64,000 nt of DNA. It comes from Paucidesulfovibrio longus DSM 6739. Its GTDB lineage: Bacteria > Desulfobacterota > Desulfovibrionia > Desulfovibrionales > Desulfovibrionaceae. The translations under genes were made by a program, and so were the position numbers. The notes under the pieces were generated by a model. That model had not been told where the DNA came from, ran no database searches, and saw only the letters and a list, made by a program, of their open reading frames with translations. Below, piece by piece: positions 1-64,000 of this stretch. Position 1 is the stretch's first letter. Each line of letters opens with the position of its first letter. The stretch lies in the NCBI RefSeq assembly GCF_000420485.1, contig NZ_ATVA01000014.1, positions 62,001 through 126,000 on the forward strand, in the 5' to 3' direction.

Positions 1-417
1 GAATTCGGCCCGCTCCAGCACCCGCAGGGAAAGGCGCGGTCCGAGCTGGACGGCTTCGCCCGGTTTCGGAGCCTTGGACGCGCGCAAAAGGCCCCAGGCC
101 TCGGCGGTTTTCAGTCCCGAAGCGTCCTCGATGAAGTCGAGCAGGGGCAGGGGGGTCAGCAGCAGGAATTCGACCTTGCCCCCGGTGGGCTTCTGGCCGA
201 AGAGGCGCGCTGGCACCACCTTGGAATTGTTTGCCACGAGCAGGGCGCCCGGCGGCAGCAGCGCGGGAAGGTCCGCGAACATTCCGAGGCTGGTGCGCCC
301 GGCCGCGCGGTCGAGATGCAGCAGCCTGGAGTCCTGGCGGCGGGCGGCAGGAGTCTGGGCGATGCGGTCTTCCGGCAGTTCGTACGTGTAGCTTTTCAGT
401 TCGTTGTCTGGGTGCAT
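1..417 (-). CDS. queA: tRNA ribosyltransferase-isomerase QueA, 5' part
   Basis: Partial gene on the minus strand, starting at ATG 417-415 and running off the left edge after 139 codons. The full family is about 350 residues, so only the N-terminal 40% is present. The translation starts MHPDNELKSYTYELPEDRIA and contains VANNSKVVPARLFG, both typical of QueA. QueA transfers and isomerises the ribosyl group of S-adenosylmethionine onto 7-aminomethyl-7-deazaguanine in tRNA to form epoxyqueuosine, in the cytoplasm. It is transcribed divergently from the MerR-like gene, with 115 nt between the two starts. Family assignment is firm; nothing can be said about the missing C-terminus. Confidence 0.93.
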   Translation of the reverse strand, partial: MHPDNELKSYTYELPEDRIAQTPAARRQDSRLLHLDRAAGRTSLGMFADLPALLPPGALLVANNSKVVPARLFGQKPTGGKVEFLLLTPLPLLDFIEDASGLKTAEAWGLLRASKAPKPGEAVQLGPRLSLRVLERAEF

Positions 418-532
418 TGTTCCTCTCTGGCGGCGCGCCATCCTAGTTTGCCGGGCACGACTTTGCAAGCCGCGGCTTTCCGGACAGCTTCTTTACTTGA
501 TTCCCCTCATAATCCTGATACATACTTGTGGC

Positions 533-1210
533 ATGAACTGGTTGTCCGTGGCGGAAGTAGCCAAAATAACCCGGATACCCGCGCCTACGGCGCGGCGCTA
601 CGCTTCGCTGTTCCGTGATTTCCTGCCCAGCCGCAAGGTCGGAAGGGTCATGAAATATTCCGAGGATGCCGTGCGCATCTTCGAGACCATTTCCAGCCTC
701 TACCAGGAGGGCCACGTCACCGGCGAGATCGAGGACGCCCTCAAGCAGGAGTATTCCCGCTCCGCGGAACTCGCCCCGGACCAGGCGGACATACCCGCCA
801 TCGGCATGGGAGGCGATTTTGCGAACTCCTTCAAGGAAGTCATGGACAAGTTCGGGCAATGCCTTCAGATCATCGCGGACCAGAAAACCATGATCGAACG
901 GCAGCGCGAAGACATTCAAAAACTGAAGACCGCCTTCGTGCTTCTTTCCCGCAGCCAGAAGCGGCTTCGCCAGCTTCCTGCGCCTGCACCTGCCGCCCTG
1001 GACACCAGCGTCCTGGAAGAGCGAACCGCCCTGCTGGCCAAAAAGGATTCCGAGCTGGAAGAAATGGCTTTGAATCTTTCCTTCGATACCTCCGACATCA
1101 AGGCCAAGCTTCAGATACTGGAATCCGAACTGATCCGGCTGCGCAAGGATCGCCGCGAGATGGAAAAGTTTTTCCAGTCCAAGATAGACCGTATGCGGGA
1201 AGAGGACTGA
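533..1210 (+). CDS. MerR-like HTH regulator with C-terminal coiled coil
   Basis: 225 residues from ATG 533 (MNWLSVAEVAKITRIPAPTA). The same frame is open further upstream, but those codons cross the queA start region and look non-coding. Residues 1-70 form a MerR-type winged HTH (AEVAKIT followed by the wing GRVMKYSEDAVRIF). Residues about 120-225 are rich in Glu, Lys, Leu and Arg and predict a long coiled coil, as for a dimerising regulator. No metal-binding cysteines or drug-binding domain are visible, so the effector is unknown. There is no strong Shine-Dalgarno in front of ATG 533, which leaves the exact start a little uncertain. A structural role rather than classical regulation is possible. 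Confidence 0.75.
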   Translation: MNWLSVAEVAKITRIPAPTARRYASLFRDFLPSRKVGRVMKYSEDAVRIFETISSLYQEGHVTGEIEDALKQEYSRSAELAPDQADIPAIGMGGDFANSFKEVMDKFGQCLQIIADQKTMIERQREDIQKLKTAFVLLSRSQKRLRQLPAPAPAALDTSVLEERTALLAKKDSELEEMALNLSFDTSDIKAKLQILESELIRLRKDRREMEKFFQSKIDRMREED

Positions 1211-1311
1211 TTCGGCCCTCTCTCCATTGTTTGCGGTTGTTCGGCCTCTGTTGTAACAGACCATCCATCGGCGCTCGCGCCGAAGAACCCTTTTCGCCCA
1301 GGAGTATCGCC

Positions 1312-1821
1312 ATGCGTAAAGCTCTTCTTCCTTTGCTGCTTTTGCTCATCGTTTTCGCGGCCGGCTGTGCCACCAAGTCCACCGGCACCGAGCCCACGGG
1401 CGAGGACACACAGTCGCAGCCCTTGGCCACGGCCTACCAGGAAACGTATGACAACCCGAATTTCTATTACGATTTCAACGACATTCTCGTGCCGCGCGAG
1501 CTGGAACCCATCGACGACGAGAAGTATGTCTTTGACGATCCCCGTTTTCTCGCGGGATTCCGCATTTTCTCCGGCCGCGTCGTGGCCGAGGACGTGTTCA
1601 ACTTCTTCGTGAACAACATGGCCAAGGACAACTGGCGCAAGAAGTTCTCCCTCAAGGCCGAAAAGTCCGTCCTGGCCTTTGAAAAGGCCAACAAGAGCTG
1701 CACGATCCAGATCGAGGACGGTTTCAAGACCAAGGTCACCATCTTCGCCATCGAGTTCAAGGACGCCGCTGCCGGGTCGTTCTCCGGCTCCGCGCCCATG
1801 GGCCAGGATCTGCCGCAATAG
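1312..1821 (+). CDS. uncharacterised lipoprotein
   Basis: 169 residues, ATG 1312 preceded by AGGAG. It opens with a lipoprotein signal: a basic start, a Leu-rich core and the lipobox FAAGC with Cys19 as the predicted lipidation site, so it should be anchored in the envelope. The mature part is acidic near the start (YYDFNDILVPRELEPIDDEKY) and then mixed alpha/beta, with no motif I recognise. It lies 101 nt after the MerR-like gene and 10 nt before coaBC, so it may share a transcript with coaBC. Function unknown. Confidence 0.8.
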   Translation: MRKALLPLLLLLIVFAAGCATKSTGTEPTGEDTQSQPLATAYQETYDNPNFYYDFNDILVPRELEPIDDEKYVFDDPRFLAGFRIFSGRVVAEDVFNFFVNNMAKDNWRKKFSLKAEKSVLAFEKANKSCTIQIEDGFKTKVTIFAIEFKDAAAGSFSGSAPMGQDLPQ

Positions 1822-1831
1822 GCGCGAACCC

Positions 1832-3049
1832 ATGGACACCGATCTGCTCTTTCGCGGATATCTGGGTAAGCGGGTCCATCTCGGCGTGACCGGAAGCGTG
1901 GCCGCGTACAAGGCGATCGACCTTGTGCGCGGCCTTCTGGACTGCAACGTTTCCGTTTCGGCCACGCTCACGGATGCGGCCGCGAAATTCGTGACTCCGC
2001 TTTCCTTTGCCGCGCTCGGCGCGGACCCTGTCTACGGGGCCATGTTCGCGGACGGGGACGACCCCTATGCCCACCTCGGGCCGGGCAGGGCGGCCGACGT
2101 TCTGGCCGTGGCTCCCTGCACGGCGAACAGCCTGGCCAAGTTCGCCTGCGGTCTGGCAGACGACATGCTCTCCTGCCAGGTGCTCGCCCATGCCGGTCCC
2201 TTGCTTTTGGCCCCGGCCATGAACCCCGCCATGTGGGAAGCCCCGGCCACCAAGGAAAACGTGGCCCGTCTTCGTGACAGGGGCGTAGAGCTGGTTTTTC
2301 CCGGTTCCGGGAAGGTAGCCTGCGGCGATGTTGGAAACGGCCGTCTGGCCCCTGTGGCGGCGATTTTAGGCCATGTGTGCCGTCTGCTCTCTCCGCAGGA
2401 TCTTTCCGGTGTTCGTGTGCTGCTCACTCTCGGCCCCACCCGCGAGAAATTCGACGCGGTGCGCTTCTGGTCCAACCCCTCCACCGGACGCATGGGAGCC
2501 TGCCTTGCCACGGCGGCCTGGCTGCGCGGCGCCCAGGTGCACGTGGTTGCCGGTCCATGCTCGTTGCAGCTTCCGGACGGGGTCGCGCGCACGGACGTGA
2601 CTTCCGCCAGGGAGATGCACGCTGCGGTTTCCGATCTTTGGCCCGATATGGACATTGCCTGCTGCACGGCTGCGGTGGCGGATTTCCGGCCTCGTCCCTT
2701 CGGCGAGACCAAGATGAAGAAGGACGTCATCGGCGAGGGGGGATTGACGGTCGCGTTCGATTCCAACCCCGATATTCTTGCCGGTCTGGGCGCGTCCAAG
2801 CGCCGTGATCAACGCCTGATCGGCTTTGCCGCGGAAACGGACGACTTGCGCGCCAATGCCGCGGCCAAGCTGGAGCGCAAGAATCTTGATCTTATCGTGG
2901 CGAATCCCGTGAACGCGCATGGTTCCGGATTCGGCAGCAGGACCAACAGCGTGCTCGTCCTTGATCGCACCGGACGCAGGGAAGAGTGGCCCTCTTTGGA
3001 TAAATCGGAAGTCGCGTGGCGGATATGGGATCACCTGGCCGAAATCTGA
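1832..3049 (+). CDS. coaBC: Bifunctional phosphopantothenoylcysteine decarboxylase / phosphopantothenate-cysteine ligase
   Basis: 405 residues from ATG 1832, the normal length for CoaBC (Dfp). The N-terminal flavoprotein half carries GVTGSVAAYKA, the His of AHLGPGRAADVLAVAP and the PAMNPAMW motif of the decarboxylase. The C-terminal CoaB half carries GPTREKFDAVRFWSN, AAVADFRP and the lysine-rich KMKKD segment of the ligase. The enzyme joins cysteine to 4'-phosphopantothenate with CTP and decarboxylates the product to 4'-phosphopantetheine in coenzyme A synthesis. The 3' end overlaps the next gene by 34 nt, which suggests coupled translation. Confidence 0.97.
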   Translation: MDTDLLFRGYLGKRVHLGVTGSVAAYKAIDLVRGLLDCNVSVSATLTDAAAKFVTPLSFAALGADPVYGAMFADGDDPYAHLGPGRAADVLAVAPCTANSLAKFACGLADDMLSCQVLAHAGPLLLAPAMNPAMWEAPATKENVARLRDRGVELVFPGSGKVACGDVGNGRLAPVAAILGHVCRLLSPQDLSGVRVLLTLGPTREKFDAVRFWSNPSTGRMGACLATAAWLRGAQVHVVAGPCSLQLPDGVARTDVTSAREMHAAVSDLWPDMDIACCTAAVADFRPRPFGETKMKKDVIGEGGLTVAFDSNPDILAGLGASKRRDQRLIGFAAETDDLRANAAAKLERKNLDLIVANPVNAHGSGFGSRTNSVLVLDRTGRREEWPSLDKSEVAWRIWDHLAEI

Positions 3050-3810
3050 ACATACCGGAACAGCTGCGCGCCTGGCATGAAGCCGGGCTGCACTATGTTC
3101 TGAAAAGCCCTGCGGGCGATGCGGGACAGGCCGGACCAACAGCACCTGCGGATGCTTCCGCGCCCGGTTCCGACTCGGCCGCCGGATCCCCGGCGGCGAC
3201 GACCGCACACGCGGCGGAATCTTCTCGCATCCCAGCCGCCCCGCAAGAGTCCCCGACCCCAAGCATATCCCGCCCCGCAGCCGATGCAGGCGGGGGCATG
3301 GTTCCGCAGGGCGCTGCTGCTGCGGATACCTCTCCGGATTCCGGTCCGGCGCAGTCCGACGATTATACGAACTGGCCTGAACCATGGCGATCCCTCTGGC
3401 TGAAGACGCCGCACGACCCCAAGATCGTCTGGACTTACTACGATCTCGGCGCGCACATGGGCGGACGTCCTGATCCGGAAATCGGCAAGCTTTTGCAGTC
3501 CCTGATCTACTATTTCCGGTGGCCCAAGGGGACCATCGCCTTTTGGCCCATGAGCGAGCTTGCAGGAGAGGACTGCGTACCGAACGTGGACATGTTCTGG
3601 CGCGGCGTGGACAGGCTCGGAACCCGGCATGTCGCCATCTTCGGGCCGGACGTGCTGCCGCTGGTGGCGCCGGACGCGCCCGCGCATGCAACCGGAGTCC
3701 GGGTCGGGGAGGTCACGCTCTATACGCTTCCCACCCTGGCGGAGCTTCTGCCCATGCTGCCCCACGAGCGCCTGATCGCCTTGCAGATCGTCAAGCAGCT
3801 CTCGTTCTAA
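3016..3810 (+). CDS. uncharacterised protein overlapping coaBC
   Basis: 264 residues from GTG 3016, with an alternative in-frame ATG at 3025; both lie inside the end of coaBC. Residues about 35-120 are a low-complexity Ala/Pro/Ser/Gly linker. The conserved-looking part is the C-terminal 145 residues, beginning near NWPEPWRSLWLKTPHDPKIV and rich in aromatic residues, with WTYYDLG and FWPMSEL. No catalytic motif or membrane segment is visible. The overlap implies translation together with CoaBC, but gives no functional clue. I do not recognise the family. Confidence 0.7.
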   Translation: MADMGSPGRNLNIPEQLRAWHEAGLHYVLKSPAGDAGQAGPTAPADASAPGSDSAAGSPAATTAHAAESSRIPAAPQESPTPSISRPAADAGGGMVPQGAAAADTSPDSGPAQSDDYTNWPEPWRSLWLKTPHDPKIVWTYYDLGAHMGGRPDPEIGKLLQSLIYYFRWPKGTIAFWPMSELAGEDCVPNVDMFWRGVDRLGTRHVAIFGPDVLPLVAPDAPAHATGVRVGEVTLYTLPTLAELLPMLPHERLIALQIVKQLSF

Positions 3811-3890
3811 ATCGTTTCCGAGTCGCTCTTGCGCATCGGGCGGGCCTGAAGTATGAGTCCGATTCGATCAACCCCTGAAAGGATATGTTC

Positions 3891-4898
3891 ATGAAGATAC
3901 TCGTCACTGGCGCCGCCGGATTCATAGGCTTTCATCTTTCCCGCAAACTGCTGGGACAGGGTCACAGCGTCGTTGGCCTGGATATTCTCAACGACTATTA
4001 TGATGTGAACCTCAAGCTGGCCCGGCTGGCGATTCTTCAGAAGAACCCTGATTTCCGCCACGCCCGCATCAACCTTGCCGACGCGCCCGCCATGGAACGG
4101 CTGTTTCAGGAAGAGGGCTTCGACATCGTGGTCAACCTCGCGGCTCAGGCCGGAGTGCGCTACAGCATTGAAAACCCGCGCAGCTACGTCGATTCCAACA
4201 TCGTCGGCTTTTTCAACATTCTGGAAGGCTGCCGCCATAACAAGGTCAAGCATCTTTGCTACGCCTCTTCCAGCTCCGTTTACGGAATGAATACGAAGAT
4301 GCCGCTGAGCACGCATGACGCGGTCGATCATCCCATGAGCTTGTATGCGGCCAGCAAGAAATCCAATGAGATGATGGCCCATTCCTACAGCAACCTTTTC
4401 GACCTGCCGACCACGGGCCTTCGGTTCTTCACTGTTTACGGTCCCTGGGGCCGCCCGGACATGGCGCTGTTCCTCTTCACGAAAGCCATCCTCGCAGGCG
4501 AGCCCATCAACGTATTCAACTACGGTAAGATGGAGCGCGACTTTACTTATGTAGATGATATTGTCGAAGGCGTCGCGCGCGTCATGTTTCACATCCCGCA
4601 AGGGAACCCCGACTGGGACGGGAACAATCCGGACCCGGCCACGAGCCCCAAGCCTTACCAGATCTATAACATCGGCAACAACAACAAGGTTGAGCTGAAC
4701 AAATACATCGAAGAGCTTGAAAAACAGCTTGGCAAGAAGGCGGAGCGCAACCTCCTGCCCATGCAGCCCGGTGATGTTCCCGCCACCTGGGCCGATGTGG
4801 ACGACTTGGTGCGGGACGTTGACTTCCAGCCGAGCACCTCCATCGAGGTCGGAATCGCCCGTTTTGTGGAGTGGTATCGCTCCTATTTCAAGATGTAA
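3891..4898 (+). CDS. NAD-dependent sugar-nucleotide epimerase, UDP-glucuronate 4-epimerase type
   Basis: 335 residues from ATG 3891 ([13 protein letters not shown]); AAAGGA lies about 8 nt upstream. An in-frame ATG at 3885 is too close to that Shine-Dalgarno. The protein has the Rossmann TGxxGFIG motif, an SSSSVYG catalytic Ser/Thr segment and YAASKK (Tyr-x3-Lys), all of the extended short-chain dehydrogenase fold. [23 protein letters not shown] is the pattern of UDP-glucuronate 4-epimerases, which make UDP-galacturonate for surface polysaccharides. The substrate is inferred from that resemblance. A strong terminator follows at 4913. Confidence 0.9.
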
Positions 4899-4912
4899 CA
4901 TCTTTTCTTTCG

Positions 4913-4945
4913 CAGGAGGGCGGTTTCCCGCCCTCCTGGTCTTGC
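4913..4945 (+). terminator. Rho-independent terminator after the epimerase
   Basis: An 11-bp perfect stem CAGGAGGGCGG / CCGCCCTCCTG (4913-4923 and 4928-4938) with a TTTC loop, followed by a T-rich stretch. It ends the epimerase transcript and separates it from the par region. Confidence 0.8.
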
Positions 4946-4989
4946 TTTCTCCCCCCATCCGTCTTACTACCTTCTCACATGCGAATGTA

Positions 4990-5005
4990 TGTTTCACGTG
5001 AAACG
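4990..5005. promoter_or_regulatory. parS: parS site 1
   Basis: TGTTTCACGTGAAACG matches the 16-bp parS consensus TGTTTCACGTGAAACA at 15 of 16 positions. It is the centromere-like binding site for ParB and lies in the 227-nt gap upstream of parA. Confidence 0.93.
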
Positions 5006-5032
5006 TTCACGCATGGAACCCGTCAACCGAAT

Positions 5033-5048
5033 TGTTTCACGTGAAACA
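5033..5048. promoter_or_regulatory. parS: parS site 2
   Basis: TGTTTCACGTGAAACA is a perfect palindromic parS site, 43 bp downstream of the first (about four helical turns). Two sites this close and just upstream of parA could nucleate ParB and might also repress the parA promoter; the repression is inference. Confidence 0.96.
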
Positions 5049-5125
5049 TGGTCAAAATGGTAAGCCGGGCTGTCCATCAACGGGAAGCTTCAGGAGCCGA
5101 ACGGCCTAATTCAGGGGGTATCAGA

Positions 5126-5899
5126 GTGGCTAGAATCATTGTCATGGCAAACCAGAAGGGCGGTGTCGGTAAGACCACGACCGCAGTGAACCTTGGCGCT
5201 TGCCTTGCCGTCATGGAAAAGAAAGTCTTGATCGTGGATTGCGATCCTCAGGGCAACGCGTCCAGCGGCCTCGGCTTTTATCCCAGCGATCAGCGCGAGA
5301 ACATCTATACGTCGCTTTTCAATCCTGAGAACGTGCGCAATGCCATTTGCCAGACGGAGATTCCTTTTCTTTCTCTGCTTCCGGGAACCCCGGACATGGC
5401 CGGCGCTGAAGTCGAACTCGCCGACAAGATTGGTCGCGAATATTACGTGCGCGACCTGATTGCGCCTCTGGATGATGATTATGACTATATCCTGCTCGAC
5501 TGCCCGCCTTCGCTCGGCATCCTGACCGTGAACGCGTTGTGCGCGGCCCGCGAGCTGCTTGTCCCTCTTCAGTGCGAGTATTACGCTCTGGAGGGCATTG
5601 CGCAGCTCTTGATGACCTACGAGCTCGTGCGCAAACGCCTCAATCCGGACCTTGCGATTCTTGGCGTGGTGCTGACCATGTACGATTCGCGCAACAGGCT
5701 CTCCTGGCAGGTCAAGAATGAGGTTCGCCGGGCGTTCCCGCAGCACCTCTTCGAATCGATCATCCCCCGCAATGTGCGCCTGTCCGAGGCTCCCAGCTTC
5801 GGCAAATCCGTAATCACCTACGACATCAAGTCCAAGGGAGCCGAGGCGTACCTGCAACTGGCCCAGGAAGTGGAAAACAGCCAGACTGCCGTGGCCTAG
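5126..5899 (+). CDS. parA: Chromosome partitioning ATPase ParA (Soj)
   Basis: 257 residues from GTG 5126, which has AGGGGG a few nt upstream; the open frame extends to 5048 but those codons include parS 2. The translation MARIIVMANQKGGVGKTTTA carries the deviant Walker A KGGVGKTTT (residues 11-19). LIVDCDPQGNASSG and YDYILLDCPPSLGILT follow, typical of chromosomal Soj/ParA. ParA uses ATP binding and hydrolysis on the nucleoid to move ParB-parS complexes apart. Unlike most chromosomal loci, parB does not follow directly: a gene on the opposite strand lies between. Confidence 0.97.
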   Translation: MARIIVMANQKGGVGKTTTAVNLGACLAVMEKKVLIVDCDPQGNASSGLGFYPSDQRENIYTSLFNPENVRNAICQTEIPFLSLLPGTPDMAGAEVELADKIGREYYVRDLIAPLDDDYDYILLDCPPSLGILTVNALCAARELLVPLQCEYYALEGIAQLLMTYELVRKRLNPDLAILGVVLTMYDSRNRLSWQVKNEVRRAFPQHLFESIIPRNVRLSEAPSFGKSVITYDIKSKGAEAYLQLAQEVENSQTAVA

Positions 5900-5950
5900 C
5901 TGCGGCGGGGACGGAAGCAAGCCATGCGTGTGAAGGGATTCTTGAAGGAT

Positions 5951-5974
5951 ATGGGCGGCCCGAAGGCCGCCCAT
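5951..5974. terminator. Hairpin between convergent genes
   Basis: ATGGGCGGCC / GGCCGCCCAT with a CGAA loop forms a perfect 10-bp stem between the 3' ends of parA and the convergent 5989-6432 gene. There is no T-run on either side, so termination is only probable. Confidence 0.5.
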
Positions 5975-5988
5975 GATCAGATGCGGGA

Positions 5989-6432
5989 TTACTTCGCGGA
6001 CGTGTTGTAACGCGCTTCCTTGAGGGCGTCCTTGTCGTCGAGGTAGGGATGCGTCTCGGTGAGGATTTCGTTCTTGAAGTGCTTCTTGATGATGCGCGCG
6101 TTGCATTTCTGGCAGATGAACGTGACCAGGCCCGAAAGGCTGGCGGCGCGCAGGCGGAACAGCCTGGGATCGTCCTTGGACCAGTTTTCGGTCTGCTGGC
6201 CGCAGTGTCCGCAGGCCACGTCGTAGTCCGGCGGGTAGGGGAAGTCCCAGTATTGCAGGAGATATTCCCAGTCCTGCATGGGTTCGGGTTTCGCTTCCGG
6301 ACCCTGCTTGCTGAAAAGGCCGAACTCGCGCGCAAGGATAGGTTTGATGGCCGGCCAGGCTTCGGCGTCGATGATCGCGCCGAGACTGTTGCCTTCCTTG
6401 TCGAAGATTTCAATAACGTGTTCCTGGCTCAT
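5989..6432 (-). CDS. Conserved small protein with two CxxC knuckles
   Basis: 147 residues on the minus strand from ATG 6432-6430. That start is chosen because AAGGAG lies about 10 nt upstream; an ATG 18 nt earlier overlaps this Shine-Dalgarno. The translation begins MSQEHVIEIFDKEGNSLGAI. CGHC and CQKC, about 37 residues apart, look like the four ligands of a zinc ribbon. The N-terminal 60 residues are acidic and hydrophobic, and the C-terminus is rich in Lys. No catalytic motif is seen. It sits between parA and parB on the other strand, so it is unlikely to be co-transcribed with them. Function unknown. Confidence 0.75.
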   Translation of the reverse strand: MSQEHVIEIFDKEGNSLGAIIDAEAWPAIKPILAREFGLFSKQGPEAKPEPMQDWEYLLQYWDFPYPPDYDVACGHCGQQTENWSKDDPRLFRLRAASLSGLVTFICQKCNARIIKKHFKNEILTETHPYLDDKDALKEARYNTSAK

Positions 6433-6527
6433 GCGTATTTGCTCCTTCATGTATTGGTGGCGGGAATATATACACCTCCATCCGGGGCGGCAAGGCCGGG
6501 ATGCGCGAAGAAAAACAGGAGATGAGC

Positions 6528-7439
6528 ATGTCTACAGGTTCGAGGGGACTTGGTCGCGGTCTGGACGCCCTCTTGGGCGGCGCAAACCGCGACGAGCCGG
6601 TCAATCCGGCCGAGGTGAGGCAGCTTCCCATTCATTCCATCCGGCCCAATCCGCACCAGCCCCGCATGGAATTCTCCGAGCAGGGACTCGCGGATTTGTC
6701 TGCCAGCATCAAAACCCAGGGCGTCTTGCAGCCCATTCTCGTCCGGCCCCTCACGGCAGGACAGTTCGAGCTGGTCGCCGGCGAACGCCGTCTGCGGGCT
6801 TCCAAGATGGCAGGCCTTCGGGAAATTCCCGCGCTCGTGCGGGAAATGAACGACCAGGAAAGCCTGGCCATCGCGCTCATCGAGAACCTTCAGCGGGAGG
6901 ATCTCAACGCCATTGAAGAGGCGCTCGGCTACAAGCAGCTCATGGAGCAGTTCGGCCTCAGCCAGGAAGACCTGGCCAAGAGCGTGGGCAAGAGCCGCTC
7001 GGCCCTGGCCAACTCCATGCGCCTGCTCAACCTTGCCCAGCCCGTGCAGGACGACATCAAGCAGGGCCGCATGACCGCCGGCCACGGCAGGGCGCTCATG
7101 GCCGTGGCGGATGCCGAAACCGCAGCCAAACTGCACGAGCGCATCCTCGGCGAGGGGCTTTCGGTTCGACAGGCCGAGGCCCAGGCTTCCTACTGGAAGG
7201 AGCATGGCTCCCTTCCGGACGCGGAGGCGCTGGAGCGGCTGGATGAAAGGCCGAAGAAGCGCCCACAGAGCGGGACGCGGGAGGTCAATCCTGAAATCGT
7301 CGAGGTCCAGCGGGAACTCAGCAAGGCGCTTTCGCGCAAGGTTTCCATTTCCGGAGACGCGACCCAGGGAAAGTTGACCGTGCCGTTCTCCTCCTTGGAA
7401 GACCTGCACGAACTGGCGGAACTGCTCGGCGTCCGCTGA
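6528..7439 (+). CDS. parB: Chromosome partitioning protein ParB (Spo0J)
   Basis: 303 residues from ATG 6528, five nt after AGGAG; nearby in-frame ATGs at 6501 and 6522 are less well placed. The N-terminus MSTGSRGLGRGLDALLGG is the conserved basic ParA-contact peptide. It is followed by the CTP-binding domain, with LVAGERRLRASKMAGL (the GERRxRA box) and ALIENLQREDLN (the ENxQR box). A central HTH follows (SQEDLAKSVGKSRSALANSM), then a C-terminal dimerisation region. ParB binds parS, spreads as a CTP-dependent clamp and is segregated by ParA. The parS sites at 4990 and 5033 are its expected targets. Confidence 0.97.
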   Translation: MSTGSRGLGRGLDALLGGANRDEPVNPAEVRQLPIHSIRPNPHQPRMEFSEQGLADLSASIKTQGVLQPILVRPLTAGQFELVAGERRLRASKMAGLREIPALVREMNDQESLAIALIENLQREDLNAIEEALGYKQLMEQFGLSQEDLAKSVGKSRSALANSMRLLNLAQPVQDDIKQGRMTAGHGRALMAVADAETAAKLHERILGEGLSVRQAEAQASYWKEHGSLPDAEALERLDERPKKRPQSGTREVNPEIVEVQRELSKALSRKVSISGDATQGKLTVPFSSLEDLHELAELLGVR

Positions 7440-7570
7440 GCCTTGCTTTTCGGGAAGGCTGATCACGGCCGCCACAGGCGTGTTCACGACATGACCAGGG
7501 CAGATACGGCGCAAACGTCGCGCGCGCGGTCATACGAATTGTTGCGTAAGCGTATGAGGATATTTTTTCC

Positions 7571-8572
7571 GTGATGAAAGAACGCATTCCCCAGCTCGCC
7601 GGGCATGATGTGCTGATCATCGGCGATTTGATGCTGGACCATTATCTCATCGGGACCGTGGACCGCATTTCACCGGAGGCCCCCGTGCCAGTGGTGGCGG
7701 TCACTCGTGAGGAATCCCTCCTTGGCGGAGCGGGCAACGTGGCCCGGAACATCGCCGCCCTGGGCGGTCTGCCGACCCTGATCACCGTGGCCGGCGAGGA
7801 CGAGCACGCCATCTGCCTTGGCGGACACTGCGACCAGGCAAACATCAACCTGCGCGTTCACAGGATTCCCACGCGCCCGACCACGGTAAAAACCAGGATC
7901 ATTGCACATAATCAGCAGGTGGTCAGGGTGGACAAGGAACACACTGATCCGCTTGATCCCGCTGATTACGATGTCCTCCTGAAGATGATCCGCGACGAAC
8001 TTCCGGGACGCAAGGTGATCATCCTTTCCGATTACGGCAAAGGGCTGCTATCCAGGGAGTTTATGACTAGATTCAATGCCCTGATCGCGGCTCTTCCGCA
8101 GCGGCCCATGATTCTCGTGGACCCGAAAACCCGGAACTATGATCTCTATGGCGGGGTTGATCTGCTCACCCCGAATGCCAAGGAAGCGAGCGAGGGCGCG
8201 CATCTTCCCGTGAACAGCCGCGAAGAGATCATCGCGGCCGGTCAGGCGATCTTCGACCGCCTGAGCTGCAAGCATCTGCTGATCACCCTTGGCGGGCAGG
8301 GCATGGCGCTGTTCGATACCAGGGACAAGGTGTATCACATTCCGACATTCGCCCGGAAAGTCTTCGATGTTACCGGCGCGGGAGACACGGTCATCGCGAC
8401 CCTGGCTCTCGGACTCGCCAGTGATCTCGACCTGCTCACGTCCTGCGTCTTTGCGAACTACGCCGCTGGGATCGTTGTGGGTCAGATCGGCGCTGCCGTC
8501 GCCACCTTGGATGAGCTTGTGGAAGCGGCGAGAAACCTCCCGGAGCCGGATATATCGACGTGGCATAACTAG
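7571..8572 (+). CDS. D-glycero-beta-D-manno-heptose-7-phosphate kinase (RfaE domain I)
   Basis: 333 residues from GTG 7571, followed at once by ATG 7574; GAGGAT lies about 12 nt upstream, so either start is possible. It is a PfkB/ribokinase-family sugar kinase: GDLMLDHYLIGTVDRISPEA, GGAGNVARN, and the anion-hole/catalytic DVTGAGDT motif near the C-terminus. The first of these segments is diagnostic of the kinase half of HldE. The nucleotidyltransferase half is absent, so it should be encoded elsewhere as HldC. It phosphorylates heptose 7-phosphate for the ADP-heptose of the LPS inner core. A terminator follows at 8664. Confidence 0.92.
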   Translation: MMKERIPQLAGHDVLIIGDLMLDHYLIGTVDRISPEAPVPVVAVTREESLLGGAGNVARNIAALGGLPTLITVAGEDEHAICLGGHCDQANINLRVHRIPTRPTTVKTRIIAHNQQVVRVDKEHTDPLDPADYDVLLKMIRDELPGRKVIILSDYGKGLLSREFMTRFNALIAALPQRPMILVDPKTRNYDLYGGVDLLTPNAKEASEGAHLPVNSREEIIAAGQAIFDRLSCKHLLITLGGQGMALFDTRDKVYHIPTFARKVFDVTGAGDTVIATLALGLASDLDLLTSCVFANYAAGIVVGQIGAAVATLDELVEAARNLPEPDISTWHN

Positions 8573-8663
8573 CCGCAGTAAAATATGATATTCGCACATG
8601 TCTTCGTTTGCGGTTGTCTTCGCGGAGCATTGCGGATCATTCGCTGTACCCCCCGGAAAGAGG

Positions 8664-8686
8664 AAAGCCCCTTTCCGGGGCTTTTT
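8664..8686 (+). terminator. Terminator after the heptose kinase
   Basis: AAAGCCCC / GGGGCTTT forms a perfect 8-bp stem with a TTTCC loop and runs into a five-T tail. Confidence 0.85.
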
Positions 8687-8801
8687 CTCATCCAGGGGCG
8701 AAGGGCATTGTACGGCAGAACGTCGGCGGATGCTTTACGCACGCGCCCGCAATGACGTAGAGTGGCATGAAGGTGAACCAAAACTGTCCGGGAGAGCGGA
8801 A

Positions 8802-10157
8802 ATGAGCAAGAGCAAGGAGACCGGAATTCGGCTGGACACGGCAATTCCGGTTCTGGGCGAACCAAAGGTCAAAACCGGCGTGGATACATGCCGGTTCGTG
8901 GACTCCTGCGAGGAGTACCACATCAACCTCACGGACGAGGATCTCGACGAGGATCTTGCTGAATTCCGGACCGGGCAGAACGTGACCATGGAAAAGGCCG
9001 GTCCCAGGCAATATCTCTACTTCGATCCCTCCAAGACGCGCTGCGCCGTGGTCACCTGCGGCGGGCTCTGCCCCGGAATCAACGACGTGATCAGGGCCAT
9101 CGTCCTGGAGTCCTTCCACAACTACAACGTCCAGTCCGTGATCGGGATCCCCTTCGGCCTCCAGGGATTCGTCCCGTCCTACGGTCACGAGCCGATAGCC
9201 CTGACTCCGGAAAGCGTGGCCAACATCCACCAGTTCGGCGGAACCATGCTCGGCTCCTCGCGCGGGCCGCAGGATCCCGCCGTGATCGTGGACACCCTGG
9301 AACGCATGAACGTGAACTGCCTGTTCATCATCGGCGGAGACGGCACCATGCGCGCGGCCCAGGCCATCGTGGAGGAGATCACGCGGCGCGGCATCAAGAT
9401 CGCGGTCATCGGCGTGCCCAAGACCATCGACAACGACATCAGCTTCGTGACCCGCTCCTTCGGGTTCGATACCGCGGTGGAAAAGGCTACCGAGGCCATC
9501 CAATGCGCGCATGTGGAAGCCACGGGTGTGGATCGGGGCATCGGCATGGTCAAGGTCATGGGCCGAGAATCCGGGTTCATTGCCGGACAGGCCGCTCTGG
9601 CGCTCAAGGAAGTCAACTACGTGCTCATCCCGGAATGCCGCTTCGACCTGGACGGGCCGGACGGGCTGCTGGAATCTCTGGATCGGCGGCTGGAAAACCG
9701 GCGTCATGCGGTGATCGTCTGCGCGGAGGGAGCAGGGCAGGAGTTCTGCTCCTCTTCGGGCCAGACCGATGCTTCGGGAAATCCCGTACTCTGCGACATC
9801 AGTTCCCTGCTCATCGACCGCATCAAGGCTTACTTCCGGGAAAAGAACAAGAACGTGACCATCAAGTTCATCGATCCCAGCTACATCATCCGCTCGGTCC
9901 CGGCCAACGCGAACGACCGCGTCTATTGCGGATTCCTCGGACAGCATGCCGTGCACGCCGCCATGGCGGGCAAGACCGGGATGGTCGTATCCCAGCTTCA
10001 GTCCCGCTACGTGCATCTGCCGCTGCACCTCGTGACCCGCAACCGGAAAACGGTCAAGGTCAAGTCCGATTTCTGGCACGCCGTTCTCGAATCCACGGGA
10101 CAGGAACTGCGGCATTGCAAGAGCGCGACGCGCAACGGATTCCCGGAAAACGGCTGA
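8802..10157 (+). CDS. 6-phosphofructokinase, long form
   Basis: 451 residues from ATG 8802 (MSKSKETGIRLDTAIPV); upstream in-frame codons overlap the preceding terminator and are discarded. The length fits the long PFK group, with an extra N-terminal segment before the core. Substrate motifs are GGLCPGINDVIR, GGDGT (178-182), GVPKTIDND (K207) and KVMGRESGFIAG. Gly181, at the position of E. coli Gly104, favours ATP, whereas Lys207, in place of E. coli Gly124, is the residue of pyrophosphate-type enzymes. This Gly/Lys combination occurs in plant-like ATP-PFKs, so ATP use is the better guess. It converts fructose 6-phosphate to fructose 1,6-bisphosphate in the cytoplasm. Confidence 0.93.
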   Translation: MSKSKETGIRLDTAIPVLGEPKVKTGVDTCRFVDSCEEYHINLTDEDLDEDLAEFRTGQNVTMEKAGPRQYLYFDPSKTRCAVVTCGGLCPGINDVIRAIVLESFHNYNVQSVIGIPFGLQGFVPSYGHEPIALTPESVANIHQFGGTMLGSSRGPQDPAVIVDTLERMNVNCLFIIGGDGTMRAAQAIVEEITRRGIKIAVIGVPKTIDNDISFVTRSFGFDTAVEKATEAIQCAHVEATGVDRGIGMVKVMGRESGFIAGQAALALKEVNYVLIPECRFDLDGPDGLLESLDRRLENRRHAVIVCAEGAGQEFCSSSGQTDASGNPVLCDISSLLIDRIKAYFREKNKNVTIKFIDPSYIIRSVPANANDRVYCGFLGQHAVHAAMAGKTGMVVSQLQSRYVHLPLHLVTRNRKTVKVKSDFWHAVLESTGQELRHCKSATRNGFPENG

Positions 10158-10237
10158 TACTGGGCGGCGTCGCCTGGCGGAAAAGTGCGCAGCGTGCGCG
10201 GCGCGATGATCGGATCATCCGGACGTGCGCGGAACAT

Positions 10238-10263
10238 GAAAAAGGGCCGAAAGACCCTTTTTC
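10238..10263. terminator. Bidirectional terminator
   Basis: GAAAAAGGG / CCCTTTTTC stem (10238-10246 and 10255-10263) around a short GAAA-capped inner helix. It has T-runs on both strands and sits between the phosphofructokinase and the convergent 10309 gene. Confidence 0.8.
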
Positions 10264-10308
10264 ATTGCCATCGTGGAAATCGCGGCAGCCGGATGAGGAG
10301 AGGATCAG

Positions 10309-10713
10309 CTAGGCGTTGGCCGCCAGCTTGCGGTGGATGTGTTCGAGTCCGGGAGCGCGGCTCGAAACATTCCTGCTCTCTTCCAGTGCCAGCGCGAGCA
10401 GATGGATGAGGTCGCTGGAGCGCAGATCAAGGGTGATGGAGCCGTTGGAGGCCAGGCAGCGCTCTCCGCGCTCCTCGATGATGTAGGCCCTGCGGTCGCG
10501 GCGATCGTCCACGGCGGAAATGGCGCCGTAGGCGAGCTTGCCCTGCCCGGCGTCGTAGACCTTTTCCACGGTGAGCATTCCGGTTTTGTCGTTGAAGTGC
10601 ATGTCCTCGGCGAGAATCGCGCCGCTGACGCGGATCATGTGCCCGTGGTCGTTGGGAAGGTCAACGTTTTCCACAAGCTGCCTGCACATCGTCTCTTTCT
10701 CTTTCTCCGACAT
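10309..10713 (-). CDS. uncharacterised 134-residue protein
   Basis: Minus strand, ATG 10713-10711, with the Shine-Dalgarno GAGGAG lying at the stop codon of the upstream HTH gene (5-nt gap), so translation is probably coupled. It begins MSEKEKETMCRQLVENVDLP and contains several beta-prone segments (RVSGAILAEDMHF, KLAYGAISAV) and an acidic, leucine-rich region SDLIHLLALALEE. There is no signal peptide, membrane segment or catalytic motif. Pairing with an HTH protein suggests a small regulatory unit; the function is unknown. Confidence 0.7.
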   Translation of the reverse strand: MSEKEKETMCRQLVENVDLPNDHGHMIRVSGAILAEDMHFNDKTGMLTVEKVYDAGQGKLAYGAISAVDDRRDRRAYIIEERGERCLASNGSITLDLRSSDLIHLLALALEESRNVSSRAPGLEHIHRKLAANA

Positions 10714-10718
10714 CGTCC

Positions 10719-10973
10719 CTACTCCTCGTCCAGGGGAAGCCGCAATTGCTGCGGACCTTTTCCCGGCTTGGGCTGGCGCTTGGCCGCCGTTTTCCAGCCA
10801 GATTCTATGAACTCCAGCAGGGCCGCCTCGGCCACGCGCCACTGGCTGCCGATTTTGATGGCCTTGATGTCTCCACGCGTGATCAGGCGGTATGCCGTGC
10901 GCTGATGCACCCGGAGCAGGTCGGCCACCTCTTGCACCGTGAGCAAGGTCGGTGGTTTCGGCGAGTCGCTCAT
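10719..10973 (-). CDS. Excisionase-type helix-turn-helix DNA-binding protein
   Basis: 84 residues from ATG 10973-10971 (MSDSPKPPTLLTVQEVADLL); an in-frame ATG 45 nt upstream would add a segment that looks non-coding. LTVQEVADLLRVHQRTAYRL, then ITRGDIKAIKIGSQWRV, is the MerR/excisionase winged-HTH signature of the HTH_17 family. The tail is basic and ends QLRLPLDEE. Such proteins bind DNA as phage excisionases or as small regulators. No integrase or attachment site is nearby, so a regulator of its own two-gene operon is more likely. Confidence 0.82.
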   Translation of the reverse strand: MSDSPKPPTLLTVQEVADLLRVHQRTAYRLITRGDIKAIKIGSQWRVAEAALLEFIESGWKTAAKRQPKPGKGPQQLRLPLDEE

Positions 10974-11081
10974 GACTGTTCTGTCCCATGCTGGCAATGG
11001 TTGTACTCCATTTGTCATACTTGGTCACAGATTGTCAAAGCTGTCATACGTTGTCGTAAAAAAGTCTAGAAAATGGAAAAG

Positions 11082-11111
11082 AAAAGACTCCGCTGGGTTG
11101 CGGAGTCTTTT
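11082..11111 (-). terminator. Terminator of the GT39 gene
   Basis: A 12-bp perfect stem AAAAGACTCCGC / GCGGAGTCTTTT with a six-nt loop, 22 nt beyond the stop of the minus-strand GT39 gene. On that strand the stem is followed by a T-rich run. Confidence 0.88.
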
Positions 11112-11132
11112 GAAAAGGAGAGAAAAAAAAGA

Positions 11133-12743
11133 TTAAAATTTCTGGTTGTGGCGCTTTGGCCAGTAGCCGTTGTAGCCCTTGCAGAGGAAGAGGGTGAAGC
11201 GCCGGGCCTCGCGGCCATTGAAGGTGGTCTGCACGTAGATGGGATCGCTGAAGCTGTCGAACATCTTCTGGACCTCGTTGGCGGGCAGGTCGTCGTAGCC
11301 TTTGAGCACGTAGACCGCGTCCCAGCCGACCTTGTCCGCGTCCGGGCCGGGCCAGAGGTCGTACTGGTTCATGCGCCGCGAATCGACCCAGCCGCAGTAG
11401 GTGCGGGGCTGGCCAGGGGTGTAGAAGGCCAGAGCCGCGGTCATGTCGTAGAGATTGCTGAAGATGAAGACCTTGTCCGGATCGGCGAAGTCGTGCAGCC
11501 GGTGCTCTTCGATGACCTGCCCGAGTTCGCGCCAACCCTTGACCCGGCGCGTGGGGTCGATGCTGCTCGGCAGCGGCAGGAGCTGGGCCGTGTGCATCAA
11601 CAGGAAAAGGCCGATGCCCAGTGCGGGGAGCAGCTTGCGATGGCGCTGCAGAAAGCCGTCCCGCTTCTGGAGCGCGCGGTCCACGGCGCGGGCCGCGAGA
11701 ATGCAGCCCGCAACGTAGCTGACCGTGGTCCAGTTGGGCATTATCTTGGCGTGGAAGCTCCAGAAGAAGAAGAACAGCCAGACCGGGAGAAACAGGACCA
11801 TCAGCAGGGCGGCGCGCTTGCGCTCTTCGATCTCGGCGCGATCTTCGGGCGGGCGGCGGCGAAAAGCGAGGCGCAGTGCGCGACCGGACCCGACGAACAT
11901 GAAGAAGAGCCACCAGGGCAGGGCCAGCCCGATCTGGGCGAGCAGGTGTTCCGGCACGCGCTGGAGGTCGAAGAGGTGCCGTGCCTCCTTGCCTTGCGCG
12001 CCGATGAGATGCAGCACGTGCTTGTAGCCCACGAAATCGTTCTGCATGTTCCAGATCAGGGTGGGCAGAAATCCGAGGAAAAGGCCCACGCCGAGAGCCG
12101 TGGCCAGCTTGGCGAAAAATCCTTTGGGGCAGGCTTTCTGGCGCAGCAGGATCAGCCAGTAGAGCCCGGCGAGACCGATGAAGCCGAGCATGGTGTACTT
12201 GGCCAGCACGCCGATGCCGAAAGCCACGCTGAGCAGCGCGAAAGGCCACCAGGGAGCGCGCTCGCCCCGCAGGGGCCGGGAGCCGAGGTAGAGCAGGAAA
12301 AGGCAGCAGGTCCAGGTCAGGGTGAAGGGATTGTCCGTGGTCATCAGGATGCTCAGGCCGCTGAAGATCACGGTGGTATTGTAGATGAACAGGGTCCAGA
12401 GCGCGACGCGGGGCTGCTTCCAGAGCTTGGCGATGCCGAGGTAGAGCACGGCCTGGGTGAGCACGGACCCGAAGATGGACCCGAATCGCACGCCCAGTTC
12501 CGTGTCCCCGAACACGCTGGTCCAGAGATGGATGATCCAGGCGATGAGCGGGCCTTTGGAATAGTAGGTCAGCTGAAGATGCCGGGTCCAGTCCCAGTAT
12601 TGCGCCTCGTCCTGGACGAGGGTGACCTGCCCGCTGGCCACATAGGCGACGCGGACGGCGAAGGTCGTCAGGATGATCAGAAAAGCCCAAAGACCGGGGC
12701 GTTCGTTGAGGGAGCGGGTCATGGAATGGGTCAGGCTGTGCAT
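11133..12743 (-). CDS. GT39 / ArnT-like lipid A glycosyltransferase
   Basis: 536 residues on the minus strand from ATG 12743-12741. It is an integral membrane protein: a TM helix near residue 20, then the periplasmic loop with TLVQDEAQYWDWTRHL, and about ten more hydrophobic segments up to residue 420. It ends in a soluble periplasmic domain. The Asp-Glu pair in the first loop is the catalytic signature of family GT39. Such enzymes move a sugar from an undecaprenyl-phosphate carrier to lipid A or protein at the outer face of the inner membrane. The nearby YdjC deacetylase and DPM1-like GT2 complete the set of the Francisella FlmK/NaxD/FlmF2 pathway. Substrate is inferred from that context. 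Confidence 0.88.
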   Translation of the reverse strand: MHSLTHSMTRSLNERPGLWAFLIILTTFAVRVAYVASGQVTLVQDEAQYWDWTRHLQLTYYSKGPLIAWIIHLWTSVFGDTELGVRFGSIFGSVLTQAVLYLGIAKLWKQPRVALWTLFIYNTTVIFSGLSILMTTDNPFTLTWTCCLFLLYLGSRPLRGERAPWWPFALLSVAFGIGVLAKYTMLGFIGLAGLYWLILLRQKACPKGFFAKLATALGVGLFLGFLPTLIWNMQNDFVGYKHVLHLIGAQGKEARHLFDLQRVPEHLLAQIGLALPWWLFFMFVGSGRALRLAFRRRPPEDRAEIEERKRAALLMVLFLPVWLFFFFWSFHAKIMPNWTTVSYVAGCILAARAVDRALQKRDGFLQRHRKLLPALGIGLFLLMHTAQLLPLPSSIDPTRRVKGWRELGQVIEEHRLHDFADPDKVFIFSNLYDMTAALAFYTPGQPRTYCGWVDSRRMNQYDLWPGPDADKVGWDAVYVLKGYDDLPANEVQKMFDSFSDPIYVQTTFNGREARRFTLFLCKGYNGYWPKRHNQKF

Positions 12744-12849
12744 GTTTCCCCCGGCGCCAGGGATTGAGGCGGGCGCTCGGCGTCCGGCCCGGCGGCGCTG
12801 GTCGTTGCTGACGTAGCCTCTCCGGGCCGCGAAAGCAAGAAGGCGCGGC

Positions 12850-13422
12850 TCAGGCTTCCACCTCGTACTCGTCGCCGAGCACGAGCACTTCCTCTTCCGC
12901 GGCATCCTCCTCGGGCCGCGGCGGCGTGGACGTCGGCTCTGCCTCTTCCGCAAGGGCCAGGGATTCGTCCAGGACCACCGGAGTCTGGTCCAGATCCTGG
13001 CGGAGATTGTCCATCATGCGTCTCGTCAGTTCGAGATAGGTCCGGACCTCCTCTGCGGAAAGCCCTTGCTCCGCGGCGGCGAGCACCTCGTCCACGCTGC
13101 CGGAAAGCACGTTCTCCAGCTCGCGCCCGCGCCGGGTCAGCTTGATGATCACTTGGCGGCGGTCGTTGGTATCCTTGGTCTTGCGCACGAGATTGTCGCG
13201 CACCATGCGGTTCAGCGTGTTGGCCAGGGTGGGCTGCTCCACGCTGAGGCTGCGGCAAAGCTCGCTTTGGGTTTGGCCGTCGCGCTGCCAGAGACACTGC
13301 AATACGGGAAACTCGGCAGCGGTGGCCTTGTGCGGGGCCAGCCTGGCCTGGACGGCCTGGACATGGAGGCGGGCAAGGGCGCCGGCCAGGGAGCAAGGGG
13401 ACTGCTCGTAGCTGGAAGACAT
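12850..13422 (-). CDS. MarR-family transcriptional regulator
   Basis: 190 residues on the minus strand from ATG 13422-13420. Residues about 35-120 form the MarR winged HTH: LQCLWQRDGQTQSELCRSL, SVEQPTLANTLNRMVRDNLV and the DRR wing in NDRRQVIIKLTRRG. The C-terminal 45 residues are an unusual acidic extension rich in Glu and Pro. It is divergent from the deacetylase gene across 138 bp that include an AT-rich patch near 13447-13470, and it lies upstream of the GT39 gene. It may therefore regulate both sides; this is inference. Confidence 0.92.
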   Translation of the reverse strand: MSSSYEQSPCSLAGALARLHVQAVQARLAPHKATAAEFPVLQCLWQRDGQTQSELCRSLSVEQPTLANTLNRMVRDNLVRKTKDTNDRRQVIIKLTRRGRELENVLSGSVDEVLAAAEQGLSAEEVRTYLELTRRMMDNLRQDLDQTPVVLDESLALAEEAEPTSTPPRPEEDAAEEEVLVLGDEYEVEA

Positions 13423-13560
13423 ATCAGACCTCGCAGGATGGAGATTCTTATAGTCGAAAATATAGATAGCTTCCGCAATTGAAAGATGTCAATGCCGCAG
13501 CGGAATTGCGCCGCTCCCGCACGCTTTACCTTGCAGGTCGGAAAGACTAGGATGCGCCGC

Positions 13561-14409
13561 ATGTTCATCATCGTAAACGTGGACGACCTGGGCCTGCACC
13601 CTGCGGTGCGGCGGGCCGTGGTCGCCTTGTCGACAGAGGGCATCGTCACTTCCTCGACTCTCATGGCCAATGGACCGGACCTCGAAGAATCCGCGCGCAT
13701 CGGCGGGGTCGGGCTGGGCGTGCACATGAACGTGCTGCGCGGCAGGTCCGTGCTCCAGCCGCGCCTCGTGTCCAGTCTCCTAGGGGACGACGATCTTTTT
13801 CTGGGCGACTACGGCAAGCTCATGGGCAGGTATTTTGCCGGGCGCGTGGACCTGCGCCAGGTCGAGTCCGAATGGGCGGCCCAGATCGAAAAAATCATGG
13901 ACCTGGGCGTGCGTCCGACGCACCTGGACAGCGAAAAGCACATCCACGCCTGGCCGGGCATGATGGCCGTGGCCGGGCGGCTGGCCGAGCGCTACGGCAT
14001 TCGCTGGGTGCGCAGGCCGCGGGAGTGCGCCGGGCTTCTGCGCTTCGACAAGGGCGGGCTGCGAACGAAATTCCTCAATGTCTGCGCCTTGATGCAGAAG
14101 AAGCCCGAAGCGGTGTCCTGGCCGGACCGCATCTGGGGCATCGCGGACCAGGGGGAGCGGTTGTTGCCCGACGCCTTCAAAGAGTATATGGCGGGCAGCA
14201 ACGACCGGGTGGTGGAAATCTGCTGCCATCCCGGCGATCCGCAAGAGGGTGATCCGCCGCTTCCGGTCGAGTTCGGGGCCATGCGCGTCGGCTCCCAGTG
14301 GAGCGTCGAATTCGACCGGCTCTCTGATCCCCGCTGGCGCGACGTGCTGCGGGAGATGGACGCGCGGCTGGTCCACTACGGCCAGATCCGGCCCGAAGAT
14401 ATCGAATGA
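13561..14409 (+). CDS. YdjC/ChbG-family polysaccharide or glycolipid deacetylase (NaxD-like)
   Basis: 282 residues from ATG 13561, eight nt after AGGA; an in-frame ATG at 13552 is an alternative. IIVNVDDLGLHPAVRRAV carries the metal-binding Asp pair, HLDSEKHIHAWPGM the ligand histidines, and EICCHPGDP the C-terminal His. Family members remove N-acetyl groups from sugars: ChbG acts on chitobiose, HpnK on hopanoids, and NaxD on undecaprenyl-phosphate-N-acetylgalactosamine. The next gene is a polyprenyl-phosphate GT2 31 nt downstream and a GT39 gene lies nearby, so a NaxD-like role fits best. Active-site residues look complete. Confidence 0.88.
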   Translation: MFIIVNVDDLGLHPAVRRAVVALSTEGIVTSSTLMANGPDLEESARIGGVGLGVHMNVLRGRSVLQPRLVSSLLGDDDLFLGDYGKLMGRYFAGRVDLRQVESEWAAQIEKIMDLGVRPTHLDSEKHIHAWPGMMAVAGRLAERYGIRWVRRPRECAGLLRFDKGGLRTKFLNVCALMQKKPEAVSWPDRIWGIADQGERLLPDAFKEYMAGSNDRVVEICCHPGDPQEGDPPLPVEFGAMRVGSQWSVEFDRLSDPRWRDVLREMDARLVHYGQIRPEDIE

Positions 14410-14440
14410 ATCCAAGCCATGGCCTAGCCGGGGCAAATCA

Positions 14441-15412
14441 ATGAGCAAAGAAATCGAAGTCAGCATCGTCACGCCCATGCACAACGAGGAACTCTGCGTG
14501 CGCGAGTTCCACACCCGCATCAGCGCGGCCCTGCGGGGCATGGGCGCAAGCCACGAGATCGTTCTGGTCAACGACGGCTCCACGGACTCCACGCCGGAGA
14601 TCATCCGCGAGCTGGCAAAGCAGGACCCGAACCTGCGCGGCGTGTTCCTGGCACGCAACCGGGGCCAGTGCACGGCCATCTACGCGGGCATCCAGCAGAG
14701 CCGGGGCAGGTATGTCGTGATCATGGACGGCGACCTTCAGCACAAGCCCGAAGAGGTGCCCTCGCTCATCGAGGAAATCCGCAAGGGGTGGGATCTTGTT
14801 TCGGGCCGCCGCACGGACCGCAGCGAAAGCATGCTCCTGCGCCGCCTGCCGAGCCGCATCGCCAACTGGATGCTGCGCCGCAGCAGCGGCTGCCAGGTCC
14901 AGGACATGGGCGGCCTGTCCGTGCTCAAGGGCGACCTGGCCCGGTCGCTCCAGCTCCGCGAGGGGCACCACCGCCTGATTCCGGCCTTGATCCACCGCAT
15001 GGGCGGATCGGTCACGGAAGTGCCGACCACGGCTCCGCCGCGCTTCGCGGGCAAGAGCCACTACGGCATCGGCCGCAGCGTGGACGTGCTCTTCGACATC
15101 GTCATGCTCTGGTTCCAGAACTCCTTCAAGCAGCGGCCCCTGTATCTTTTCGGGCGCGCCGCGCTGCTGCTCTTTCTGGCCGCCTCCGCGATCATGACCT
15201 GGCTGCTTTACGAAAAGGTCTTTCTGGGCGAGCACATGGGCACCCGTCCGCCTTTTCTGGGGGCGATCTTGCTCTACATCGCCTCCCTGGGGGCCATGTC
15301 CACGGGCTTCATCCTGGAAGCCCTCGGCGACACCCTGGACAGCGTCCTGAACCGCAAGAACTACGTGATTCGGGAAATCGTCCAGCAGCAGAACGATGAA
15401 ACGGAAGGGTAG
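14441..15412 (+). CDS. GT2 polyprenyl-phosphate glycosyltransferase (DPM1/ArnC/FlmF2-like)
   Basis: 323 residues from ATG 14441. The N-terminal GT-A domain starts EVSIVTPMHNEELCVREFH and has VLVNDGSTDSTPEII and the metal-binding VIMDGDLQHKPEEVP. FAGKSHYGIGRSVDV is the polyprenyl-phosphate transferase signature. Two hydrophobic segments at about 240-265 and 275-300 anchor it in the inner membrane. It should load a sugar from a nucleotide donor onto undecaprenyl phosphate. With the upstream deacetylase (31-nt gap) and the GT39 enzyme it forms a plausible lipid A modification route. Confidence 0.92.
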   Translation: MSKEIEVSIVTPMHNEELCVREFHTRISAALRGMGASHEIVLVNDGSTDSTPEIIRELAKQDPNLRGVFLARNRGQCTAIYAGIQQSRGRYVVIMDGDLQHKPEEVPSLIEEIRKGWDLVSGRRTDRSESMLLRRLPSRIANWMLRRSSGCQVQDMGGLSVLKGDLARSLQLREGHHRLIPALIHRMGGSVTEVPTTAPPRFAGKSHYGIGRSVDVLFDIVMLWFQNSFKQRPLYLFGRAALLLFLAASAIMTWLLYEKVFLGEHMGTRPPFLGAILLYIASLGAMSTGFILEALGDTLDSVLNRKNYVIREIVQQQNDETEG

Positions 15413-15415
15413 CCT

Positions 15416-17080
15416 GTGAAGATCGCAATACTTCAGATCAATTCCGTGGTCGGAGACCTGGACGGCAACGCCGAGCGACTGCGCCGCGGGGTCGAGGAAG
15501 CGCGGTCCGCCGGAGCGCATTTCTGCGTCGCGCCGGAGCTGGCCCTGCTGGGCTACCCCCCGCGCGACCTGCTGCTCTATCCCGAAGTGGTGCGCGCCTC
15601 CCAGCGGGTCATCCTCAATCTCGCGGAATCGCTTTCGGATTCGCTGCCGTTGCTGGTGGGCGCGCCGGAAGCCAACCTTTCCGGGGTGGGCAAGCCGGTC
15701 TACAACTCGGCGTATCTGCTCATGGAAGGGGAGATTGTCCGGACATTCCGCAAGACCCTGCTGCCCACCTACGACGTGTTCGACGAGGCGCGCTACTTCG
15801 AATCCGCCGAGTCCTGCACGGGCGGGGAATATCCGCGCAACACCTTTCGCTTCATGGATCGCCGCATCGGCGTGACCATCTGCGAGGACGCCTGGAACGA
15901 CAAGGATTTCCATCCGATCTGCACCTATCGGAACGATCCGGTGGACCAGCTTTCCAGGGAGCACCTCGACCTGATGATCAACCTCTCCGCCTCGCCCTTC
16001 AGCGTGGGCAAGCAGCAGATGCGCGAGGCCATGCTCGGCGCGGTGGCCGCCAAATACGGTTACCCCATCGTCTACGCCAACCAGACCGGGGGCAACGACG
16101 ATCTCGTCTTCGACGGCAGGAGCATGGCCATCGGCCCGGACGGCAAGGTCTTTGCCCGTGCCTGCGGCTTTTGCGAGGAAACCTTGATCGTGGACCTTTC
16201 CGAGAAATCCGGACGGCTGGACGAGGATGATTTCACGCCGGAATCCGAGACGTACCGCGCCCTGGTCACCGGGCTGCGGGACTACCTGAACAAAAGCGGA
16301 TTCCACCGCGCCGTCATCGGCCTTTCCGGCGGCATCGACTCGGCCCTGACAGCGGCTCTGGCCGTGCACGCCCTGGGCCGGGGCAACGTGCTCGGCGTGC
16401 TCATGCCGTCGCCCCATTCGAGCAAGGGCAGCGTGGACGATTCCCTGGAGCTGGCCAAGCGCCTCGGCATCCGCACGCACACCCTGCCCATCGGCCCGCT
16501 CATGGAGTCCATGCAGCAGACGCTGGCAGAGCCTTTTCGGGGGCTCGACCCGGACGTGACCGAGGAAAACATCCAGGCGCGCATCCGCGGCAATCTGCTC
16601 ATGGCCATCTCGAACAAGACGGGAGCCATGCTCCTGGCCACGGGCAACAAGAGCGAACTGGCCGTGGGCTACTGCACCATCTACGGCGACATGGCCGGAG
16701 GCTTCGCGCCCATCTCGGACCTGCCGAAGACGGACGTGTATCGGCTGGCCGCCTGGATGAACGCGGAATTCGGGGAGATCATCCCGCCCGCGATCCTCAC
16801 CAAGGCCCCTTCGGCCGAGCTGCGGCCGGAACAGACCGACCAGGACAGCCTGCCCGATTACGAGACGCTCGACGCCATCCTGGAGCTGCACGTGGAGCAG
16901 CGCATGGCCGGGCGCGAGATCAAGGCCCTGGGCTTTGCGGATGAGGTTGTGGACAGCGTGCTCGGACTGGTCCGGCGGGCGGAGTTCAAACGCCGTCAGG
17001 CCGTGCCCGGAGTCAAGGTCAGGGCGCGTTCGTTCGGCTCAGGCTGGCGAATGCCGGTGGCCTGCAAGAGTCCGCTTTAG
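15416..17080 (+). CDS. nadE: Glutamine-dependent NAD+ synthetase
   Basis: 554 residues from GTG 15416, three nt after the GT2 stop codon. The N-terminal nitrilase-type glutaminase has Glu41 (VAPELALLGYPPRDLL), the Lys of FRKTLLPTYDVFDE and the Cys of GVTICEDAWND. The C-terminal synthetase has the PP-loop GLSGGIDSALTAALAVHALG and LLATGNKSELAVGYCTIYGD. It amidates deamido-NAD+ using glutamine and ATP in the cytoplasm. Length and all key residues are normal. The tight spacing suggests co-transcription with the upstream genes even though the functions differ. Confidence 0.97.
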   Translation: MKIAILQINSVVGDLDGNAERLRRGVEEARSAGAHFCVAPELALLGYPPRDLLLYPEVVRASQRVILNLAESLSDSLPLLVGAPEANLSGVGKPVYNSAYLLMEGEIVRTFRKTLLPTYDVFDEARYFESAESCTGGEYPRNTFRFMDRRIGVTICEDAWNDKDFHPICTYRNDPVDQLSREHLDLMINLSASPFSVGKQQMREAMLGAVAAKYGYPIVYANQTGGNDDLVFDGRSMAIGPDGKVFARACGFCEETLIVDLSEKSGRLDEDDFTPESETYRALVTGLRDYLNKSGFHRAVIGLSGGIDSALTAALAVHALGRGNVLGVLMPSPHSSKGSVDDSLELAKRLGIRTHTLPIGPLMESMQQTLAEPFRGLDPDVTEENIQARIRGNLLMAISNKTGAMLLATGNKSELAVGYCTIYGDMAGGFAPISDLPKTDVYRLAAWMNAEFGEIIPPAILTKAPSAELRPEQTDQDSLPDYETLDAILELHVEQRMAGREIKALGFADEVVDSVLGLVRRAEFKRRQAVPGVKVRARSFGSGWRMPVACKSPL

Positions 17081-17085
17081 ACGAG

Positions 17086-17109
17086 AAAAGGGGCCTTGCG
17101 GCCCCTTTT
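17086..17109. terminator. Terminator between nadE and the YeeE/YedE pair
   Basis: AAAAGGGGCC / GGCCCCTTTT with a TTGC loop, a perfect 10-bp stem with U-tracts for both strands, six nt after the nadE stop. Confidence 0.88.
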
Positions 17110-17142
17110 GCGGTCTGTTGGAGTTAGGTGCGGCGGCGCGGC

Positions 17143-17667
17143 TCAAAGCCCCTTGCGCTCGAAGAATCGGAACAGGCCCAGGAAGGCCGCGGCGAGCACG
17201 GCGATGACCACCCAGTGGTTGACGCCGAACAGAGCGGGCAAGGTCAGCTTGCCGTAATCGCCCAGGGGCAGGACGCTTTGCTGCATGGTCGGGTAGACCT
17301 CGGCGTAGAGCGCGGATCCGGCCCAGCCGCCGAAGATGCCCCAGAGCGCGTCGTAGCGGCCTTCGCCCAGAGCGCCCCAGGAGGTGCCGGGGCAATAGCC
17401 GAGCAAGGCCCAACCCGCACCGAAGATCAACCCGCCGAGGATCTGAGCGCCCAGGGAGGTGCCCTTGATCTTGAGGGCGATCATGCCCAGGTCGTTGAGG
17501 AGATAGATTCCGATCATGGCCACGAGAATGGCCGAAAGCATGTACTTGACGATGGTCATGTCCTTGAGGCGCAGCGCGCCGAGCTGCTTGTCGTAGCGCA
17601 GCACGCGGGCCTTCTGGAGCAGGATTCCGAAGAGGATGCCCGTGGCGAGTCCATAGATGAGCTGCAT
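17143..17667 (-). CDS. YeeE/YedE-family transporter half, gene 2
   Basis: 174 residues on the minus strand from ATG 17667-17665, with a strong AGGAGG. Four or five hydrophobic helices are visible, and GYCPGTSWGALGEG carries a conserved cysteine in the loop typical of the YeeE/YedE (DUF395) family. TsuA/YeeE proteins import thiosulfate through a chain of such cysteines. Full-length YeeE is about 350 residues, so this and the next gene each look like one half. The two genes are four nt apart and both encode 174 residues. Confidence 0.85.
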   Translation of the reverse strand: MQLIYGLATGILFGILLQKARVLRYDKQLGALRLKDMTIVKYMLSAILVAMIGIYLLNDLGMIALKIKGTSLGAQILGGLIFGAGWALLGYCPGTSWGALGEGRYDALWGIFGGWAGSALYAEVYPTMQQSVLPLGDYGKLTLPALFGVNHWVVIAVLAAAFLGLFRFFERKGL

Positions 17668-17671
17668 GGGT

Positions 17672-18196
17672 CTACCTCCTTCCGTAGAGCAGGCGCGCGA
17701 CCACGAGCCCGCCGACAAAGAACATGATCAAGGCCAGATAGCCGCTCGCCGCGAGCTGGGCCAGTCCGGAAAGGCCGTGCCCGCTGGGGCAGCCGCCCGC
17801 GAGCCGGGCGCCGAAAAGAGCCACGGTCCCGCCGAGAAAGGCCACGAGACCGCGTTTAGCGGCATTCGCACCGAAACGATCTTTCCAGGAATCCGGAACC
17901 GCCATCCAGCGGAAGCTGCCGGAGGCGTTGGACGAGAAGAACGAGCCGAGGAAGATGCCGAGAACGAACATCCACTGCCAGTCGATGCCCGCGTTCTTCT
18001 CGAAGTAATGCATGAAATAGGAAAGTCCGGAAACATGGTCCGGCGCTACGGTTTGTTCGATGAGCCCGGCAGTGCGGACAAAGGATGTGGACGCGCCGAA
18101 GTACTCTCCGGCGATCCAGACGGACAACACGAGCACGAGCCCGGAAAGAGCGCCCGCCACATAGGGGCTCCAGGCTTTGGAACGGGATGAGGACAT
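17672..18196 (-). CDS. YeeE/YedE-family transporter half, gene 1
   Basis: 174 residues on the minus strand from ATG 18196-18194, with GAAGGAG upstream. It has an N-terminal membrane helix, a periplasmic loop (residues about 35-75) and four further helices. LAGGCPSGHGLSG is the hallmark cysteine motif of the YeeE/YedE family. It is the first gene of a two-gene unit and is divergent from the MATE gene. A role in taking up thiosulfate or another sulfur compound is inferred from the family and would suit a sulfur-metabolising organism. Confidence 0.87.
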   Translation of the reverse strand: MSSSRSKAWSPYVAGALSGLVLVLSVWIAGEYFGASTSFVRTAGLIEQTVAPDHVSGLSYFMHYFEKNAGIDWQWMFVLGIFLGSFFSSNASGSFRWMAVPDSWKDRFGANAAKRGLVAFLGGTVALFGARLAGGCPSGHGLSGLAQLAASGYLALIMFFVGGLVVARLLYGRR

Positions 18197-18307
18197 ATGC
18201 TTCTCCTTCGTTCTGGTGTGTCGCGGATGCAGTGAAACACTACGATCATACATAGGCGGGCGCGTATGTCAACGCGGCGCGGATCAAAAAGGAAACGGAA
18301 GGATAAA

Positions 18308-19729
18308 ATGGACGAGAGCGGCATTCGCAAAGCCTGGAACGGTCCGGGAGGCTATTCCCAGGTACTTTCCGTGGGCGTGCCCCTGGTCATGAGCATGGTG
18401 TCCAATACCGTGATGCAGTTCACGGACAGGATCTTTCTGGCCAACTATTCGCTGGACGCCATCGCGGCATCGCTGCCCGCGAGCATCACCAGCTTTCTGT
18501 TCCTCGCCTTCTTCATCGGCGTTGCGGATTACGTCAGCGTCTTCGTGGCCCAGTACATGGGCGCGGGCAAGCTGGAGCGTGTGGGAGCTTCGCTCTGGCA
18601 GGGCATCTGGTTCTGCGTCCCGTCCTGGATCATCCTGGCGAGCCTGGGTTTCGCCGGGGAAGCCATCTTTTCCATGGCGGGACACTCGCACGAAATACTG
18701 GCCCTGGAAGTGACCTATTTCCAAATTCTCAGCTTCGGAGCGGGATTCGCGGTGCTCTCGGCGAGCCTGGCCTGCTTCTATTCCGGGCGCGGCCTGACGA
18801 AATCCGTGATGATCGTGAACACCATCGGCGCAGCGGTGAACATTCCCTTGGATTACATGCTGATATACGGAATCGGACCGTTTCCCGAATTGGGCATCGC
18901 CGGAGCGGGGTTGGCCACGGTCATAGGCACCGCGCTCATTTCCGTCATGTTCGGCGTGCTGATCTTCCGGCGCTCGAACGAGGAGGCTTTCCACGTGCTC
19001 AGCGCGTGGCGGCCGGACTGGCGCATTTTCCGCAGGCTGATGCGCTTCGGACTGCCCGGAGGGGTACAGTTCTTCGTGGACATGTTCGCGATCACCTTCT
19101 TCGTGTACATCATCGGCCGGCTGGGCAAGGCCGAGCTGGCCGCCACGAACATCATCATCTCCTTGGATCTCCTTGCTTTCCTGCCCTGCGTCGGTTTCCA
19201 CATCGCCACCAGCGTGCTCGTGGGCCAGTCCCTGGGCGCGGGCAAGCCGGACCACGGCGCACGCGCCACGGGCAACGCCATCCGCCTGAGCATGCTCTAC
19301 ATGGGCGGCATGTCGCTTCTCTTTCTATTTGCGCCGCATTTCCTGCTGGAGCTGTTCCGGCCGCTGGGCATGAGCGACGCGGAGTTCGAGCCTGTCCTGG
19401 AGATGGGCACGATCATGCTGCGCTTCGTGGCGGCGTACAGCCTCCTGGACGCCTTGATGCTGATGTATTCGGGCGCGCTCAAGGGCGCGGGAGATACCCG
19501 TTTCGTAATGTGGACCATCGGGGCCTGCTCTTTGGGGATCATGGTCGTGCCGCTCTATCTGGCCGTGGAATGGTTCGGATCGGGCTACATGGTGCCCTGG
19601 ACGCTGCTTTCGTTCTACGTGCTCGTGCTCGCGCTGATCTTCGGCCTACGCTTCCGGCAGGGAAAGTGGCGTTCCATGCGGGTCATCGAGGACGATGTCT
19701 GGACCGAGGCTTCCGTGATCAAGCCCTGA
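18308..19729 (+). CDS. MATE-family efflux transporter
   Basis: 473 residues from ATG 18308, six nt after AAGGA. About twelve hydrophobic helices occur in two similar halves. Family motifs are VPLVMSMVSNTVMQFTDRIF in helix 1, LPGGVQFFVDMFA at the start of the second half, and GALKGAGDTRFVMWT. MATE pumps expel cationic drugs or metabolites in exchange for Na+ or H+ across the inner membrane. The substrate cannot be told from sequence. The gene is divergent from the YeeE/YedE pair across 111 nt. Confidence 0.95.
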   Translation: MDESGIRKAWNGPGGYSQVLSVGVPLVMSMVSNTVMQFTDRIFLANYSLDAIAASLPASITSFLFLAFFIGVADYVSVFVAQYMGAGKLERVGASLWQGIWFCVPSWIILASLGFAGEAIFSMAGHSHEILALEVTYFQILSFGAGFAVLSASLACFYSGRGLTKSVMIVNTIGAAVNIPLDYMLIYGIGPFPELGIAGAGLATVIGTALISVMFGVLIFRRSNEEAFHVLSAWRPDWRIFRRLMRFGLPGGVQFFVDMFAITFFVYIIGRLGKAELAATNIIISLDLLAFLPCVGFHIATSVLVGQSLGAGKPDHGARATGNAIRLSMLYMGGMSLLFLFAPHFLLELFRPLGMSDAEFEPVLEMGTIMLRFVAAYSLLDALMLMYSGALKGAGDTRFVMWTIGACSLGIMVVPLYLAVEWFGSGYMVPWTLLSFYVLVLALIFGLRFRQGKWRSMRVIEDDVWTEASVIKP

Positions 19730-19838
19730 CGCAGCGCAGGAGGAACCGTCGCCGTCTTGCCCAGGGCGAGCCGCTGCCGTTTTGGGGAGGTTTGCGCTGT
19801 TGGGTTTGACAGCCCGGAATCCTGGGGTACAAAGGGGA

Positions 19839-20615
19839 ATGAGCGTCCTCGGTGATCGATTGGAACAGCTCTTCGCGTCCCTGGACCGGGAAGAGCGCGT
19901 GGCCGTGCTCCTGTCCGGCGGGGTGGACAGCGCCGTGGTGGCCGCGTGCGCTTTTGCCGCTCTGGGCGGCAGGGCCGTGGCCGTGACCCTTCGCAGCGAG
20001 TTCACCTCCGGCTGCGATGCCGAATGGGCCGCGCGCATAGCCGCCCACATCGGCATTGCCCACCTCTTCGGGCGTGTGCGTCTTCTGGACGATCCCGGCA
20101 TCCTCGCGCACGAGAGCGACCGCTGCCTGCGCTGCAAGCGGATTCTCTGCGCGCAGGCCAGACAACTCGCACCGGACGCCTTGCTGCTGGACGGAACAAA
20201 CGCCGACGATGATCCCGCACGTCCGGGCAGGCGCGCCTTGCGCGAGTATCATGTCCGCTCGCCGCTGGAGGAGTGCGGCCTGGGCAAGCATCATGTCCGG
20301 GAACTGGCGGAAAACCTCGGTCTTCCCAACGCAAATCGTCCATCGAACAGTTGCTTGGCCACGCGCTTGATCGCGGGCCGAGTCATCCGGCGTGAAGACC
20401 TTGCCAGAGTGGCCCGCGTGGAGGAGGTTCTGCGCGAAGAGGGCTTCGAGGATGTGCGCGCCCGCCTGGACGATCTGAAGATGATCCTTGAAATCCCCTT
20501 TGGTTCCGAACCATTGCTTGAAAAAGCGCACGCCAGGATCATGCAGACGATCAAGGGCCTGGGGCTGACCCTGGCCGGGTATGTCTACCGCGCTTCCGGA
20601 GAAAATCGAACATGA
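19839..20615 (+). CDS. LarE-like ATP-dependent sulfurtransferase
   Basis: 258 residues from ATG 19839, preceded by AAGGGG. A PP-loop SGGVDSA (26-32) binds ATP. RPSNSCLATRL near residue 170 places a cysteine where LarE has its sacrificial sulfur donor Cys176, and a CLRCK pair lies near residue 90. LarE builds the nickel-pincer nucleotide cofactor by adding sulfur to pyridinium biscarboxylate mononucleotide. Neither LarB, LarC nor a lactate racemase is in the window, so a related sulfur-transfer job is possible. Confidence 0.82.
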   Translation: MSVLGDRLEQLFASLDREERVAVLLSGGVDSAVVAACAFAALGGRAVAVTLRSEFTSGCDAEWAARIAAHIGIAHLFGRVRLLDDPGILAHESDRCLRCKRILCAQARQLAPDALLLDGTNADDDPARPGRRALREYHVRSPLEECGLGKHHVRELAENLGLPNANRPSNSCLATRLIAGRVIRREDLARVARVEEVLREEGFEDVRARLDDLKMILEIPFGSEPLLEKAHARIMQTIKGLGLTLAGYVYRASGENRT

Positions 20616-21290
20616 TTATAGTTGGTTGGCATAGTCCAGAAAGAAATGGCCGTTGCCGTGGTTCGGGACCTCCAATGCAGGAGAGCGGCCTGGGCTTCGT
20701 CAAAGACTCAACTTCAGCATTGCCAATTATTTCAAGTTGATATGTTGTGAGGTGGCATTTTGCCGTTTCGTGCGCGCCTTTCCCGGCCATGCGGAAAGGG
20801 AATCGCGTTTCTCGCTTTCAATGTCGGTGAAGAGCGCTCGAAGTGAAAAAGAGCTCCGACATGCAAAACGTGATGAACTGATCAGCATGGACGTGAGCGT
20901 TTTTTCGGCTTGGAGTGGATAATTCGCAGATGCAGCGAAAAACATCGCTGAAGCCTGCGGAACAGTCAAGAAAATGTGACTTGCGGAGTGTTGCGGTTTG
21001 ACCATCGAGCATTCGGAGATCAAGCTGTGAGCCATATGCGATCGTTCATTCGATCATAAAAGCTAAACATGTCATTCGTGCATGTTGCCGCAAAGAAAGA
21101 TTACAAGGCGATCAATGAAGAAATGCCATTCAAAGGCTGTGGTTCAGCTTGCGGAGCGGCATTTCGAACGCCTCTGAGAGGGGGCGGGCAGCGTTGCAGT
21201 CAGGGCTGAAGTATTGCGTACGGCAGGGAACGGGGCAGGCAATCCAGGGACGGGCCGGGGCTCCACCGTGGGCGGTCGCTCCGGGGGGGG
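20616..21290. other. 675-bp gene-free stretch of lower G+C
   Basis: No convincing gene was found here. Base composition drops against the flanks: two 60-nt lines counted (from 20821 and from 21061) hold 27 and 25 G+C, against far higher values either side. Short open frames on both strands encode nothing recognisable, and no terminal repeats, tRNA or transposase fragment was seen. It may be a decayed insertion or a long untranslated region. Confidence 0.6.
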
Positions 21291-22055
21291 TCAAAGCCGG
21301 TCGTAGTCCGTGAAATCGTGTTGCAGCGCGTCGATTCGGCGCGCGTAGCCCTGGCCCAATCGGGCGGCAAGGTAGGAATGTTCGGCCTTGGACGCGGCTT
21401 CCAGAAAACCGGAAACCGTTCTGGCCGTGCTGTGGTAGGTGTGGCGCAGGGCCACCTGATGGTCCACGGCCACGACGCACCCGGCTTCGTGCAGGCGCAG
21501 GCTCGTCACGACGTCCACCCCGTATCCGTAGGGGTTGCCCTCCAGATCGATGCCGCCCGCGGCGCGCAGAGCTTCCAGATTGAAAAGAGGCGCGATTCCG
21601 TCAAGATAGGCGACCGTGCGGATTTGCTTGTCCGCCGCGCGGACCATCTGCGCGTGGTAGGGGTTGCGCAAGGCGGACGGCGAGTACGCGCCCACGGGTC
21701 CGAGCCGGGACTCGATCCAGTCCAGCCGCTGGCCGACGCGCCGGATCATGGGGCCGGGCGTTGCAAAGGAAATGTCGTTGTTCAGGAACCAGAGATGCGT
21801 GTAGCGGGAGCCGTCCTGCTCCAGGCGTTCGAGGGTCCAGCGCAGCGCTCCGGCCCAGTAGATGTTTTCCGGCAGCCGGACCCAGGCTCCGACCGCTGGA
21901 ATCGGTGCGGCATTGTCCAGCACGCGGATGTCCGGCGCGAGTTCGTGCTCGGAATCCAGGAGCTGCCGCCGGACCCGGTCCGTCAGCGTCGGATCGCCGT
22001 AATGCAGGATTACGGCGCAGATTCGTATGGGGCGGACTCTCGTTGGCAGGGCCAC
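21291..22055 (-). CDS. Family 2-like glycosyltransferase
   Basis: 254 residues on the minus strand from GTG 22055-22053, with GAGGGAG upstream. ICAVILHYGDPTLTDRVRRQL resembles the first strand of GT-A enzymes. HLWFLNNDISFATPGPM gives NND at the place of the DxD metal site, as in rhamnosyltransferase-like proteins. LFNLEALRAAGGIDLEGNPYGYGVDVVTS corresponds to the acceptor-side motif. No membrane helix is present, so it should be cytoplasmic or peripheral. It is divergent from the larger GT gene that follows; donor and acceptor are unknown. Confidence 0.8.
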   Translation of the reverse strand: MALPTRVRPIRICAVILHYGDPTLTDRVRRQLLDSEHELAPDIRVLDNAAPIPAVGAWVRLPENIYWAGALRWTLERLEQDGSRYTHLWFLNNDISFATPGPMIRRVGQRLDWIESRLGPVGAYSPSALRNPYHAQMVRAADKQIRTVAYLDGIAPLFNLEALRAAGGIDLEGNPYGYGVDVVTSLRLHEAGCVVAVDHQVALRHTYHSTARTVSGFLEAASKAEHSYLAARLGQGYARRIDALQHDFTDYDRL

Positions 22056-22224
22056 GTGACTCCCTCGGCAGGTGCTTCCTTGCGGGTTGAAGTGTCAAAC
22101 AGGCGTCCAGCCGGGCGGCGCTGGCGTTTTCCGTTGCGGATTGATAAGGTTCTTACGCGGCTGCAAGCTCTTGTCAATGTTGTGGAGCGCCTCGGCGGCT
22201 TGTTGGGGTGCATGGGGGTGCATC

Positions 22225-23880
22225 ATGGATTTCGCCTGGGAAAGATTGCCTTGCAGGCTGCGCCGCGGCCTGCTCGCCGGAGGGGTCGGGCGTTCGCATC
22301 TGGCCGGACTGGCCCACGCCGCGCTCTCTTCCGCGCGCGTTCCCGGAACGGATCACGAACTGGCGGGCTTTCTGGCCCGGCTGGGGTTCGATGTCCTCCT
22401 GGCGGCCTGGGAAGAGGATCCGCTCAACGGCTCCCTGGCCGAGCCCCTGCTGACCCTGGGCCGGGATTCCTTCTCGCCGAAATTGCGCGGAGCGCTGACC
22501 TGGCTCGCGGAACAATGGAAGCCGGACGCCCGCGCGGACCGATACCTCGCCAAGGGCGACCATGAACGGCTTCTGGACATGCACTCCGGCCGGGCCGAGG
22601 CCGATCCCTTCCTGCTCCGGGCCTGCGTGGAGTCGCTGCTCGTGGAGGGGGATGCGGGGCGCCTGCCCGCGCTTTTCGGCGGACTGGAGCGCAGGGGCTG
22701 GGACGGTCCTGGGCGGTTCCTGCTGGACGTTGTCCGGGCGGAAACCCGGCTGATCCTGCGGGATTATTCCGTTTGCGGCGAGCTGGAAAGGCTTGCGGGC
22801 GAATTGCCCCTGCCGGGCAGATTGACCCGGCTGGCCCACTGCCGCCACGGGCTCGGCGAACCGGAGTTGGCGCTCCGGCTCTGGAAAGGCGTGCTCAAGG
22901 CCCAGCCCTGGAACGTGAACACGCTCCTGCGCGCCAGGGACGTTCTCCTGGGGCGGGACGGGGAAACCGCCGCGCTGCCGGGCGATTGCTCCATTCTGCT
23001 CTATACGTACGAAAAATCTGACGAACTGGAGAACTGTCTGGCCCGGCTCGACGCCGCGGGCCTGGACGGCTGCCATGTCGTGGCACTGGACAACGCGAGC
23101 ACGGACGCCACTCCGGCCGTGCTTTCGCGTTGGAAGTCGAAATGGGGCACAGAACGTATTTCCGCCGTGCGGCTGGACGTGAACGTGGGCGCGCCTGCCG
23201 CGCGGAACTGGCTCCTTGCCCGCGAGGATGTGCGGGCGCGTCCGTTCGCGGCCTTTCTCGACGACGACGCCCTGGTGCCGGAAGACTGGCTCGGCAGACT
23301 TGCCGCCGCGGTCCGCTCCGAGCCCGGCGCGGACGCATGGGGCTGCAAGGTCGTGGACGCGGGCAGACCCTGGGTCGTTCAGAATGCGGACCTGCATCTG
23401 CGTCCGGACCTGGGCCGGGAAAACCGGGCGGACGCCGGGGGCGGGCAGCTGCCCGCCCTCCCGGTCTGCGATCTGCAACACCAGGGGTTCGACCTTGGCC
23501 AGTTCGACAGCCTGCGTACCTGCGTCTCGGTCACGGGCTGTTGCCACCTCTTCCGCACCCGCAGTCTCACGGAGCAGGGCGGATTCGACATCCGCTTCTC
23601 GCCATCCCAATTCGACGACCTGGACCGCGACCTGCGCGTTGCCGAGTCCGGCGGCTACGCCGTCTGCCAGGGATTCTTGCGCGTGGAGCATCTCAAGCGC
23701 ACGGGCGAGGCGGCCCGGCGGGGCGCAAGCGCCGCAGGCAACGCGCTGGGAAATCTCGTGAAGCTGCGGCAGCAGCACGGAGACAGGCAACTGGAAGGCG
23801 TGGCCGAGAAGCTCTCCGACCTGACCTTGCAGGCGGTACGCCGCGCCGAGCGCGAACTGGCCGAAGGCCTGGGGGACTGA
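22225..23880 (+). CDS. Large glycosyltransferase with N-terminal helical-repeat region
   Basis: 551 residues from ATG 22225 (MDFAWERLPCRLRRGLLAGG); the frame is open upstream but has no better start. Residues 1-250 are Leu/Ala/Arg-rich helices resembling TPR-like repeats. Residues about 255-500 are a GT2-like GT-A domain: CSILLYTYEKSDELENCLAR, VALDNASTDATPAVL, VNVGAPAARNWLL and the metal site AAFLDDDALVPEDW. VTGCCHLFRTRSLTEQGGFD is the later acceptor motif. The C-terminal 50 residues are coiled. One nt separates its stop from the start of the ABC permease. Confidence 0.85.
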   Translation: MDFAWERLPCRLRRGLLAGGVGRSHLAGLAHAALSSARVPGTDHELAGFLARLGFDVLLAAWEEDPLNGSLAEPLLTLGRDSFSPKLRGALTWLAEQWKPDARADRYLAKGDHERLLDMHSGRAEADPFLLRACVESLLVEGDAGRLPALFGGLERRGWDGPGRFLLDVVRAETRLILRDYSVCGELERLAGELPLPGRLTRLAHCRHGLGEPELALRLWKGVLKAQPWNVNTLLRARDVLLGRDGETAALPGDCSILLYTYEKSDELENCLARLDAAGLDGCHVVALDNASTDATPAVLSRWKSKWGTERISAVRLDVNVGAPAARNWLLAREDVRARPFAAFLDDDALVPEDWLGRLAAAVRSEPGADAWGCKVVDAGRPWVVQNADLHLRPDLGRENRADAGGGQLPALPVCDLQHQGFDLGQFDSLRTCVSVTGCCHLFRTRSLTEQGGFDIRFSPSQFDDLDRDLRVAESGGYAVCQGFLRVEHLKRTGEAARRGASAAGNALGNLVKLRQQHGDRQLEGVAEKLSDLTLQAVRRAERELAEGLGD

Positions 23881-23881
23881 C

Positions 23882-25105
23882 GTGTCCGCTTTGCTGAACA
23901 TGCGCATCGCCTACGCCTCGCTGACCGCCCGAAAGCTGCGCACGATCCTGGCCATGCTCGGCGTGTTTCTCGGTGCGCTTGCCTTCACGGGCGTGCAGAG
24001 CGTCAGCGACATCATGGTCCGCAACGCCGAGATACAGGCCGAGAAAATGGGGCCGAACCTGTTTTCCGTGCTGGCGGGGCGGGTGCGGTTTCGCCGGGGG
24101 GGCGGCATCCAGTTCAGCAACTTCAATACGAATTTCAAACTGTCCGACGCGGTGAGCATTCTGGACAAGATTCCGGCCGTGGCAGCGGGCGCGCCCTACA
24201 TCAACCTGAGCCTGCCCGTGCGCGGGCAGGGCACCGTGACCAACGCCCTGATCACGGCGACCTGGCCGGAGTACCAGCAGGTGCGGAGCTTCATTCCGGC
24301 ATACGGCAGGTTTTTCAACCTGGCCGAGGTGCGGGACAAGGCCCGCGTCGTGGTCCTGGGCCGCGAGATCGCGGACAGGCTCTTCGGCGAGCCGGAAGCC
24401 GCGCTGGGAAAGCTGGTGCTCATTCGCGGAGCAGGATACCGCGTCCTGGGCGTCATGGAAGTCAAAGGCCAGGACTTGTCCGGGGTCAATCAGGACGAGC
24501 AGATCTTCATGCCCCTGTCCACGTACATGCGGCGCGCCGCCAACGTGGACTGGATCAGCGGGGTGAGCATGAGCCTTGCGGACGGCGCGGACCTGGAGTC
24601 GGTCCGGGAAAGCGTCCGCAGCCTGATGCGCGAGCGGCACCGCCTGCGGCCCGGAGTCGAGGACGATTTCAGCATGCTCGAGGCCAAGGACGTCATCCAG
24701 CTTCAGCGCGAGGCCCTGGACCTGATGCAGACGCTGGGCCTGATCTCTTCGAGCCTTTCGTTCGCCGTGGGCGGCATGGGCATCCTCTCGATCATGATCC
24801 TGATGGTGCGCGCGCGGCGGGTGGAAATCGGCATCCGGCGGGCCGTGGGTGCCAGGCGTTCGGACATCGTCCGGCAGTTCATGTACGAGGCGGGCATGCT
24901 CTCGGCCTGCGGCGGCAGCGCCGGAGTGCTGGTCTGCCTGCTCGGCGTCCTGGGCTTTGCCGGGTTCACGGAGTATCCCCTGGTGCTCAGTTCGGGCGTC
25001 TTCGGGATGACTCTTGTCGGCTCCGGCGTGCTGGGGCTGTTCGCGGGATCGTATCCCGCATGGCAGGCGTCGCGGATAGAAATTTTGGACGTGCTCAAGT
25101 CTTGA
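23882..25105 (+). CDS. MacB/FtsX-type ABC transporter permease
   Basis: 407 residues from GTG 23882. Residues about 15-40 form TM1 (RTILAMLGVFLGALAFTGVQ), followed by a periplasmic MacB-PCD domain to about residue 275. Three C-terminal helices of the FtsX fold follow, with the loop RARRVEIGIRRAVGARRSDI. This matches MacB/LolC/E-like permeases. These move substrates mechanically across the envelope and need a separate or fused ATPase. Neither an ATPase nor a membrane-fusion protein is encoded beside it, so the partner must lie elsewhere. Coupling with the upstream GT suggests a role in exporting or placing a glycosylated product (inference). Confidence 0.9.
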   Translation: MSALLNMRIAYASLTARKLRTILAMLGVFLGALAFTGVQSVSDIMVRNAEIQAEKMGPNLFSVLAGRVRFRRGGGIQFSNFNTNFKLSDAVSILDKIPAVAAGAPYINLSLPVRGQGTVTNALITATWPEYQQVRSFIPAYGRFFNLAEVRDKARVVVLGREIADRLFGEPEAALGKLVLIRGAGYRVLGVMEVKGQDLSGVNQDEQIFMPLSTYMRRAANVDWISGVSMSLADGADLESVRESVRSLMRERHRLRPGVEDDFSMLEAKDVIQLQREALDLMQTLGLISSSLSFAVGGMGILSIMILMVRARRVEIGIRRAVGARRSDIVRQFMYEAGMLSACGGSAGVLVCLLGVLGFAGFTEYPLVLSSGVFGMTLVGSGVLGLFAGSYPAWQASRIEILDVLKS

Positions 25106-25117
25106 TCGAACGGTGCG

Positions 25118-25166
25118 GCGTCGAATCCGGCAAAGTGAGCGCGTCGGAGCGCCGGATTCGGGACGC
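25118..25166. promoter_or_regulatory. Inverted repeat upstream of the TetR gene
   Basis: GCGTCGAATCCGGC (25118-25131) faces GCCGGATTCGGGACGC (25151-25166). The arms pair except for a two-nt bulge and are separated by 19 nt. It lies between the ABC permease stop and the TetR start, so it could be an operator or a weak terminator. No T-run follows. Confidence 0.4.
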
Positions 25167-25189
25167 AGCACGCACACAGGGGAGAGAAC

Positions 25190-25792
25190 GTGAGAGCGAA
25201 GATCATGAACGGCGCGCGCACGCTGTTTCGGGAGCAGGGCTATTCAAACGTGACCATGCGCGCCATCGGCCGCAAGGTGGGATGCAGCGCGGCGGCCATC
25301 TACAGGCATTTCCGGAACAAGCGCGAGATCATGGACGCATTGCGGCACGAAGGCTTCGACAAGATGTTGGAGATGCTCCGGGCGGAAATGCGCAGCAACG
25401 ACCCGTGCGAGCGGCTGGTGGAGTTCGGGCGCGGATACGTTCGCTTCGCCACGTCCAACCAGGAGTCCTTCGCGCTGATGTACAATCTGGCGGGACAGGG
25501 ACCGGAAGACATCTTCGAGGGCAGCGCCGAGCCCACGGCCACCTTCGACTACTTCACCCAGGTCGTGGCCGAGAGTTTTGCTTCGGGCCGCTTCGAGGGA
25601 GTGGACGAACAAACGCTGCTCTTCTCCCTTTGGTCCATGTTCCACGGACTGGCCTGCCTGATCAACAGCGGCAGGATCAAGGTGGTTTATGGCGACCTGG
25701 ACCCGTTCGAGCTTCTGGAGCGTGCGCTGCGCTTCGCTGCCGGGGCCGGGTGCGCAGGATCGTCCGGCAACGAGGGCCGGGCCCGGTCCTGA
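25190..25792 (+). CDS. TetR-family transcriptional regulator
   Basis: 200 residues from GTG 25190, with GGGGAGAG upstream. The N-terminal 50 residues are a clear TetR HTH: ARTLFREQGYSNVTMRAIGR, then KVGCSAAAIYRHFRNKREIM. The C-terminal 150 residues form the helical ligand and dimer domain. A polar Gly/Ser/Arg tail of about 15 residues ends the protein. It lies 84 nt after the permease gene and may control it or itself; no ligand can be deduced. Confidence 0.93.
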   Translation: MRAKIMNGARTLFREQGYSNVTMRAIGRKVGCSAAAIYRHFRNKREIMDALRHEGFDKMLEMLRAEMRSNDPCERLVEFGRGYVRFATSNQESFALMYNLAGQGPEDIFEGSAEPTATFDYFTQVVAESFASGRFEGVDEQTLLFSLWSMFHGLACLINSGRIKVVYGDLDPFELLERALRFAAGAGCAGSSGNEGRARS

Positions 25793-25951
25793 CGCAGGAG
25801 CCGCGGTTTCGGCTGCGGCGGAGAGCAGGCCGGGCCTGCGCGCGGCTGGGGACCGGGGGCGGCGTTCCATGCGGCGTGGACATGCCTTGGGGAATGGTCC
25901 ACAATCAAGCAAGGGGAATCGTCGCGGGGCAAACGTGGACGAGGAGAGGGC

Positions 25952-27379
25952 ATGGTGCGAAGCTCGTTTGAGAACATCTGCATATTCCATATCCTGGACG
26001 GCCTGCGCGACGGGTTGTCCCACTTCTCGGACGGAGCCAGGGCCGCGCTGATCTACGCCACGGATCCCGCAGGGCCGCTGCGCGTCTACGACCCCCAGGA
26101 TCTTCTGCGGGGCCACGAACCCAAGCTGCTGGATTTTTATCTGGAATCGGAAAACTGGCGCGGCCCGCTGCCCGAAGGGCCGGAAGTGGACTTCCTGCGC
26201 CCGGAGCATCTCAAGCAGCTCCAGATGGCGGGACTGCTGGCCTTTGGGGGCCGCTCGCGCTCCGTGCCCTATCAGGTCTGGTTCACGGAGGAGCATCCGA
26301 CCATGTGCAGCACCGGGCCGACCCTGCACTGGATGGAATACGCGACCCGGCTGTTTTCCCAGAACTACGAGCTGCAGAACGTCCTCAACATCGACACGTC
26401 CGGGTATGTCCTGCAGCAATGCGCGTCCCACGCCATTCGGGACTACATCGTGGACGAGCGCGCGAACATGGGCAAATGGGACACCCAGCTTCGGGTCTAT
26501 CCCATCCTGGACGCGGTCATCGGCGTGTCCAAGACCATGGAGGAGGGTTGCTGGCCGCGCGGCGAGCTGGTCTTTGTCGAGCCGAACGAGCAGTACCAGC
26601 TCAACTACCTCGCGCTGTTCCCGGACAACGACCGGCCGGAAATCCACAACTTCAAGCGCGTCCGCAAGCTTCTGCAAAGCGTGGAAGGCTCGGAGCGCAA
26701 GCTCGTTTCCGACGGCAGGAACATCGTGGGCATTGCCGTGGGGACGGTCCCGGATTCCTGCATCGTGGCGCGCTATCACGGTTCCCACGGTTTCCTGCTG
26801 CTCAACGGCCTGCTGGTGTGCAGCTTTTCCGAGGGCAATTTCAGTTCGTCGAACCGCAAGGCGAACCTTGTGGAGCTGGAGGAACTCTTCGTCGATTCCC
26901 GGCTCAATCTTTCGGAACAGCATTCGCTCAAGAACATCGTCACGGCCCTGGTGGACAGCTCCACGGAAAAGCGCCACGGCTGCACCCTGGTGCTCGACTT
27001 CGCGCCTGCGCCGGAGCGCATGTCCGGGCAATATCTGGTCCACCCCCTGGACCTGCGCCTGGGGCGGTTCCTGGAACTGGCCAAGGCCCTGTCCAAGATC
27101 GACGGGGCGCTGCACATCGGCGCGGACCTCAAGCTGCACGGCTTCGGCTGCCTGCTCGACGGGCACAGCGTTCCCGGAGAAAACCTGGCCAGGGGCGCGC
27201 GCTACAATTCGGCCCTGCGCTACACCGCCCAGCACGACTCGGCCATCGTGGTGGTCGTGTCCTCGGACCGTCCGGTGTCCATCATCCAGGGCGGCATCGA
27301 GCTGACTGCCGCCTGCGCGCTGAAGACCCTGCGCGGATGCCCAACGCCGCCCATCCTGAAAGACTGGCTCAATGGCTGA
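25952..27379 (+). CDS. Protein with C-terminal diadenylate-cyclase-like (DisA_N/DAC) domain
   Basis: 475 residues from ATG 25952. The N-terminal 330 residues match nothing I recognise; they are mixed alpha/beta with no membrane segment. Residues about 375-445 align by eye with the DAC domain of DisA: ALSKIDGALHIGADLKLHG, a spacer, ARGARYNSALRYTAQHDSA, then IVVVVSSDRPVSIIQGG. DGA lies at 384-386 and RYN at 417-419. Asp384 and Arg417 are 33 residues apart, the same spacing as Asp75 and Arg108 of DisA. The RHR nucleotide motif has become RYN, so c-di-AMP synthesis is doubtful and nucleotide sensing or a different product is possible. It lies between a TetR gene and a chemoreceptor 75 nt downstream. 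Confidence 0.7.
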   Translation: MVRSSFENICIFHILDGLRDGLSHFSDGARAALIYATDPAGPLRVYDPQDLLRGHEPKLLDFYLESENWRGPLPEGPEVDFLRPEHLKQLQMAGLLAFGGRSRSVPYQVWFTEEHPTMCSTGPTLHWMEYATRLFSQNYELQNVLNIDTSGYVLQQCASHAIRDYIVDERANMGKWDTQLRVYPILDAVIGVSKTMEEGCWPRGELVFVEPNEQYQLNYLALFPDNDRPEIHNFKRVRKLLQSVEGSERKLVSDGRNIVGIAVGTVPDSCIVARYHGSHGFLLLNGLLVCSFSEGNFSSSNRKANLVELEELFVDSRLNLSEQHSLKNIVTALVDSSTEKRHGCTLVLDFAPAPERMSGQYLVHPLDLRLGRFLELAKALSKIDGALHIGADLKLHGFGCLLDGHSVPGENLARGARYNSALRYTAQHDSAIVVVVSSDRPVSIIQGGIELTAACALKTLRGCPTPPILKDWLNG

Positions 27380-27381
27380 AC

Positions 27382-27426
27382 CTACGTGTCGTAGATTGTT
27401 GTAGATGACTTATTTCATCGAAATAA
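27382..27426. promoter_or_regulatory. Two operator-like palindromes upstream of the chemoreceptor
   Basis: CTACG-TGT-CGTAG (27382-27394) and TTATTTC-ATC-GAAATAA (27410-27426) lie in the 75-nt gap before the chemoreceptor start. The DNA around the second is AT-rich, unlike its flanks. They could be regulator sites or part of a promoter; no sigma-54 or clear sigma-70 elements could be assigned. Confidence 0.4.
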
Positions 27427-27454
27427 AATATGTTTTCAAGAGGAGTTTCGCTTC

Positions 27455-29509
27455 ATGGCTATTCGCCTTGTGCCGCGTTCCATCCGTGGCAAGCTGATTT
27501 CCACCCTGGGCGTGCTGATGGGGCTCATTCTGCTTCTGGGCGGTTTGAGCTGGATGCAGCTGAGTCTCGGCGCGAACCGCGCCGGTGAGCTCTTGCGCGT
27601 CGAAGCCGGCCTGGCCGACTCCCTGAGCCGCGCAAGGGGCGGGCTTCAGCGCTTGCGCCGATTCGAGAAGGAAAGCCTGCTCTACGTGGACGACGGCGTT
27701 TCGCGCAGGATTGCGATGCAGCGGTTCGAGGACGAATACCAGACCATGGTCGGAGAGCTGACCCGCCTGGGCGAACTGGCCGAGGAGAGCACCCTGGTGC
27801 GCCGGGAGGAACTCAGCGCGGTCAAGAGCATGCGCCCGCTATTGGAAAAATACGTCAAGGCTTTCAGAGAGGTCATGGCCGGCATCGAAAGCGACCCGTC
27901 CGTCAATCCGCAGCGCGCCCGCAAGTTGATGGAGCCGATGGAACCTTCGGTGGCCGAGTTCGAAACGACCTTCGAGAAGGCGCGCGTGGGCAACGAGATT
28001 CTGGAGCAGAGCCTGGCGGAACTGCGGTCCGACGCGCTGCGCACGGAAATGCTGCTCGCCGCCATTCTGGGCGTGTCCCTGCTGGCCTCGCTGGTGGCCG
28101 GGCTGTCCCTGCTGCGTTCCGTTTCCCATCCCATCAGGGTTCTTTCGGAATACGCCGAGAAGGTTGCCGGGGGCGACTGGAACGCCACGGCGGAAGGGCT
28201 GGACAAGGGGGAGATGGGCCGTCTGCGCGGGGTCATCGAAGGCATGGTCGAGGAGTTGAAGCGGCGCTTCGGCTTCGTTTCCGGCGTGCTCAAGGGGCTG
28301 CCGCAGCCATGCTTCGTGGTGGACCGGGAAGAGCGGGTGACCTTCATCGGCGAGACCTACATGAAGCTCTACGAGGTCGAAGGCGAACCGGAAGAGCATT
28401 ACGGCAAGAAGCTCAACGAGTTCTTCTACGGCGACAAGGAAAAGGACACCCTCACGGGCAGGTGCATGCGCGAGAACGTGGCTATCCGCGACGTGGAATT
28501 GACGCGCGTCCTGCCCTCCGGGAAAACCGTGCTCGTGACCATGGACGTGGTTCCGCTGCACGACCTTGACGGCAATCTCATCGGAGCCTTTGCGGTGCTG
28601 GTCGATCTGACCCAGATCAAGCAGACCCTCCAGGCCGTGGAGGAGAAGAACGCCAAGATCGAACGGGCCTCCGCCGAGGTGGACGCCATTTCCGACCAGG
28701 TGGTCTCGGCCACGAGCGAGCTTTCCGCGCAGGTGGAGCAGGCCAGCCGGGGAGCCGTGGCCCAGAAGGAGCGCGCGGACACCACGGCCACGGCCGTGGA
28801 CCAGATGAGCGCCAGCGTGGTCGAAGTGGCGCGCAACGCCACCAGCGCGTCGGAGCTGGCCGAGCGTTCCCGCGCAAAGGCCCAGGAAGGCGCCGAGGTC
28901 GTGACCAAGGTCGTGAACAATATCCAGGAAGCCACGAAGCTTTCGGCGAACCTGCGCAGGAACATGGACGAATTGGGATCCAAGGCCGAAGGCATCAGCA
29001 AGATCATGAACGTCATCAACGACATCGCGGACCAGACCAACCTCCTGGCCCTGAACGCGGCCATCGAGGCGGCGCGGGCGGGCGAGGCGGGCCGGGGCTT
29101 TGCCGTGGTCGCGGACGAGGTGCGCAAGCTGGCGGAAAAAACCGTCATCGCCACCAAGGAGGTCGGCGGGTTCATCGCCGCCATCCAGAACAGCGCCGCC
29201 CTGAGCATCGAGGGCACCCAGAGCGCAGCGGCATCCATCGAGGAAGGAGCGCGGCTGGCCGAGGCGTCGGGAGCGGCCCTGCGCGAAATCGTCGAATTGG
29301 TGGACGACACCGCCGATCAGGTCCGAAACATCGCCACGGCTTCCGAGGAACAGGCCGCAGCCAGCGAGGAGGTGGGCCGCGCCACCACGGAAATCAACGC
29401 CATTGCGGGGGAAACTTCGGACGTGATGCGGCAGGCCGCCAGGGCCGTGGACGAGATCGCACGGGTGGCCCAGCACCTCAGCCGCATGATCGACGAAATG
29501 CGCTCCTGA
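27455..29509 (+). CDS. Methyl-accepting chemotaxis protein with HAMP and PAS domains
   Basis: 684 residues from ATG 27455, with AGAGGAG upstream. TM1 lies at about 13-33, a periplasmic helical domain at 35-200 and TM2 at about 203-226. HAMP follows to about 275, then a PAS domain (about 280-395; [20 protein letters not shown]) and the methyl-accepting signalling domain. The kinase-contact hairpin is near 515-560 ([20 protein letters not shown]). PAS between HAMP and signalling domain suggests cytoplasmic as well as periplasmic input. A 143-nt part of the hairpin coding region is repeated in inverted orientation in the 30122-31954 receptor. Confidence 0.95.
29018..29160 (+). repeat. Chemoreceptor hairpin repeat, copy 1
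   Basis: This 143-nt segment is identical at 141 positions to the reverse complement of 30477-30619; the two differences are silent third-position changes. It encodes the kinase-contact hairpin. Part of the identity is protein constraint, but near-complete third-position identity points to recent conversion or duplication. Confidence 0.85.
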
Positions 29510-29547
29510 TCGTCGGGGCGATCATCCTGCCGCGCGCGGCGGGCAAA

Positions 29548-29580
29548 AATGGCCGGTCGCCTTTCGGGGCGCCGGCCATT
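29548..29580 (+). terminator. Hairpin after the first chemoreceptor gene
   Basis: AATGGCCGG / CCGGCCATT outer stem with an inner CGCC / GGCG helix and a single bulged T, about 40 nt beyond the chemoreceptor stop. A modest T-containing run follows. Confidence 0.65.
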
Positions 29581-29623
29581 CGTCGTTGTTCATGCAGGCA
29601 TGCCGAGCAGGCGGAGACGAGAG

Positions 29624-29740
29624 ATGTTTACAAAAAGAATTGCATATGTATTACGAAATGAAATTGTCCCGAAACCGGGAGCAGGGAAGGATCGCGTAGG
29701 CAGGACTGATCACAAGCGGCGCAAGGCGTCGAAGAAATGA
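29624..29740 (+). CDS. Possible 38-residue basic protein
   Basis: A short open frame from ATG 29624 with GGAG about eight nt upstream. It encodes MFTKRIAYVLRNEIVPKPGA and ends DHKRRKASKK. It is strongly basic and lies between the two chemoreceptor genes. No homologue is recognised; it could be a small RNA- or DNA-binding peptide, or chance. Only the Shine-Dalgarno and the base composition of the product support it. Confidence 0.3.
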   Translation: MFTKRIAYVLRNEIVPKPGAGKDRVGRTDHKRRKASKK

Positions 29741-29752
29741 CGGTTTGCGGCT

Positions 29753-29968
29753 CTACCAGGCTCCTGCCTTGTCTCCGTGCGGATTGACGACGCTGCGGCG
29801 GAGGTGATCGGGTTCTTCCGTCCTGGGCTGGCGTTGTTCCGTCCAGCCGAATTCGGCCATCAGTTCGTCCAGGCTCTTTTCTTCCGTCAGTTCGTATATG
29901 GGAGTCTGCCCGGAGGCGAAAAGCTCCTGTATGACGCTGGCAGAGCAATCTATGGGGATCTGGCTCAT
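29753..29968 (-). CDS. Small uncharacterised protein
   Basis: 71 residues on the minus strand from ATG 29968-29966, with GGAG 11 nt upstream. It begins MSQIPIDCSASVIQELFASG and is acidic in the middle (TEEKSLDELMAEFGW), with a polar C-terminus. No motif or membrane segment. It lies downstream of the heme chemoreceptor gene on the same strand, about 150 nt past that gene's stop and terminator. Function unknown. Confidence 0.5.
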   Translation of the reverse strand: MSQIPIDCSASVIQELFASGQTPIYELTEEKSLDELMAEFGWTEQRQPRTEEPDHLRRSVVNPHGDKAGAW

Positions 29969-30068
29969 GGTTCGTTTCTCCGGTGCTTCATGGTCGGCTT
30001 CAAAGCCGCCGGGGAAGAGTAAGCAATCTCCGTGCCGGGAGAAAATTGCCGACCGAACCGGAAAACGA

Positions 30069-30098
30069 AAAGGGCGTCCGCTTTCGCGGGCGCCCTTT
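30069..30098 (-). terminator. Terminator of the heme chemoreceptor gene
   Basis: AAAGGGCGTCCGC / GCGGGCGCCCTTT pairs over 13 positions with one G-T wobble and a TTTC loop. It lies just beyond the stop of the minus-strand gene, and T-rich sequence follows on that strand. Confidence 0.85.
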
Positions 30099-30121
30099 CC
30101 TGTCGCAGGGGAGAATGGAGA

Positions 30122-31954
30122 TCAGCCTTCGGTGTTCATCCGTTCGATGAGGCTCAGGAGCTGCTGGGAAAGCCTGGCCAGTTCGTTGGTGGCCTTGGCC
30201 GCCTCGTCCATGCCCTGGGAGGTCTCTCCGGCGATGCGCCGGACATCGTCCACCGCGCGGTTGATCTCTTCGCTGGTGGCGGATTGCTCTTCGGCCGCGG
30301 TGGCGATGCTGCGCACCTGATCTGAGGTTTCCTCGGCGAGGCGGACGATTTCCCGCAGGGCCTGACCGGATTGCTCGGCCAGGTCCGCGGCGCGGTTGGC
30401 CGTGACCGTGGACTGCTCCACGCTGGCGATGTTCACGCGGGCGCTTTCCTGCATGCTGCCGATGGCCTGGCCCACTTCCTTGGTGGCGATGACGGTTTTT
30501 TCCGCCAGCTTGCGCACCTCGTCCGCGACCACGGCGAAGCCTCGGCCCGCCTCGCCCGCCCGCGCCGCCTCGATGGCCGCGTTCAGGGCCAGGAGGTTGG
30601 TCTGGTCCGCGATGTCGTTGATCACGCCCATGATCTTGCTGATGCCGTTGGCGCGCGCGCCCAGGTCGAGCATGTCCTGCTTGAGCCGGTTCGAGCTTTC
30701 CGCCACCTCCAGGATGGAGGAAACCGCGTTGTCCACGATCTTGTAGCCGGCGTTGGCCTGGGAGCGGGTGTTTTCTGCGGCTTCGGCGGTGATGGCCGAG
30801 TTGCGGGCCACCTCCAGCACCGTGGCGGTCATCTCCTCCATGGAGATGGCGGTCTCGGCGGTGCGCTGGTCCTGCACGCTTGCGCCGCCGCTGACCTGCA
30901 CGATCTGCGCGGAGAGTTCCTCGGACGCCGCGGAAACCTGGTGGGCGATTTCTTCGGAGCGGGAAGCGATGTCCCGCATGGTCCGCAGCAGGTCGGAAAC
31001 CTTTTCCTCCTGGCGGCGGGATTCGGCAAGGGCCGTTTCGGCGCGCTCGGCCTGGGCCTCGGCCTCGCGGCTGGTCTGTTCCGATTCGAGCATCTTCTGC
31101 CGCAGGCGGGCGACCATGTCGGCGATGGATTCCTTCATGCGCAGCAATTCCGCGTTGAACGTGCCTTCCGGAATGGCTTCCAGGTCGCCGTCCGCGACCT
31201 GCCGGGCATACCGTTCGATGCTGCGCATGGGCCGGACGATCTTGCCCTGGGTGACGAACCAGGCAAAGGCCGTGACCGCCAGAAGCACAGCGAGGGTGAC
31301 GCCGCCGATGGTCAGCTGCGATCGAAACGCTTCGGCCCGGGCGGATTGCAGCGAAGAGATGATTTCGAACGCGCCGTGCACCTCGCCCACCTTCCAGTCT
31401 TCCTTGATTCCGCCGGTGACGTCGCGCTCGCCCCTGGGCGCGCCGTGGCAGTAGAGGCAATCCTCGGTGAGCTTGATGGGTCGGAAGTAGCGCACATGGT
31501 CGGACTCGGTGACAACGTATTCGCTCAGGTTCTTTGCCTTGATTTGCTCAAGGGCGCGGCGTTCCACGGCGTCAGGCTCGTTGGCCGGATTGCGGGGGCC
31601 GACCTTGGGCGTGCGCACCTGGAACTCGCCCTTTTCCGCGCTGGCCTGGGCCATGCGCATGGCCACCACGATGGGCACGGCGTCCATGACCTGGTCCGGA
31701 GGAAGTTCGGAAAACGGACGGATCACGCCGCGCTGGATCTTGGCGGCGAACTCGTTGCGGATGGACTCGGCCATGCCGACCACGGTTCGGCTGCGTGCGA
31801 GCACGGTTTCCATGGCGGCGCTTTCGCTTTCGCGCATGTTCATGGCCGCCAGCACCAGAGCGATGACCAGGGGGCCGCAGAGGGCAATGAAAAGAACCTT
31901 CCATTTGATCCCGGAAAGATTCAGCGCCCCGAAAGGGGAAAAGATAGTCGGCAT
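30122..31954 (-). CDS. Heme c-binding methyl-accepting chemotaxis protein (DUF3365/Tll0287-like sensor)
   Basis: 610 residues on the minus strand from ATG 31954-31952. TM1 at about 17-38 is followed by a periplasmic domain to about residue 218. That domain resembles DUF3365/Tll0287, with [18 protein letters not shown]166-L-Y-C169-H170 is a CxxCH site for covalent heme c. TM2 (about 220-240), HAMP and a signalling domain with the usual hairpin follow. Redox or gas sensing through periplasmic heme is inferred; Desulfovibrio DcrA is a known precedent for a c-heme chemoreceptor. It needs the cytochrome c maturation system. The gene is divergent from the hybrid kinase. Confidence 0.92.
30477..30619 (-). 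repeat. Chemoreceptor hairpin repeat, copy 2
   Basis: Inverted partner of 29018-29160, 141 of 143 nt identical, inside the heme chemoreceptor gene. The two copies flank about 1.3 kb that holds the receptors' 3' ends and two small open frames. Confidence 0.85.
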
Positions 31955-32138
31955 TGCATATTCCTGCTGTCTAGGGTGTTGAATCCATTTAAGAACGTAC
32001 TTGCCGGGCTGTCAACAGCGTTCATGCTCGCCGCTGGGAAAAGAACCGTGGAATGCAAGCCTTGCGGTGCTGCGCGACATGGACATGCAAACGGTTCATG
32101 AGCTATGAGGCAGAAGCGTCGCCATGAGGGGACGCCCC

Positions 32139-35036
32139 ATGACGGAAGCGTATCCAGCAAAGGACGTTCAGGTGTTTTGGAAACAGCAGCTCGAAGAACT
32201 CATCAAGGGATTGGACGAGGAGCGGGCCGAAGAGTTGCGGCGACTCTTCGAAAAGGTCCGCGCCGCGCCGGAATCGCCGCTGCCCTCCGATACGGATCGT
32301 ACCCGGGAAAACATATACAGCACCTTTTTCAGCTGCGCCGGGGACATCATCATCATGCACGGGCTGGACGGCCAGATCATCGACGCGAACCGGATCACCT
32401 GCAACCGCCTGGGGTACACGCTGGAGGAAATGCAGGGCAGCCATTTCAGCATGCTCACCGGCTCGCATACGAAAGACCGGATCGAATACGTGCTCGGCAG
32501 GGTCGTCAGCCGGGGCAACTACTCCTTCGAGACGGTCTTCGTGTCCAAGGGGGGGCGGCAGGTTCCCGTGGAGGTCAGCGCGCGCATCGTGACCCACGGC
32601 GAGCAGGACGTGGTCCTCAGCATCGCCAGGGACATCTCGGCGCGCAAGGTGGCCGAGGAGATCATCCTGGAACAGAAGGTGTTCCTTTCCCAGATCATCA
32701 AGAATCTTCCGGTGGGGCTCTTCGTCAAGAAGGTCAAGAACGACCTGCGCTATACGCTTTGGAACAGCAGGATGGAGGAGATGACCGGCCATCCCCGGGA
32801 AAAGGCCATCGGCAAGACGGACCGGGAGCTGTTCCGCGAAAACGGCTTGAACTGGAGAAACATGACGGATCAGGAAGCGATCCGGACCGGGCTTCCCGTG
32901 GAGGCCTGCTCGCGCGAGCGCACTCCGGACGGCGAGGAAACCGTGTATCACGTCGTCAAGATCCCGGTGATGGACGCCGAGGGCAAAGCCGACGCCATTC
33001 TCGGCATCGTGGAGAACATCACGGACCGGGTCCGGGCCGAGGGCGAGATCCGCAAGGCGCACGACGATCTGGAGCGCCGCGTGGAGCAGCGCACCGCCGA
33101 GCTTTTGGGCGTCAACGAACGCCTGCGCATCGCCGAAGAGAAGTTCCGCAGCATTTTCGAAAACTCCATCCTGGGCATCTTCCGCATGAATCTGGACGGG
33201 CGGGTGCTGGTCTGCAACCAATCCCTGGCCAGGATGTTCGGCTACGAGAGCGCGGAAGAGCTGATCCAGGCCAGCCAGGAGCGGCCGGAATCGCTGCACG
33301 GCGACATGCGCAACCGGGAGGAGCTGCAAAAGCGGCTGCTGGCCGGAGAGGACTTCGAACCCTTCGAGTACGAATATCGCCGCGCGGACGGCTCGGTCTT
33401 CACCGGGCGCACGCATATCCGGCTGCTTCGCGACCGCAGGGACAACTACCCGTATCTCGAGGGCTTCATCGAGGACATGTCCGAGAGCAAGGCCTTTCAG
33501 CAGCGGCTGGAACAAAGCCAGCGCGACTACAGGATCCTTTACGAGCAGGCCTCGGAGGCCATTTTCCTGCTTGATCTCAAGGGCCGCGTCCTGGACGCGA
33601 ACCCCATGGTCACGGAGATATTGGGCTACGGCCTGGACGAAATCCGGGCCATGGATCCGCGCGACCTGATCACGCGGGACATGGAACGCATCCGCGAGGA
33701 ACTGAGGGCGGTCAAGAGCGGCAAGACCCTGCGACTGGAGCTGAACCTGCGGACCGGCTCCGGACGGGAAATCACGGCGGACCTCAGCGCCCGTCTGCTG
33801 GAAGGGGGGCGTATCCTGGCCATGCTCCGCGACAACACCGAGCGCACGGCCATGGAAGGTGCGCTGCGCAGCGCCAAGGAGGAAGCCGAGCAGGCCAGCC
33901 AGGCCAAGAGCGAATTCCTGGCCAACATGAGTCATGAAATCCGAACCCCGCTGGGGGGGATCATCGGCATGACGGACATGGTCCTGGGCGCGGGCCTCCA
34001 GCCGCAGCAGGCGGAATACGTCAAGGGCATCAAGGAGGCTTCCCGCTCGCTTCTGGAAATCATCAACGATATTTTAGATTTCTCCAAGATCGAGGCACGC
34101 AAGATGGAGATCGCCCTGGAACCGTTCCAGCTCCGGGAACGGCTGGAGATCGTGGTCGGCACGTTCCGGCTCGCGGCCATGGAAAAGAGCCTGGAATTGC
34201 GCAGCGTCGTGCCGGACGATCTTCCCGACGGCTACATGGGCGACGCCTGCCGCATCGGGCAGGTGCTTTCCAATCTCGTGGGCAACGCGGTCAAGTTCAC
34301 GGAAGAAGGGTTCGTGGAGATGCGCGTGCGCATGCTCGAACGAACCGAGGATTCCGCCCGGCTGGAATTCAGCGTCACGGATACGGGCATCGGCATCTCC
34401 GAAGCGGACCAGGGACGCCTGTTCGACGTCTTTTCCCAGCTGGAGCCATCCCTGAGCAAGCGCCATCGCGGCACGGGCCTGGGACTGGCCATTTCCAAGC
34501 GGCTGGTGGAGATGATGGGCGGTGAGATTTTCGTGCGCAGCCGGGTGGGAGAGGGCAGCTGCTTCACCTTCCGGCTCGAACTGCCGTTCGCGGAACCGTC
34601 GGCCGAAGCGCAGGAGACGGAGCGCGAAAACGTGTCCCAGGAAGGGCGGCGCGTGCTCCTGGCCGAAGACAACGAGCTGAACCAGGAGTTTCTGACGTTC
34701 TTCCTCAAGGACGCGGGCCACTCCGTGCGGGTGGCTTGCAATGGCCACGAAGTGCTGACGGCGCTACGGGAGGAGACGTTCGACCTGGTGCTCATGGATA
34801 TCCAGATGCCGGAAATGGACGGTCTGGAAACCACGGCGCACATTCGGGCCGGAGAAACCGCAGCCCCCAGGGACATTCCCATCGTGGCGCTGACGGCCTA
34901 CGCCATGAAGGGCGATCGGGAAAGGATGCTCAAGGCGGGCATGGACGACTATCTGAGCAAGCCCGTGGACATGGAAAAGCTTTACAAGATCATTGCCCGG
35001 CTCACGGGTGAGCGCCGCGCAGCGTCGGAAGCATAG
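32139..35036 (+). CDS. Hybrid sensor histidine kinase with four PAS domains and a receiver
   Basis: 965 residues from ATG 32139, seven nt after GAGGGG; an in-frame ATG at 32124 has no such signal. There are no membrane helices, so it is cytoplasmic. Four PAS domains lie at about 55-170, 185-300, 325-455 and 465-580, with a coiled coil between the second and third. HisKA follows with FLANMSHEIRTPLGG (phospho-acceptor His599), then HATPase with N, G1 and G2 boxes (DTGIGIS, GTGLGLAISKRL). A C-terminal receiver has Asp887 (LVLMDIQMPEMDG). The output partner is not obvious; the gene lies 12 nt from the convergent diguanylate cyclase gene. Confidence 0.95.
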   Translation: MTEAYPAKDVQVFWKQQLEELIKGLDEERAEELRRLFEKVRAAPESPLPSDTDRTRENIYSTFFSCAGDIIIMHGLDGQIIDANRITCNRLGYTLEEMQGSHFSMLTGSHTKDRIEYVLGRVVSRGNYSFETVFVSKGGRQVPVEVSARIVTHGEQDVVLSIARDISARKVAEEIILEQKVFLSQIIKNLPVGLFVKKVKNDLRYTLWNSRMEEMTGHPREKAIGKTDRELFRENGLNWRNMTDQEAIRTGLPVEACSRERTPDGEETVYHVVKIPVMDAEGKADAILGIVENITDRVRAEGEIRKAHDDLERRVEQRTAELLGVNERLRIAEEKFRSIFENSILGIFRMNLDGRVLVCNQSLARMFGYESAEELIQASQERPESLHGDMRNREELQKRLLAGEDFEPFEYEYRRADGSVFTGRTHIRLLRDRRDNYPYLEGFIEDMSESKAFQQRLEQSQRDYRILYEQASEAIFLLDLKGRVLDANPMVTEILGYGLDEIRAMDPRDLITRDMERIREELRAVKSGKTLRLELNLRTGSGREITADLSARLLEGGRILAMLRDNTERTAMEGALRSAKEEAEQASQAKSEFLANMSHEIRTPLGGIIGMTDMVLGAGLQPQQAEYVKGIKEASRSLLEIINDILDFSKIEARKMEIALEPFQLRERLEIVVGTFRLAAMEKSLELRSVVPDDLPDGYMGDACRIGQVLSNLVGNAVKFTEEGFVEMRVRMLERTEDSARLEFSVTDTGIGISEADQGRLFDVFSQLEPSLSKRHRGTGLGLAISKRLVEMMGGEIFVRSRVGEGSCFTFRLELPFAEPSAEAQETERENVSQEGRRVLLAEDNELNQEFLTFFLKDAGHSVRVACNGHEVLTALREETFDLVLMDIQMPEMDGLETTAHIRAGETAAPRDIPIVALTAYAMKGDRERMLKAGMDDYLSKPVDMEKLYKIIARLTGERRAASEA

Positions 35037-35048
35037 GGCTCGGATGGC

Positions 35049-38000
35049 TCAGGCGGTTTCCGTGCGGTTTCTGCCGTTGTCCTTGGCGCGGTAGAGGGCG
35101 GTGTCCGCCGCCTTGAGAATGGCCTCCACGGTGTCGCGGTCCGGGCGGAAGTCCGCGATGCCGATGCTGATGGTCACCCGCAGCCGACCTCCGGGCGCGG
35201 CGGGTTCCTCCACCTCGGCCCGGCCGATGGCAGCGCGCAGGCGTTCGGCCACTTCGAGCGCCTGATCCGCAGAGGTTTCCGGCAAAATGGCGGCGAACTC
35301 CTCCCCTCCCAGGCGGCCCAGCGTGTCCGTTTCCCGCAGGGCCTGCGCCCCGGTCGAGGCCACGTTCTTCAAGACCTTGTCTCCCACGTCGTGACCGTAG
35401 GTGTCGTTGACCCGCTTGAAGCGGTCCAGGTCGATCATCAGCAGGGTGAAGGGCCGCCTGTAGCGGCGCGCGCGGTCCAGTTCGCTTTCCGCCAGTTCCA
35501 GCAGGGCGCGGCGGTTGAGCAGGCCGGTCAGTTCGTCCGTGGTGGCCAGGGCGCGCAGGCGGCGCTCGTATTCCTTGCGCCGGGTAATGTCGCGGATGGT
35601 GCCCACGGCGTACCACTGGGTGTCCAGCGCAAAGGAGGACACGGTGATTTCGCAGGGGAAGAGCGCTCCGCCCTTTCTCTTGGCCATGAGTTCGCGGGTG
35701 ACCCCCACCACCGGGCCGTGGCCCGTCATGCCGAAGTCCTCCATGGCCTCGGTCGCCGCGACCCGTTCCGTCGGCGCGGCGATGAGCGCATGGATTTCCC
35801 GCCCCAGGGCCTCATCTTCCGAATAGCCGAAAATGGTCGAAGCCGCGGGGTTCCAGAAGGAAATGCGTCCGGTTTCGTCGATGACGACCATGGCGTCCAG
35901 GGTCGCTTCGCTCATGGCCCTGATCTTGCGTTCCGAAGCCTGGAGCGCTTCCAGCGATCTTCGCCGCTCGGTCACGTCTTCCATGACCCCGACGAAATGG
36001 CGGACATGCCCTTCCTCGTCCTTGATGGGCGAGATGGAAAGCTGCTGCCAGATGGTCCTGCCGTCCTTGGTGCGGCTGGATATCTCGCCGGACCAGTGAG
36101 TCGCCCCTTCCGGGGAACGGCGCAGGCTCTCGTAGAAATTCGCGTCCAGCGTGTCCGATTGCAGCATTTCGGCGCTATTGCCGATGATTTCGGCGGGCTT
36201 GTAGCCGCAGACCTCGGTAAAGCGCGGATTGACATACTCGACCACTCCGTCGGCGGTCATGATCAGGACCGAGGCCGGGCTGTGTTCCACCGCCGTGGAA
36301 AGCTGCTCCATGCGGATGCGTTCCAGTTTTCGATCCGTGACGTCCTGGTAGATGCCGGAAAGGCGGGTGACCTTGTCCGCCTTGAAGTGGGCGCGGATGT
36401 TCAGCCTGATCCAGAGCCGTCGGCCCTTGGCCGTTTTCAGGCGCATTTCCAGTTCCACGGGGTTGCCCTTGCGGGCTTCGCCCACGGCGTTCAGGAAGGC
36501 CGTGCGGTGGCTGTGCTCCACAAAGTCGGCCATGGCGTCCACGGAAGGGACGAAGTCGCGGTCCACGCCGTGCAGTTGGCGCATTTCATCGGTCCAGCCA
36601 ACCGTTTCCACCCCCGATTCCGTGGAGGTGGACAGGGAAAACCCGCCCATGCGCGAGATGCTCTGGGCTTCCATGAGCAAATCCCGGCTCTTTTCCAGTT
36701 CATGAATGGCGGAAACCCGTTTGGTGATGTCGCGGACCGCGTTGACCGTCCACCAGCTGCCGTGCAGGCGGAAGGAGGAAAGAGCCACTTCCGCAGGGAA
36801 TTCCGTGCCATCCTTTCTTTTGAAGGAAATGGGATCTACGCAGGAAAAGTCGCTGAACGGACCGGCTTTGAGCGCCGGACCGGAATTGTTTCCGGCGCAG
36901 GGAGTAAAATTGAGAAAACCGGCCGCAGGGGCGTTGAGCACCTCGCCGGAGCGGTAGCCGAGCATGGATTCCGCGGCCGGGTTCCAGAAGGCGATGCGCC
37001 CGCGCTCGTCCACCATGATCAGGGCGTCGTGGGAGGAATGGCTGATGGCCTGGATCTTTTCTTCGGTTTCCTGGAGCGACTGTTCGACCTGCCTGCGGTG
37101 GAGCAAGGCCCGCGTGAGCAGGGCGGAAACCAGGGCCAGAAAAAGGAGCGTCACCCCCCCAAGGAGCAGGAACGAACCCGCCCAGTCCGGACTGAGAGCG
37201 TGCCTGGGGACGAACGCGAGCATGGTCCAGTATTCGTCGCCTTCCACCCGGAAGCCGGAACGGTTTTCCCCGTCCGTCGTCACACGGGAGAAGGCGTACA
37301 TCCCGGATGAATTGAGAACGACGCCCTGGGGTTGCGAACCGATCAGCATCCAGAGGTCCGGCTGCCGGGCAGCAAGAGTGTAGCCCTGGCGTTCCGGGAG
37401 GCTGTTGCCCCATTCCATGCGTCGGTGCGGCCCCACCAGCCAGTTTCCCTGGTCGTTGATGATGAGCGCCTGGATGTCCTCGCCATGACGGGCGTTGCGG
37501 AGCATCTCGATGAGCTTGGACCCGTCCAGGTTGATGATCGCGACGCCCACGCTTCCGTCAGGGAGGCGCACCTGCGTGGCCACGCGCAAGGTCGGCCGGA
37601 AGGGGCGTTCGATCACGCCGTGCTCCACATTCAGGTCAAAGGCCGAAACGTAGACGGTTTCAGCGTCCTGGGCAGCGGTGCGTTTGTAGTACGTCCTGTG
37701 GGACTTGTCCTGAAGCTCCGAGGCGGGCATGAGTTGCGGGCCTTTGGGGCCGCGGATCATGCGCAGCTTTTCCATTCCCTCCGAGTCGAGAAATCGGATC
37801 TGATGATACTGCGGCCGGGTGAGCATGAACGCGCTCAAAAGGCGGGAAAGGGCGGAAGACGAGTCGGGCGGTACGCGCAGGTTGTCCGCCCGGTCCTCAA
37901 AGACCGAAGCCAGGAAGCGCACGTCCGAGGCGGTGTTTTCCAGGGTTTCGTGGAAAATTTGGCTCTCCACGGAAACGAGGGCTTCCGCTTCGGCCCGGCG

Positions 38001-38120
38001 CAAGGCTTCGTAGCGCCCGGACTGGAACAGGAAAAAGGCCGTCCCGACCAGCGCCAGTCCGGAAGCGAGCAGCAGGAATCGCTTGGCGAATTCCAGCGGG
38101 AACGAGGAGGAGAGGCGCAT
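35049..38120 (-). CDS. Membrane diguanylate cyclase with periplasmic sensor and four PAS domains
   Basis: 1023 residues on the minus strand from ATG 38120-38118. TM1 is at about 13-33, a Cache-like periplasmic domain at about 35-315 and TM2 at about 318-342. PAS or PAS-like domains lie at about 350-470, 480-600, 610-730 and 740-850, then GGDEF to the end. LGRLGGEEFAAILPE gives the active GGEEF, and RETD five residues before it is the RxxD inhibitory site. It should therefore make c-di-GMP with product feedback. It is the last gene after NfeD, SPFH and CheW on this strand. Confidence 0.95.
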   Translation of the reverse strand: MRLSSSFPLEFAKRFLLLASGLALVGTAFFLFQSGRYEALRRAEAEALVSVESQIFHETLENTASDVRFLASVFEDRADNLRVPPDSSSALSRLLSAFMLTRPQYHQIRFLDSEGMEKLRMIRGPKGPQLMPASELQDKSHRTYYKRTAAQDAETVYVSAFDLNVEHGVIERPFRPTLRVATQVRLPDGSVGVAIINLDGSKLIEMLRNARHGEDIQALIINDQGNWLVGPHRRMEWGNSLPERQGYTLAARQPDLWMLIGSQPQGVVLNSSGMYAFSRVTTDGENRSGFRVEGDEYWTMLAFVPRHALSPDWAGSFLLLGGVTLLFLALVSALLTRALLHRRQVEQSLQETEEKIQAISHSSHDALIMVDERGRIAFWNPAAESMLGYRSGEVLNAPAAGFLNFTPCAGNNSGPALKAGPFSDFSCVDPISFKRKDGTEFPAEVALSSFRLHGSWWTVNAVRDITKRVSAIHELEKSRDLLMEAQSISRMGGFSLSTSTESGVETVGWTDEMRQLHGVDRDFVPSVDAMADFVEHSHRTAFLNAVGEARKGNPVELEMRLKTAKGRRLWIRLNIRAHFKADKVTRLSGIYQDVTDRKLERIRMEQLSTAVEHSPASVLIMTADGVVEYVNPRFTEVCGYKPAEIIGNSAEMLQSDTLDANFYESLRRSPEGATHWSGEISSRTKDGRTIWQQLSISPIKDEEGHVRHFVGVMEDVTERRRSLEALQASERKIRAMSEATLDAMVVIDETGRISFWNPAASTIFGYSEDEALGREIHALIAAPTERVAATEAMEDFGMTGHGPVVGVTRELMAKRKGGALFPCEITVSSFALDTQWYAVGTIRDITRRKEYERRLRALATTDELTGLLNRRALLELAESELDRARRYRRPFTLLMIDLDRFKRVNDTYGHDVGDKVLKNVASTGAQALRETDTLGRLGGEEFAAILPETSADQALEVAERLRAAIGRAEVEEPAAPGGRLRVTISIGIADFRPDRDTVEAILKAADTALYRAKDNGRNRTETA

Positions 38121-38150
38121 GGTCGCCGCAGGCCGGGCGTTGGCCGCTCG

Positions 38151-38666
38151 CTACGCCTGCGCCTCCGCCGGCACCGGGGCCTGCTGGCCGATGCGCTGCA
38201 CGGCGGCCAGTTCCTCGGCGGAGAAGATCCGCGCGATGTCCAGAATGATGATGAACTCGTCCGCCTGCCTGCCCATGCCCTTGATGTATTCGGACTTGAC
38301 CGCCGCGCCCATCTTGGGCGGCGCCTCGATGGAGTCGGGCGTCATTTCGAAGACCTCGCGGACGGAATCCACCAGCGCGCCGAGGATGGTGCGTTCGCCT
38401 TCGAACTCGACCTCGACGATGATGATGCAGGTGTTGATGGTGTCCTCGATCTCCTTCATGTTCAGCTTGCGGCGCATGCCCACCACGGGAACCGCATGGC
38501 CGCGCAGGTTGATGACCCCGCGCATGTAGTCGGGCGTGCGGGGGATGCGCGTGACGTGGATGAGCTCGAGCACCTCGCGCACGGTGGAGATGTCCAGGGC
38601 GAACACTTCCTTGCCGAGCGTGAAGGTCAGATATTGGTTGGTTTCGTTGGCGTTCTGGTCTGCCAT
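38151..38666 (-). CDS. cheW: Chemotaxis coupling protein CheW
   Basis: 171 residues on the minus strand from ATG 38666-38664, preceded by GGAGGG. CheW fold: YLTFTLGKEVFALDISTVRE, then IPRTPDYMRGVINLRGHAVP, and IIILDIARIFSAEEL. The C-terminal tail is Ala/Pro-rich. It links chemoreceptors to the kinase CheA; CheA is not in the window. The neighbouring chemoreceptor genes are natural partners, but the gene itself is only 30 nt upstream of the diguanylate cyclase and may be expressed with it. Confidence 0.96.
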   Translation of the reverse strand: MADQNANETNQYLTFTLGKEVFALDISTVREVLELIHVTRIPRTPDYMRGVINLRGHAVPVVGMRRKLNMKEIEDTINTCIIIVEVEFEGERTILGALVDSVREVFEMTPDSIEAPPKMGAAVKSEYIKGMGRQADEFIIILDIARIFSAEELAAVQRIGQQAPVPAEAQA

Positions 38667-38705
38667 GCTCCCTCCGGATGTTGCGTTGTTCCCTGTTGCC
38701 GAAGC

Positions 38706-39677
38706 CTACTCGGCCTTGCCCTTGGCCATTCCCGGTGTCTCGTTCCCGCGAACGTTGCCGAGAACGGAGGTGGCCGTGGCCACGATGCCGGAGAGGTCCG
38801 CGAGGTTGGTGGGAATGATCATGCTGTTGGACGTCTTGGCCAGCTTGCCGAATTCCGAGATGTACCGCTCGGCCACGCGCAGGTTCGCGGCCTGCACGCC
38901 GCCTTCCTCGCCGAGGCTTTCCGCGACCTTGCGCAGTCCTTCGGCCGTGGCGATGGCCACGAGTTCGATTTCCCTGGCGCGGCCTTCGGCCTCGTTGATG
39001 CGCTTCATCTTTTCGCCCTCGGAGACGAGGATGTTCTGCTGGCGTTCGCCTTCCGCGCGGTTGATCTGGGACTGGCGCTCGCCCTCGGAGCGCGCGATTT
39101 CGGCGCGCTTTTCGCGGTCGGCCTTCATCAGCGATTCCATGGCGGCCATGACGGACTGGGGCGGGGTGATGTCCTTGATCTCGTAGCGCAGCACCTTGAC
39201 CCCCCAGCTCTGGGCGGCCTCGTCCACGGCGTGGACCACTTCCTGGTTGATGGCTTCGCGCTCCTCGAAGGTTTTGTCCAGTTCGATCTTGCCGATGGCC
39301 GAGCGCAGCGAGGTCTGGGCCAGCTGGCTGGCGGCGCGGTAGTAGTCGGTGATGCCGTAGGCGGACATCTTGGCATCCTGGACCTGGAGGTAGATCACGC
39401 CGTCGATTTCAACGGAGACGTTGTCGCGGGTGATGCAGACCTGGGAGGGGATGTCGAGCACTTCCTCCTTGAGCGAGCGCTTGTAGGCAACCCGGTCCAG
39501 GAAGGGGATCAGGATGTGGAAGCCTGCGGCCAGGGTGCGGCTGTACTTGCCGAGTCGTTCGATGACGAATTCGGATTTTTGGGGAACCACGACCGCGGTT
39601 TTGAGAAATATGACGATGACCAGGGCCGCGATGAGAATCAGAATAATCAGGGAACCGTCGATGAAGCCCACGGTCAC
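38706..39677 (-). CDS. SPFH/Band 7 membrane protein (QmcA/stomatin-like)
   Basis: 323 residues on the minus strand from GTG 39677-39675, which overlaps the NfeD stop by four nt, with AAAGGAG upstream. The N-terminal helix (residues about 8-28) anchors it. The Band 7 domain starts VVPQKSEFVIERLGKYSRTL, then PFLDRVAYKRSLKEEVLDIP, followed by a long Glu/Arg/Ala coiled coil. Such proteins form ring-like membrane assemblies and work with NfeD partners in lipid-domain organisation. The overlap with NfeD is typical of these operons. Confidence 0.95.
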   Translation of the reverse strand: MTVGFIDGSLIILILIAALVIVIFLKTAVVVPQKSEFVIERLGKYSRTLAAGFHILIPFLDRVAYKRSLKEEVLDIPSQVCITRDNVSVEIDGVIYLQVQDAKMSAYGITDYYRAASQLAQTSLRSAIGKIELDKTFEEREAINQEVVHAVDEAAQSWGVKVLRYEIKDITPPQSVMAAMESLMKADREKRAEIARSEGERQSQINRAEGERQQNILVSEGEKMKRINEAEGRAREIELVAIATAEGLRKVAESLGEEGGVQAANLRVAERYISEFGKLAKTSNSMIIPTNLADLSGIVATATSVLGNVRGNETPGMAKGKAE

Positions 39678-40150
39678 TCTCCTTTGTTCAGGGGTTCGAT
39701 CTTGAAGGTGCTGCGGTCGTCCTCGAACTCGGCCACGATCAATGCGGCGCTCCCTTCGGGGATGGAGCGGTCGCTGACGGCGCGCCAGAAGCTGCCGCGA
39801 TACTTGATCTCGCCGGGGAGGTCCGGACGCACCTCGCGGGTGACGAGCACCTGGCGTCCCAGGTCGCCGGGTTCGCGCAGGCCGTCATCGCCGTCCGATT
39901 CCTGGCTCGCGCCCGTGAACACGCGCATGAAGATGCGGCGCAGAAAGATCAGCGAGGCCAGCGATCCGACAATGAAGATGGCAAGTTGCGCGGAAAGGGA
40001 GAGGTCGAAGAGGGCGCTTGCAAGGGACGTCAGCCAGCAGCCGATTCCGAAAAAAATGATGATGAATCCGGGGGCGGCCAACTCCGCCAGGGCCAAACAG
40101 AAGCCGATGGCGAACCAGATCACGTAGGCTTGGGTCAGAAAGTCAGGCAC
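39674..40150 (-). CDS. NfeD-family membrane protein
   Basis: 158 residues on the minus strand from ATG 40150-40148. Hydrophobic helices cover about residues 8-75 (IWFAIGFCLALAELAAPGFI, then FFGIGCWLTSLASAL and another). A short Arg-rich loop leads to a C-terminal OB-fold region (GRQVLVTREVRPDLPGEIKY) exposed to the cytoplasm. It is the short NfeD form without the ClpP-like protease. It pairs with the overlapping SPFH gene. Confidence 0.92.
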   Translation of the reverse strand: MPDFLTQAYVIWFAIGFCLALAELAAPGFIIIFFGIGCWLTSLASALFDLSLSAQLAIFIVGSLASLIFLRRIFMRVFTGASQESDGDDGLREPGDLGRQVLVTREVRPDLPGEIKYRGSFWRAVSDRSIPEGSAALIVAEFEDDRSTFKIEPLNKGE

Positions 40151-40234
40151 GGCAAAACCCTCCTTGGTGCAGGGTAGCCGAAATGATTGCGGGTTGCAGC
40201 AAAAAAGAGACGGGAATGTGGTTATAAAGGCCTG

Positions 40235-41308
<1,074 letters not shown>

Positions 41309-41596
41309 GTTCCGTCCTGGTGTTCTGTTGGTGTGGCCCGAATGCGCAGAATGCCAGAAACAGGGAAGGATTGGAAGAGGCGGGCATGGATGGGAATGGT
41401 CCGATGGGCGCGATTTCCGAGAGGGGCACGAGGGAATATCAAAAACCAGCGCCCACCGGGACCAGACTCAAAATACTACTGCCAATGAATTACTTCAAGT
41501 AAAACCGGGATAGATTTTCTTGTGCTCGAAATCGGTTCCGCATAGAGACGACCTTTCCGGAAAACAGGCACGCGCCGCGTGGAAACGGGATGAGAG

Positions 41597-42223
41597 ATGA
41601 GGCGACCGCTGCTTTGGCTCGAACTGATAGCGTTGTTTTTGGGAGCGCCCTTGCTCCTCGCGTTCGGGTATCTTCCCGGACACAAGATCATCTGGCTCGG
41701 AGCAGCCACGGCGGGTTGCCTGCTCTGGCTCTCCAGGGATTCCGGCTTGGGCATGGGCGACCTGCTCCGAGCCGGAAACAGGCCAAATCTGTGGCACTTC
41801 TGCCTTCGCGTCGCGCTGGCCGCGTCGGCCGTGCTCCTGCTGACCCTGCTGCTCGTACCGGACCAACTGTTCGGATTTCCGAAGCGCAGGCCCCTGCTCT
41901 GGCTGGCTGTTTTCGTGCTCTACCCGCTGCTCTCGGCCTTTCCCCAGGAGTTGATCTATCGGGGATTCTTTTTCCGGCGATACGAAACGCTCTTTCCGCG
42001 AAGCGCCTCCCTGATGGCGGCGAGCGCCGCGGCCTTCGCCTGGATGCATGTGGTCTACGACAACGCGCCCGCCCTGATCCTCTCCCTGATCGGGGGGCTC
42101 GTCTTTGCGGACACCTACCGGAAAACCGGGTCGTTGTTCTGGACATCCCTGGAACACGCGGTTTACGGACTGCTTGTCTTCAGCATCGGCCTGGGCCGTT
42201 TTTTCTACGAAGGGCCGCATTAA
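41597..42223 (+). CDS. CPBP-family intramembrane protease-like protein
   Basis: 208 residues from ATG 41597. Five or six hydrophobic helices. AFPQELIYRGFFFRRYE is the first CPBP/Abi motif, WMHVVYDNAPALILSLIGG contains the His/Asn motif, and TSLEHAVYGLL the last. This matches the glutamic intramembrane proteases (Rce1-like). The protein differs from canonical EExxxR in having QE-x3-R. The role in bacteria varies, including bacteriocin self-immunity. The 93-nt gap to the next gene is AT-rich and may hold a promoter. Confidence 0.82.
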   Translation: MRRPLLWLELIALFLGAPLLLAFGYLPGHKIIWLGAATAGCLLWLSRDSGLGMGDLLRAGNRPNLWHFCLRVALAASAVLLLTLLLVPDQLFGFPKRRPLLWLAVFVLYPLLSAFPQELIYRGFFFRRYETLFPRSASLMAASAAAFAWMHVVYDNAPALILSLIGGLVFADTYRKTGSLFWTSLEHAVYGLLVFSIGLGRFFYEGPH

Positions 42224-42316
42224 TACGAGAAATACGAAGATGTGGCATTTCAATTATTAGAAATAGTCTAGACAAAATATAGAAAACTAGGAACAGGGTT
42301 GGTCCAGGAGAATGAA

Positions 42317-43729
42317 ATGAAGAAATACGCGATGATGTCGTTGGTTTTTGCCTGTTCGCTGCTCCTTGCCGCTTCCGAGTCGTTTTCAGCCGGAAAGGAG
42401 CGCTCCGGGAGCGTGTCGATCACAGCCTACGCTTCCGGCCAGGCCCTGGTCACGGAGGAGCGCGACATGGACCTTCCCGCGTCCGGGGAGGTGCCTTTCG
42501 CCGGGGCGCCCTCCACTCTGGACCTGACCTCGGTGGCGTTGCGCTCCCTTTCCCAGCCGGGCAAGGTCGCTGTCGGTTCCCTGCGGCTGCTGCCTTCGGC
42601 CTCGGACCCGGCCGCCGTGCTCCGAAGCCACATCGGCCGCGAGGTCCGCGTCGTGCTGCCCGACCCCTCGGACGCACGGGCACGCGTCACGCGCAAGGCC
42701 ACGTTGCTCTCCGTGGGTTCCCAGGCGGTTCTCGACCTCGGCGACGAGATCTACGTGGGGCCGCTCGAGGCGGTGCTGCTGCCTGCGGACGCGGAAAAGC
42801 CGCGCGCCGAGGCCGCGCTGCTGCTCGACTTACGCAACAGCGGGGAGCGGCGTCAGCGCGTGGAAATTTCCTATCTTGCGGCAGGGTTGAGCTGGAGCGG
42901 CGACTGCGCCCTGACCCTGGACGAGAGCGGCGAACGGGGCGCGCTGTCCTGCTGGGCCACGCTGCGCAACGACACGGGCCGCGCCTTTGACGATGCCGTG
43001 GTCCGGCTGGTGGCCGGAGAGCCCCGACGCGCCGTCTCTCCCGCTCCCATGGCCCGCTTCAAGGCGGCTGCGCCCATGCTCGAAGCGGACATGGCCATGG
43101 GCGCTCCGCAGATGCAGGCGGGCGAATATCACATGTTCACGGTGCCGTACCCCGCCGATCTGACCGAAGGACAGGTCACGCGGCTGGCCCTGAGCGCGGC
43201 GGACCCGGTTGCGGTCGGGCGGGAGCTGGTCCTCCGGGGCCACGCCTTTCAGAATCCCGGCGGTTCCGAGCCGAGGCCCCAGACCGTGGACAACGTCCTG
43301 GTGCTGCGAAATACCAAGGAAAACGGCCTTGGAGAGCCGCTTCCCGCATCCCTGGTGCGCGTGTATCGGGACGTGTCCGGCGCAGGCCGCATTCTCGAGG
43401 GCGAGGTTTCCCTCGACAATCTTCCCGCCGGCGAGACCGCGCGCCTGACCCTGGGCACGGCTTTTGACGTGACGGCACGCCGGACCATGCAGTCCTACGA
43501 ACGGATCGGCAAGAACAGGGCCAGGGTCCGCTGGGCCGTGGAGCTGCGCAACGCGGGCAAGAAAATGCGGGACGTGGTGGTACTGGAAACCTTCCAGGGA
43601 GACTGGAAGATTACGAGTTTCAACCAGGATTATGCAAAGGAATCTGCAAACACCGCGCGCTGGATTCTCCCGGTTCCCGGAGGGTCGAAGCCCGTGACCC
43701 TGCTCTACGAGGCGGAGGCGTCCTGGTAG
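42317..43729 (+). CDS. Secreted DUF4139-domain protein
   Basis: 470 residues from ATG 42317, six nt after AGGAG; a TTG 18 nt earlier is less likely. A signal peptide (MKKYAMMSLVFACSLLLAAS) precedes a beta-rich protein. EISYLAAGLSWSGDCALTLD and GALSCWATLRNDTGRAFDDA are typical of the DUF4139 (mucoidy-inhibitor-like) family. The whole C-terminal half is beta sandwich, ending KPVTLLYEAEASW. It should be periplasmic or surface-exposed. The biochemical function of the family is unknown. A terminator follows. Confidence 0.85.
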   Translation: MKKYAMMSLVFACSLLLAASESFSAGKERSGSVSITAYASGQALVTEERDMDLPASGEVPFAGAPSTLDLTSVALRSLSQPGKVAVGSLRLLPSASDPAAVLRSHIGREVRVVLPDPSDARARVTRKATLLSVGSQAVLDLGDEIYVGPLEAVLLPADAEKPRAEAALLLDLRNSGERRQRVEISYLAAGLSWSGDCALTLDESGERGALSCWATLRNDTGRAFDDAVVRLVAGEPRRAVSPAPMARFKAAAPMLEADMAMGAPQMQAGEYHMFTVPYPADLTEGQVTRLALSAADPVAVGRELVLRGHAFQNPGGSEPRPQTVDNVLVLRNTKENGLGEPLPASLVRVYRDVSGAGRILEGEVSLDNLPAGETARLTLGTAFDVTARRTMQSYERIGKNRARVRWAVELRNAGKKMRDVVVLETFQGDWKITSFNQDYAKESANTARWILPVPGGSKPVTLLYEAEASW

Positions 43730-43778
43730 GCGCTGATTCGTGTGCAAACGGCCCTGAGGCGTAGTTTTGGAACAGAGG

Positions 43779-43806
43779 CCCCGGCATTGCCTGCCGGGGT
43801 CTTTTT
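43779..43806 (+). terminator. Terminator after the DUF4139 gene
   Basis: CCCCGGCA / TGCCGGGG, an 8-bp perfect stem with a five-nt loop, followed by TCTTTTT. Confidence 0.88.
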
Positions 43807-43878
43807 GTGCGCCCTGAGGGGCGATGCGGGCCGATTTCCGGGTGGGGTGGGCAAAAGCGGCGCAGGGCGTGCGCGCGC

Positions 43879-44403
43879 TCAATCCGACGCGGGCGCAAGA
43901 GAACGCCTGCAAGCGAAGAAGGTGGCGTAGCCGCGGCCCAGGGCGGTCCCGGCGTGGGTGATTTCGGGATCGAGCAGATTGGTCCGGTGCTGGGGGGAGT
44001 TCAGCCAGCCCTGGACCGTGGATTCGGCGTTCGGATAGTTCCAGGCCAGGTTTTCAACGCAGTGGTCGGAACCGGACAGGGCGAAGCGTTCGTCGAAGCC
44101 GTCGTGGCTCATGCGGCCCTGCCTGGCCATGAAGTCGTTCTGACGGGCGGCGATGGCGTCGAGCAGGACGTCGGGCCGAAGCGGGGCCGCGCCGAGCCGC
44201 AGCCGGGTCCGGTTGATCTCCTGGAGCAGGTCTTTCCCGTCCTGCGCGGCCGGTTTCGCGCCGTCCGGGAAGGAGCGCTTGGAAACATAGGGCGCGGCAT
44301 CGATGCCCAGATCCGACGCCGGACCGGACAGGCAGCCCGCGAGGAGCAGGCAGGCCAGCAGCGCGCACATGGCGGGGATCGTCTTGGAACAGCCGAATAT
44401 CAT
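43879..44403 (-). CDS. CAP/SCP-domain lipoprotein
   Basis: 174 residues on the minus strand from ATG 44403-44401. A lipoprotein signal ends LLLAGC. After a short linker the CAP (cysteine-rich secretory/PR-1) fold follows: LLQEINRTRLRLGAAPLRPD, RMSHDGFDERF, ENLAWNYPNAESTVQGWLNS and SPQHRTNLLDPEITHAGTAL. The SCP-type His of SHDGF and the ENLA and HRTNLLD motifs are present. Bacterial CAP proteins are envelope proteins of mostly unknown role, some binding lipids. It follows the RsbW-like gene on the same strand. Confidence 0.92.
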   Translation of the reverse strand: MIFGCSKTIPAMCALLACLLLAGCLSGPASDLGIDAAPYVSKRSFPDGAKPAAQDGKDLLQEINRTRLRLGAAPLRPDVLLDAIAARQNDFMARQGRMSHDGFDERFALSGSDHCVENLAWNYPNAESTVQGWLNSPQHRTNLLDPEITHAGTALGRGYATFFACRRSLAPASD

Positions 44404-44493
44404 GGCGAAAGGCTCCTGAGAGAATGGGTCGCGAGTGAATATGTCGAGGTCCGGGCGCGGACGCGGGCAGGCCGCGGATCCCGCCGGAGCGGA

Positions 44494-44913
44494 TCAGTCC
44501 AGGTCGATGAGCAGTTCGATGTGGTTGTGGTCGTCGCGGCGGCAGTAGCTGAATTCGCTGGCCACGCTGCGGACCATGCTCAGGCCGAGCCCGCCGATGG
44601 GCGCCTCGCAAAGGGTGCAGTTCAGACAGGGGCGGGGCGCTTCGCGGGGGTCGAACTCCTCGCCGTCGTCCGCCAGGGTCAGGCGCATCCGGCGGCCCTC
44701 CAGGGCCAGGGAAAGCCGGATGATGTGTTCGGCCTCGTCGGAAAAGGAATACTTGATGCTGTTGGTCACCAATTCCTCGATGACCATGTGCACGGTGAAA
44801 CGGCTGCGTTCGGAAAGCAGGTTCGCGAGCATGAACCGTTCGGCCTCGCGGGCCAGGCGTTCCAGCTCGGACATGCGATTGGGCAGGGTGATGTTCCAGA
44901 CCCGTTGTTCCAC
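44494..44913 (-). CDS. RsbW-like serine-protein kinase / anti-sigma ATPase with cysteine cluster
   Basis: 139 residues on the minus strand from GTG 44913-44911, placed by GGGAGCGG just upstream; TTG 44928 and a downstream ATG are alternatives. It is a GHKL ATPase of the RsbW/SpoIIAB type: VIEELVTNSIKYS (N box, Glu46/Glu47/Asn51), LADDGEEFDP and PIGGLGLSMVRSV. In the ATP-lid region it carries RPCLNCTLCEAP, that is Cys96, Cys99 and Cys102, where relatives have an acidic or Pro-rich stretch. The cysteines could bind metal or sense redox. No antagonist (STAS) or sigma-factor gene is adjacent. RsbW proteins phosphorylate anti-sigma antagonists or hold sigma factors. Confidence 0.85.
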   Translation of the reverse strand: MEQRVWNITLPNRMSELERLAREAERFMLANLLSERSRFTVHMVIEELVTNSIKYSFSDEAEHIIRLSLALEGRRMRLTLADDGEEFDPREAPRPCLNCTLCEAPIGGLGLSMVRSVASEFSYCRRDDHNHIELLIDLD

Positions 44914-44975
44914 GATATCCGCTCCCAAAGTCCCTCCGTGAGGAACATACCAGCCCTGATCCGCGAAAGCCAGCG

Positions 44976-46370
44976 TCAATTCCGGTCGAGCAGCAGGGTC
45001 ATGCCGCTGATGCCCTCCAGCAGCAGGCCGCGCGGCTTGACCAAATCGGAGCGCTCCGCTCCGGGGGTCAGGGTGGTGATCACGGCGCGGCCGATGACGA
45101 TGCGCCCCGGAGTGGGGCCGTTTTTCTCGTCGCTGCGCAATCCCCAGAGATTGTGCAGGATCACGGCCCGACCGTCCCGCTGACCCGCGTAAAGCATGAT
45201 GTGCCCCGGCTTGTAGAGCAGGGTGGACAGAGGCGCGGCCTGGGCCGCGATGGCTGCTTCCTTGTTCGGGGCGGAAAGACCGGCCAGGCTCACGAACCGT
45301 CCTGCCTGGGCCTGGGCCTTGGAATTGCGCGGCAGGATCACGCCGAAGGGCGCGAACAGGTCGAGCATGGTGGCGGAGCAGTCCCGCTTCATGAACAGTC
45401 CGCCCCATCCGTAGGGTTCGCCCAGGAGCTGGTTGCCCACGGCGGCCACGTTCCACGGCGTCAGGGCCAGGGGGAAAAGCGAGGCCGCGCCTCTGGGCAG
45501 CCGCGCCGGAATCAGGTCCGCGCTTCCGTCGGGACGGCGCACGGGCGTGAGCACGCGTTCGGCCAGGGAGGACGCGTCGTCTCCGAGCGGGCCGGGCTCC
45601 ACGGGCAGCAGGGCGCCGATCCGGGCGCGCTGGCGGAAAAGGCCCTGGTCGTCGATGACGGGCACCCTGTCGCGCACGATCGCTGCGAACGGCCCGGCGC
45701 GAAAGCGGTCCATGAAGTCCTGGTCCGTGAAGGCCAGATCCGTGACCGGCATCCAGCCCCCGGCGTAGCGCGTTTCCACGAGCGCCCAGTCGCGGTCCGC
45801 GCTGAGGTGGGCCACGAAGAGCGGCGTTCCCGCCCAGACCGCGCTGTTCTGGGCCATGTCGAAGGGAAAGCCCTCTCCCGGCTCGCTGAAGTCGTTGAAC
45901 ATGGGGTCCAGGGTGGGCAGCAGCCGGAGCGAGGAATCGGCCACGGCCACGGCCTTCCGGTTCAGGTTCGGAAAGGAGGCCATGTCCGCGTTGCGGCGAA
46001 GGTCCGCAGCCCAGCTCGCGGGGCGGGGCAGGGTGTTTTCGCCGTAGATCGTCCGGGTCGCGGCGCGGTCCAGGTACGGAGTGAACTCGTCCGCAGGGAA
46101 GCTCGGCGTGCTGCGCCGCCAGGGCTCGAAGTGGCGGTCGAGGAAATGCGCCGCCAGTTCCTGCTGCGCTTCCGGCGAAACCATGCGCGCGTGTTCCGTG
46201 GCCGGGTCGAGATACGCGGTCAGATCCTGGGGCAGGCGTTCGATGTCGCGGACGAATCCGCGCGGCGACTTGGCCGCGCAGCCCGCAAGAAGAACGAAAA
46301 GCGCGAGCAGGACCGCGAAGCGGAATCGACGCAGGGAATAAACGCAGGAGCGCGAAGGTGTCGTGTTCAT
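44976..46370 (-). CDS. NlpC/P60 peptidase with SH3 domains (DvLysin-like lipoprotein)
   Basis: 464 residues on the minus strand from ATG 46370-46368. A lipoprotein signal ends VLLAGC. It is followed by an N-terminal clip region (about 40-150), two bacterial SH3-type domains (about 150-300), and a C-terminal NlpC/P60 domain. Catalytic residues seen are the Cys of MKRDCSATMLDLF, the His of PGHIMLYAG and the His of LHNLWG. The layout matches DvLysin of Desulfovibrio vulgaris, a gamma-D-glutamyl-L-diamino acid endopeptidase that trims peptidoglycan stems. It should act in the periplasm on turnover products. Confidence 0.92.
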   Translation of the reverse strand: MNTTPSRSCVYSLRRFRFAVLLALFVLLAGCAAKSPRGFVRDIERLPQDLTAYLDPATEHARMVSPEAQQELAAHFLDRHFEPWRRSTPSFPADEFTPYLDRAATRTIYGENTLPRPASWAADLRRNADMASFPNLNRKAVAVADSSLRLLPTLDPMFNDFSEPGEGFPFDMAQNSAVWAGTPLFVAHLSADRDWALVETRYAGGWMPVTDLAFTDQDFMDRFRAGPFAAIVRDRVPVIDDQGLFRQRARIGALLPVEPGPLGDDASSLAERVLTPVRRPDGSADLIPARLPRGAASLFPLALTPWNVAAVGNQLLGEPYGWGGLFMKRDCSATMLDLFAPFGVILPRNSKAQAQAGRFVSLAGLSAPNKEAAIAAQAAPLSTLLYKPGHIMLYAGQRDGRAVILHNLWGLRSDEKNGPTPGRIVIGRAVITTLTPGAERSDLVKPRGLLLEGISGMTLLLDRN

Positions 46371-46554
46371 GCGGGGAGCATAGCGCGAGCGGAGAGGTTG
46401 CGCCAGGGGGGGCTGTGCGTTTGGGCTGGGGTAGCCTACCGAATCAGGCGGGATTGGGCGGGTTATCATGCGGTTATGATTCACAAGACGAAAAAAGGGG
46501 AGTATGCAGAAGGCAAGAATCCGATCCGGGCAACCGCAAACAGGGGATGAGAGC

Positions 46555-46794
46555 ATGAACTTCAAGGAATCCGATCTTCCGCTGTCGCTCAAGCATGGCG
46601 AAATGCTGACGCTGGACAACGGCAGCACCATCCGCTTCGAGAGCAACGGCGAGGCCAAGGACATCATGATCAACGAAGACTTCAGCCCTGCCGTGACGCT
46701 GTTCCCGTCCAACGATTTCTTTTACGAGGCCGGAGGCAAGAAGTACAAGATGACTGCGGCGTTCGAGGACATCCTAGAAATCACCAAGGTCTGA
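46555..46794 (+). CDS. uncharacterised 79-residue protein
   Basis: 79 residues from ATG 46555 (MNFKESDLPLSLKHGEMLTL); GATGAGAG lies upstream, and the in-frame ATG at 46504 would add a non-conserved-looking leader. The protein alternates beta-prone segments (STIRFESNGEAKDIMI, KKYKMTAAFEDILEI) and has no cysteines, signal or motif. It stands alone. Function unknown. Confidence 0.65.
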   Translation: MNFKESDLPLSLKHGEMLTLDNGSTIRFESNGEAKDIMINEDFSPAVTLFPSNDFFYEAGGKKYKMTAAFEDILEITKV

Positions 46795-47223
46795 GCAAGC
46801 GGTGCGCCGCACCGAGACATTCTTCGCTGCGGCCCGGACGGGCCACCCGGACCGGATGCAGAGGTAAGGTCCGAGCCGCAGCGCAATTCCCCGCAGCGGC
46901 GAAGCGAAATTCATGCCGCCAGAGACGACCGCAAAAATATCGTCGCTTAAAAAATACATAATAATAGATAATTATAATATCGTCGCTTGTCGATATTGCG
47001 CCTTTTCCCGTCCGGAGTCCTGCGCGGCGCGCGGTTCGCGCCACAGGTTGTCCGGCCGGTTGTCCGGCCGGGGCAGGTGCCCGGCCTGGGCCATGCCGGA
47101 AGCGTCGCACGCTCAAGGCCGAGATTCCGGCCCGCTTGTGTTCCCCACGCCGAAAGGCTACCCTCCAAATGAGGTTTCATCCCGGGCAACCCCCTGCATT
47201 TCAATCCCAACACGGGAGTCCGC
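46795..47223. other. 429-bp intergenic region with an AT-rich core
   Basis: No gene is seen. Around 46930-46998 the DNA is very AT-rich and holds a repeated element (listed separately). A short GC-rich tandem of GTTGTCCGGCCG occurs near 47048-47071. The region probably holds the promoter of the solute-binding protein gene. Confidence 0.6.
46936..46997. promoter_or_regulatory. Direct repeat and palindrome in AT-rich DNA
   Basis: AATATCGTCGCTT occurs at 46936-46948 and again at 46976-46988, 40 bp apart (about four helical turns). The second copy also starts the inverted repeat AATATCG-N8-CGATATT (46976-46997). Nearly pure A/T lies between. It looks like a pair of regulator sites on one face of the helix. 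Confidence 0.5.
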
Positions 47224-48015
47224 ATGAGCACATCCGCCAACCCGCAACGCGCATCGAGTCTGGCCGCGTTCGCCTTGCTGCTCGGCCTGACGCTGCTCGC
47301 GGCCGGACCGGCCAAGGCCGAACCCCTGCGCTTTCTGGCCGAGGCGGGCTACGCCCCCTATTCCTTCGCCTATGGCGACGAGGCGCGCGGCATCGATTGC
47401 GAACTGTTCCAGGAACTCGCGCGGCGGCTCTCCCTCGACGCGGTCATCGAACTCGCGCCCCGCGACAGGATGATCGACATGCTCAGGAACGGTGAGGCCG
47501 ACGGTGCCGTGGCCCTCGGCTACCAGTCCGAACTGGTCCCCGCGCTGCTCTTCGCACGCAGGCAGGCCATGCGTTCCAACTCCTACGATCTCTTTTCCCA
47601 TGTGGCCCGCCGGGTCGCCTACGACGGTCCCGCCTCCCTGGCAGGCAAGCGCATCGCCCTGCCCCTGGGCGTGGACCCCGGCCGCGCCTTTGGCGACGCC
47701 GAGGCCCAGGGCGTCTTTCAGACCCTGCGCGCGCCGGGCGAATCCGGCTGCGTCCGGCTGCTGCTCATGAACCAGGTCGACGCCTTCGTGGGCCAGACCG
47801 AAGCCAGCTACGACATGCTCACCAAAATGGGCATGACCAGCACCATCCTCGCCGCAAAGCAGAACGTGGGGCGCGACTCCAGCTATGTGGCCGTGGCCAG
47901 GGACATTCGGGGACACAAGCCCGAAGATCTCGTCCGGCTCATGGAACTGGTGCTCGGCGACATGCTCGCGGACGGAACCTACCGAAAGATCCAGGCGCGC
48001 TACCTCCTGCCCTGA
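47224..48015 (+). CDS. Family 3 extracellular solute-binding protein
   Basis: 263 residues from ATG 47224, with GGGAG upstream. A signal peptide is cleaved after about residue 32 (AGPAKA). The mature part has the SBP_bac_3 pattern: LRFLAEAGYAPYSFAYGDEA, IDCELFQELARRLSLDAVIE, RDRMIDMLRNGEADGAVAL and LLLMNQVDAFVGQTEASYD. It should bind an amino acid or similar small polar ligand in the periplasm. No ABC permease or ATPase gene lies alongside, so it may serve a distant transporter or a signalling protein. Confidence 0.93.
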   Translation: MSTSANPQRASSLAAFALLLGLTLLAAGPAKAEPLRFLAEAGYAPYSFAYGDEARGIDCELFQELARRLSLDAVIELAPRDRMIDMLRNGEADGAVALGYQSELVPALLFARRQAMRSNSYDLFSHVARRVAYDGPASLAGKRIALPLGVDPGRAFGDAEAQGVFQTLRAPGESGCVRLLLMNQVDAFVGQTEASYDMLTKMGMTSTILAAKQNVGRDSSYVAVARDIRGHKPEDLVRLMELVLGDMLADGTYRKIQARYLLP

Positions 48016-48373
48016 AGCGGCCCGGCGGGGCGCGCGAAACAGAAAGGCATGCCTCCGGCGGCCCAGGGGCCCGCGGCCCCTGGAACCCCTTTGTGCGCCG
48101 AAGCTCGATGCTGCGCATCCGCGCTTCGGCGCGGAAGGGACTGCGGAGGGGAGAATGTGCTCGTGGAATTACAGGTCTGGAGTGAAAGGTCTTTAAAATA
48201 AGCTATCGATAAGTTTTGATAGCATGAATCCCCCGCTATCAGTCGGGAAAAGAAGCAACCCTCCCGCCGGATGCCGTCCGGCATCCGGCCCATGAACGGT
48301 CTTTGGGAGGGGGTCCGGGGGAACCCTTTCTGCAAGAAAGGGTTCCCCCGGTTCGTCTTTTCACGGACGGCGA
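48016..48373. other. 358-bp intergenic region with two hairpin-rich elements
   Basis: No gene is seen. Bases about 48045-48145 are GC-rich with pairing blocks (CCAGGGGCC / GGCCCCTGG, and GCCGAAGC / GCTTCGGC). A long perfect hairpin lies at 48315-48351. The part between 48165 and 48260 has lower G+C and no recognised motif. The layout resembles intergenic repeat elements; whether they recur elsewhere in the genome cannot be seen here. Confidence 0.6.
48315..48351. repeat. 17-bp perfect inverted repeat
   Basis: CCGGGGGAACCCTTTCT pairs perfectly with AGAAAGGGTTCCCCCGG around a GCA loop. It lies 22 nt beyond the stop of the minus-strand RND pump gene. Lacking a T-tail, it is more like a REP-type element or mRNA-stabilising hairpin than a classical terminator. 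Confidence 0.8.
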
Positions 48374-51300
48374 TTAGTCCCCGTCGTTCAGGATTTCGGG
48401 GTCGTACTCGTAGCCCTTGAAGCCGGCCTTGAAGAAGATGGAGTAGAGCACGGGCGCGAGGCCGAGGGTCAGGAAGGTGGCGAAGGAGAGGCCGAAGATC
48501 AGGGTGTTGGCCATGGGCCGCCACATCTCGCCCCCCTGGAGGGAGAGCGGAATCAGGCCGATGACCGTGGTGCTGGCCGTCATCAGGATGGGCCGCAGCC
48601 GCCGCTGGGCCGCGACCACGATGGCGTCCTGGGGCGTGTGCCCCCGTTTGTTCTCGATGTCCACCTGGTCGATGAAGATGATGGCGTTGTTGATGATGAT
48701 GCCCATGAGGCTGATCATGCCGAGCATGGCCATGAACCCGAAGGGCGCGTCCGAGACGTGCAGCCCGAAGGTCACGCCGATGATCATGGGCGGGATGGCC
48801 AGCAGGATGATCAGGGTGCGTCGGATGGAGTTGAACTGGGAGACGAGGGTCAGCACGATGAGCAGCATGGCCAGGGGCAGGCCCACGTAGATGGAGCGCT
48901 GCGCCTTGGCGGTTTCCTCCTGCTCGCCGCCGTACTCGACCTTGTAGCCCCGCGGCCAGTCCGGACTCTGGGTCAGCGCGTCGATGCGCGGCTGGATGTC
49001 GGCCAGGGCGTCGCTGGCGAAGCGTCCGGAAAGCGTGGCCTTGACGGTCATGGTCCGCTGGTGGTCGCGGCGGCGGATGTCGCTGGGCTGCCAGACCAGC
49101 CGTACCGTGGCGACCTGCGAGAGGGGCACCCTGGAATAGGAATTGACGTTGTAGACGCTGGCGTCCTCGATGCGGCCCAGGCCCACGCGTTCGGACTCCT
49201 TGAGCCGGAGCACGATGGGGATGTCTTCTGTCCCCTCCCGATATTTGGTGGGGGTGGTGCCGTTGACGATGGCGTTCAGGGAGAAGCCGATGTCCTGGGT
49301 GGATATGCCGACGCGCTTGGCGTTCTCCTGCTGCACGTCCACCTGGAGCTTCTTGGTCCATTCCCCCCAGTCGTCCCAGATGTCGTAGACGCCCGGAGTG
49401 GATTCAAGAATCGTGTTGACCCGGTCGCGCAGGGAATAGAGCGTCTTCATGCTCGGCCCGGAGAGCCGGACCTGGATGGGCGCGCCCACGGGCGGCCCGT
49501 TTTCGAGCATCTTCACGTCCGCACGGGTGTCCGGGAAGTGGGCCGCGATCTCTTCGCGGGTCCGGTCCAGCAGGGTGGCCGCGCCTTCGATGGTCTTGGT
49601 GTTCACGATCATGAAGGCGTAGTTGGGGTTGTCCTGCTCCGGGGAGAGGGCCAGATACCAGCGCGGTCCGCCGGAGCCGACGATGGAGCCGACCGAGGCG
49701 GTCTCGTCCTGGGCCAGCAGCCAGTTTTCCAGGTCGGCCACGCGCTGCGACGTGGTGCCGATGTCCGTGCCGTAGGGCTGCCAGAAGTCGATGATGAACA
49801 TGTCCCGTTCGTTGGGCGGGAAGAAGGTCTGCGGCAGCTTGGTGAAGCCCCAGCTCGCCACGGCCATGAGCGCCACGGCCACGCCCACGGAAAGGGTGCG
49901 CTGCTTCAGGCCCAGGAGCAGGAAGCCGCGATAGAGGCGGTAGAAGACGTTCTCGAAGGTCTGGCGCTGGAGCTTCGGCTTGAGGAAGTAGTAGCAGCAG
50001 AAGGGCACGAAGGTCAGGGAGAGTACCCAGGAGCTGAGCAGCGTCAGCGTGATGACGATGAACATGGACAGGCAGTATTCGCCGACCATGCTCTGGGCTG
50101 TGGCGATGGGCAGGAAGGCGAAGATCGTGGTCAGGGAAGCGGCCAGGAGCGGAATGCGCAGCCCCTTGACCGACTCGACCACGGCCTTCATGCGCTCCTG
50201 TCCGGCGGCGAGGCGCACGAGAATGGCCTCGCTGACCACGACCCCGTTGTCCACGAGCATGCCCAGCGCGATGATCAGCGAGGCGATGGACACGCGCTGG
50301 AGCACGACGTTGAAGAAGGGCATCAGCGCGATGCTCATGAGCACGGCCATGGGCACGAGCATGGCGGCCACCACGGCCGTGCGCAGCCCGGCGTAGAGCA
50401 GCATGACGATGACCACGAAGGCGAAGGCTTCCAGCAGGTTGACCATGAACTCGTTGATGGCGCTCTGCACGAACTTGGGCTGGTAGGCCACGAAATCGAG
50501 ATCCAGCCCCACGGGAAGGTCGGCCTGGATTTCCTTGAACTGCGCGGCGACCTTGTCTCCAAGCTCCACGATGTTGCCGCCCTTGGCCATGTTCACGGCG
50601 ATCATCAGGCAGTTCTCGCCGTTGAAGCGGGTCATGGTCGCGGCCGGATCCTCATAGCCGCGCCGGATGGTGGCGATGTCCGCGAGGGAGACGTTTCTGG
50701 CGGTTCCGGGGATGACGAAGGTGGTCCGGGCGATGTCCTCCATGCTGTTGAACTCGCCCGTGGCCTCGATGACGATGCGCTCCGGCCCGACCAGGGCGTT
50801 GCCTCCCGGGGTGATGGCGTTCTGGGACTTGAGCACGTCGAGGATGAGCTTGGGATTCACGCCCAGTTCCGCGAGCTTGGCGTCGGAGAACTCCACGTAG
50901 ATGGCTTCGTCCTGCTCGCCGTGGATGGCCACCTTGCCCACGTCCGGCATGGCCAGCAGCCGGTCCTGGATGCGCTCGGCGTATTCCTTGAGCTCGCGGT
51001 AGCTGTAGCCGTCGCCGCGCAGCGCGGCCACGATGCCGAACACGTCGCCGAACTGGTCGTTGACGTAGGGGCCGACCACCCCGGAGGGCAGCTTCGGGGC
51101 CACGTCGTCGATCTCGTTGCGCAGCCGGTCCCAGATGGGCTTCATGTCCGTGTAGCGTTCAAAGACCTTGACCCGGATGATGGAGATTCCGTTCATGGAT
51201 TCCGAAAGCACGTGCTCCACTTCCGGAATGGTCCGGATGGCCTTTTCCAGCTCCTCCGTGACCAGGGATTCCATCTTGTAGGGCGTGGCTCCGGGGAAGT

Positions 51301-51448
51301 AGGTCACGACCATGGCGTCGCGGATGGTGAATTCCGGGTCTTCCAGGCGGGAGATGGTCATGTAGGTGGAAATGCCGGAAAAGACGATGCAGAGCATGGC
51401 CACGAGGAATGTCCGGTTGTTCTTGATGCACCATTGGGCAAGGGCCAT
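48374..51448 (-). CDS. RND-family efflux pump, inner-membrane subunit
   Basis: 1024 residues on the minus strand from ATG 51448-51446, the normal length. TM1 (residues about 12-32) is followed by porter domains, a central helix group (about 335-550), a second porter region and the last helices (about 855-1015). GRFASDALADIQPRIDALTQ and VSQFNSIRRTLIILLAIPPM are typical of AcrB/MexB-like pumps. In helix 4, ALGMLVDNGVVVSEAI carries the Asp that follows the proton-relay position. It exports hydrophobic or amphipathic compounds in exchange for protons. The adaptor gene precedes it by three nt; no outer-membrane channel gene is next to it. Confidence 0.96.
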   Translation of the reverse strand: MALAQWCIKNNRTFLVAMLCIVFSGISTYMTISRLEDPEFTIRDAMVVTYFPGATPYKMESLVTEELEKAIRTIPEVEHVLSESMNGISIIRVKVFERYTDMKPIWDRLRNEIDDVAPKLPSGVVGPYVNDQFGDVFGIVAALRGDGYSYRELKEYAERIQDRLLAMPDVGKVAIHGEQDEAIYVEFSDAKLAELGVNPKLILDVLKSQNAITPGGNALVGPERIVIEATGEFNSMEDIARTTFVIPGTARNVSLADIATIRRGYEDPAATMTRFNGENCLMIAVNMAKGGNIVELGDKVAAQFKEIQADLPVGLDLDFVAYQPKFVQSAINEFMVNLLEAFAFVVIVMLLYAGLRTAVVAAMLVPMAVLMSIALMPFFNVVLQRVSIASLIIALGMLVDNGVVVSEAILVRLAAGQERMKAVVESVKGLRIPLLAASLTTIFAFLPIATAQSMVGEYCLSMFIVITLTLLSSWVLSLTFVPFCCYYFLKPKLQRQTFENVFYRLYRGFLLLGLKQRTLSVGVAVALMAVASWGFTKLPQTFFPPNERDMFIIDFWQPYGTDIGTTSQRVADLENWLLAQDETASVGSIVGSGGPRWYLALSPEQDNPNYAFMIVNTKTIEGAATLLDRTREEIAAHFPDTRADVKMLENGPPVGAPIQVRLSGPSMKTLYSLRDRVNTILESTPGVYDIWDDWGEWTKKLQVDVQQENAKRVGISTQDIGFSLNAIVNGTTPTKYREGTEDIPIVLRLKESERVGLGRIEDASVYNVNSYSRVPLSQVATVRLVWQPSDIRRRDHQRTMTVKATLSGRFASDALADIQPRIDALTQSPDWPRGYKVEYGGEQEETAKAQRSIYVGLPLAMLLIVLTLVSQFNSIRRTLIILLAIPPMIIGVTFGLHVSDAPFGFMAMLGMISLMGIIINNAIIFIDQVDIENKRGHTPQDAIVVAAQRRLRPILMTASTTVIGLIPLSLQGGEMWRPMANTLIFGLSFATFLTLGLAPVLYSIFFKAGFKGYEYDPEILNDGD

Positions 51449-51451
51449 GCT

Positions 51452-52546
51452 CTAACCCTCCGCTTCCAGCAGCCGGACCTTGCGGCCTTCCTCCAGCCGA
51501 TGCACCCCGCGGATCACCAGTTCGTCGCCGGGCGCAAGCCCCTCCAGCACCTCCAGTCCCTCCGTGCTCAGCCCGCCGATGCGCACGTCGCGGCGCGACA
51601 CGGTCATGCTCTTGCGGTCCACGATCCAGACGAAGCGGCCGCCGTCGGGCGAGGCGGCCACGGCCTGGGGCGGCACGATCATGTCCGCGCCTTCGGGAAT
51701 GCGGAAGGAGAATTCAGCCTGTCCGATCATGCCGGGCAGAATGCGCGGATCGTCGTCCACGATGCGCAGGGTCACGGCGAAGGTGGAGAGCTGCACGGCC
51801 TCCACGCCCACCTCCACGGCCAGGGCCTCGAAATCGCGGTCCGGGATGGCTTCGAAGCGGACCACGGCCTTGTCCCCCTCGCGGATGGAGGAGATCAGCC
51901 GTTCGGGCACGGCGGTTTCGAACTCCATGTTCCCCGTGGTCGAGAGCGAGGCGATGGTCTGCCCGGCCTGCACGGTCTGGTGCACGTTTACGGGCACCTG
52001 GGCCAGGGAGCCGTCCGCCGGGGCGTTGAGCACGGTGTAGTTGAGCTGCTGCTGGGCCAGATCGCGCCGCTTGCGCGCCGCGTCCACCTGGGCAGCTGCC
52101 GAGCGGTAGGACGCTTCGGCCTGGTCCATCTCGCTTTTGGAGATGGTCCGCGAGTCGTAGAGCGACTTCTTGCGCTGCCAGTCGGCCTTGAGCTGGTTGA
52201 AGGAAGCCATGGCCTGGGCCAGGGCCGCGTCCGCCTCCTTGACCTGAAGCTCGTAATCCGTGGGGTCGAGCTTGGCGACGAGGTCGCCCTTGCGCACGGC
52301 CATGCCGATCTTGGCGGGCAGGGCGAGGATTTCTCCGGAAACGCGGAAGCTGAGGTTGGATTCGATGGCGGTCTGGGCCACGCCGGAAAAAGTTCGCACC
52401 CGCGCTTCGGACGGGGAGCGGACAGTCATGGTCACCACGGGGCGGACCACTTCCTTTTCCGGCCCCGGATCGCGGGAGCAGCCGCTCGTGGCGAGAGTCA
52501 GCGCGGCCAGACACAGGATGCCTATTGTCTGCAATGGAAATTTCAT
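51452..52546 (-). CDS. RND pump periplasmic adaptor (membrane fusion protein), lipoprotein
   Basis: 364 residues on the minus strand from ATG 52546-52544. A signal ends TLATSGC, so the mature protein is probably lipidated. The MFP layout is a barrel start (SNLSFRVSGEILALPAKIGM), a lipoyl half, an alpha hairpin (about 100-170, EADAALAQAMASFNQLKADW) and the second lipoyl half with NAPADGSLAQVPVNVHQTVQ. A beta barrel and membrane-proximal domain follow. It links the RND pump to an outer-membrane channel, which would come from elsewhere. Transcribed with the pump. Confidence 0.95.
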   Translation of the reverse strand: MKFPLQTIGILCLAALTLATSGCSRDPGPEKEVVRPVVTMTVRSPSEARVRTFSGVAQTAIESNLSFRVSGEILALPAKIGMAVRKGDLVAKLDPTDYELQVKEADAALAQAMASFNQLKADWQRKKSLYDSRTISKSEMDQAEASYRSAAAQVDAARKRRDLAQQQLNYTVLNAPADGSLAQVPVNVHQTVQAGQTIASLSTTGNMEFETAVPERLISSIREGDKAVVRFEAIPDRDFEALAVEVGVEAVQLSTFAVTLRIVDDDPRILPGMIGQAEFSFRIPEGADMIVPPQAVAASPDGGRFVWIVDRKSMTVSRRDVRIGGLSTEGLEVLEGLAPGDELVIRGVHRLEEGRKVRLLEAEG

Positions 52547-52670
52547 GCCTACCTCCGATTCTGGATGGTACGCAGGATGCGACGCCTTGCCGATAATTGC
52601 AAGGGCTTGCGGAAAAAGAATAAGCCGCGCGGGGGGAGAGGAGCGGTTTCCGGCGCAAGGCCGGGAGCGG

Positions 52671-52919
52671 TCAGGTGCGGGCCTTGAAGATGCGTCCTTC
52701 GTCCAGGAAGGGGTCCACGAAATCGCCGCTCATGGAGCCGTCCGCGTTGATGAGGGGCTTGGGCTGGATCCAGCGGGGCACCACGTCCGCGTAGATCTTC
52801 TGCGACTGGGCGACGCGCCTTACGAACTCCCGAAAGTTCTCGGAAGCGAAGCTGTGGCTGACTTTGCTGAAGTCGCTGAAAAATTCCAACATGGGAATCT
52901 GGCCTTCGACAACCTTCAT
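52671..52919 (-). CDS. uncharacterised 82-residue protein
   Basis: 82 residues on the minus strand from ATG 52919-52917; AGGAG is about 12 nt upstream, rather far. It begins MKVVEGQIPMLEFFSDFSKV and is mostly helical in the first half, then Pro/Gly/Asp-rich (ADGSMSGDFVDPFLDEG). No signal, membrane helix or cysteine. It follows the 53015 gene by 95 nt. Function unknown. Confidence 0.6.
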   Translation of the reverse strand: MKVVEGQIPMLEFFSDFSKVSHSFASENFREFVRRVAQSQKIYADVVPRWIQPKPLINADGSMSGDFVDPFLDEGRIFKART

Positions 52920-53014
52920 GGCAACGGGGGCTCCTGGATGCTGAAAAACGGAAAGCGTCTCATGGGCCTTATCGGCGCAAGAGGGAAAAAACTTGAGGGG
53001 CGGAAGGCGGAAAA

Positions 53015-53854
53015 TCAGTTCGGGAGGGGGACGCCGAGGGACTCGGCCAGCAGCTGGCGTCCCCGGGTCAGGGCCACCGTGAGCTGCTTCACGTCCGCAA
53101 GGGAGAAGGGCCGTTTCATGAGCATGCGTTCTTCGGGGTACTTGTCGCTGTTCTGGACGTTGTTGACGATCTTGAGGAAGCGCTCCGCGCCGAGGGACTG
53201 CATGTTCGCGAGCACGTCGTTCAGCAGCTCAAGGCCGATGCGGCGGGCGCGGTCGTCGTCGCAGAGCCTGCGCCAGTCCGTGGCGGTCTTGCCGTAATTG
53301 TACTGGGTGGTGAATTCCTCCACGAGTTCCTTGAGCGTTTCGCGCCGTTCCTGCATGGCTTCGTTGTGCTCGCTGAAGAGCACGGGCTTGGCCGAAAATC
53401 CGTCCAGAGCCGCGATGCTGCCGCGCACGGCCACCAGGAAATAGCGCAGCAGGGGCCGGGGGATGATTCCCTTGGTGAAGTTTTCGCGGGCGGCGTCGTC
53501 CTGGCGCGAGCCGTCGGGGTAGAGCACGGTCTTTTTGTAGGCCCGCGCGATGCCGTATTCCGTGATCAGCCGGCCGATGCCGTCGCGGCCTCTGTTGCTG
53601 GGGCGCAGGTAGGCGTCCAGGATGGTCAGCATCTGCTGGGAGGATTCGTCCTTGAAGGTCTGCATGGTCGAGTAGCCCTGGAAGGCGGCGCGGATGACGT
53701 CTTCGATGACGGCACGCTCCATGCCCAGGGAGCTCATCTTCATCTTGAGTTCCTTGGAGAAGACCAGCACCTGCTTGCGGCAGGCCTTGAGGGCCAGCTC
53801 GTAGATCAGGTTGCGTACGTCCTCGACGTATTGGGAAGAAGTGTGTTCGCTCAT
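53015..53854 (-). CDS. uncharacterised helical protein
   Basis: 279 residues on the minus strand from ATG 53854-53852 (MSEHTSSQYVEDVRNLIYEL). It is almost entirely alpha-helical and strongly charged, with no membrane segment, signal peptide or nucleotide-binding loop. Segments such as IEDVIRAAFQGYSTMQTFKD and LRYFLVAVRGSIAALDGFSA may be conserved. It lies 79 nt after the EAL-HDOD gene on the same strand, so a link with signalling is conceivable. No family recognised. Confidence 0.72.
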   Translation of the reverse strand: MSEHTSSQYVEDVRNLIYELALKACRKQVLVFSKELKMKMSSLGMERAVIEDVIRAAFQGYSTMQTFKDESSQQMLTILDAYLRPSNRGRDGIGRLITEYGIARAYKKTVLYPDGSRQDDAARENFTKGIIPRPLLRYFLVAVRGSIAALDGFSAKPVLFSEHNEAMQERRETLKELVEEFTTQYNYGKTATDWRRLCDDDRARRIGLELLNDVLANMQSLGAERFLKIVNNVQNSDKYPEERMLMKRPFSLADVKQLTVALTRGRQLLAESLGVPLPN

Positions 53855-53933
53855 GCCTGGCCTCTCGCGTTTCGGAATCGGAAGCTCCTTGTAGCCGGAA
53901 CAGGGCGCGCGGGGCAAGTCTCGCGGGACAGGA

Positions 53934-55202
53934 TCAATGCTTTGATTCCGCGAGCACGTCCTGCACCCAGGCCAGGGCCTCGACGCAGGCCCTGTCCGCA
54001 TCGGAGCGCTTCAGTCCCAGGGCCTGGGCCGCCGAGCCGATGCCCTTGATGTCTCCGCGCTCGTAGCCGCGCGCGAGGTCGAGCGCAAAGCCCATGCGGC
54101 AATCGCAGATGCCCATCAGAGCCGAGGCCATCTCTTCTTCCAGGGGGAGCTGCGCCAGGATTTCATCCATGGAGACGCGCAGGAGCGAATCCAAGAGGGA
54201 GAAGAGGCCGAGAGTGAAGGCGTTCTGCGGGGGCAGCCCGATCGCAGGAGCCAGGTTTTCCAGAAACCTGGCGCGCTGGAGCGAAAGGAAGCTGACCTCC
54301 GAGGCCCGCGAGGATGGGTTCAGGTCCGCGAGGATCACGGCCTGAAGCCAGCGCGCCAGGGGACGCTGGCCGATCATGTTCACGGCGTGGCTGACCGATT
54401 CCACCCGCGAACGCAGCCCGAAGGCCGCGGAGTTCACGTAGCGGAAGAGCCGATAGGACAGGGACGGGTCGGTGTTGATGATTTGCGCGATGCGTTCGGC
54501 GGAGAAGTCCGGATCGGACAGCTCCTTGAGCAGACCGAGCTTGGCGGCCATGCCCGCCGGAACCTTGCGTCCGGGAATGATTTCGGGCCTGCTGAAGAAG
54601 AAGCCCTGGAAAAGTTCGAAGCCGAGTTCCGCGCAGGTTCGGAAGACCTCCTCGTTTTCGACCTTTTCCGCGAGCAGCCGCAGCTTGCGTCCGCCGATCT
54701 GGGCCAGGGCGTCCCGGATGCGCTGCGGGTCGGAGCCGAGGGCCAGGATGTCCATCTTGAGAATGTCGGCCACGTCGAGAAAGGGTTCCAGCTCCGGCTC
54801 CCCGGCGTAGTCGTCCATGGCGATGGTGTAGCCTTCGGCCTTGAGTTGGCGGAGCTTGTCGAGCACCGCTTCCGTCGGCGCGACCGTTTCCAGAATTTCC
54901 ACGACGCAGATGTCCGGGGGCAGGGCCAGGGCGGTTTCCTCCAGGAGCAGCCGCTCCGGGAAGTTGACGAGCATGCGCTGCCCCTCGTGCAGCCCCGGGC
55001 GGGCCAGGGTGAATCCGTCCGCGATGACCTGCGAGGTGGCCAGGTCGTCGTCCGTGACCTGCGCGGTCTGGGCCGATGCCGAGGAACGGAAAAGCAGTTC
55101 GTAGCCCCAGACCTCCTGATCGGCGCTGAAAATGGGCTGCCGGGCGACGAAGACGCTCTCGTCGGAGTCGTTGCCGAGAAGCGGAGGGGCTGCGGCGGGC
55201 AT
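53934..55202 (-). CDS. EAL-HDOD signalling protein
   Basis: 422 residues on the minus strand from ATG 55202-55200. Residues about 15-205 are EAL-like: VFVARQPIFSADQEVWGYEL, with YELLFR where active enzymes have E-A/V-L-x-R. The later acidic catalytic residues are also altered (IAMDDYAG), so phosphodiesterase activity is unlikely. Residues about 210-400 are HDOD (LLKELSDPDFSAERIAQIIN, SYRLFRYVNSAAFGL), a non-catalytic HD relative. YuxH-type EAL-HDOD proteins integrate c-di-GMP-related signals with stress or motility output. Nine nt separate it from the upstream periplasmic gene. Confidence 0.92.
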   Translation of the reverse strand: MPAAAPPLLGNDSDESVFVARQPIFSADQEVWGYELLFRSSASAQTAQVTDDDLATSQVIADGFTLARPGLHEGQRMLVNFPERLLLEETALALPPDICVVEILETVAPTEAVLDKLRQLKAEGYTIAMDDYAGEPELEPFLDVADILKMDILALGSDPQRIRDALAQIGGRKLRLLAEKVENEEVFRTCAELGFELFQGFFFSRPEIIPGRKVPAGMAAKLGLLKELSDPDFSAERIAQIINTDPSLSYRLFRYVNSAAFGLRSRVESVSHAVNMIGQRPLARWLQAVILADLNPSSRASEVSFLSLQRARFLENLAPAIGLPPQNAFTLGLFSLLDSLLRVSMDEILAQLPLEEEMASALMGICDCRMGFALDLARGYERGDIKGIGSAAQALGLKRSDADRACVEALAWVQDVLAESKH

Positions 55203-55211
55203 GAACGCTCC

Positions 55212-55598
55212 TTATTGGAACTTGGGGTAGTGGGAGAAATGGATCTTGTTCTTCGTGTCGATGTCCACGCTGTCCTCGCCCTTTTGCACGCGCCAGGTAT
55301 AAGGGGCCACCAGGGTGATGGTCACGGTGTCCGCAAGGTGCACGGGCAGGCCGAAGCCCATGAGCTTGCCCGGCTTGCGCACCACCGCCGTGAACGTTTC
55401 CGGGGTGTTTTCCGGGGTCAGCTCCACGTCGGGAACCACGTTGATCCAGTCCACGAACGCGGCCGTTTCCGTATAGATCATGAGCTTGTCCTCGGCGGAG
55501 GCGGGAGCGGCTCCGGCAGAGAGCAGCGCCAGCCCGGCAAGGACGAGGAACAGGGACCGTTTTGGAAACATGGCGACCTCGAAGGTTGAAGTGTTCAT
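55212..55598 (-). CDS. uncharacterised periplasmic protein
   Basis: 128 residues on the minus strand from ATG 55598-55596, with GGAG seven nt upstream; ATG 55571-55569 is an alternative start for the same signal peptide. The signal (SLFLVLAGLALLSAGAAPAS) is cleaved near ASA. The mature protein is beta-rich (FTAVVRKPGKLMGFGLPVHL, TVTITLVAPYTWRVQKGEDS) and has no cysteines. It is the first gene of the unit with EAL-HDOD. No family recognised. Confidence 0.7.
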   Translation of the reverse strand: MNTSTFEVAMFPKRSLFLVLAGLALLSAGAAPASAEDKLMIYTETAAFVDWINVVPDVELTPENTPETFTAVVRKPGKLMGFGLPVHLADTVTITLVAPYTWRVQKGEDSVDIDTKNKIHFSHYPKFQ

Positions 55599-55672
55599 TC
55601 CATATCTCCATACAAGCTGCGCAAAACGAAGTCCACGCCCGGAGGGGATAAGCTCATCCCGCTCACGAAAAA

Positions 55673-55702
55673 GGCCCGCCTTCCGTTGCCGGGAGGCGGG
55701 CC
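55673..55702 (-). terminator. Terminator of the FecR-domain gene
   Basis: GGCCCGCCTTCCG / CGGGAGGCGGGCC pairs over 13 positions (one G-T) around a TTGC loop. On the minus strand it is followed by TTTTT. Confidence 0.88.
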
Positions 55703-55752
55703 GCAGCCGTTCTGGAAGCGCGCGGATGCAGCGGAAGGCGTTGGGGGCCGGA

Positions 55753-56631
55753 TCAGGGATGGGCCCCGCCACCGGTTTCGCCGCCGCCGCCGACAGCGCC
55801 TGCGGAGCCGTCTCCGGCGCCGCCGCCGATGACACCGCCGGAAAGGCCGGGAGAAGCGCTGTAGCCGCTGAAGTTGGGCTTGTAGGCCGAGGGAACGCTG
55901 GCCGAGGTGCTGAAATCAGCCGGGCTGAAGGTCTGGCGGTCCTGGGCGCTGATGCCGCGCGGCGCGCCCGCGCCCGTGCCCGCGCTCACGTCCACGGCCT
56001 GTCCGCGTCCGATTTCCACGGTCTTGCCGAAGGTGTCCGTGAAGGACATGGGCCTGCGGGTGGAGCCGTTGATGTGGGCCACGGTTTCCTGGGATACGCC
56101 GGGCCGGGGACCGGGATTCCAGCCGGAGCCGGGCGCGCCCATGGCAGCGTCCAGGCCCGCGCCGTATTCACCGGCGTTGTCCGCGGGAGCGCTCACGCCG
56201 CCTTCGGTGCCTCGGATGCCGATGGTGCCCAGGGGGCTGCCGATCTTGAACTTGTCCGGGCTGTGCTTGGTGATCTGTCCCGTGACGAAGCGGCAGGTGC
56301 CCGCCACCATGTCGATGTCGAAAATGCGGTTCTCGCTGTCGCCCGGTTCGTAGGCCACGTCGTTGAGGACCATTTCGGTGTGGGCGTCCAGAGCCAGCAC
56401 GGTTCCGTCCTCGAACATGACCTGGAGGAAGCTTTCGGCCCCGGTGGCCACGGTCTCGCTGCGGAAGAGCTTGTCCCCGGCGGCGAGCATGCGCTTTTGT
56501 CCGCCGTCGACGGCAACGGCGGTTCCGCGCAGGGTCTGGACCTCGCCGATGGGGTTTTGGCTCGCAAAAGCGGGAAAGGCAACCATAAGAAGTATCAAGA
56601 GGGGGAAAAAGCGATGGAAAAGAAGTTTCAT
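55753..56631 (-). CDS. Secreted FecR-domain protein
   Basis: 292 residues on the minus strand from ATG 56631-56629 (MKLLFHRFFPLLILLMVAFP); an ATG 15 nt earlier is possible. The signal peptide is cleaved near AFA-SQ. Residues about 25-145 are a FecR domain: IGEVQTLRGTAVAVDG, GDKLFRSETVATGAESFLQV and LDAHTEMVLNDVAYE, followed by IGSPLGTIGIRGTEG. There is no HTH or membrane anchor, so this is the periplasmic type, not an anti-sigma factor. The C-terminus is Gly/Ala/Ser-rich low complexity. The gene has its own strong terminator and is divergent from hcp. Confidence 0.88.
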   Translation of the reverse strand: MKLLFHRFFPLLILLMVAFPAFASQNPIGEVQTLRGTAVAVDGGQKRMLAAGDKLFRSETVATGAESFLQVMFEDGTVLALDAHTEMVLNDVAYEPGDSENRIFDIDMVAGTCRFVTGQITKHSPDKFKIGSPLGTIGIRGTEGGVSAPADNAGEYGAGLDAAMGAPGSGWNPGPRPGVSQETVAHINGSTRRPMSFTDTFGKTVEIGRGQAVDVSAGTGAGAPRGISAQDRQTFSPADFSTSASVPSAYKPNFSGYSASPGLSGGVIGGGAGDGSAGAVGGGGETGGGAHP

Positions 56632-56782
56632 CGGATCGTTCCTCATAAAATAACGGGTGCGAATACGGAAAAAAGCAAAAAAGGGTTATTCTGAACAGCA
56701 AGATTTGACTTGGATCATACAGCAGGAGGAACGAAAGAGGCAAGTTGCATCCAACGGAAACGAAAACCAAGGAGAAGCATCC

Positions 56783-58405
56783 ATGTTTTGTTATCAGTGC
56801 GAACAAACGGCCAAAGGCAAGGGTTGCGACAAGATGGGCGTCTGCGGCAAGACCCCCGAAGTCGCCGCGCTTCAGGATCTGCTCATCCATGCCATGAAGG
56901 GACTTTCCATCGCGGCGGACCTGGCCCGCAAGAACGGCATCGTGGACGACGGCGTGAACCGCTTCAGCGCCGAGGCCGTCTTCTCCACCCTGACCAACGT
57001 GAATTTCGACCCGGCCCGCTTCGCTCCCATGATCCGGCGCGCCGTGGTCCTGCGCGACGAGCTCAAGGGCAAGCTCAAGGCCAAGGGCGTGCAGGTGCCC
57101 GCTGGCGACGAAATCGACTTCGAGCCCGCCGTGGGCCACGACGCCCTGGTGGCCCAGGGCGAATCCGTGGGCATCGCCGGCGACCCGGAGCCGAACGAGG
57201 ACATCAAGTCCCTGAAGCAGACCGTGATCTACGGCATCAAGGGCCTCTGCGCCTACGCCGACCATGCCCGCATCCTCGGCCAGTGGGATGACGCAGTCTA
57301 TGAATACGTGCACCGCGCCCTGGCCGCCACCACCACCCGCGACAAGGATCTCGGATTCTGGGTCGAGATGGCCCTGGAATGCGGCCGGGTCAACGTCCGG
57401 GCCATGGAACTGCTCGACGCGGGCAACACCGGCACCTACGGCCACCCCGTGCCCACCCCCGTGCCGCTCGGTCCCAAGGCGGGCAAGGCCATCCTCGTTT
57501 CCGGCCATGACCTCAAGGATCTGGCCACGCTGCTGCGCCAGACCGAGGGCAAGGGCATCAACGTCTACACCCACGGCGAGATGCTCCCCTGCCACGGCTA
57601 CCCGGAGCTGAAGAAGCATTCCCACTTCCACGGCCACTACGGCACGGCCTGGCAGAACCAGCAGAAGGAGTTCGCCCTGTTCCCCGGCGCGATCCTGATG
57701 ACCACGAACTGCATCCAGAAGCCAGGCGCGTACCAGGACAACATCTTCACCACCGGGCTGGTGGGCTGGCCCGGCGTGGTCCACGTGGGCAACGAGGACT
57801 TCACCCCGGTCATCGAGAAGGCTCTGGAAATGGACGGCTTCCCCGCGGACGAGGACAAGGGTTCCGTGCTCGTGGGCTTCGGCCGGAACGCCGTGCTCGG
57901 CGTGGCCGACAAGGTCATCGACGCGGTCAAGGCCGGGGCCATCCGCCACTTCTTCCTCGTGGGCGGCTGCGACGGCGCCAAGCCCGGCCGCAACTACTAC
58001 ACCGAGTTCGTGGAAAAGGCCCCCAAGGACACCGTGGTCCTGACCCTGGCCTGCGGCAAGTTCCGCTTCTTCGACAAGCAGCTCGGCGACATCGGCGGCA
58101 TTCCCCGCCTGCTGGACGTGGGGCAGTGCAACGATGCCTACTCCGCCGTGAAGATCGCCCTGGCCCTGGCCGACGCCTTCGAGTGCGGCGTCAACGACCT
58201 GCCGCTCTCCCTGGTGCTCTCCTGGTACGAGCAGAAGGCCGTGGTCATCCTGCTTTCCCTGCTGGCCCTGGGCATCAAGGACATCCGCCTCGGACCGACC
58301 CTGCCCGCGTTCCTTTCGCCGAACGTGCTCGGCTACCTCGTGGAAAACTACGACATCAAACCGATTTCCACGCCGGACGAGGATCTCAAGGCCATTCTCG
58401 GATAG
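56783..58405 (+). CDS. hcp: Hydroxylamine reductase / hybrid cluster protein
   Basis: 540 residues from ATG 56783, with GGAG eight nt upstream. Cys3, Cys6, Cys15 and Cys21 (MFCYQCEQTAKGKGCDKMGV, then C21) have the exact spacing of the Desulfovibrio Hcp [4Fe-4S] site. Downstream segments ECGRVNVRAMELLD, GEMLPCHGYPEL, TTNCIQKPGAYQ, FLVGGCDGAKPG and DVGQCNDAYSA hold the hybrid [4Fe-2O-2S] cluster ligands. Hcp reduces hydroxylamine in vitro, is an NO reductase in E. coli, and is induced by nitrosative stress. ATTTGACTTGGATCATA near 56703 holds one half of an HcpR-like box, but its partner half is poor. A terminator follows. Confidence 0.97.
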   Translation: MFCYQCEQTAKGKGCDKMGVCGKTPEVAALQDLLIHAMKGLSIAADLARKNGIVDDGVNRFSAEAVFSTLTNVNFDPARFAPMIRRAVVLRDELKGKLKAKGVQVPAGDEIDFEPAVGHDALVAQGESVGIAGDPEPNEDIKSLKQTVIYGIKGLCAYADHARILGQWDDAVYEYVHRALAATTTRDKDLGFWVEMALECGRVNVRAMELLDAGNTGTYGHPVPTPVPLGPKAGKAILVSGHDLKDLATLLRQTEGKGINVYTHGEMLPCHGYPELKKHSHFHGHYGTAWQNQQKEFALFPGAILMTTNCIQKPGAYQDNIFTTGLVGWPGVVHVGNEDFTPVIEKALEMDGFPADEDKGSVLVGFGRNAVLGVADKVIDAVKAGAIRHFFLVGGCDGAKPGRNYYTEFVEKAPKDTVVLTLACGKFRFFDKQLGDIGGIPRLLDVGQCNDAYSAVKIALALADAFECGVNDLPLSLVLSWYEQKAVVILLSLLALGIKDIRLGPTLPAFLSPNVLGYLVENYDIKPISTPDEDLKAILG

Positions 58406-58440
58406 TTTCCGTCACCTCCATCCGTTACTCTCCATGGAGA

Positions 58441-58469
58441 AAGGGGAGGGCCGTCGCGGCCCTCCCCTT
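58441..58469. terminator. Bidirectional terminator after hcp
   Basis: AAGGGGAGGGCCG / CGGCCCTCCCCTT is a 13-bp perfect stem with a TCG loop between the convergent hcp and the large secreted protein gene. Confidence 0.85.
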
Positions 58470-58493
58470 GTTGTTCGCCCCGGCAAGGGGGGA

Positions 58494-61400
58494 TCAGAGA
58501 TCCTTGTCCAGGCCGCAGAGCGGATCGTTCGGGTCGCAGGGAGCCTGCTGCGGGACCGTGCAGGTGATGTCGCGGTAGGCCGGGCAGACCGATTCCGTGC
58601 CGCCCGCCTTCTTGGTGCGGCAGACCGTCCCTCCGGAAGCGTTCACGGTCCGGCCCTGCCAGTTGGTGATGTTGCCGGAGGGCTGGGGGGCTGCGGAAAG
58701 GCCCTGGCTGCGGCAGAACGCCGCCGGAGCCTGCGCGTCCGTGACGGCCAGGGGATCGCCTCCCAGCCGCACGAAGCGGTAGGTGCGCTGCTGTCCGGAA
58801 CTGCCGTAGGAGGAGTACGACCAGTTGCCGGAAGGGGGGGCGTCCGCTCCGGGAGGGGTCGGTTTCGGCGCCGCGGGGTCGCACTTCGGGTCGCCGGGCT
58901 TGCACTCCGGCCGGACCACGCAGGTGATGGACATGTACGTGGCGCAGGTCACGCCGCCCTGGGACTTGCCGTCGCAGACCAGCCTGCCGGAGAGGTCGTA
59001 GGTCTTGCCCGCGGTGGACCCGACGTGGGGCATGCGCTGCTTGGTCGCGGGCGCGCCGTCCACCGTGGCGCAGAAGGCCGCCAGGGCCGCGCTTTTGTCT
59101 TCCTGGCTGAAGGCCAGCTTGCGCGAGGAGCCGTCCGGCATTCTCAGGCTGATGCCGCTGTACTGCCAGGTGTTTTCCGCGACGCGATCCTTGAGCATGT
59201 GCTGGAGCTTGCCGGGCACGGCTTTTTCCTCCTCGCGGGCGGGCAGGCTCACGGTGATGGTGGCCGCCGGGTCGCCGGGCCGGACCATGCGCGGCTTGCT
59301 GGAGGCGGAATCATGCGAAGTCGCGGTAACTTCCGCTGTATAATAACCTTCCGTCAAATTATCGAACAGTACGCCGTTTCCTGCTTTTTCCCCAAAGGGC
59401 TTGCCGTCCTTCAGGAGCACGACGCGCACGCCGGTCACGGGCTTGCCGTCCGCGCCGCGCGCCTGCACCACCACGGAGCCGCCCACAGGGGCGAGGCGCA
59501 ATTCCACGGTGCGGACCGGACCGTCCTGCGCGCTCACGTCCAGTTCCAGCCGGACCGAGCCAAGATCGGAGGAAGCCGTGAGCACGTGCTTGCCGGGCTG
59601 CACGTCCGCAAAGGTCGCGGACCCGGCAGGCGCGCGCACGCCCTTGCCGTTGTCGAGCGTCAGGGTGGCCCCGGCAACGGGCGAGCCGTCCGGTCCGAGC
59701 GCGAGAACCTTCAGGGTCACGCCCGTGCGCAGCTCCAGCCGGACCTTGTGCATGGGCTGGTCCACGGTCACGAGCACTTCCGCGTCCGGCGCGGGCTGGA
59801 ATCCCGGAGCCTCGGCATGCAGGTAGTGGCCGCCGAGCCCCACGTCCTGGAGGCGCAGGTAGCCGTTGGCGTCGGTCGTGTGCCGGGAGGGACCGTCCAC
59901 CCCGTCCACCACCACGATCGCGCCGGGCACCACCCGGTCGCTCGCGTCGCGGACCACGGCCAGAATGCCGGTCTTGACCTTGAAGGGCAGCTCCACGCGC
60001 AGGGTTTCGTCCGGGCGGGCAGGACGCACCGTAAGCGTTTGCGAGACAGGGGGCAGGCCGCTCGCCCTGCCCGTGAGCGCATACCCGCCCTCGGGCGAGG
60101 GGCGCATGTTCTTGAAGACGGCAAGGCCCTGGGCGTCGGTGGGCAGCTCGTGCTCGCCGATGCGGATCGTTGCCCCGACAAGGGGCGCGCCTTCGAGGTC
60201 AAGGGCGAGCACCGTGATTTCGGTCCGGTAGGGTTCGAGGAAGAAACGCAGCGTTCCGTCGCTCAGGTCCGGATCATTCAGCGAGCCGGGCGCGTGGGAA
60301 TCGGCCTGGGCGTCGAGGCCATAGGGGCCCACGGGCGGCACGGCCGCGAAAAGGGCCTGGCCGTCCTGGTCCGTGGTCGCGGTCAGGGGGGAGGCGTTGC
60401 CGACGCGCAGGTTCAGCCGGGCGCCGGCCAGGGGCGGCCCGTCCTGGCCGGAGGTCAGCAATACCGCAACGTCGCGGGGCGCGTCCGGTTCGAGCAGCAC
60501 TTCGTATTCTTCCGGAGGGGCCGAAGCCGTGTCCGGCGTGTCCGCGAAAATGCGGATTTCCGCAGGCTTGAAGCCGGGCGCGCGGGCCTGGACGTCGTGC
60601 CCGCCCGGAGACAGGTGCAGGGCGGCCAGGCCGAATCGGTTGGTGGCGCAGGGTTTGCCCCCGTTGGTTTCGCTCCGGCAGAGGGAACCGTCCACGAACA
60701 GGGCCGCGCTTTCCAGGGGCACGGGTTCTCCGTCCGGTCCGAGCCCGCGCACCGTGACCAGCCGGACCCGCGCATACGCGCGCAGCCGGGCCGCCTCGGC
60801 GGCCAGCGCCTTTCTGGCCACGGCGGCGCGCTCGCGCAGCACCTGCTCCGCCAGTTCGCGCTCGTAGCGCAGCCGGAAGGTGTTGCCGATGTGGTCCACG
60901 GCTTCCTCCCGCAGCTTCTCGCCCATGTCCATGACCTTCATGCGTTCGAACAGGGCGCGGATTTCCGTTTCCACGGCCTTTTCGTCCGAGGCCGAGAGCG
61001 GTCTGTATCCGGTTGTCTGCGCGTCGGCGCGCTGGTCCATGTCGCGGGAGGTGATGGTGGTCATGATCGAGAGCATCTGCTGCTCGTAGCCCTGCACGAA
61101 CCCGGTCTTGATCTCGATGCGCTCGCCGATGTCGCGGTTGATCAGGAAGCTGCGGCCGGAATAGTCCGCGCCGGGCTGGGCGTCGATGCGGATGGTCCTG
61201 CCCGCTGCCTTGCCTTCGGCGCTGCGCGCGGCCCTGGCCAGGTGTTCCTTGTCGAACTTGAGGCCCTCGTAGAGTCCGGGCTCCACGCCGTGGGCCTTGA
61301 GCACCACGTTCAGGGCCACGTCCGCCACCACGGGTTCGGGAATGTGGGTCAGGTTCCAGGCGGCCTCGTGCTCGCGCAGCCCGCTTCCGAGCCGGTGGCT

Positions 61401-61910
61401 CTTGTAGACGTCGTAGAACTCGTCGGCCAGGCCGGGCAGGAACACGCGGTCGCGGAAGAAGATCAGGGATTCATTGTAGAGCGTGAAGAGGGTGTTCACC
61501 GTGGCCAGGGGCATGTAGCCCGCGTCCTCGTATGCCGTGACGAACGCGCCCGCCCCGAAGTCCAGCACGGTCTTCAGGGCCTTGTGGAACCGTTTCGGAT
61601 CGGCCGGGCCGCTGAGCATGGTGTCCACGAGCACGAGCATGGTCAGGGCGTTTTTGAAGTTCTCCGCGCTCTCCGGCAGGCTCTTGCGGAACGAGGTCCA
61701 GAACTTGAGGCTCTGGTCCGCGCCGTCCGTGCCGAGCTGAAGATGCTTGGCCGCGTCCGCAAGGGTCACGTCGCGGGAAAACACGCCGTCGCCGGGACGC
61801 AGCACCGTGTCCTGCGCCTGGCAGGGCAGGGCGGCAGGCAGCAGCAACAGAAAAATCAGGCAGGACGTGACGCGGGAAAGAGCCTGTCCGCCGCGCGGCA
61901 ATCGAAACAC
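58494..61910 (-). CDS. Large secreted protein with carboxypeptidase-regulatory-like repeats and tandem six-cysteine modules
   Basis: 1138 residues on the minus strand from GTG 61910-61908, chosen because AAAGGAG lies five nt upstream; the frame is open for another 13 codons. A signal peptide (about 1-32) ends at PCQA. Residues about 35-400 are helical. Residues about 400-900 contain several beta-sandwich repeats of the carboxypeptidase-regulatory type (GPDGEPVPLESAALFVDGS, GGHDVQARAPGFKPAEI, LEGAPLVGATIRIGEHEL). The C-terminus holds two related modules of about 110 residues, beginning at Trp915 and Trp1030, each with six cysteines and an ITCxV segment. Surface-exposed or periplasmic scaffold is likely. 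Probably in a unit with the next gene. Confidence 0.8.
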   Translation of the reverse strand: MFRLPRGGQALSRVTSCLIFLLLLPAALPCQAQDTVLRPGDGVFSRDVTLADAAKHLQLGTDGADQSLKFWTSFRKSLPESAENFKNALTMLVLVDTMLSGPADPKRFHKALKTVLDFGAGAFVTAYEDAGYMPLATVNTLFTLYNESLIFFRDRVFLPGLADEFYDVYKSHRLGSGLREHEAAWNLTHIPEPVVADVALNVVLKAHGVEPGLYEGLKFDKEHLARAARSAEGKAAGRTIRIDAQPGADYSGRSFLINRDIGERIEIKTGFVQGYEQQMLSIMTTITSRDMDQRADAQTTGYRPLSASDEKAVETEIRALFERMKVMDMGEKLREEAVDHIGNTFRLRYERELAEQVLRERAAVARKALAAEAARLRAYARVRLVTVRGLGPDGEPVPLESAALFVDGSLCRSETNGGKPCATNRFGLAALHLSPGGHDVQARAPGFKPAEIRIFADTPDTASAPPEEYEVLLEPDAPRDVAVLLTSGQDGPPLAGARLNLRVGNASPLTATTDQDGQALFAAVPPVGPYGLDAQADSHAPGSLNDPDLSDGTLRFFLEPYRTEITVLALDLEGAPLVGATIRIGEHELPTDAQGLAVFKNMRPSPEGGYALTGRASGLPPVSQTLTVRPARPDETLRVELPFKVKTGILAVVRDASDRVVPGAIVVVDGVDGPSRHTTDANGYLRLQDVGLGGHYLHAEAPGFQPAPDAEVLVTVDQPMHKVRLELRTGVTLKVLALGPDGSPVAGATLTLDNGKGVRAPAGSATFADVQPGKHVLTASSDLGSVRLELDVSAQDGPVRTVELRLAPVGGSVVVQARGADGKPVTGVRVVLLKDGKPFGEKAGNGVLFDNLTEGYYTAEVTATSHDSASSKPRMVRPGDPAATITVSLPAREEEKAVPGKLQHMLKDRVAENTWQYSGISLRMPDGSSRKLAFSQEDKSAALAAFCATVDGAPATKQRMPHVGSTAGKTYDLSGRLVCDGKSQGGVTCATYMSITCVVRPECKPGDPKCDPAAPKPTPPGADAPPSGNWSYSSYGSSGQQRTYRFVRLGGDPLAVTDAQAPAAFCRSQGLSAAPQPSGNITNWQGRTVNASGGTVCRTKKAGGTESVCPAYRDITCTVPQQAPCDPNDPLCGLDKDL

Positions 61911-61959
61911 GGCTTCTCCTTTCCCCGAAGGGGGGCGGGGAGTTGGCAAAAACGGACGC

Positions 61960-63141
61960 CTATTGGCAACTGGCGTCGATGGTCTGCTGCGTGTCCTTGG
62001 CCACGCGGTCGTACTCGCGGGCCTGGGCGCCGTCCGGGTCCATCTGCGGGCAGCGCCGCATCAGGGCCGCGGATTCGCGCATGACCCGCTGGTATTCCTT
62101 CGCGGACATGCAGATTCCCAGGCTATCCGACTGGGACATGAGCCGCTCGATCTCGGCGGTGAGCGCGGCTTCGCCCTGCTCGCAATCCGCGGGAATCGCG
62201 GACGGAGGCGCGGGGGCGGCCACGGGCGGCGCGGATGCTGGGGCGGGCGGCGCACCCGGAGCGGGCAGGGCGGAGGCCGGAGGAGCGGGGGCCGGGGCGG
62301 GGGGCGGTCCCGGCGGATTGGGGGCGGCTTGGGCCTGGGCGGTGCGGACCGGGGCCTCCTGGATCTTGGCGGCCAGGAGGATGCTAAGCACGCCGTCCTG
62401 GGCCAGCCCCTGGTTGCGCTGGAAATCGCGCAGGGCCTGCACGGTCCGCTCGCCCATGATCCCGTCCGCCGGGCCGGGGTCGTAGCCCAGGGAGGCGAGC
62501 CCGGCCTGCGCGTCGTGAATCTGCGCGGCGGTCATGCCCGGAGCGTGGCGATCCGACAGTTCGCGCTGCCTGCGTTCCTGGTCGCGGGCCTGAGCCTTGC
62601 GCGCTTCGGCCTGCTCCATGCGCGAGAGGATCATGCGCACCTGGGGGGAATCCTCGTAGCGCAGGCTTTGCCGATACAGCTCAGCCGCCTCTCCGGTCCG
62701 GCCCTGGGAAGAAAGCGTAAAGGCCTGTCGGCGCAGCTCCCGCGCCGTTTCCAGGTTCGCGTCCCCTGCCGGAGGGGCTTTCGGCGCTGCCATGTTCGGT
62801 TCGGCCATGTTCGGGGCGGGCGGGCGAGGGGCGGGCGACTGCTCCGGGGCCGGGGCGGTCTTGGCCTTTTCCAGTTGCGCTTCGAGCTTTCGGACAATGG
62901 CGCGCACGGTTTCGTCGTCCTCGTGGCGCAGGCTGTCCCGGTAGGCGTCCAGGGCTTCCTGGGTGCGGTCCGCGCGCATCAGGGAGAAGCCCTTGTTGCG
63001 CAGCTCCCTGGCCTGCTCCGCACTTTGGGTGGCGGGGGGAGGCGTCTGGGCCGAAGCGGCAGGGCTATGCAGCATGGCCCGCAGCGGAAGCAGGGCCGCG
63101 AGGATCGCCAGGGCGAGAATAAAGGTATGCCGACGCAGCAC
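61960..63141 (-). CDS. Secreted TPR / peptidoglycan-binding protein
   Basis: 393 residues on the minus strand from ATG 63141-63139. A signal peptide ends near ASA. Residues about 40-100 and 125-175 are two TPR-like segments with nearly the same pattern (ELRNKGFSLMRADRTQEALD, ELRRQAFTLSSQGRTGEAAE). Residues about 205-260 are a PG_binding_1 domain: AQIHDAQAGLASLGYDPGPA, DGIMGERTVQALRDFQ. A long Pro/Ala linker and a Cys-containing helical end follow. It should attach to the cell wall. It lies 49 nt upstream of the large secreted protein on the same strand, probably one operon. Confidence 0.85.
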   Translation of the reverse strand: MLRRHTFILALAILAALLPLRAMLHSPAASAQTPPPATQSAEQARELRNKGFSLMRADRTQEALDAYRDSLRHEDDETVRAIVRKLEAQLEKAKTAPAPEQSPAPRPPAPNMAEPNMAAPKAPPAGDANLETARELRRQAFTLSSQGRTGEAAELYRQSLRYEDSPQVRMILSRMEQAEARKAQARDQERRQRELSDRHAPGMTAAQIHDAQAGLASLGYDPGPADGIMGERTVQALRDFQRNQGLAQDGVLSILLAAKIQEAPVRTAQAQAAPNPPGPPPAPAPAPPASALPAPGAPPAPASAPPVAAPAPPSAIPADCEQGEAALTAEIERLMSQSDSLGICMSAKEYQRVMRESAALMRRCPQMDPDGAQAREYDRVAKDTQQTIDASCQ

Positions 63142-63260
63142 GACGAACCTCCTTGCTGGGGTCGCAAACTAGGGCAGGGGGCCATTTCTGCATACCCGCG
63201 CGAAGCGAAAAAGGTCAATGGTTCAGTCTTGAGGAAGGGGGGGCGGGGGCGTCGCCTTGG

Positions 63261-63878
63261 TCAGTCCTGGCCTGGTTCCAGCAGGGCCAGGCCGCCTGTC
63301 AGGTCCGCGACGGCCCGGCGCAGCCCGGCTTCATGCTCGCGCGGGAGCCGCAGCGCGAAGGCCGCGTCCGCCGCGAATTCCTCGGAAACGACCTCGGCCT
63401 CGAAGACGGGCAGCAGGCGGCGGAAACCGTCCACGTGCTCGTAGGCCAGGAGCGCGTCCAGACGGATGCGCTCGACCTTTTCGCGCAGGGGCAGGCTCTC
63501 CAGCGCCAGCCGGGCCATGTCGCCGTAGGCCCGCACCAGTCCGCCCGTACCGAGCTTGACCCCGCCGAAGTAGCGGGTGACGACCACGGCGATCTCGCCC
63601 ACGCCGGAATGGAGCAGGGCGTTGAGCATGGGCCGTCCGGCGGTTCCGTGGGGTTCGCCGTCGTCGCTCTGGCCCATGCGCGCCGTGCTGCCCGGCGGTC
63701 CCGCCACAAAGGCCCAGCAATTGTGGGCGGCGTCCGGGAATTCCTCCTTGACCCTCGCCACGAAAGCCCTGGCCGCGTCCGTGTCCGGGGCGTGGCCCGC
63801 AGTGGCGATGAAGCGGCTGCGGCGAATGGTCTCCTCGACCCGGCAAATCCGGGCGGGAATGGGGTGGCGCGCGTGCAT
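63261..63878 (-). CDS. YigZ/IMPACT-family protein
   Basis: 205 residues on the minus strand from ATG 63878-63876. RRSRFIATAGHAPDTDAARA, then AHNCWAFVAGPPGSTARMGQ, SDDGEPHGTAGRPMLNAL and VVTRYFGGVKLGTGGLVRAY are the unmistakable UPF0029 N-terminal signature (SDDGEPxGTAGxP). A C-terminal DUF1949-like domain follows. Family members are ribosome- or stress-related proteins of uncertain biochemical role. It has its own spacing from its neighbours, and the exact physiological role is unknown. Confidence 0.95.
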   Translation of the reverse strand: MHARHPIPARICRVEETIRRSRFIATAGHAPDTDAARAFVARVKEEFPDAAHNCWAFVAGPPGSTARMGQSDDGEPHGTAGRPMLNALLHSGVGEIAVVVTRYFGGVKLGTGGLVRAYGDMARLALESLPLREKVERIRLDALLAYEHVDGFRRLLPVFEAEVVSEEFAADAAFALRLPREHEAGLRRAVADLTGGLALLEPGQD

Positions 63879-63953
63879 GTCCGGGGTGTAGCGGGCCTGC
63901 GGGGAGGGGTCAATGCTCCCGGAAATATCGCCGACGATGCAAATGATTGAAAG

Positions 63954-64000
63954 TTATTGCGGATCGGCGCTTTGCTCGCGGAGCATCGCGGGCAGCAGGC
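63954..64000 (-). CDS. 3' end of an unidentified gene
   Basis: On the minus strand one frame reads LLPAMLREQSADPQ and then stop at 63956-63954, with the coding frame running off the right edge. The codon use suits the genome, but only 14 residues are visible, so the call is tentative. Confidence 0.4.
   Translation of the reverse strand, partial: LLPAMLREQSADPQ

Follow-up and report, generated by a model that had tools for sequence, protein, structure and literature searches.

A conserved R[FY]N motif in the diadenylate cyclase-like domain of a DACND-DACNH-DAC protein from Paucidesulfovibrio longus

Introduction

Diadenylate cyclase (DAC) domains are known from enzymes such as CdaA, DacA and DisA. 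In CdaA of Bacillus subtilis, the active site is marked by a DGA and an RHR motif, and product formation requires two DAC domains arranged head to head (PMC8573169). For DacA of Mycobacterium tuberculosis, the exchange of RHR for AAA is reported to have abolished ATP binding as well as c-di-AMP synthesis, while a G73A variant in the DGA motif retained activity (PMC3328451). The anti-phage system DS-2, described in the DefensePredictor paper, combines a CBASS-linked DAC with a phospholipase and a cGAS-like enzyme, and phage defence was lost when two residues of this DAC that are predicted to be catalytic were changed (PMC13092281).

Two domains found in front of DAC domains, DACND and DACNH, both carry the Pfam title 'Probable sensor domain', in agreement with the remark in a first-pass annotation of the DNA studied here that DisA-fold domains acting as putative sensors had been described from comparative genomics. 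Galperin 2023, 'All DACs in a row', reportedly describes the DACN domains, including the DACND-DACNH-DAC make-up. A literature text search for the names DACND, DACNH, DACNG, DACNV and DACNK returned no relevant paper, and neither an R[FY]N signature nor a DAC-like DACNH was described in the literature searched, which did not include Galperin 2023. Here, we analyzed a protein of this make-up from Paucidesulfovibrio longus DSM 6739, which is encoded in a stretch of 64,000 nucleotides of contig NZ_ATVA01000014.1, referred to as the window.

Results and Discussion

Domain make-up and predicted fold

The gene product (Table 1) was matched by the Pfam models PF21749 (DACND), PF21750 (DACNH) and PF02457 (DAC, E 1.8e-11) in this order, each above the curated cut-off of 27 bits, and thus belongs to a domain make-up already present in Pfam; it contains all three domains in the same order, and nothing was found that sets it apart. 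The N-terminal 330 residues, which had been called unknown in the first-pass annotation, hold the first two of these domains. The open reading frame, the positions of DGA and RYN (residues 417–419) and the distance of 33 residues from D384 to R417 are as given there. The same distance is 32 residues in 30 of 31 CdaA loci and 33 in the other one. With RYN in place of the canonical RHR, the protein is not classed as a canonical DAC.

Table 1. Features of the DAC gene and the adjoining gene; positions are those of the window.
Feature	Position	Strand	Basis
DACND-DACNH-DAC protein, whole gene, 475 aa, ATG start	25952..27379	+	ORF; three Pfam domains above cut-off; relatives in genome contigs
DACND domain (residues 5-172), putative ligand sensor; predicted fold weakly similar to GAF/longin	25964..26467	+	PF21749, 222.8 bits
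DACNH domain, residues 183-285; predicted fold DAC-like without RHR helix	26498..26806	+	PF21750, 100.3 bits
DAC domain, residues 339-448 (Pfam), predicted fold 313-453	26966..27295	+	PF02457, 44.1 bits; Z 16.9 to CdaA 8c4n_B
DGA motif, residues 384-386	27101..27109	+	conserved in relatives
R-G-A-R-Y-N-S-A-L-R (residues 414-423), replacing G-T-R-H-R-A-A	27191..27220	+	conserved in relatives
S-x-D (SSD, residues 437-439), replacing canonical S-E-E	27260..27268	+	alignment with the genome's own CdaA
PAS/HAMP chemoreceptor adjoining the DAC gene; outside any conserved unit with DAC	27455..29509	+	Pfam; synteny

An AlphaFold2 model of the whole protein was obtained with a pLDDT of 87.2 and a pTM of 0.74 from an alignment of 62 sequences. 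Of the 80 best loci with relatives (see below), 77 passed the coverage filter and 64 remained after an 85% identity filter, and 61 were used together with the window protein; L093, L101 and L117 are excluded from this alignment. The only strong structure matches of the predicted model were DAC structures, with CdaA at Z 16.9 (rmsd 2.3 Å over 129 residues) and DisA (3c1y) at Z 13.8, and the top row for a non-DAC structure followed at Z 7.4. Residues 313–453 are predicted from this model to fold as a DAC. The proposed DAC-like nature of the C-terminus was thereby borne out in the comparison with DisA and CdaA which the first-pass annotation had suggested, whereas the core it had put at 70 residues spans about 140. 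Because searches of the PDB sequences with phmmer and a profile found no DAC chain, the window protein is connected to DACs of solved structure through Pfam, through the models and through a comparison of profiles with the 31 CdaAs, which yielded P 8.2e-6 (as a single comparison) and a probability of 83.6%.

The DAC fold, the DGA motif and an Asp-Arg spacing of 32–33 residues are common to the window protein, CdaA and DacA. The CdaA of the same genome is encoded by a 249-residue ORF whose N-terminus reads as membrane-spanning and which contains GTRHRAA and SEE, whereas the window protein carries two N-terminal domains, RGARYNS and SSD. Unlike in DisA, whose DAC fold the model shares, the DAC of the window protein is located C-terminally, RHR is replaced, and the C-terminal domains of DisA are missing according to Pfam.

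Occurrence

Two DACs were found in the 3.7 Mb genome, namely the window protein and a canonical CdaA on contig C13 (143.4 bits). Of 150 genomes that represented the order, 57 (in 15 of 36 genera) contained DACND, and 56 of these had a single copy, the exception being a 63%-complete assembly with two; DACNH was detected in 16 of 247 genomes of a phylum sample. A scan of a species-genome collection yielded 457 stretches encoding relatives of the window protein, the best 80 of which derive from Desulfovibrio, Desulfobacterales, Desulfacinum, Syntrophobacteraceae and unplaced Deltaproteobacteria or Proteobacteria MAGs. Full-length relatives show about 48–82% identity and occur among sulfate reducers and related bacteria. 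In all three genomes of one genus (G013, G023 and G038; 94, 85 and 89% complete), the R[FY]N-type DAC was the only DAC match at E-values up to 1; DACND was seen in two of them, and the frame available from G038 comprises only 182 residues.

With regard to turnover of a product, the PgpH-type 7TMR-HDED domain was not found in the window's genome. An NrnA/DhhP-like DHH/DHHA1 protein is encoded in it (L150, by reading of the translation), which, judged by its sequence, might be able to break down a cyclic dinucleotide or the linear form derived from it.

Conservation of the altered active-site motif

The altered motif was followed in three sets of relatives that overlap in genomes. The DACND-selected set comprised the window protein and the 29 top DACND scorers among the 57 positive genomes. 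In all 30 sequences, D384, G385 and A386 were identical, as were R414, G415, A416, R417, N419, S420 and R423 and, further downstream, S437 and D439; only Phe (21 sequences) or Tyr (9 sequences) occurred at position 418. The DACNH-selected phylum-wide sample showed RGARYNS in 11 and RGARFNS in 5 cases (16 of 16). Both sets were chosen by domain score and are free of motif-pattern bias. The pattern-selected set (the window protein and 79 of the best 80 loci) was found by two peptide patterns, one of which was [AS]RGAR[FY]NSA, so that the conservation of the RGAR[FY]NSxxR context in 80 of 80 sequences is partly circular. Position 418 was occupied by Phe in 52 and by Tyr in 28 of these, D384 and G385 were present in all 80 and A386 in 79. 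Among the 80 loci, L094 and L095 code for identical proteins, as do L065 and L066, and the motif region is missing in L064 (broken or truncated frame).

Eleven intact DACNH-DAC genes came from organisms of other phyla or from viral contigs. Ten of them encode RG[AS]R[FY]NS and the one from Phycisphaera encodes RGARLNA; the Asn and the SxD motif were kept in all 11. These genes are from E. coli, Citrobacter, Gluconobacter, Priestia (three), Dyadobacter, Phycisphaera and three viral contigs, and the viral loci share the bias of the search pattern. Pfam detected DACNH in all ten genes scanned (the eleventh, L156, was outside the scan). A Rhizobium DACNH-DAC fragment (no annotated gene, no motif) was excluded. 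As a control, we used 31 CdaA loci, consisting of the 30 best PF02457 scores in the order sample and the genome's own CdaA, a choice that leans to the consensus: GTRHRAA was present in 31 of 31, and S-E-E was matched in 27, the other four being unmatched by the search expression used. A degenerate DNA pattern for RGAR[FY]NSA matched 9 of the 247 genomes, eight at the DAC of DACNH-bearing genomes and the ninth (L177) at a place where no DAC gene lies. This pattern is blind to arginines encoded by AGR, as they occur in the window's own motif, and some genomes were also matched by its backward control.

Because the altered motif is kept throughout the DACND- and DACNH-selected sets (30 of 30 and 16 of 16), we reject decay of the active site. 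As far as sequence conservation can tell, the alteration is a property of the DACNH-DAC group, held by strong selection; the signature of the group as delimited here is RG[AS]R[FY]NS, and the window protein carries it as RGARYNS.

R[FY]N retains the first Arg of RHR, and the invariant R414 and R423 stand nearby. The loss of the second Arg could matter for activity, given the AAA result with DacA.

Within the same bacterial family, three genomes (G036, G078 and G104) encode DACNV-DAC proteins, which likewise combine a 'probable sensor' domain with a weakly scoring DAC; their motif is not R[FY]N but GTRHRSA in G078 and G104, which belong to one genus, and GMRHQSA in G036.

The N-terminal domains

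A separate model of residues 1–302, which contains no part of the DAC domain, was built from the window protein and 57 relatives and reached a pLDDT of 90.1 and a pTM of 0.85. In the VIA structure comparison of this model, 32 of the 50 rows lay over the DACNH region, and all 32 were DAC structures at Z 6.5–8.4. The best of them was DacM (Z 8.4, rmsd 3.2 Å over 112 residues); CdaA was matched at Z 8.0 and DisA at Z 7.6–7.8. These rows mostly extend from about residue 179 to 299, those of DisA begin at 160–162, and that of 2fb5 starts at 120 with a poor rmsd of 7.6 Å. When the two models are compared in their succession of helices and strands, nothing in DACNH corresponds to the RHR helix. With Foldseek alone, residues 1–302 had no match at E ≤0.001, with DACs absent from its top 50, and hhalign of DACNH or DACND against DAC gave nothing significant. 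In the best local profile alignment of DACNH with CdaA, which is non-significant, RGELVFVEP falls on the first DAC strand and LVSDG on LHDGA; this pairing is what the fold predicts. The DG of LVSDG is lost in the DACNH domains of E. coli, Citrobacter and Gluconobacter. R238-K239 is invariant among the 70 sequences aligned. Based on the model, DACNH is probably a pseudo-DAC, i.e. a DAC fold without the RHR helix. Because of this resemblance, DACNH would be more likely than the C-terminal DAC to act as a sensor, if any DAC-fold part of the protein senses.

The other 18 rows covered residues 1–146 and consisted of GAF, longin/roadblock, IclR, LuxR-type and other structures with weak Z-scores of about 6.5–7.5; a Z of about 7 for the DACND part is below the level that excludes a mere common arrangement. 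A reading of DACND as a GAF-like ligand sensor, suggested by the model, is therefore held with lower confidence than that of DACNH. H115, C119 and H160 of DACND are shared by all 62 sequences of the alignment and may belong to a binding site for a ligand or metal.

Proposed function and alternative readings

Taken together, we consider it fairly probable that the protein is an active, sensor-gated cyclase, probably forming c-di-AMP, under the control of DACND and DACNH, and we favour this over a mere nucleotide sensor. We infer the solubility, catalysis, product, dimer and signal of the window protein as follows. It would be a soluble three-domain enzyme composed of DACND as GAF-like ligand sensor, DACNH as regulatory domain and the C-terminal DAC as cyclase. 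The DAC domains of two chains would meet head to head and bind ATP and metal, and upon binding of a signal by DACND/DACNH, the DAC would make a cyclic dinucleotide, most simply c-di-AMP. The protein may thus serve as a second, signal-responsive source alongside the housekeeping CdaA.

The first alternative is that the C-terminal DAC is catalytically dead and works as a sensor for a nucleotide (ATP or a cyclic dinucleotide), the signal being relayed by DACND/DACNH. The RHR motif, required for ATP binding in DacA (PMC3328451), is indeed not intact, the DAC score is low with 44.1 bits vs. 143.4 bits for the genome's CdaA, and no output domain or recurring partner hints at a use for a product. However, the strict identity of D384, R414, R417, N419, S420, R423, S437 and D439 in 30 of 30 sequences is unusual for a pseudo-active site, and Pfam finds no other output domain which a sensor could drive. 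The DS-2 relative moreover requires its predicted catalytic residues (PMC13092281) and by analogy offers the best evidence for a catalytic role of an R[FY]N DAC. We regard a dead sensor as unlikely; the first-pass annotation had taken the changed RHR as a pointer to one, but the change does not lead there by itself, as R[FY]N is family-wide and also occurs in DS-2.

Equally doubtful appears an active cyclase with a product other than c-di-AMP, e.g. a hybrid or linear dinucleotide, in which R[FY]N and SxD would reflect altered substrate handling. The canonical RHR is tied to ATP (PMC3328451) and to ligand binding (PMC8573169), so that its change need not alter the base used, and the genus in which the R[FY]N-type enzyme was the only DAC found fits a c-di-AMP role. 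In favour of another product are the replacement of two motifs together throughout the group (RHR by R[FY]N and SEE by SxD), the presence of a canonical CdaA in the genome, next to which a redundant source of c-di-AMP needs a reason, and the situation in DS-2, where the DAC works beside a cGAS-like enzyme presumably making its own cyclic nucleotide (PMC13092281).

A further idea, to which we assign a similarly low probability, builds on DACNH as a degenerate DAC. The window protein and the DS-2 enzyme would then be intramolecular pseudo-DAC/DAC tandems, in which RHR could be traded for R[FY]N since the pseudo-half supplies contacts (R238-K239) or gates the second ATP, resulting in a signal-controlled or asymmetric dinucleotide cyclase that would differ from the DACs characterised so far. 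The logic would be comparable to that of two-half cyclases. DACNV precedes DACs that keep RHR or RHQ, and the motif change would therefore not follow from a tandem alone. By eye, DACNV shares an EEG-type motif with DACNH (weak profile support); hhalign of DACNH against DACNV gave nothing significant.

Relationship to the DS-2 anti-phage system

The DAC of DS-2 (DS-2_3) shares the DACNH-DAC core and the RG[AS]R[FY]NS and SxD signatures with the window protein, but has DACNG where the latter has DACND, and it sits together with a phospholipase and a nucleotidyltransferase. Only the DACNH-DAC part of DS-2 aligns with the window protein. Residues 187–445 of the window protein aligned with the NCBIfam model DS2_3_antiphage (NF053872) at 78.6 bits vs. 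a cut-off of 630, and membership in this equivalog family is rejected; the relatives from E. coli, Citrobacter and Gluconobacter pass it with 818.8, 803.8 and 712.2 bits. The E. coli genome carries a DS-2 operon annotated with anti-phage names, and its DS-2-type DAC reads DGT, RGSRYNSGVR and VVSDD, with DACNG and DACNH in front; the DAC domain was not reported by the Pfam DAC model at E 0.01. An operon resembling the Citrobacter query was present in 18 of 5,426 E. coli genomes.

An anti-phage role of the window protein like that of DS-2 would agree with this DACNH-DAC homology, with the phospholipase and nucleotidyltransferase genes adjoining the Citrobacter, Gluconobacter and E. coli relatives, and with the occurrence of three relatives on viral contigs. 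However, the window's genome showed no SMODS (PF18144) CD-NTase match, so that the protein is not classed as CBASS-associated by this model, and PADLOC gave no match to the window protein at E-values up to 1. In addition, the order carries one copy per genome in 56 of 57 positive genomes, and the commonest recurring neighbour family was found in only 15 of 81 neighbourhoods. We therefore consider a defence function decidedly improbable.

Gene neighbourhood

The DAC gene is preceded by genes for a MacB/FtsX-type permease and a TetR regulator and followed by two chemoreceptor genes, one of the PAS-HAMP type and a convergent one of the Tll0287 type, as assigned by Pfam; a weak terminator-like hairpin is located after its stop codon (27382–27394). 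In a genome of the same genus (G147, locus L173), the permease, the TetR regulator, the DAC (81% identical), the Tll0287-type receptor and a PAS-type protein beyond are all kept, with the DAC gene directly followed by the convergent Tll0287-type receptor gene and the PAS-HAMP receptor absent. The same direct succession without the PAS-HAMP receptor was observed at L038 (82% identical), where the contig ends inside the DAC gene. Neighbourhoods extended at least 3 kb to both sides in 49 of 80 loci, and gene calling relied on a simple script, so that a loose association could be missed. Because even the most widespread neighbour family is limited to 15 of the 81 neighbourhoods, no pathway shows, and a fixed operon or defence island is unsupported. 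A functional pair with the adjacent chemoreceptor in nucleotide-coupled chemotaxis, a link drawn in the first-pass annotation and compatible with the same strand and the gap of 75 bp, is so improbable that we reject it by synteny, since the PAS/HAMP receptor is missing next to the DAC in the two closest relatives (L173 and L038) and matched seven tested loci at E 1e-20 only in the MCP signalling half (five loci) or not at all (two loci).

Implications

A DAC whose RHR motif looks 'broken' is easily labelled inactive, but the altered motif is strongly conserved here and characterises a group that extends over several phyla. DACNH, named a 'probable sensor' domain, may be a degenerate version of the catalytic fold. 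The conservation of R[FY]N makes the question of the product testable, i.e. whether it is c-di-AMP or something else, and the window protein represents a usually single-copy model of an R[FY]N DAC outside a defence setting.

Conserved residues and genomic context of the DAC protein

The DACND domain of the DAC protein contains a strongly conserved stretch of the WFTEHHPDMCSxGPT type, in which H115 and C119 are retained in all of the 62 aligned sequences; this stretch is a candidate that possibly represents a ligand or metal site. Two chemoreceptors are encoded downstream. The one at 27455-29509 is absent from both closest relatives, and its signalling half shares about 57% identity with the Tll0287 receptor of a relative. 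It therefore looks like a lineage-specific arrival, or else like a gene lost by the relatives. The genome that holds the DAC protein also codes for a DHH-DHHA1 protein which appears to resemble NrnA/DhhP and is a candidate for a dinucleotide hydrolase.

Coordinates of the features described
Feature	Location	Details
Conserved stretch of DACND	window 26279-26338	DAC protein residues 110-129
Chemoreceptor	window 27455-29509	tail to tail with the next
Chemoreceptor	window 30122-31954	
DHH-DHHA1 protein	G000:C11, L150:1441-2412	323 residues
DS-2 operon and second CBASS operon	L153:2999-9676, E. coli strain 361	second operon: phospholipase, DncV, E2/UBC protein
DACNH-DAC genes	L154:1-7449 and L155:5179-12940	viral contigs
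DACNG-DACNH protein	L194:2989-4815	Phycisphaera plasmid
Broken DAC remnant	L196 around 3001-3335	Rhizobium plasmid

Related and divergent DAC families

DACNH-DAC genes were also found on two viral contigs, one of them fused with TPR repeats and the other adjoining what reads like a putative integrase; judged from their sequences, nearby ORFs read like putative TIR-type domains. The DS-2 anti-phage operon of E. coli strain 361 has a further CBASS operon directly after it, so that two CBASS systems stand in tandem. The DACNG-DACNH protein of the Phycisphaera plasmid carries RGARLNA, the lone exception to R[FY]NS, and its C-terminal part was not reported by the Pfam DAC model at E 0.01. On the Rhizobium plasmid, a DS-2-type DAC is present solely as a broken remnant for which no gene is annotated.

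A further divergent family within the same bacterial family, DACNV-DAC (L191, L192 and L193 in genomes G036, G078 and G104), keeps RHR in two of three proteins and has RHQ in the third. By eye, an EEG-type motif is common to DACNV and DACNH sequences.

All three sampled genomes of genus g31 (G013, G023 and G038; loci L174-L176) gave DAC matches of the R[FY]N type only, and CdaA was not found in these assemblies, which are 85-94% complete, in searches at E up to 1. Therefore, the R[FY]N-type enzyme may be the sole DAC of this genus.
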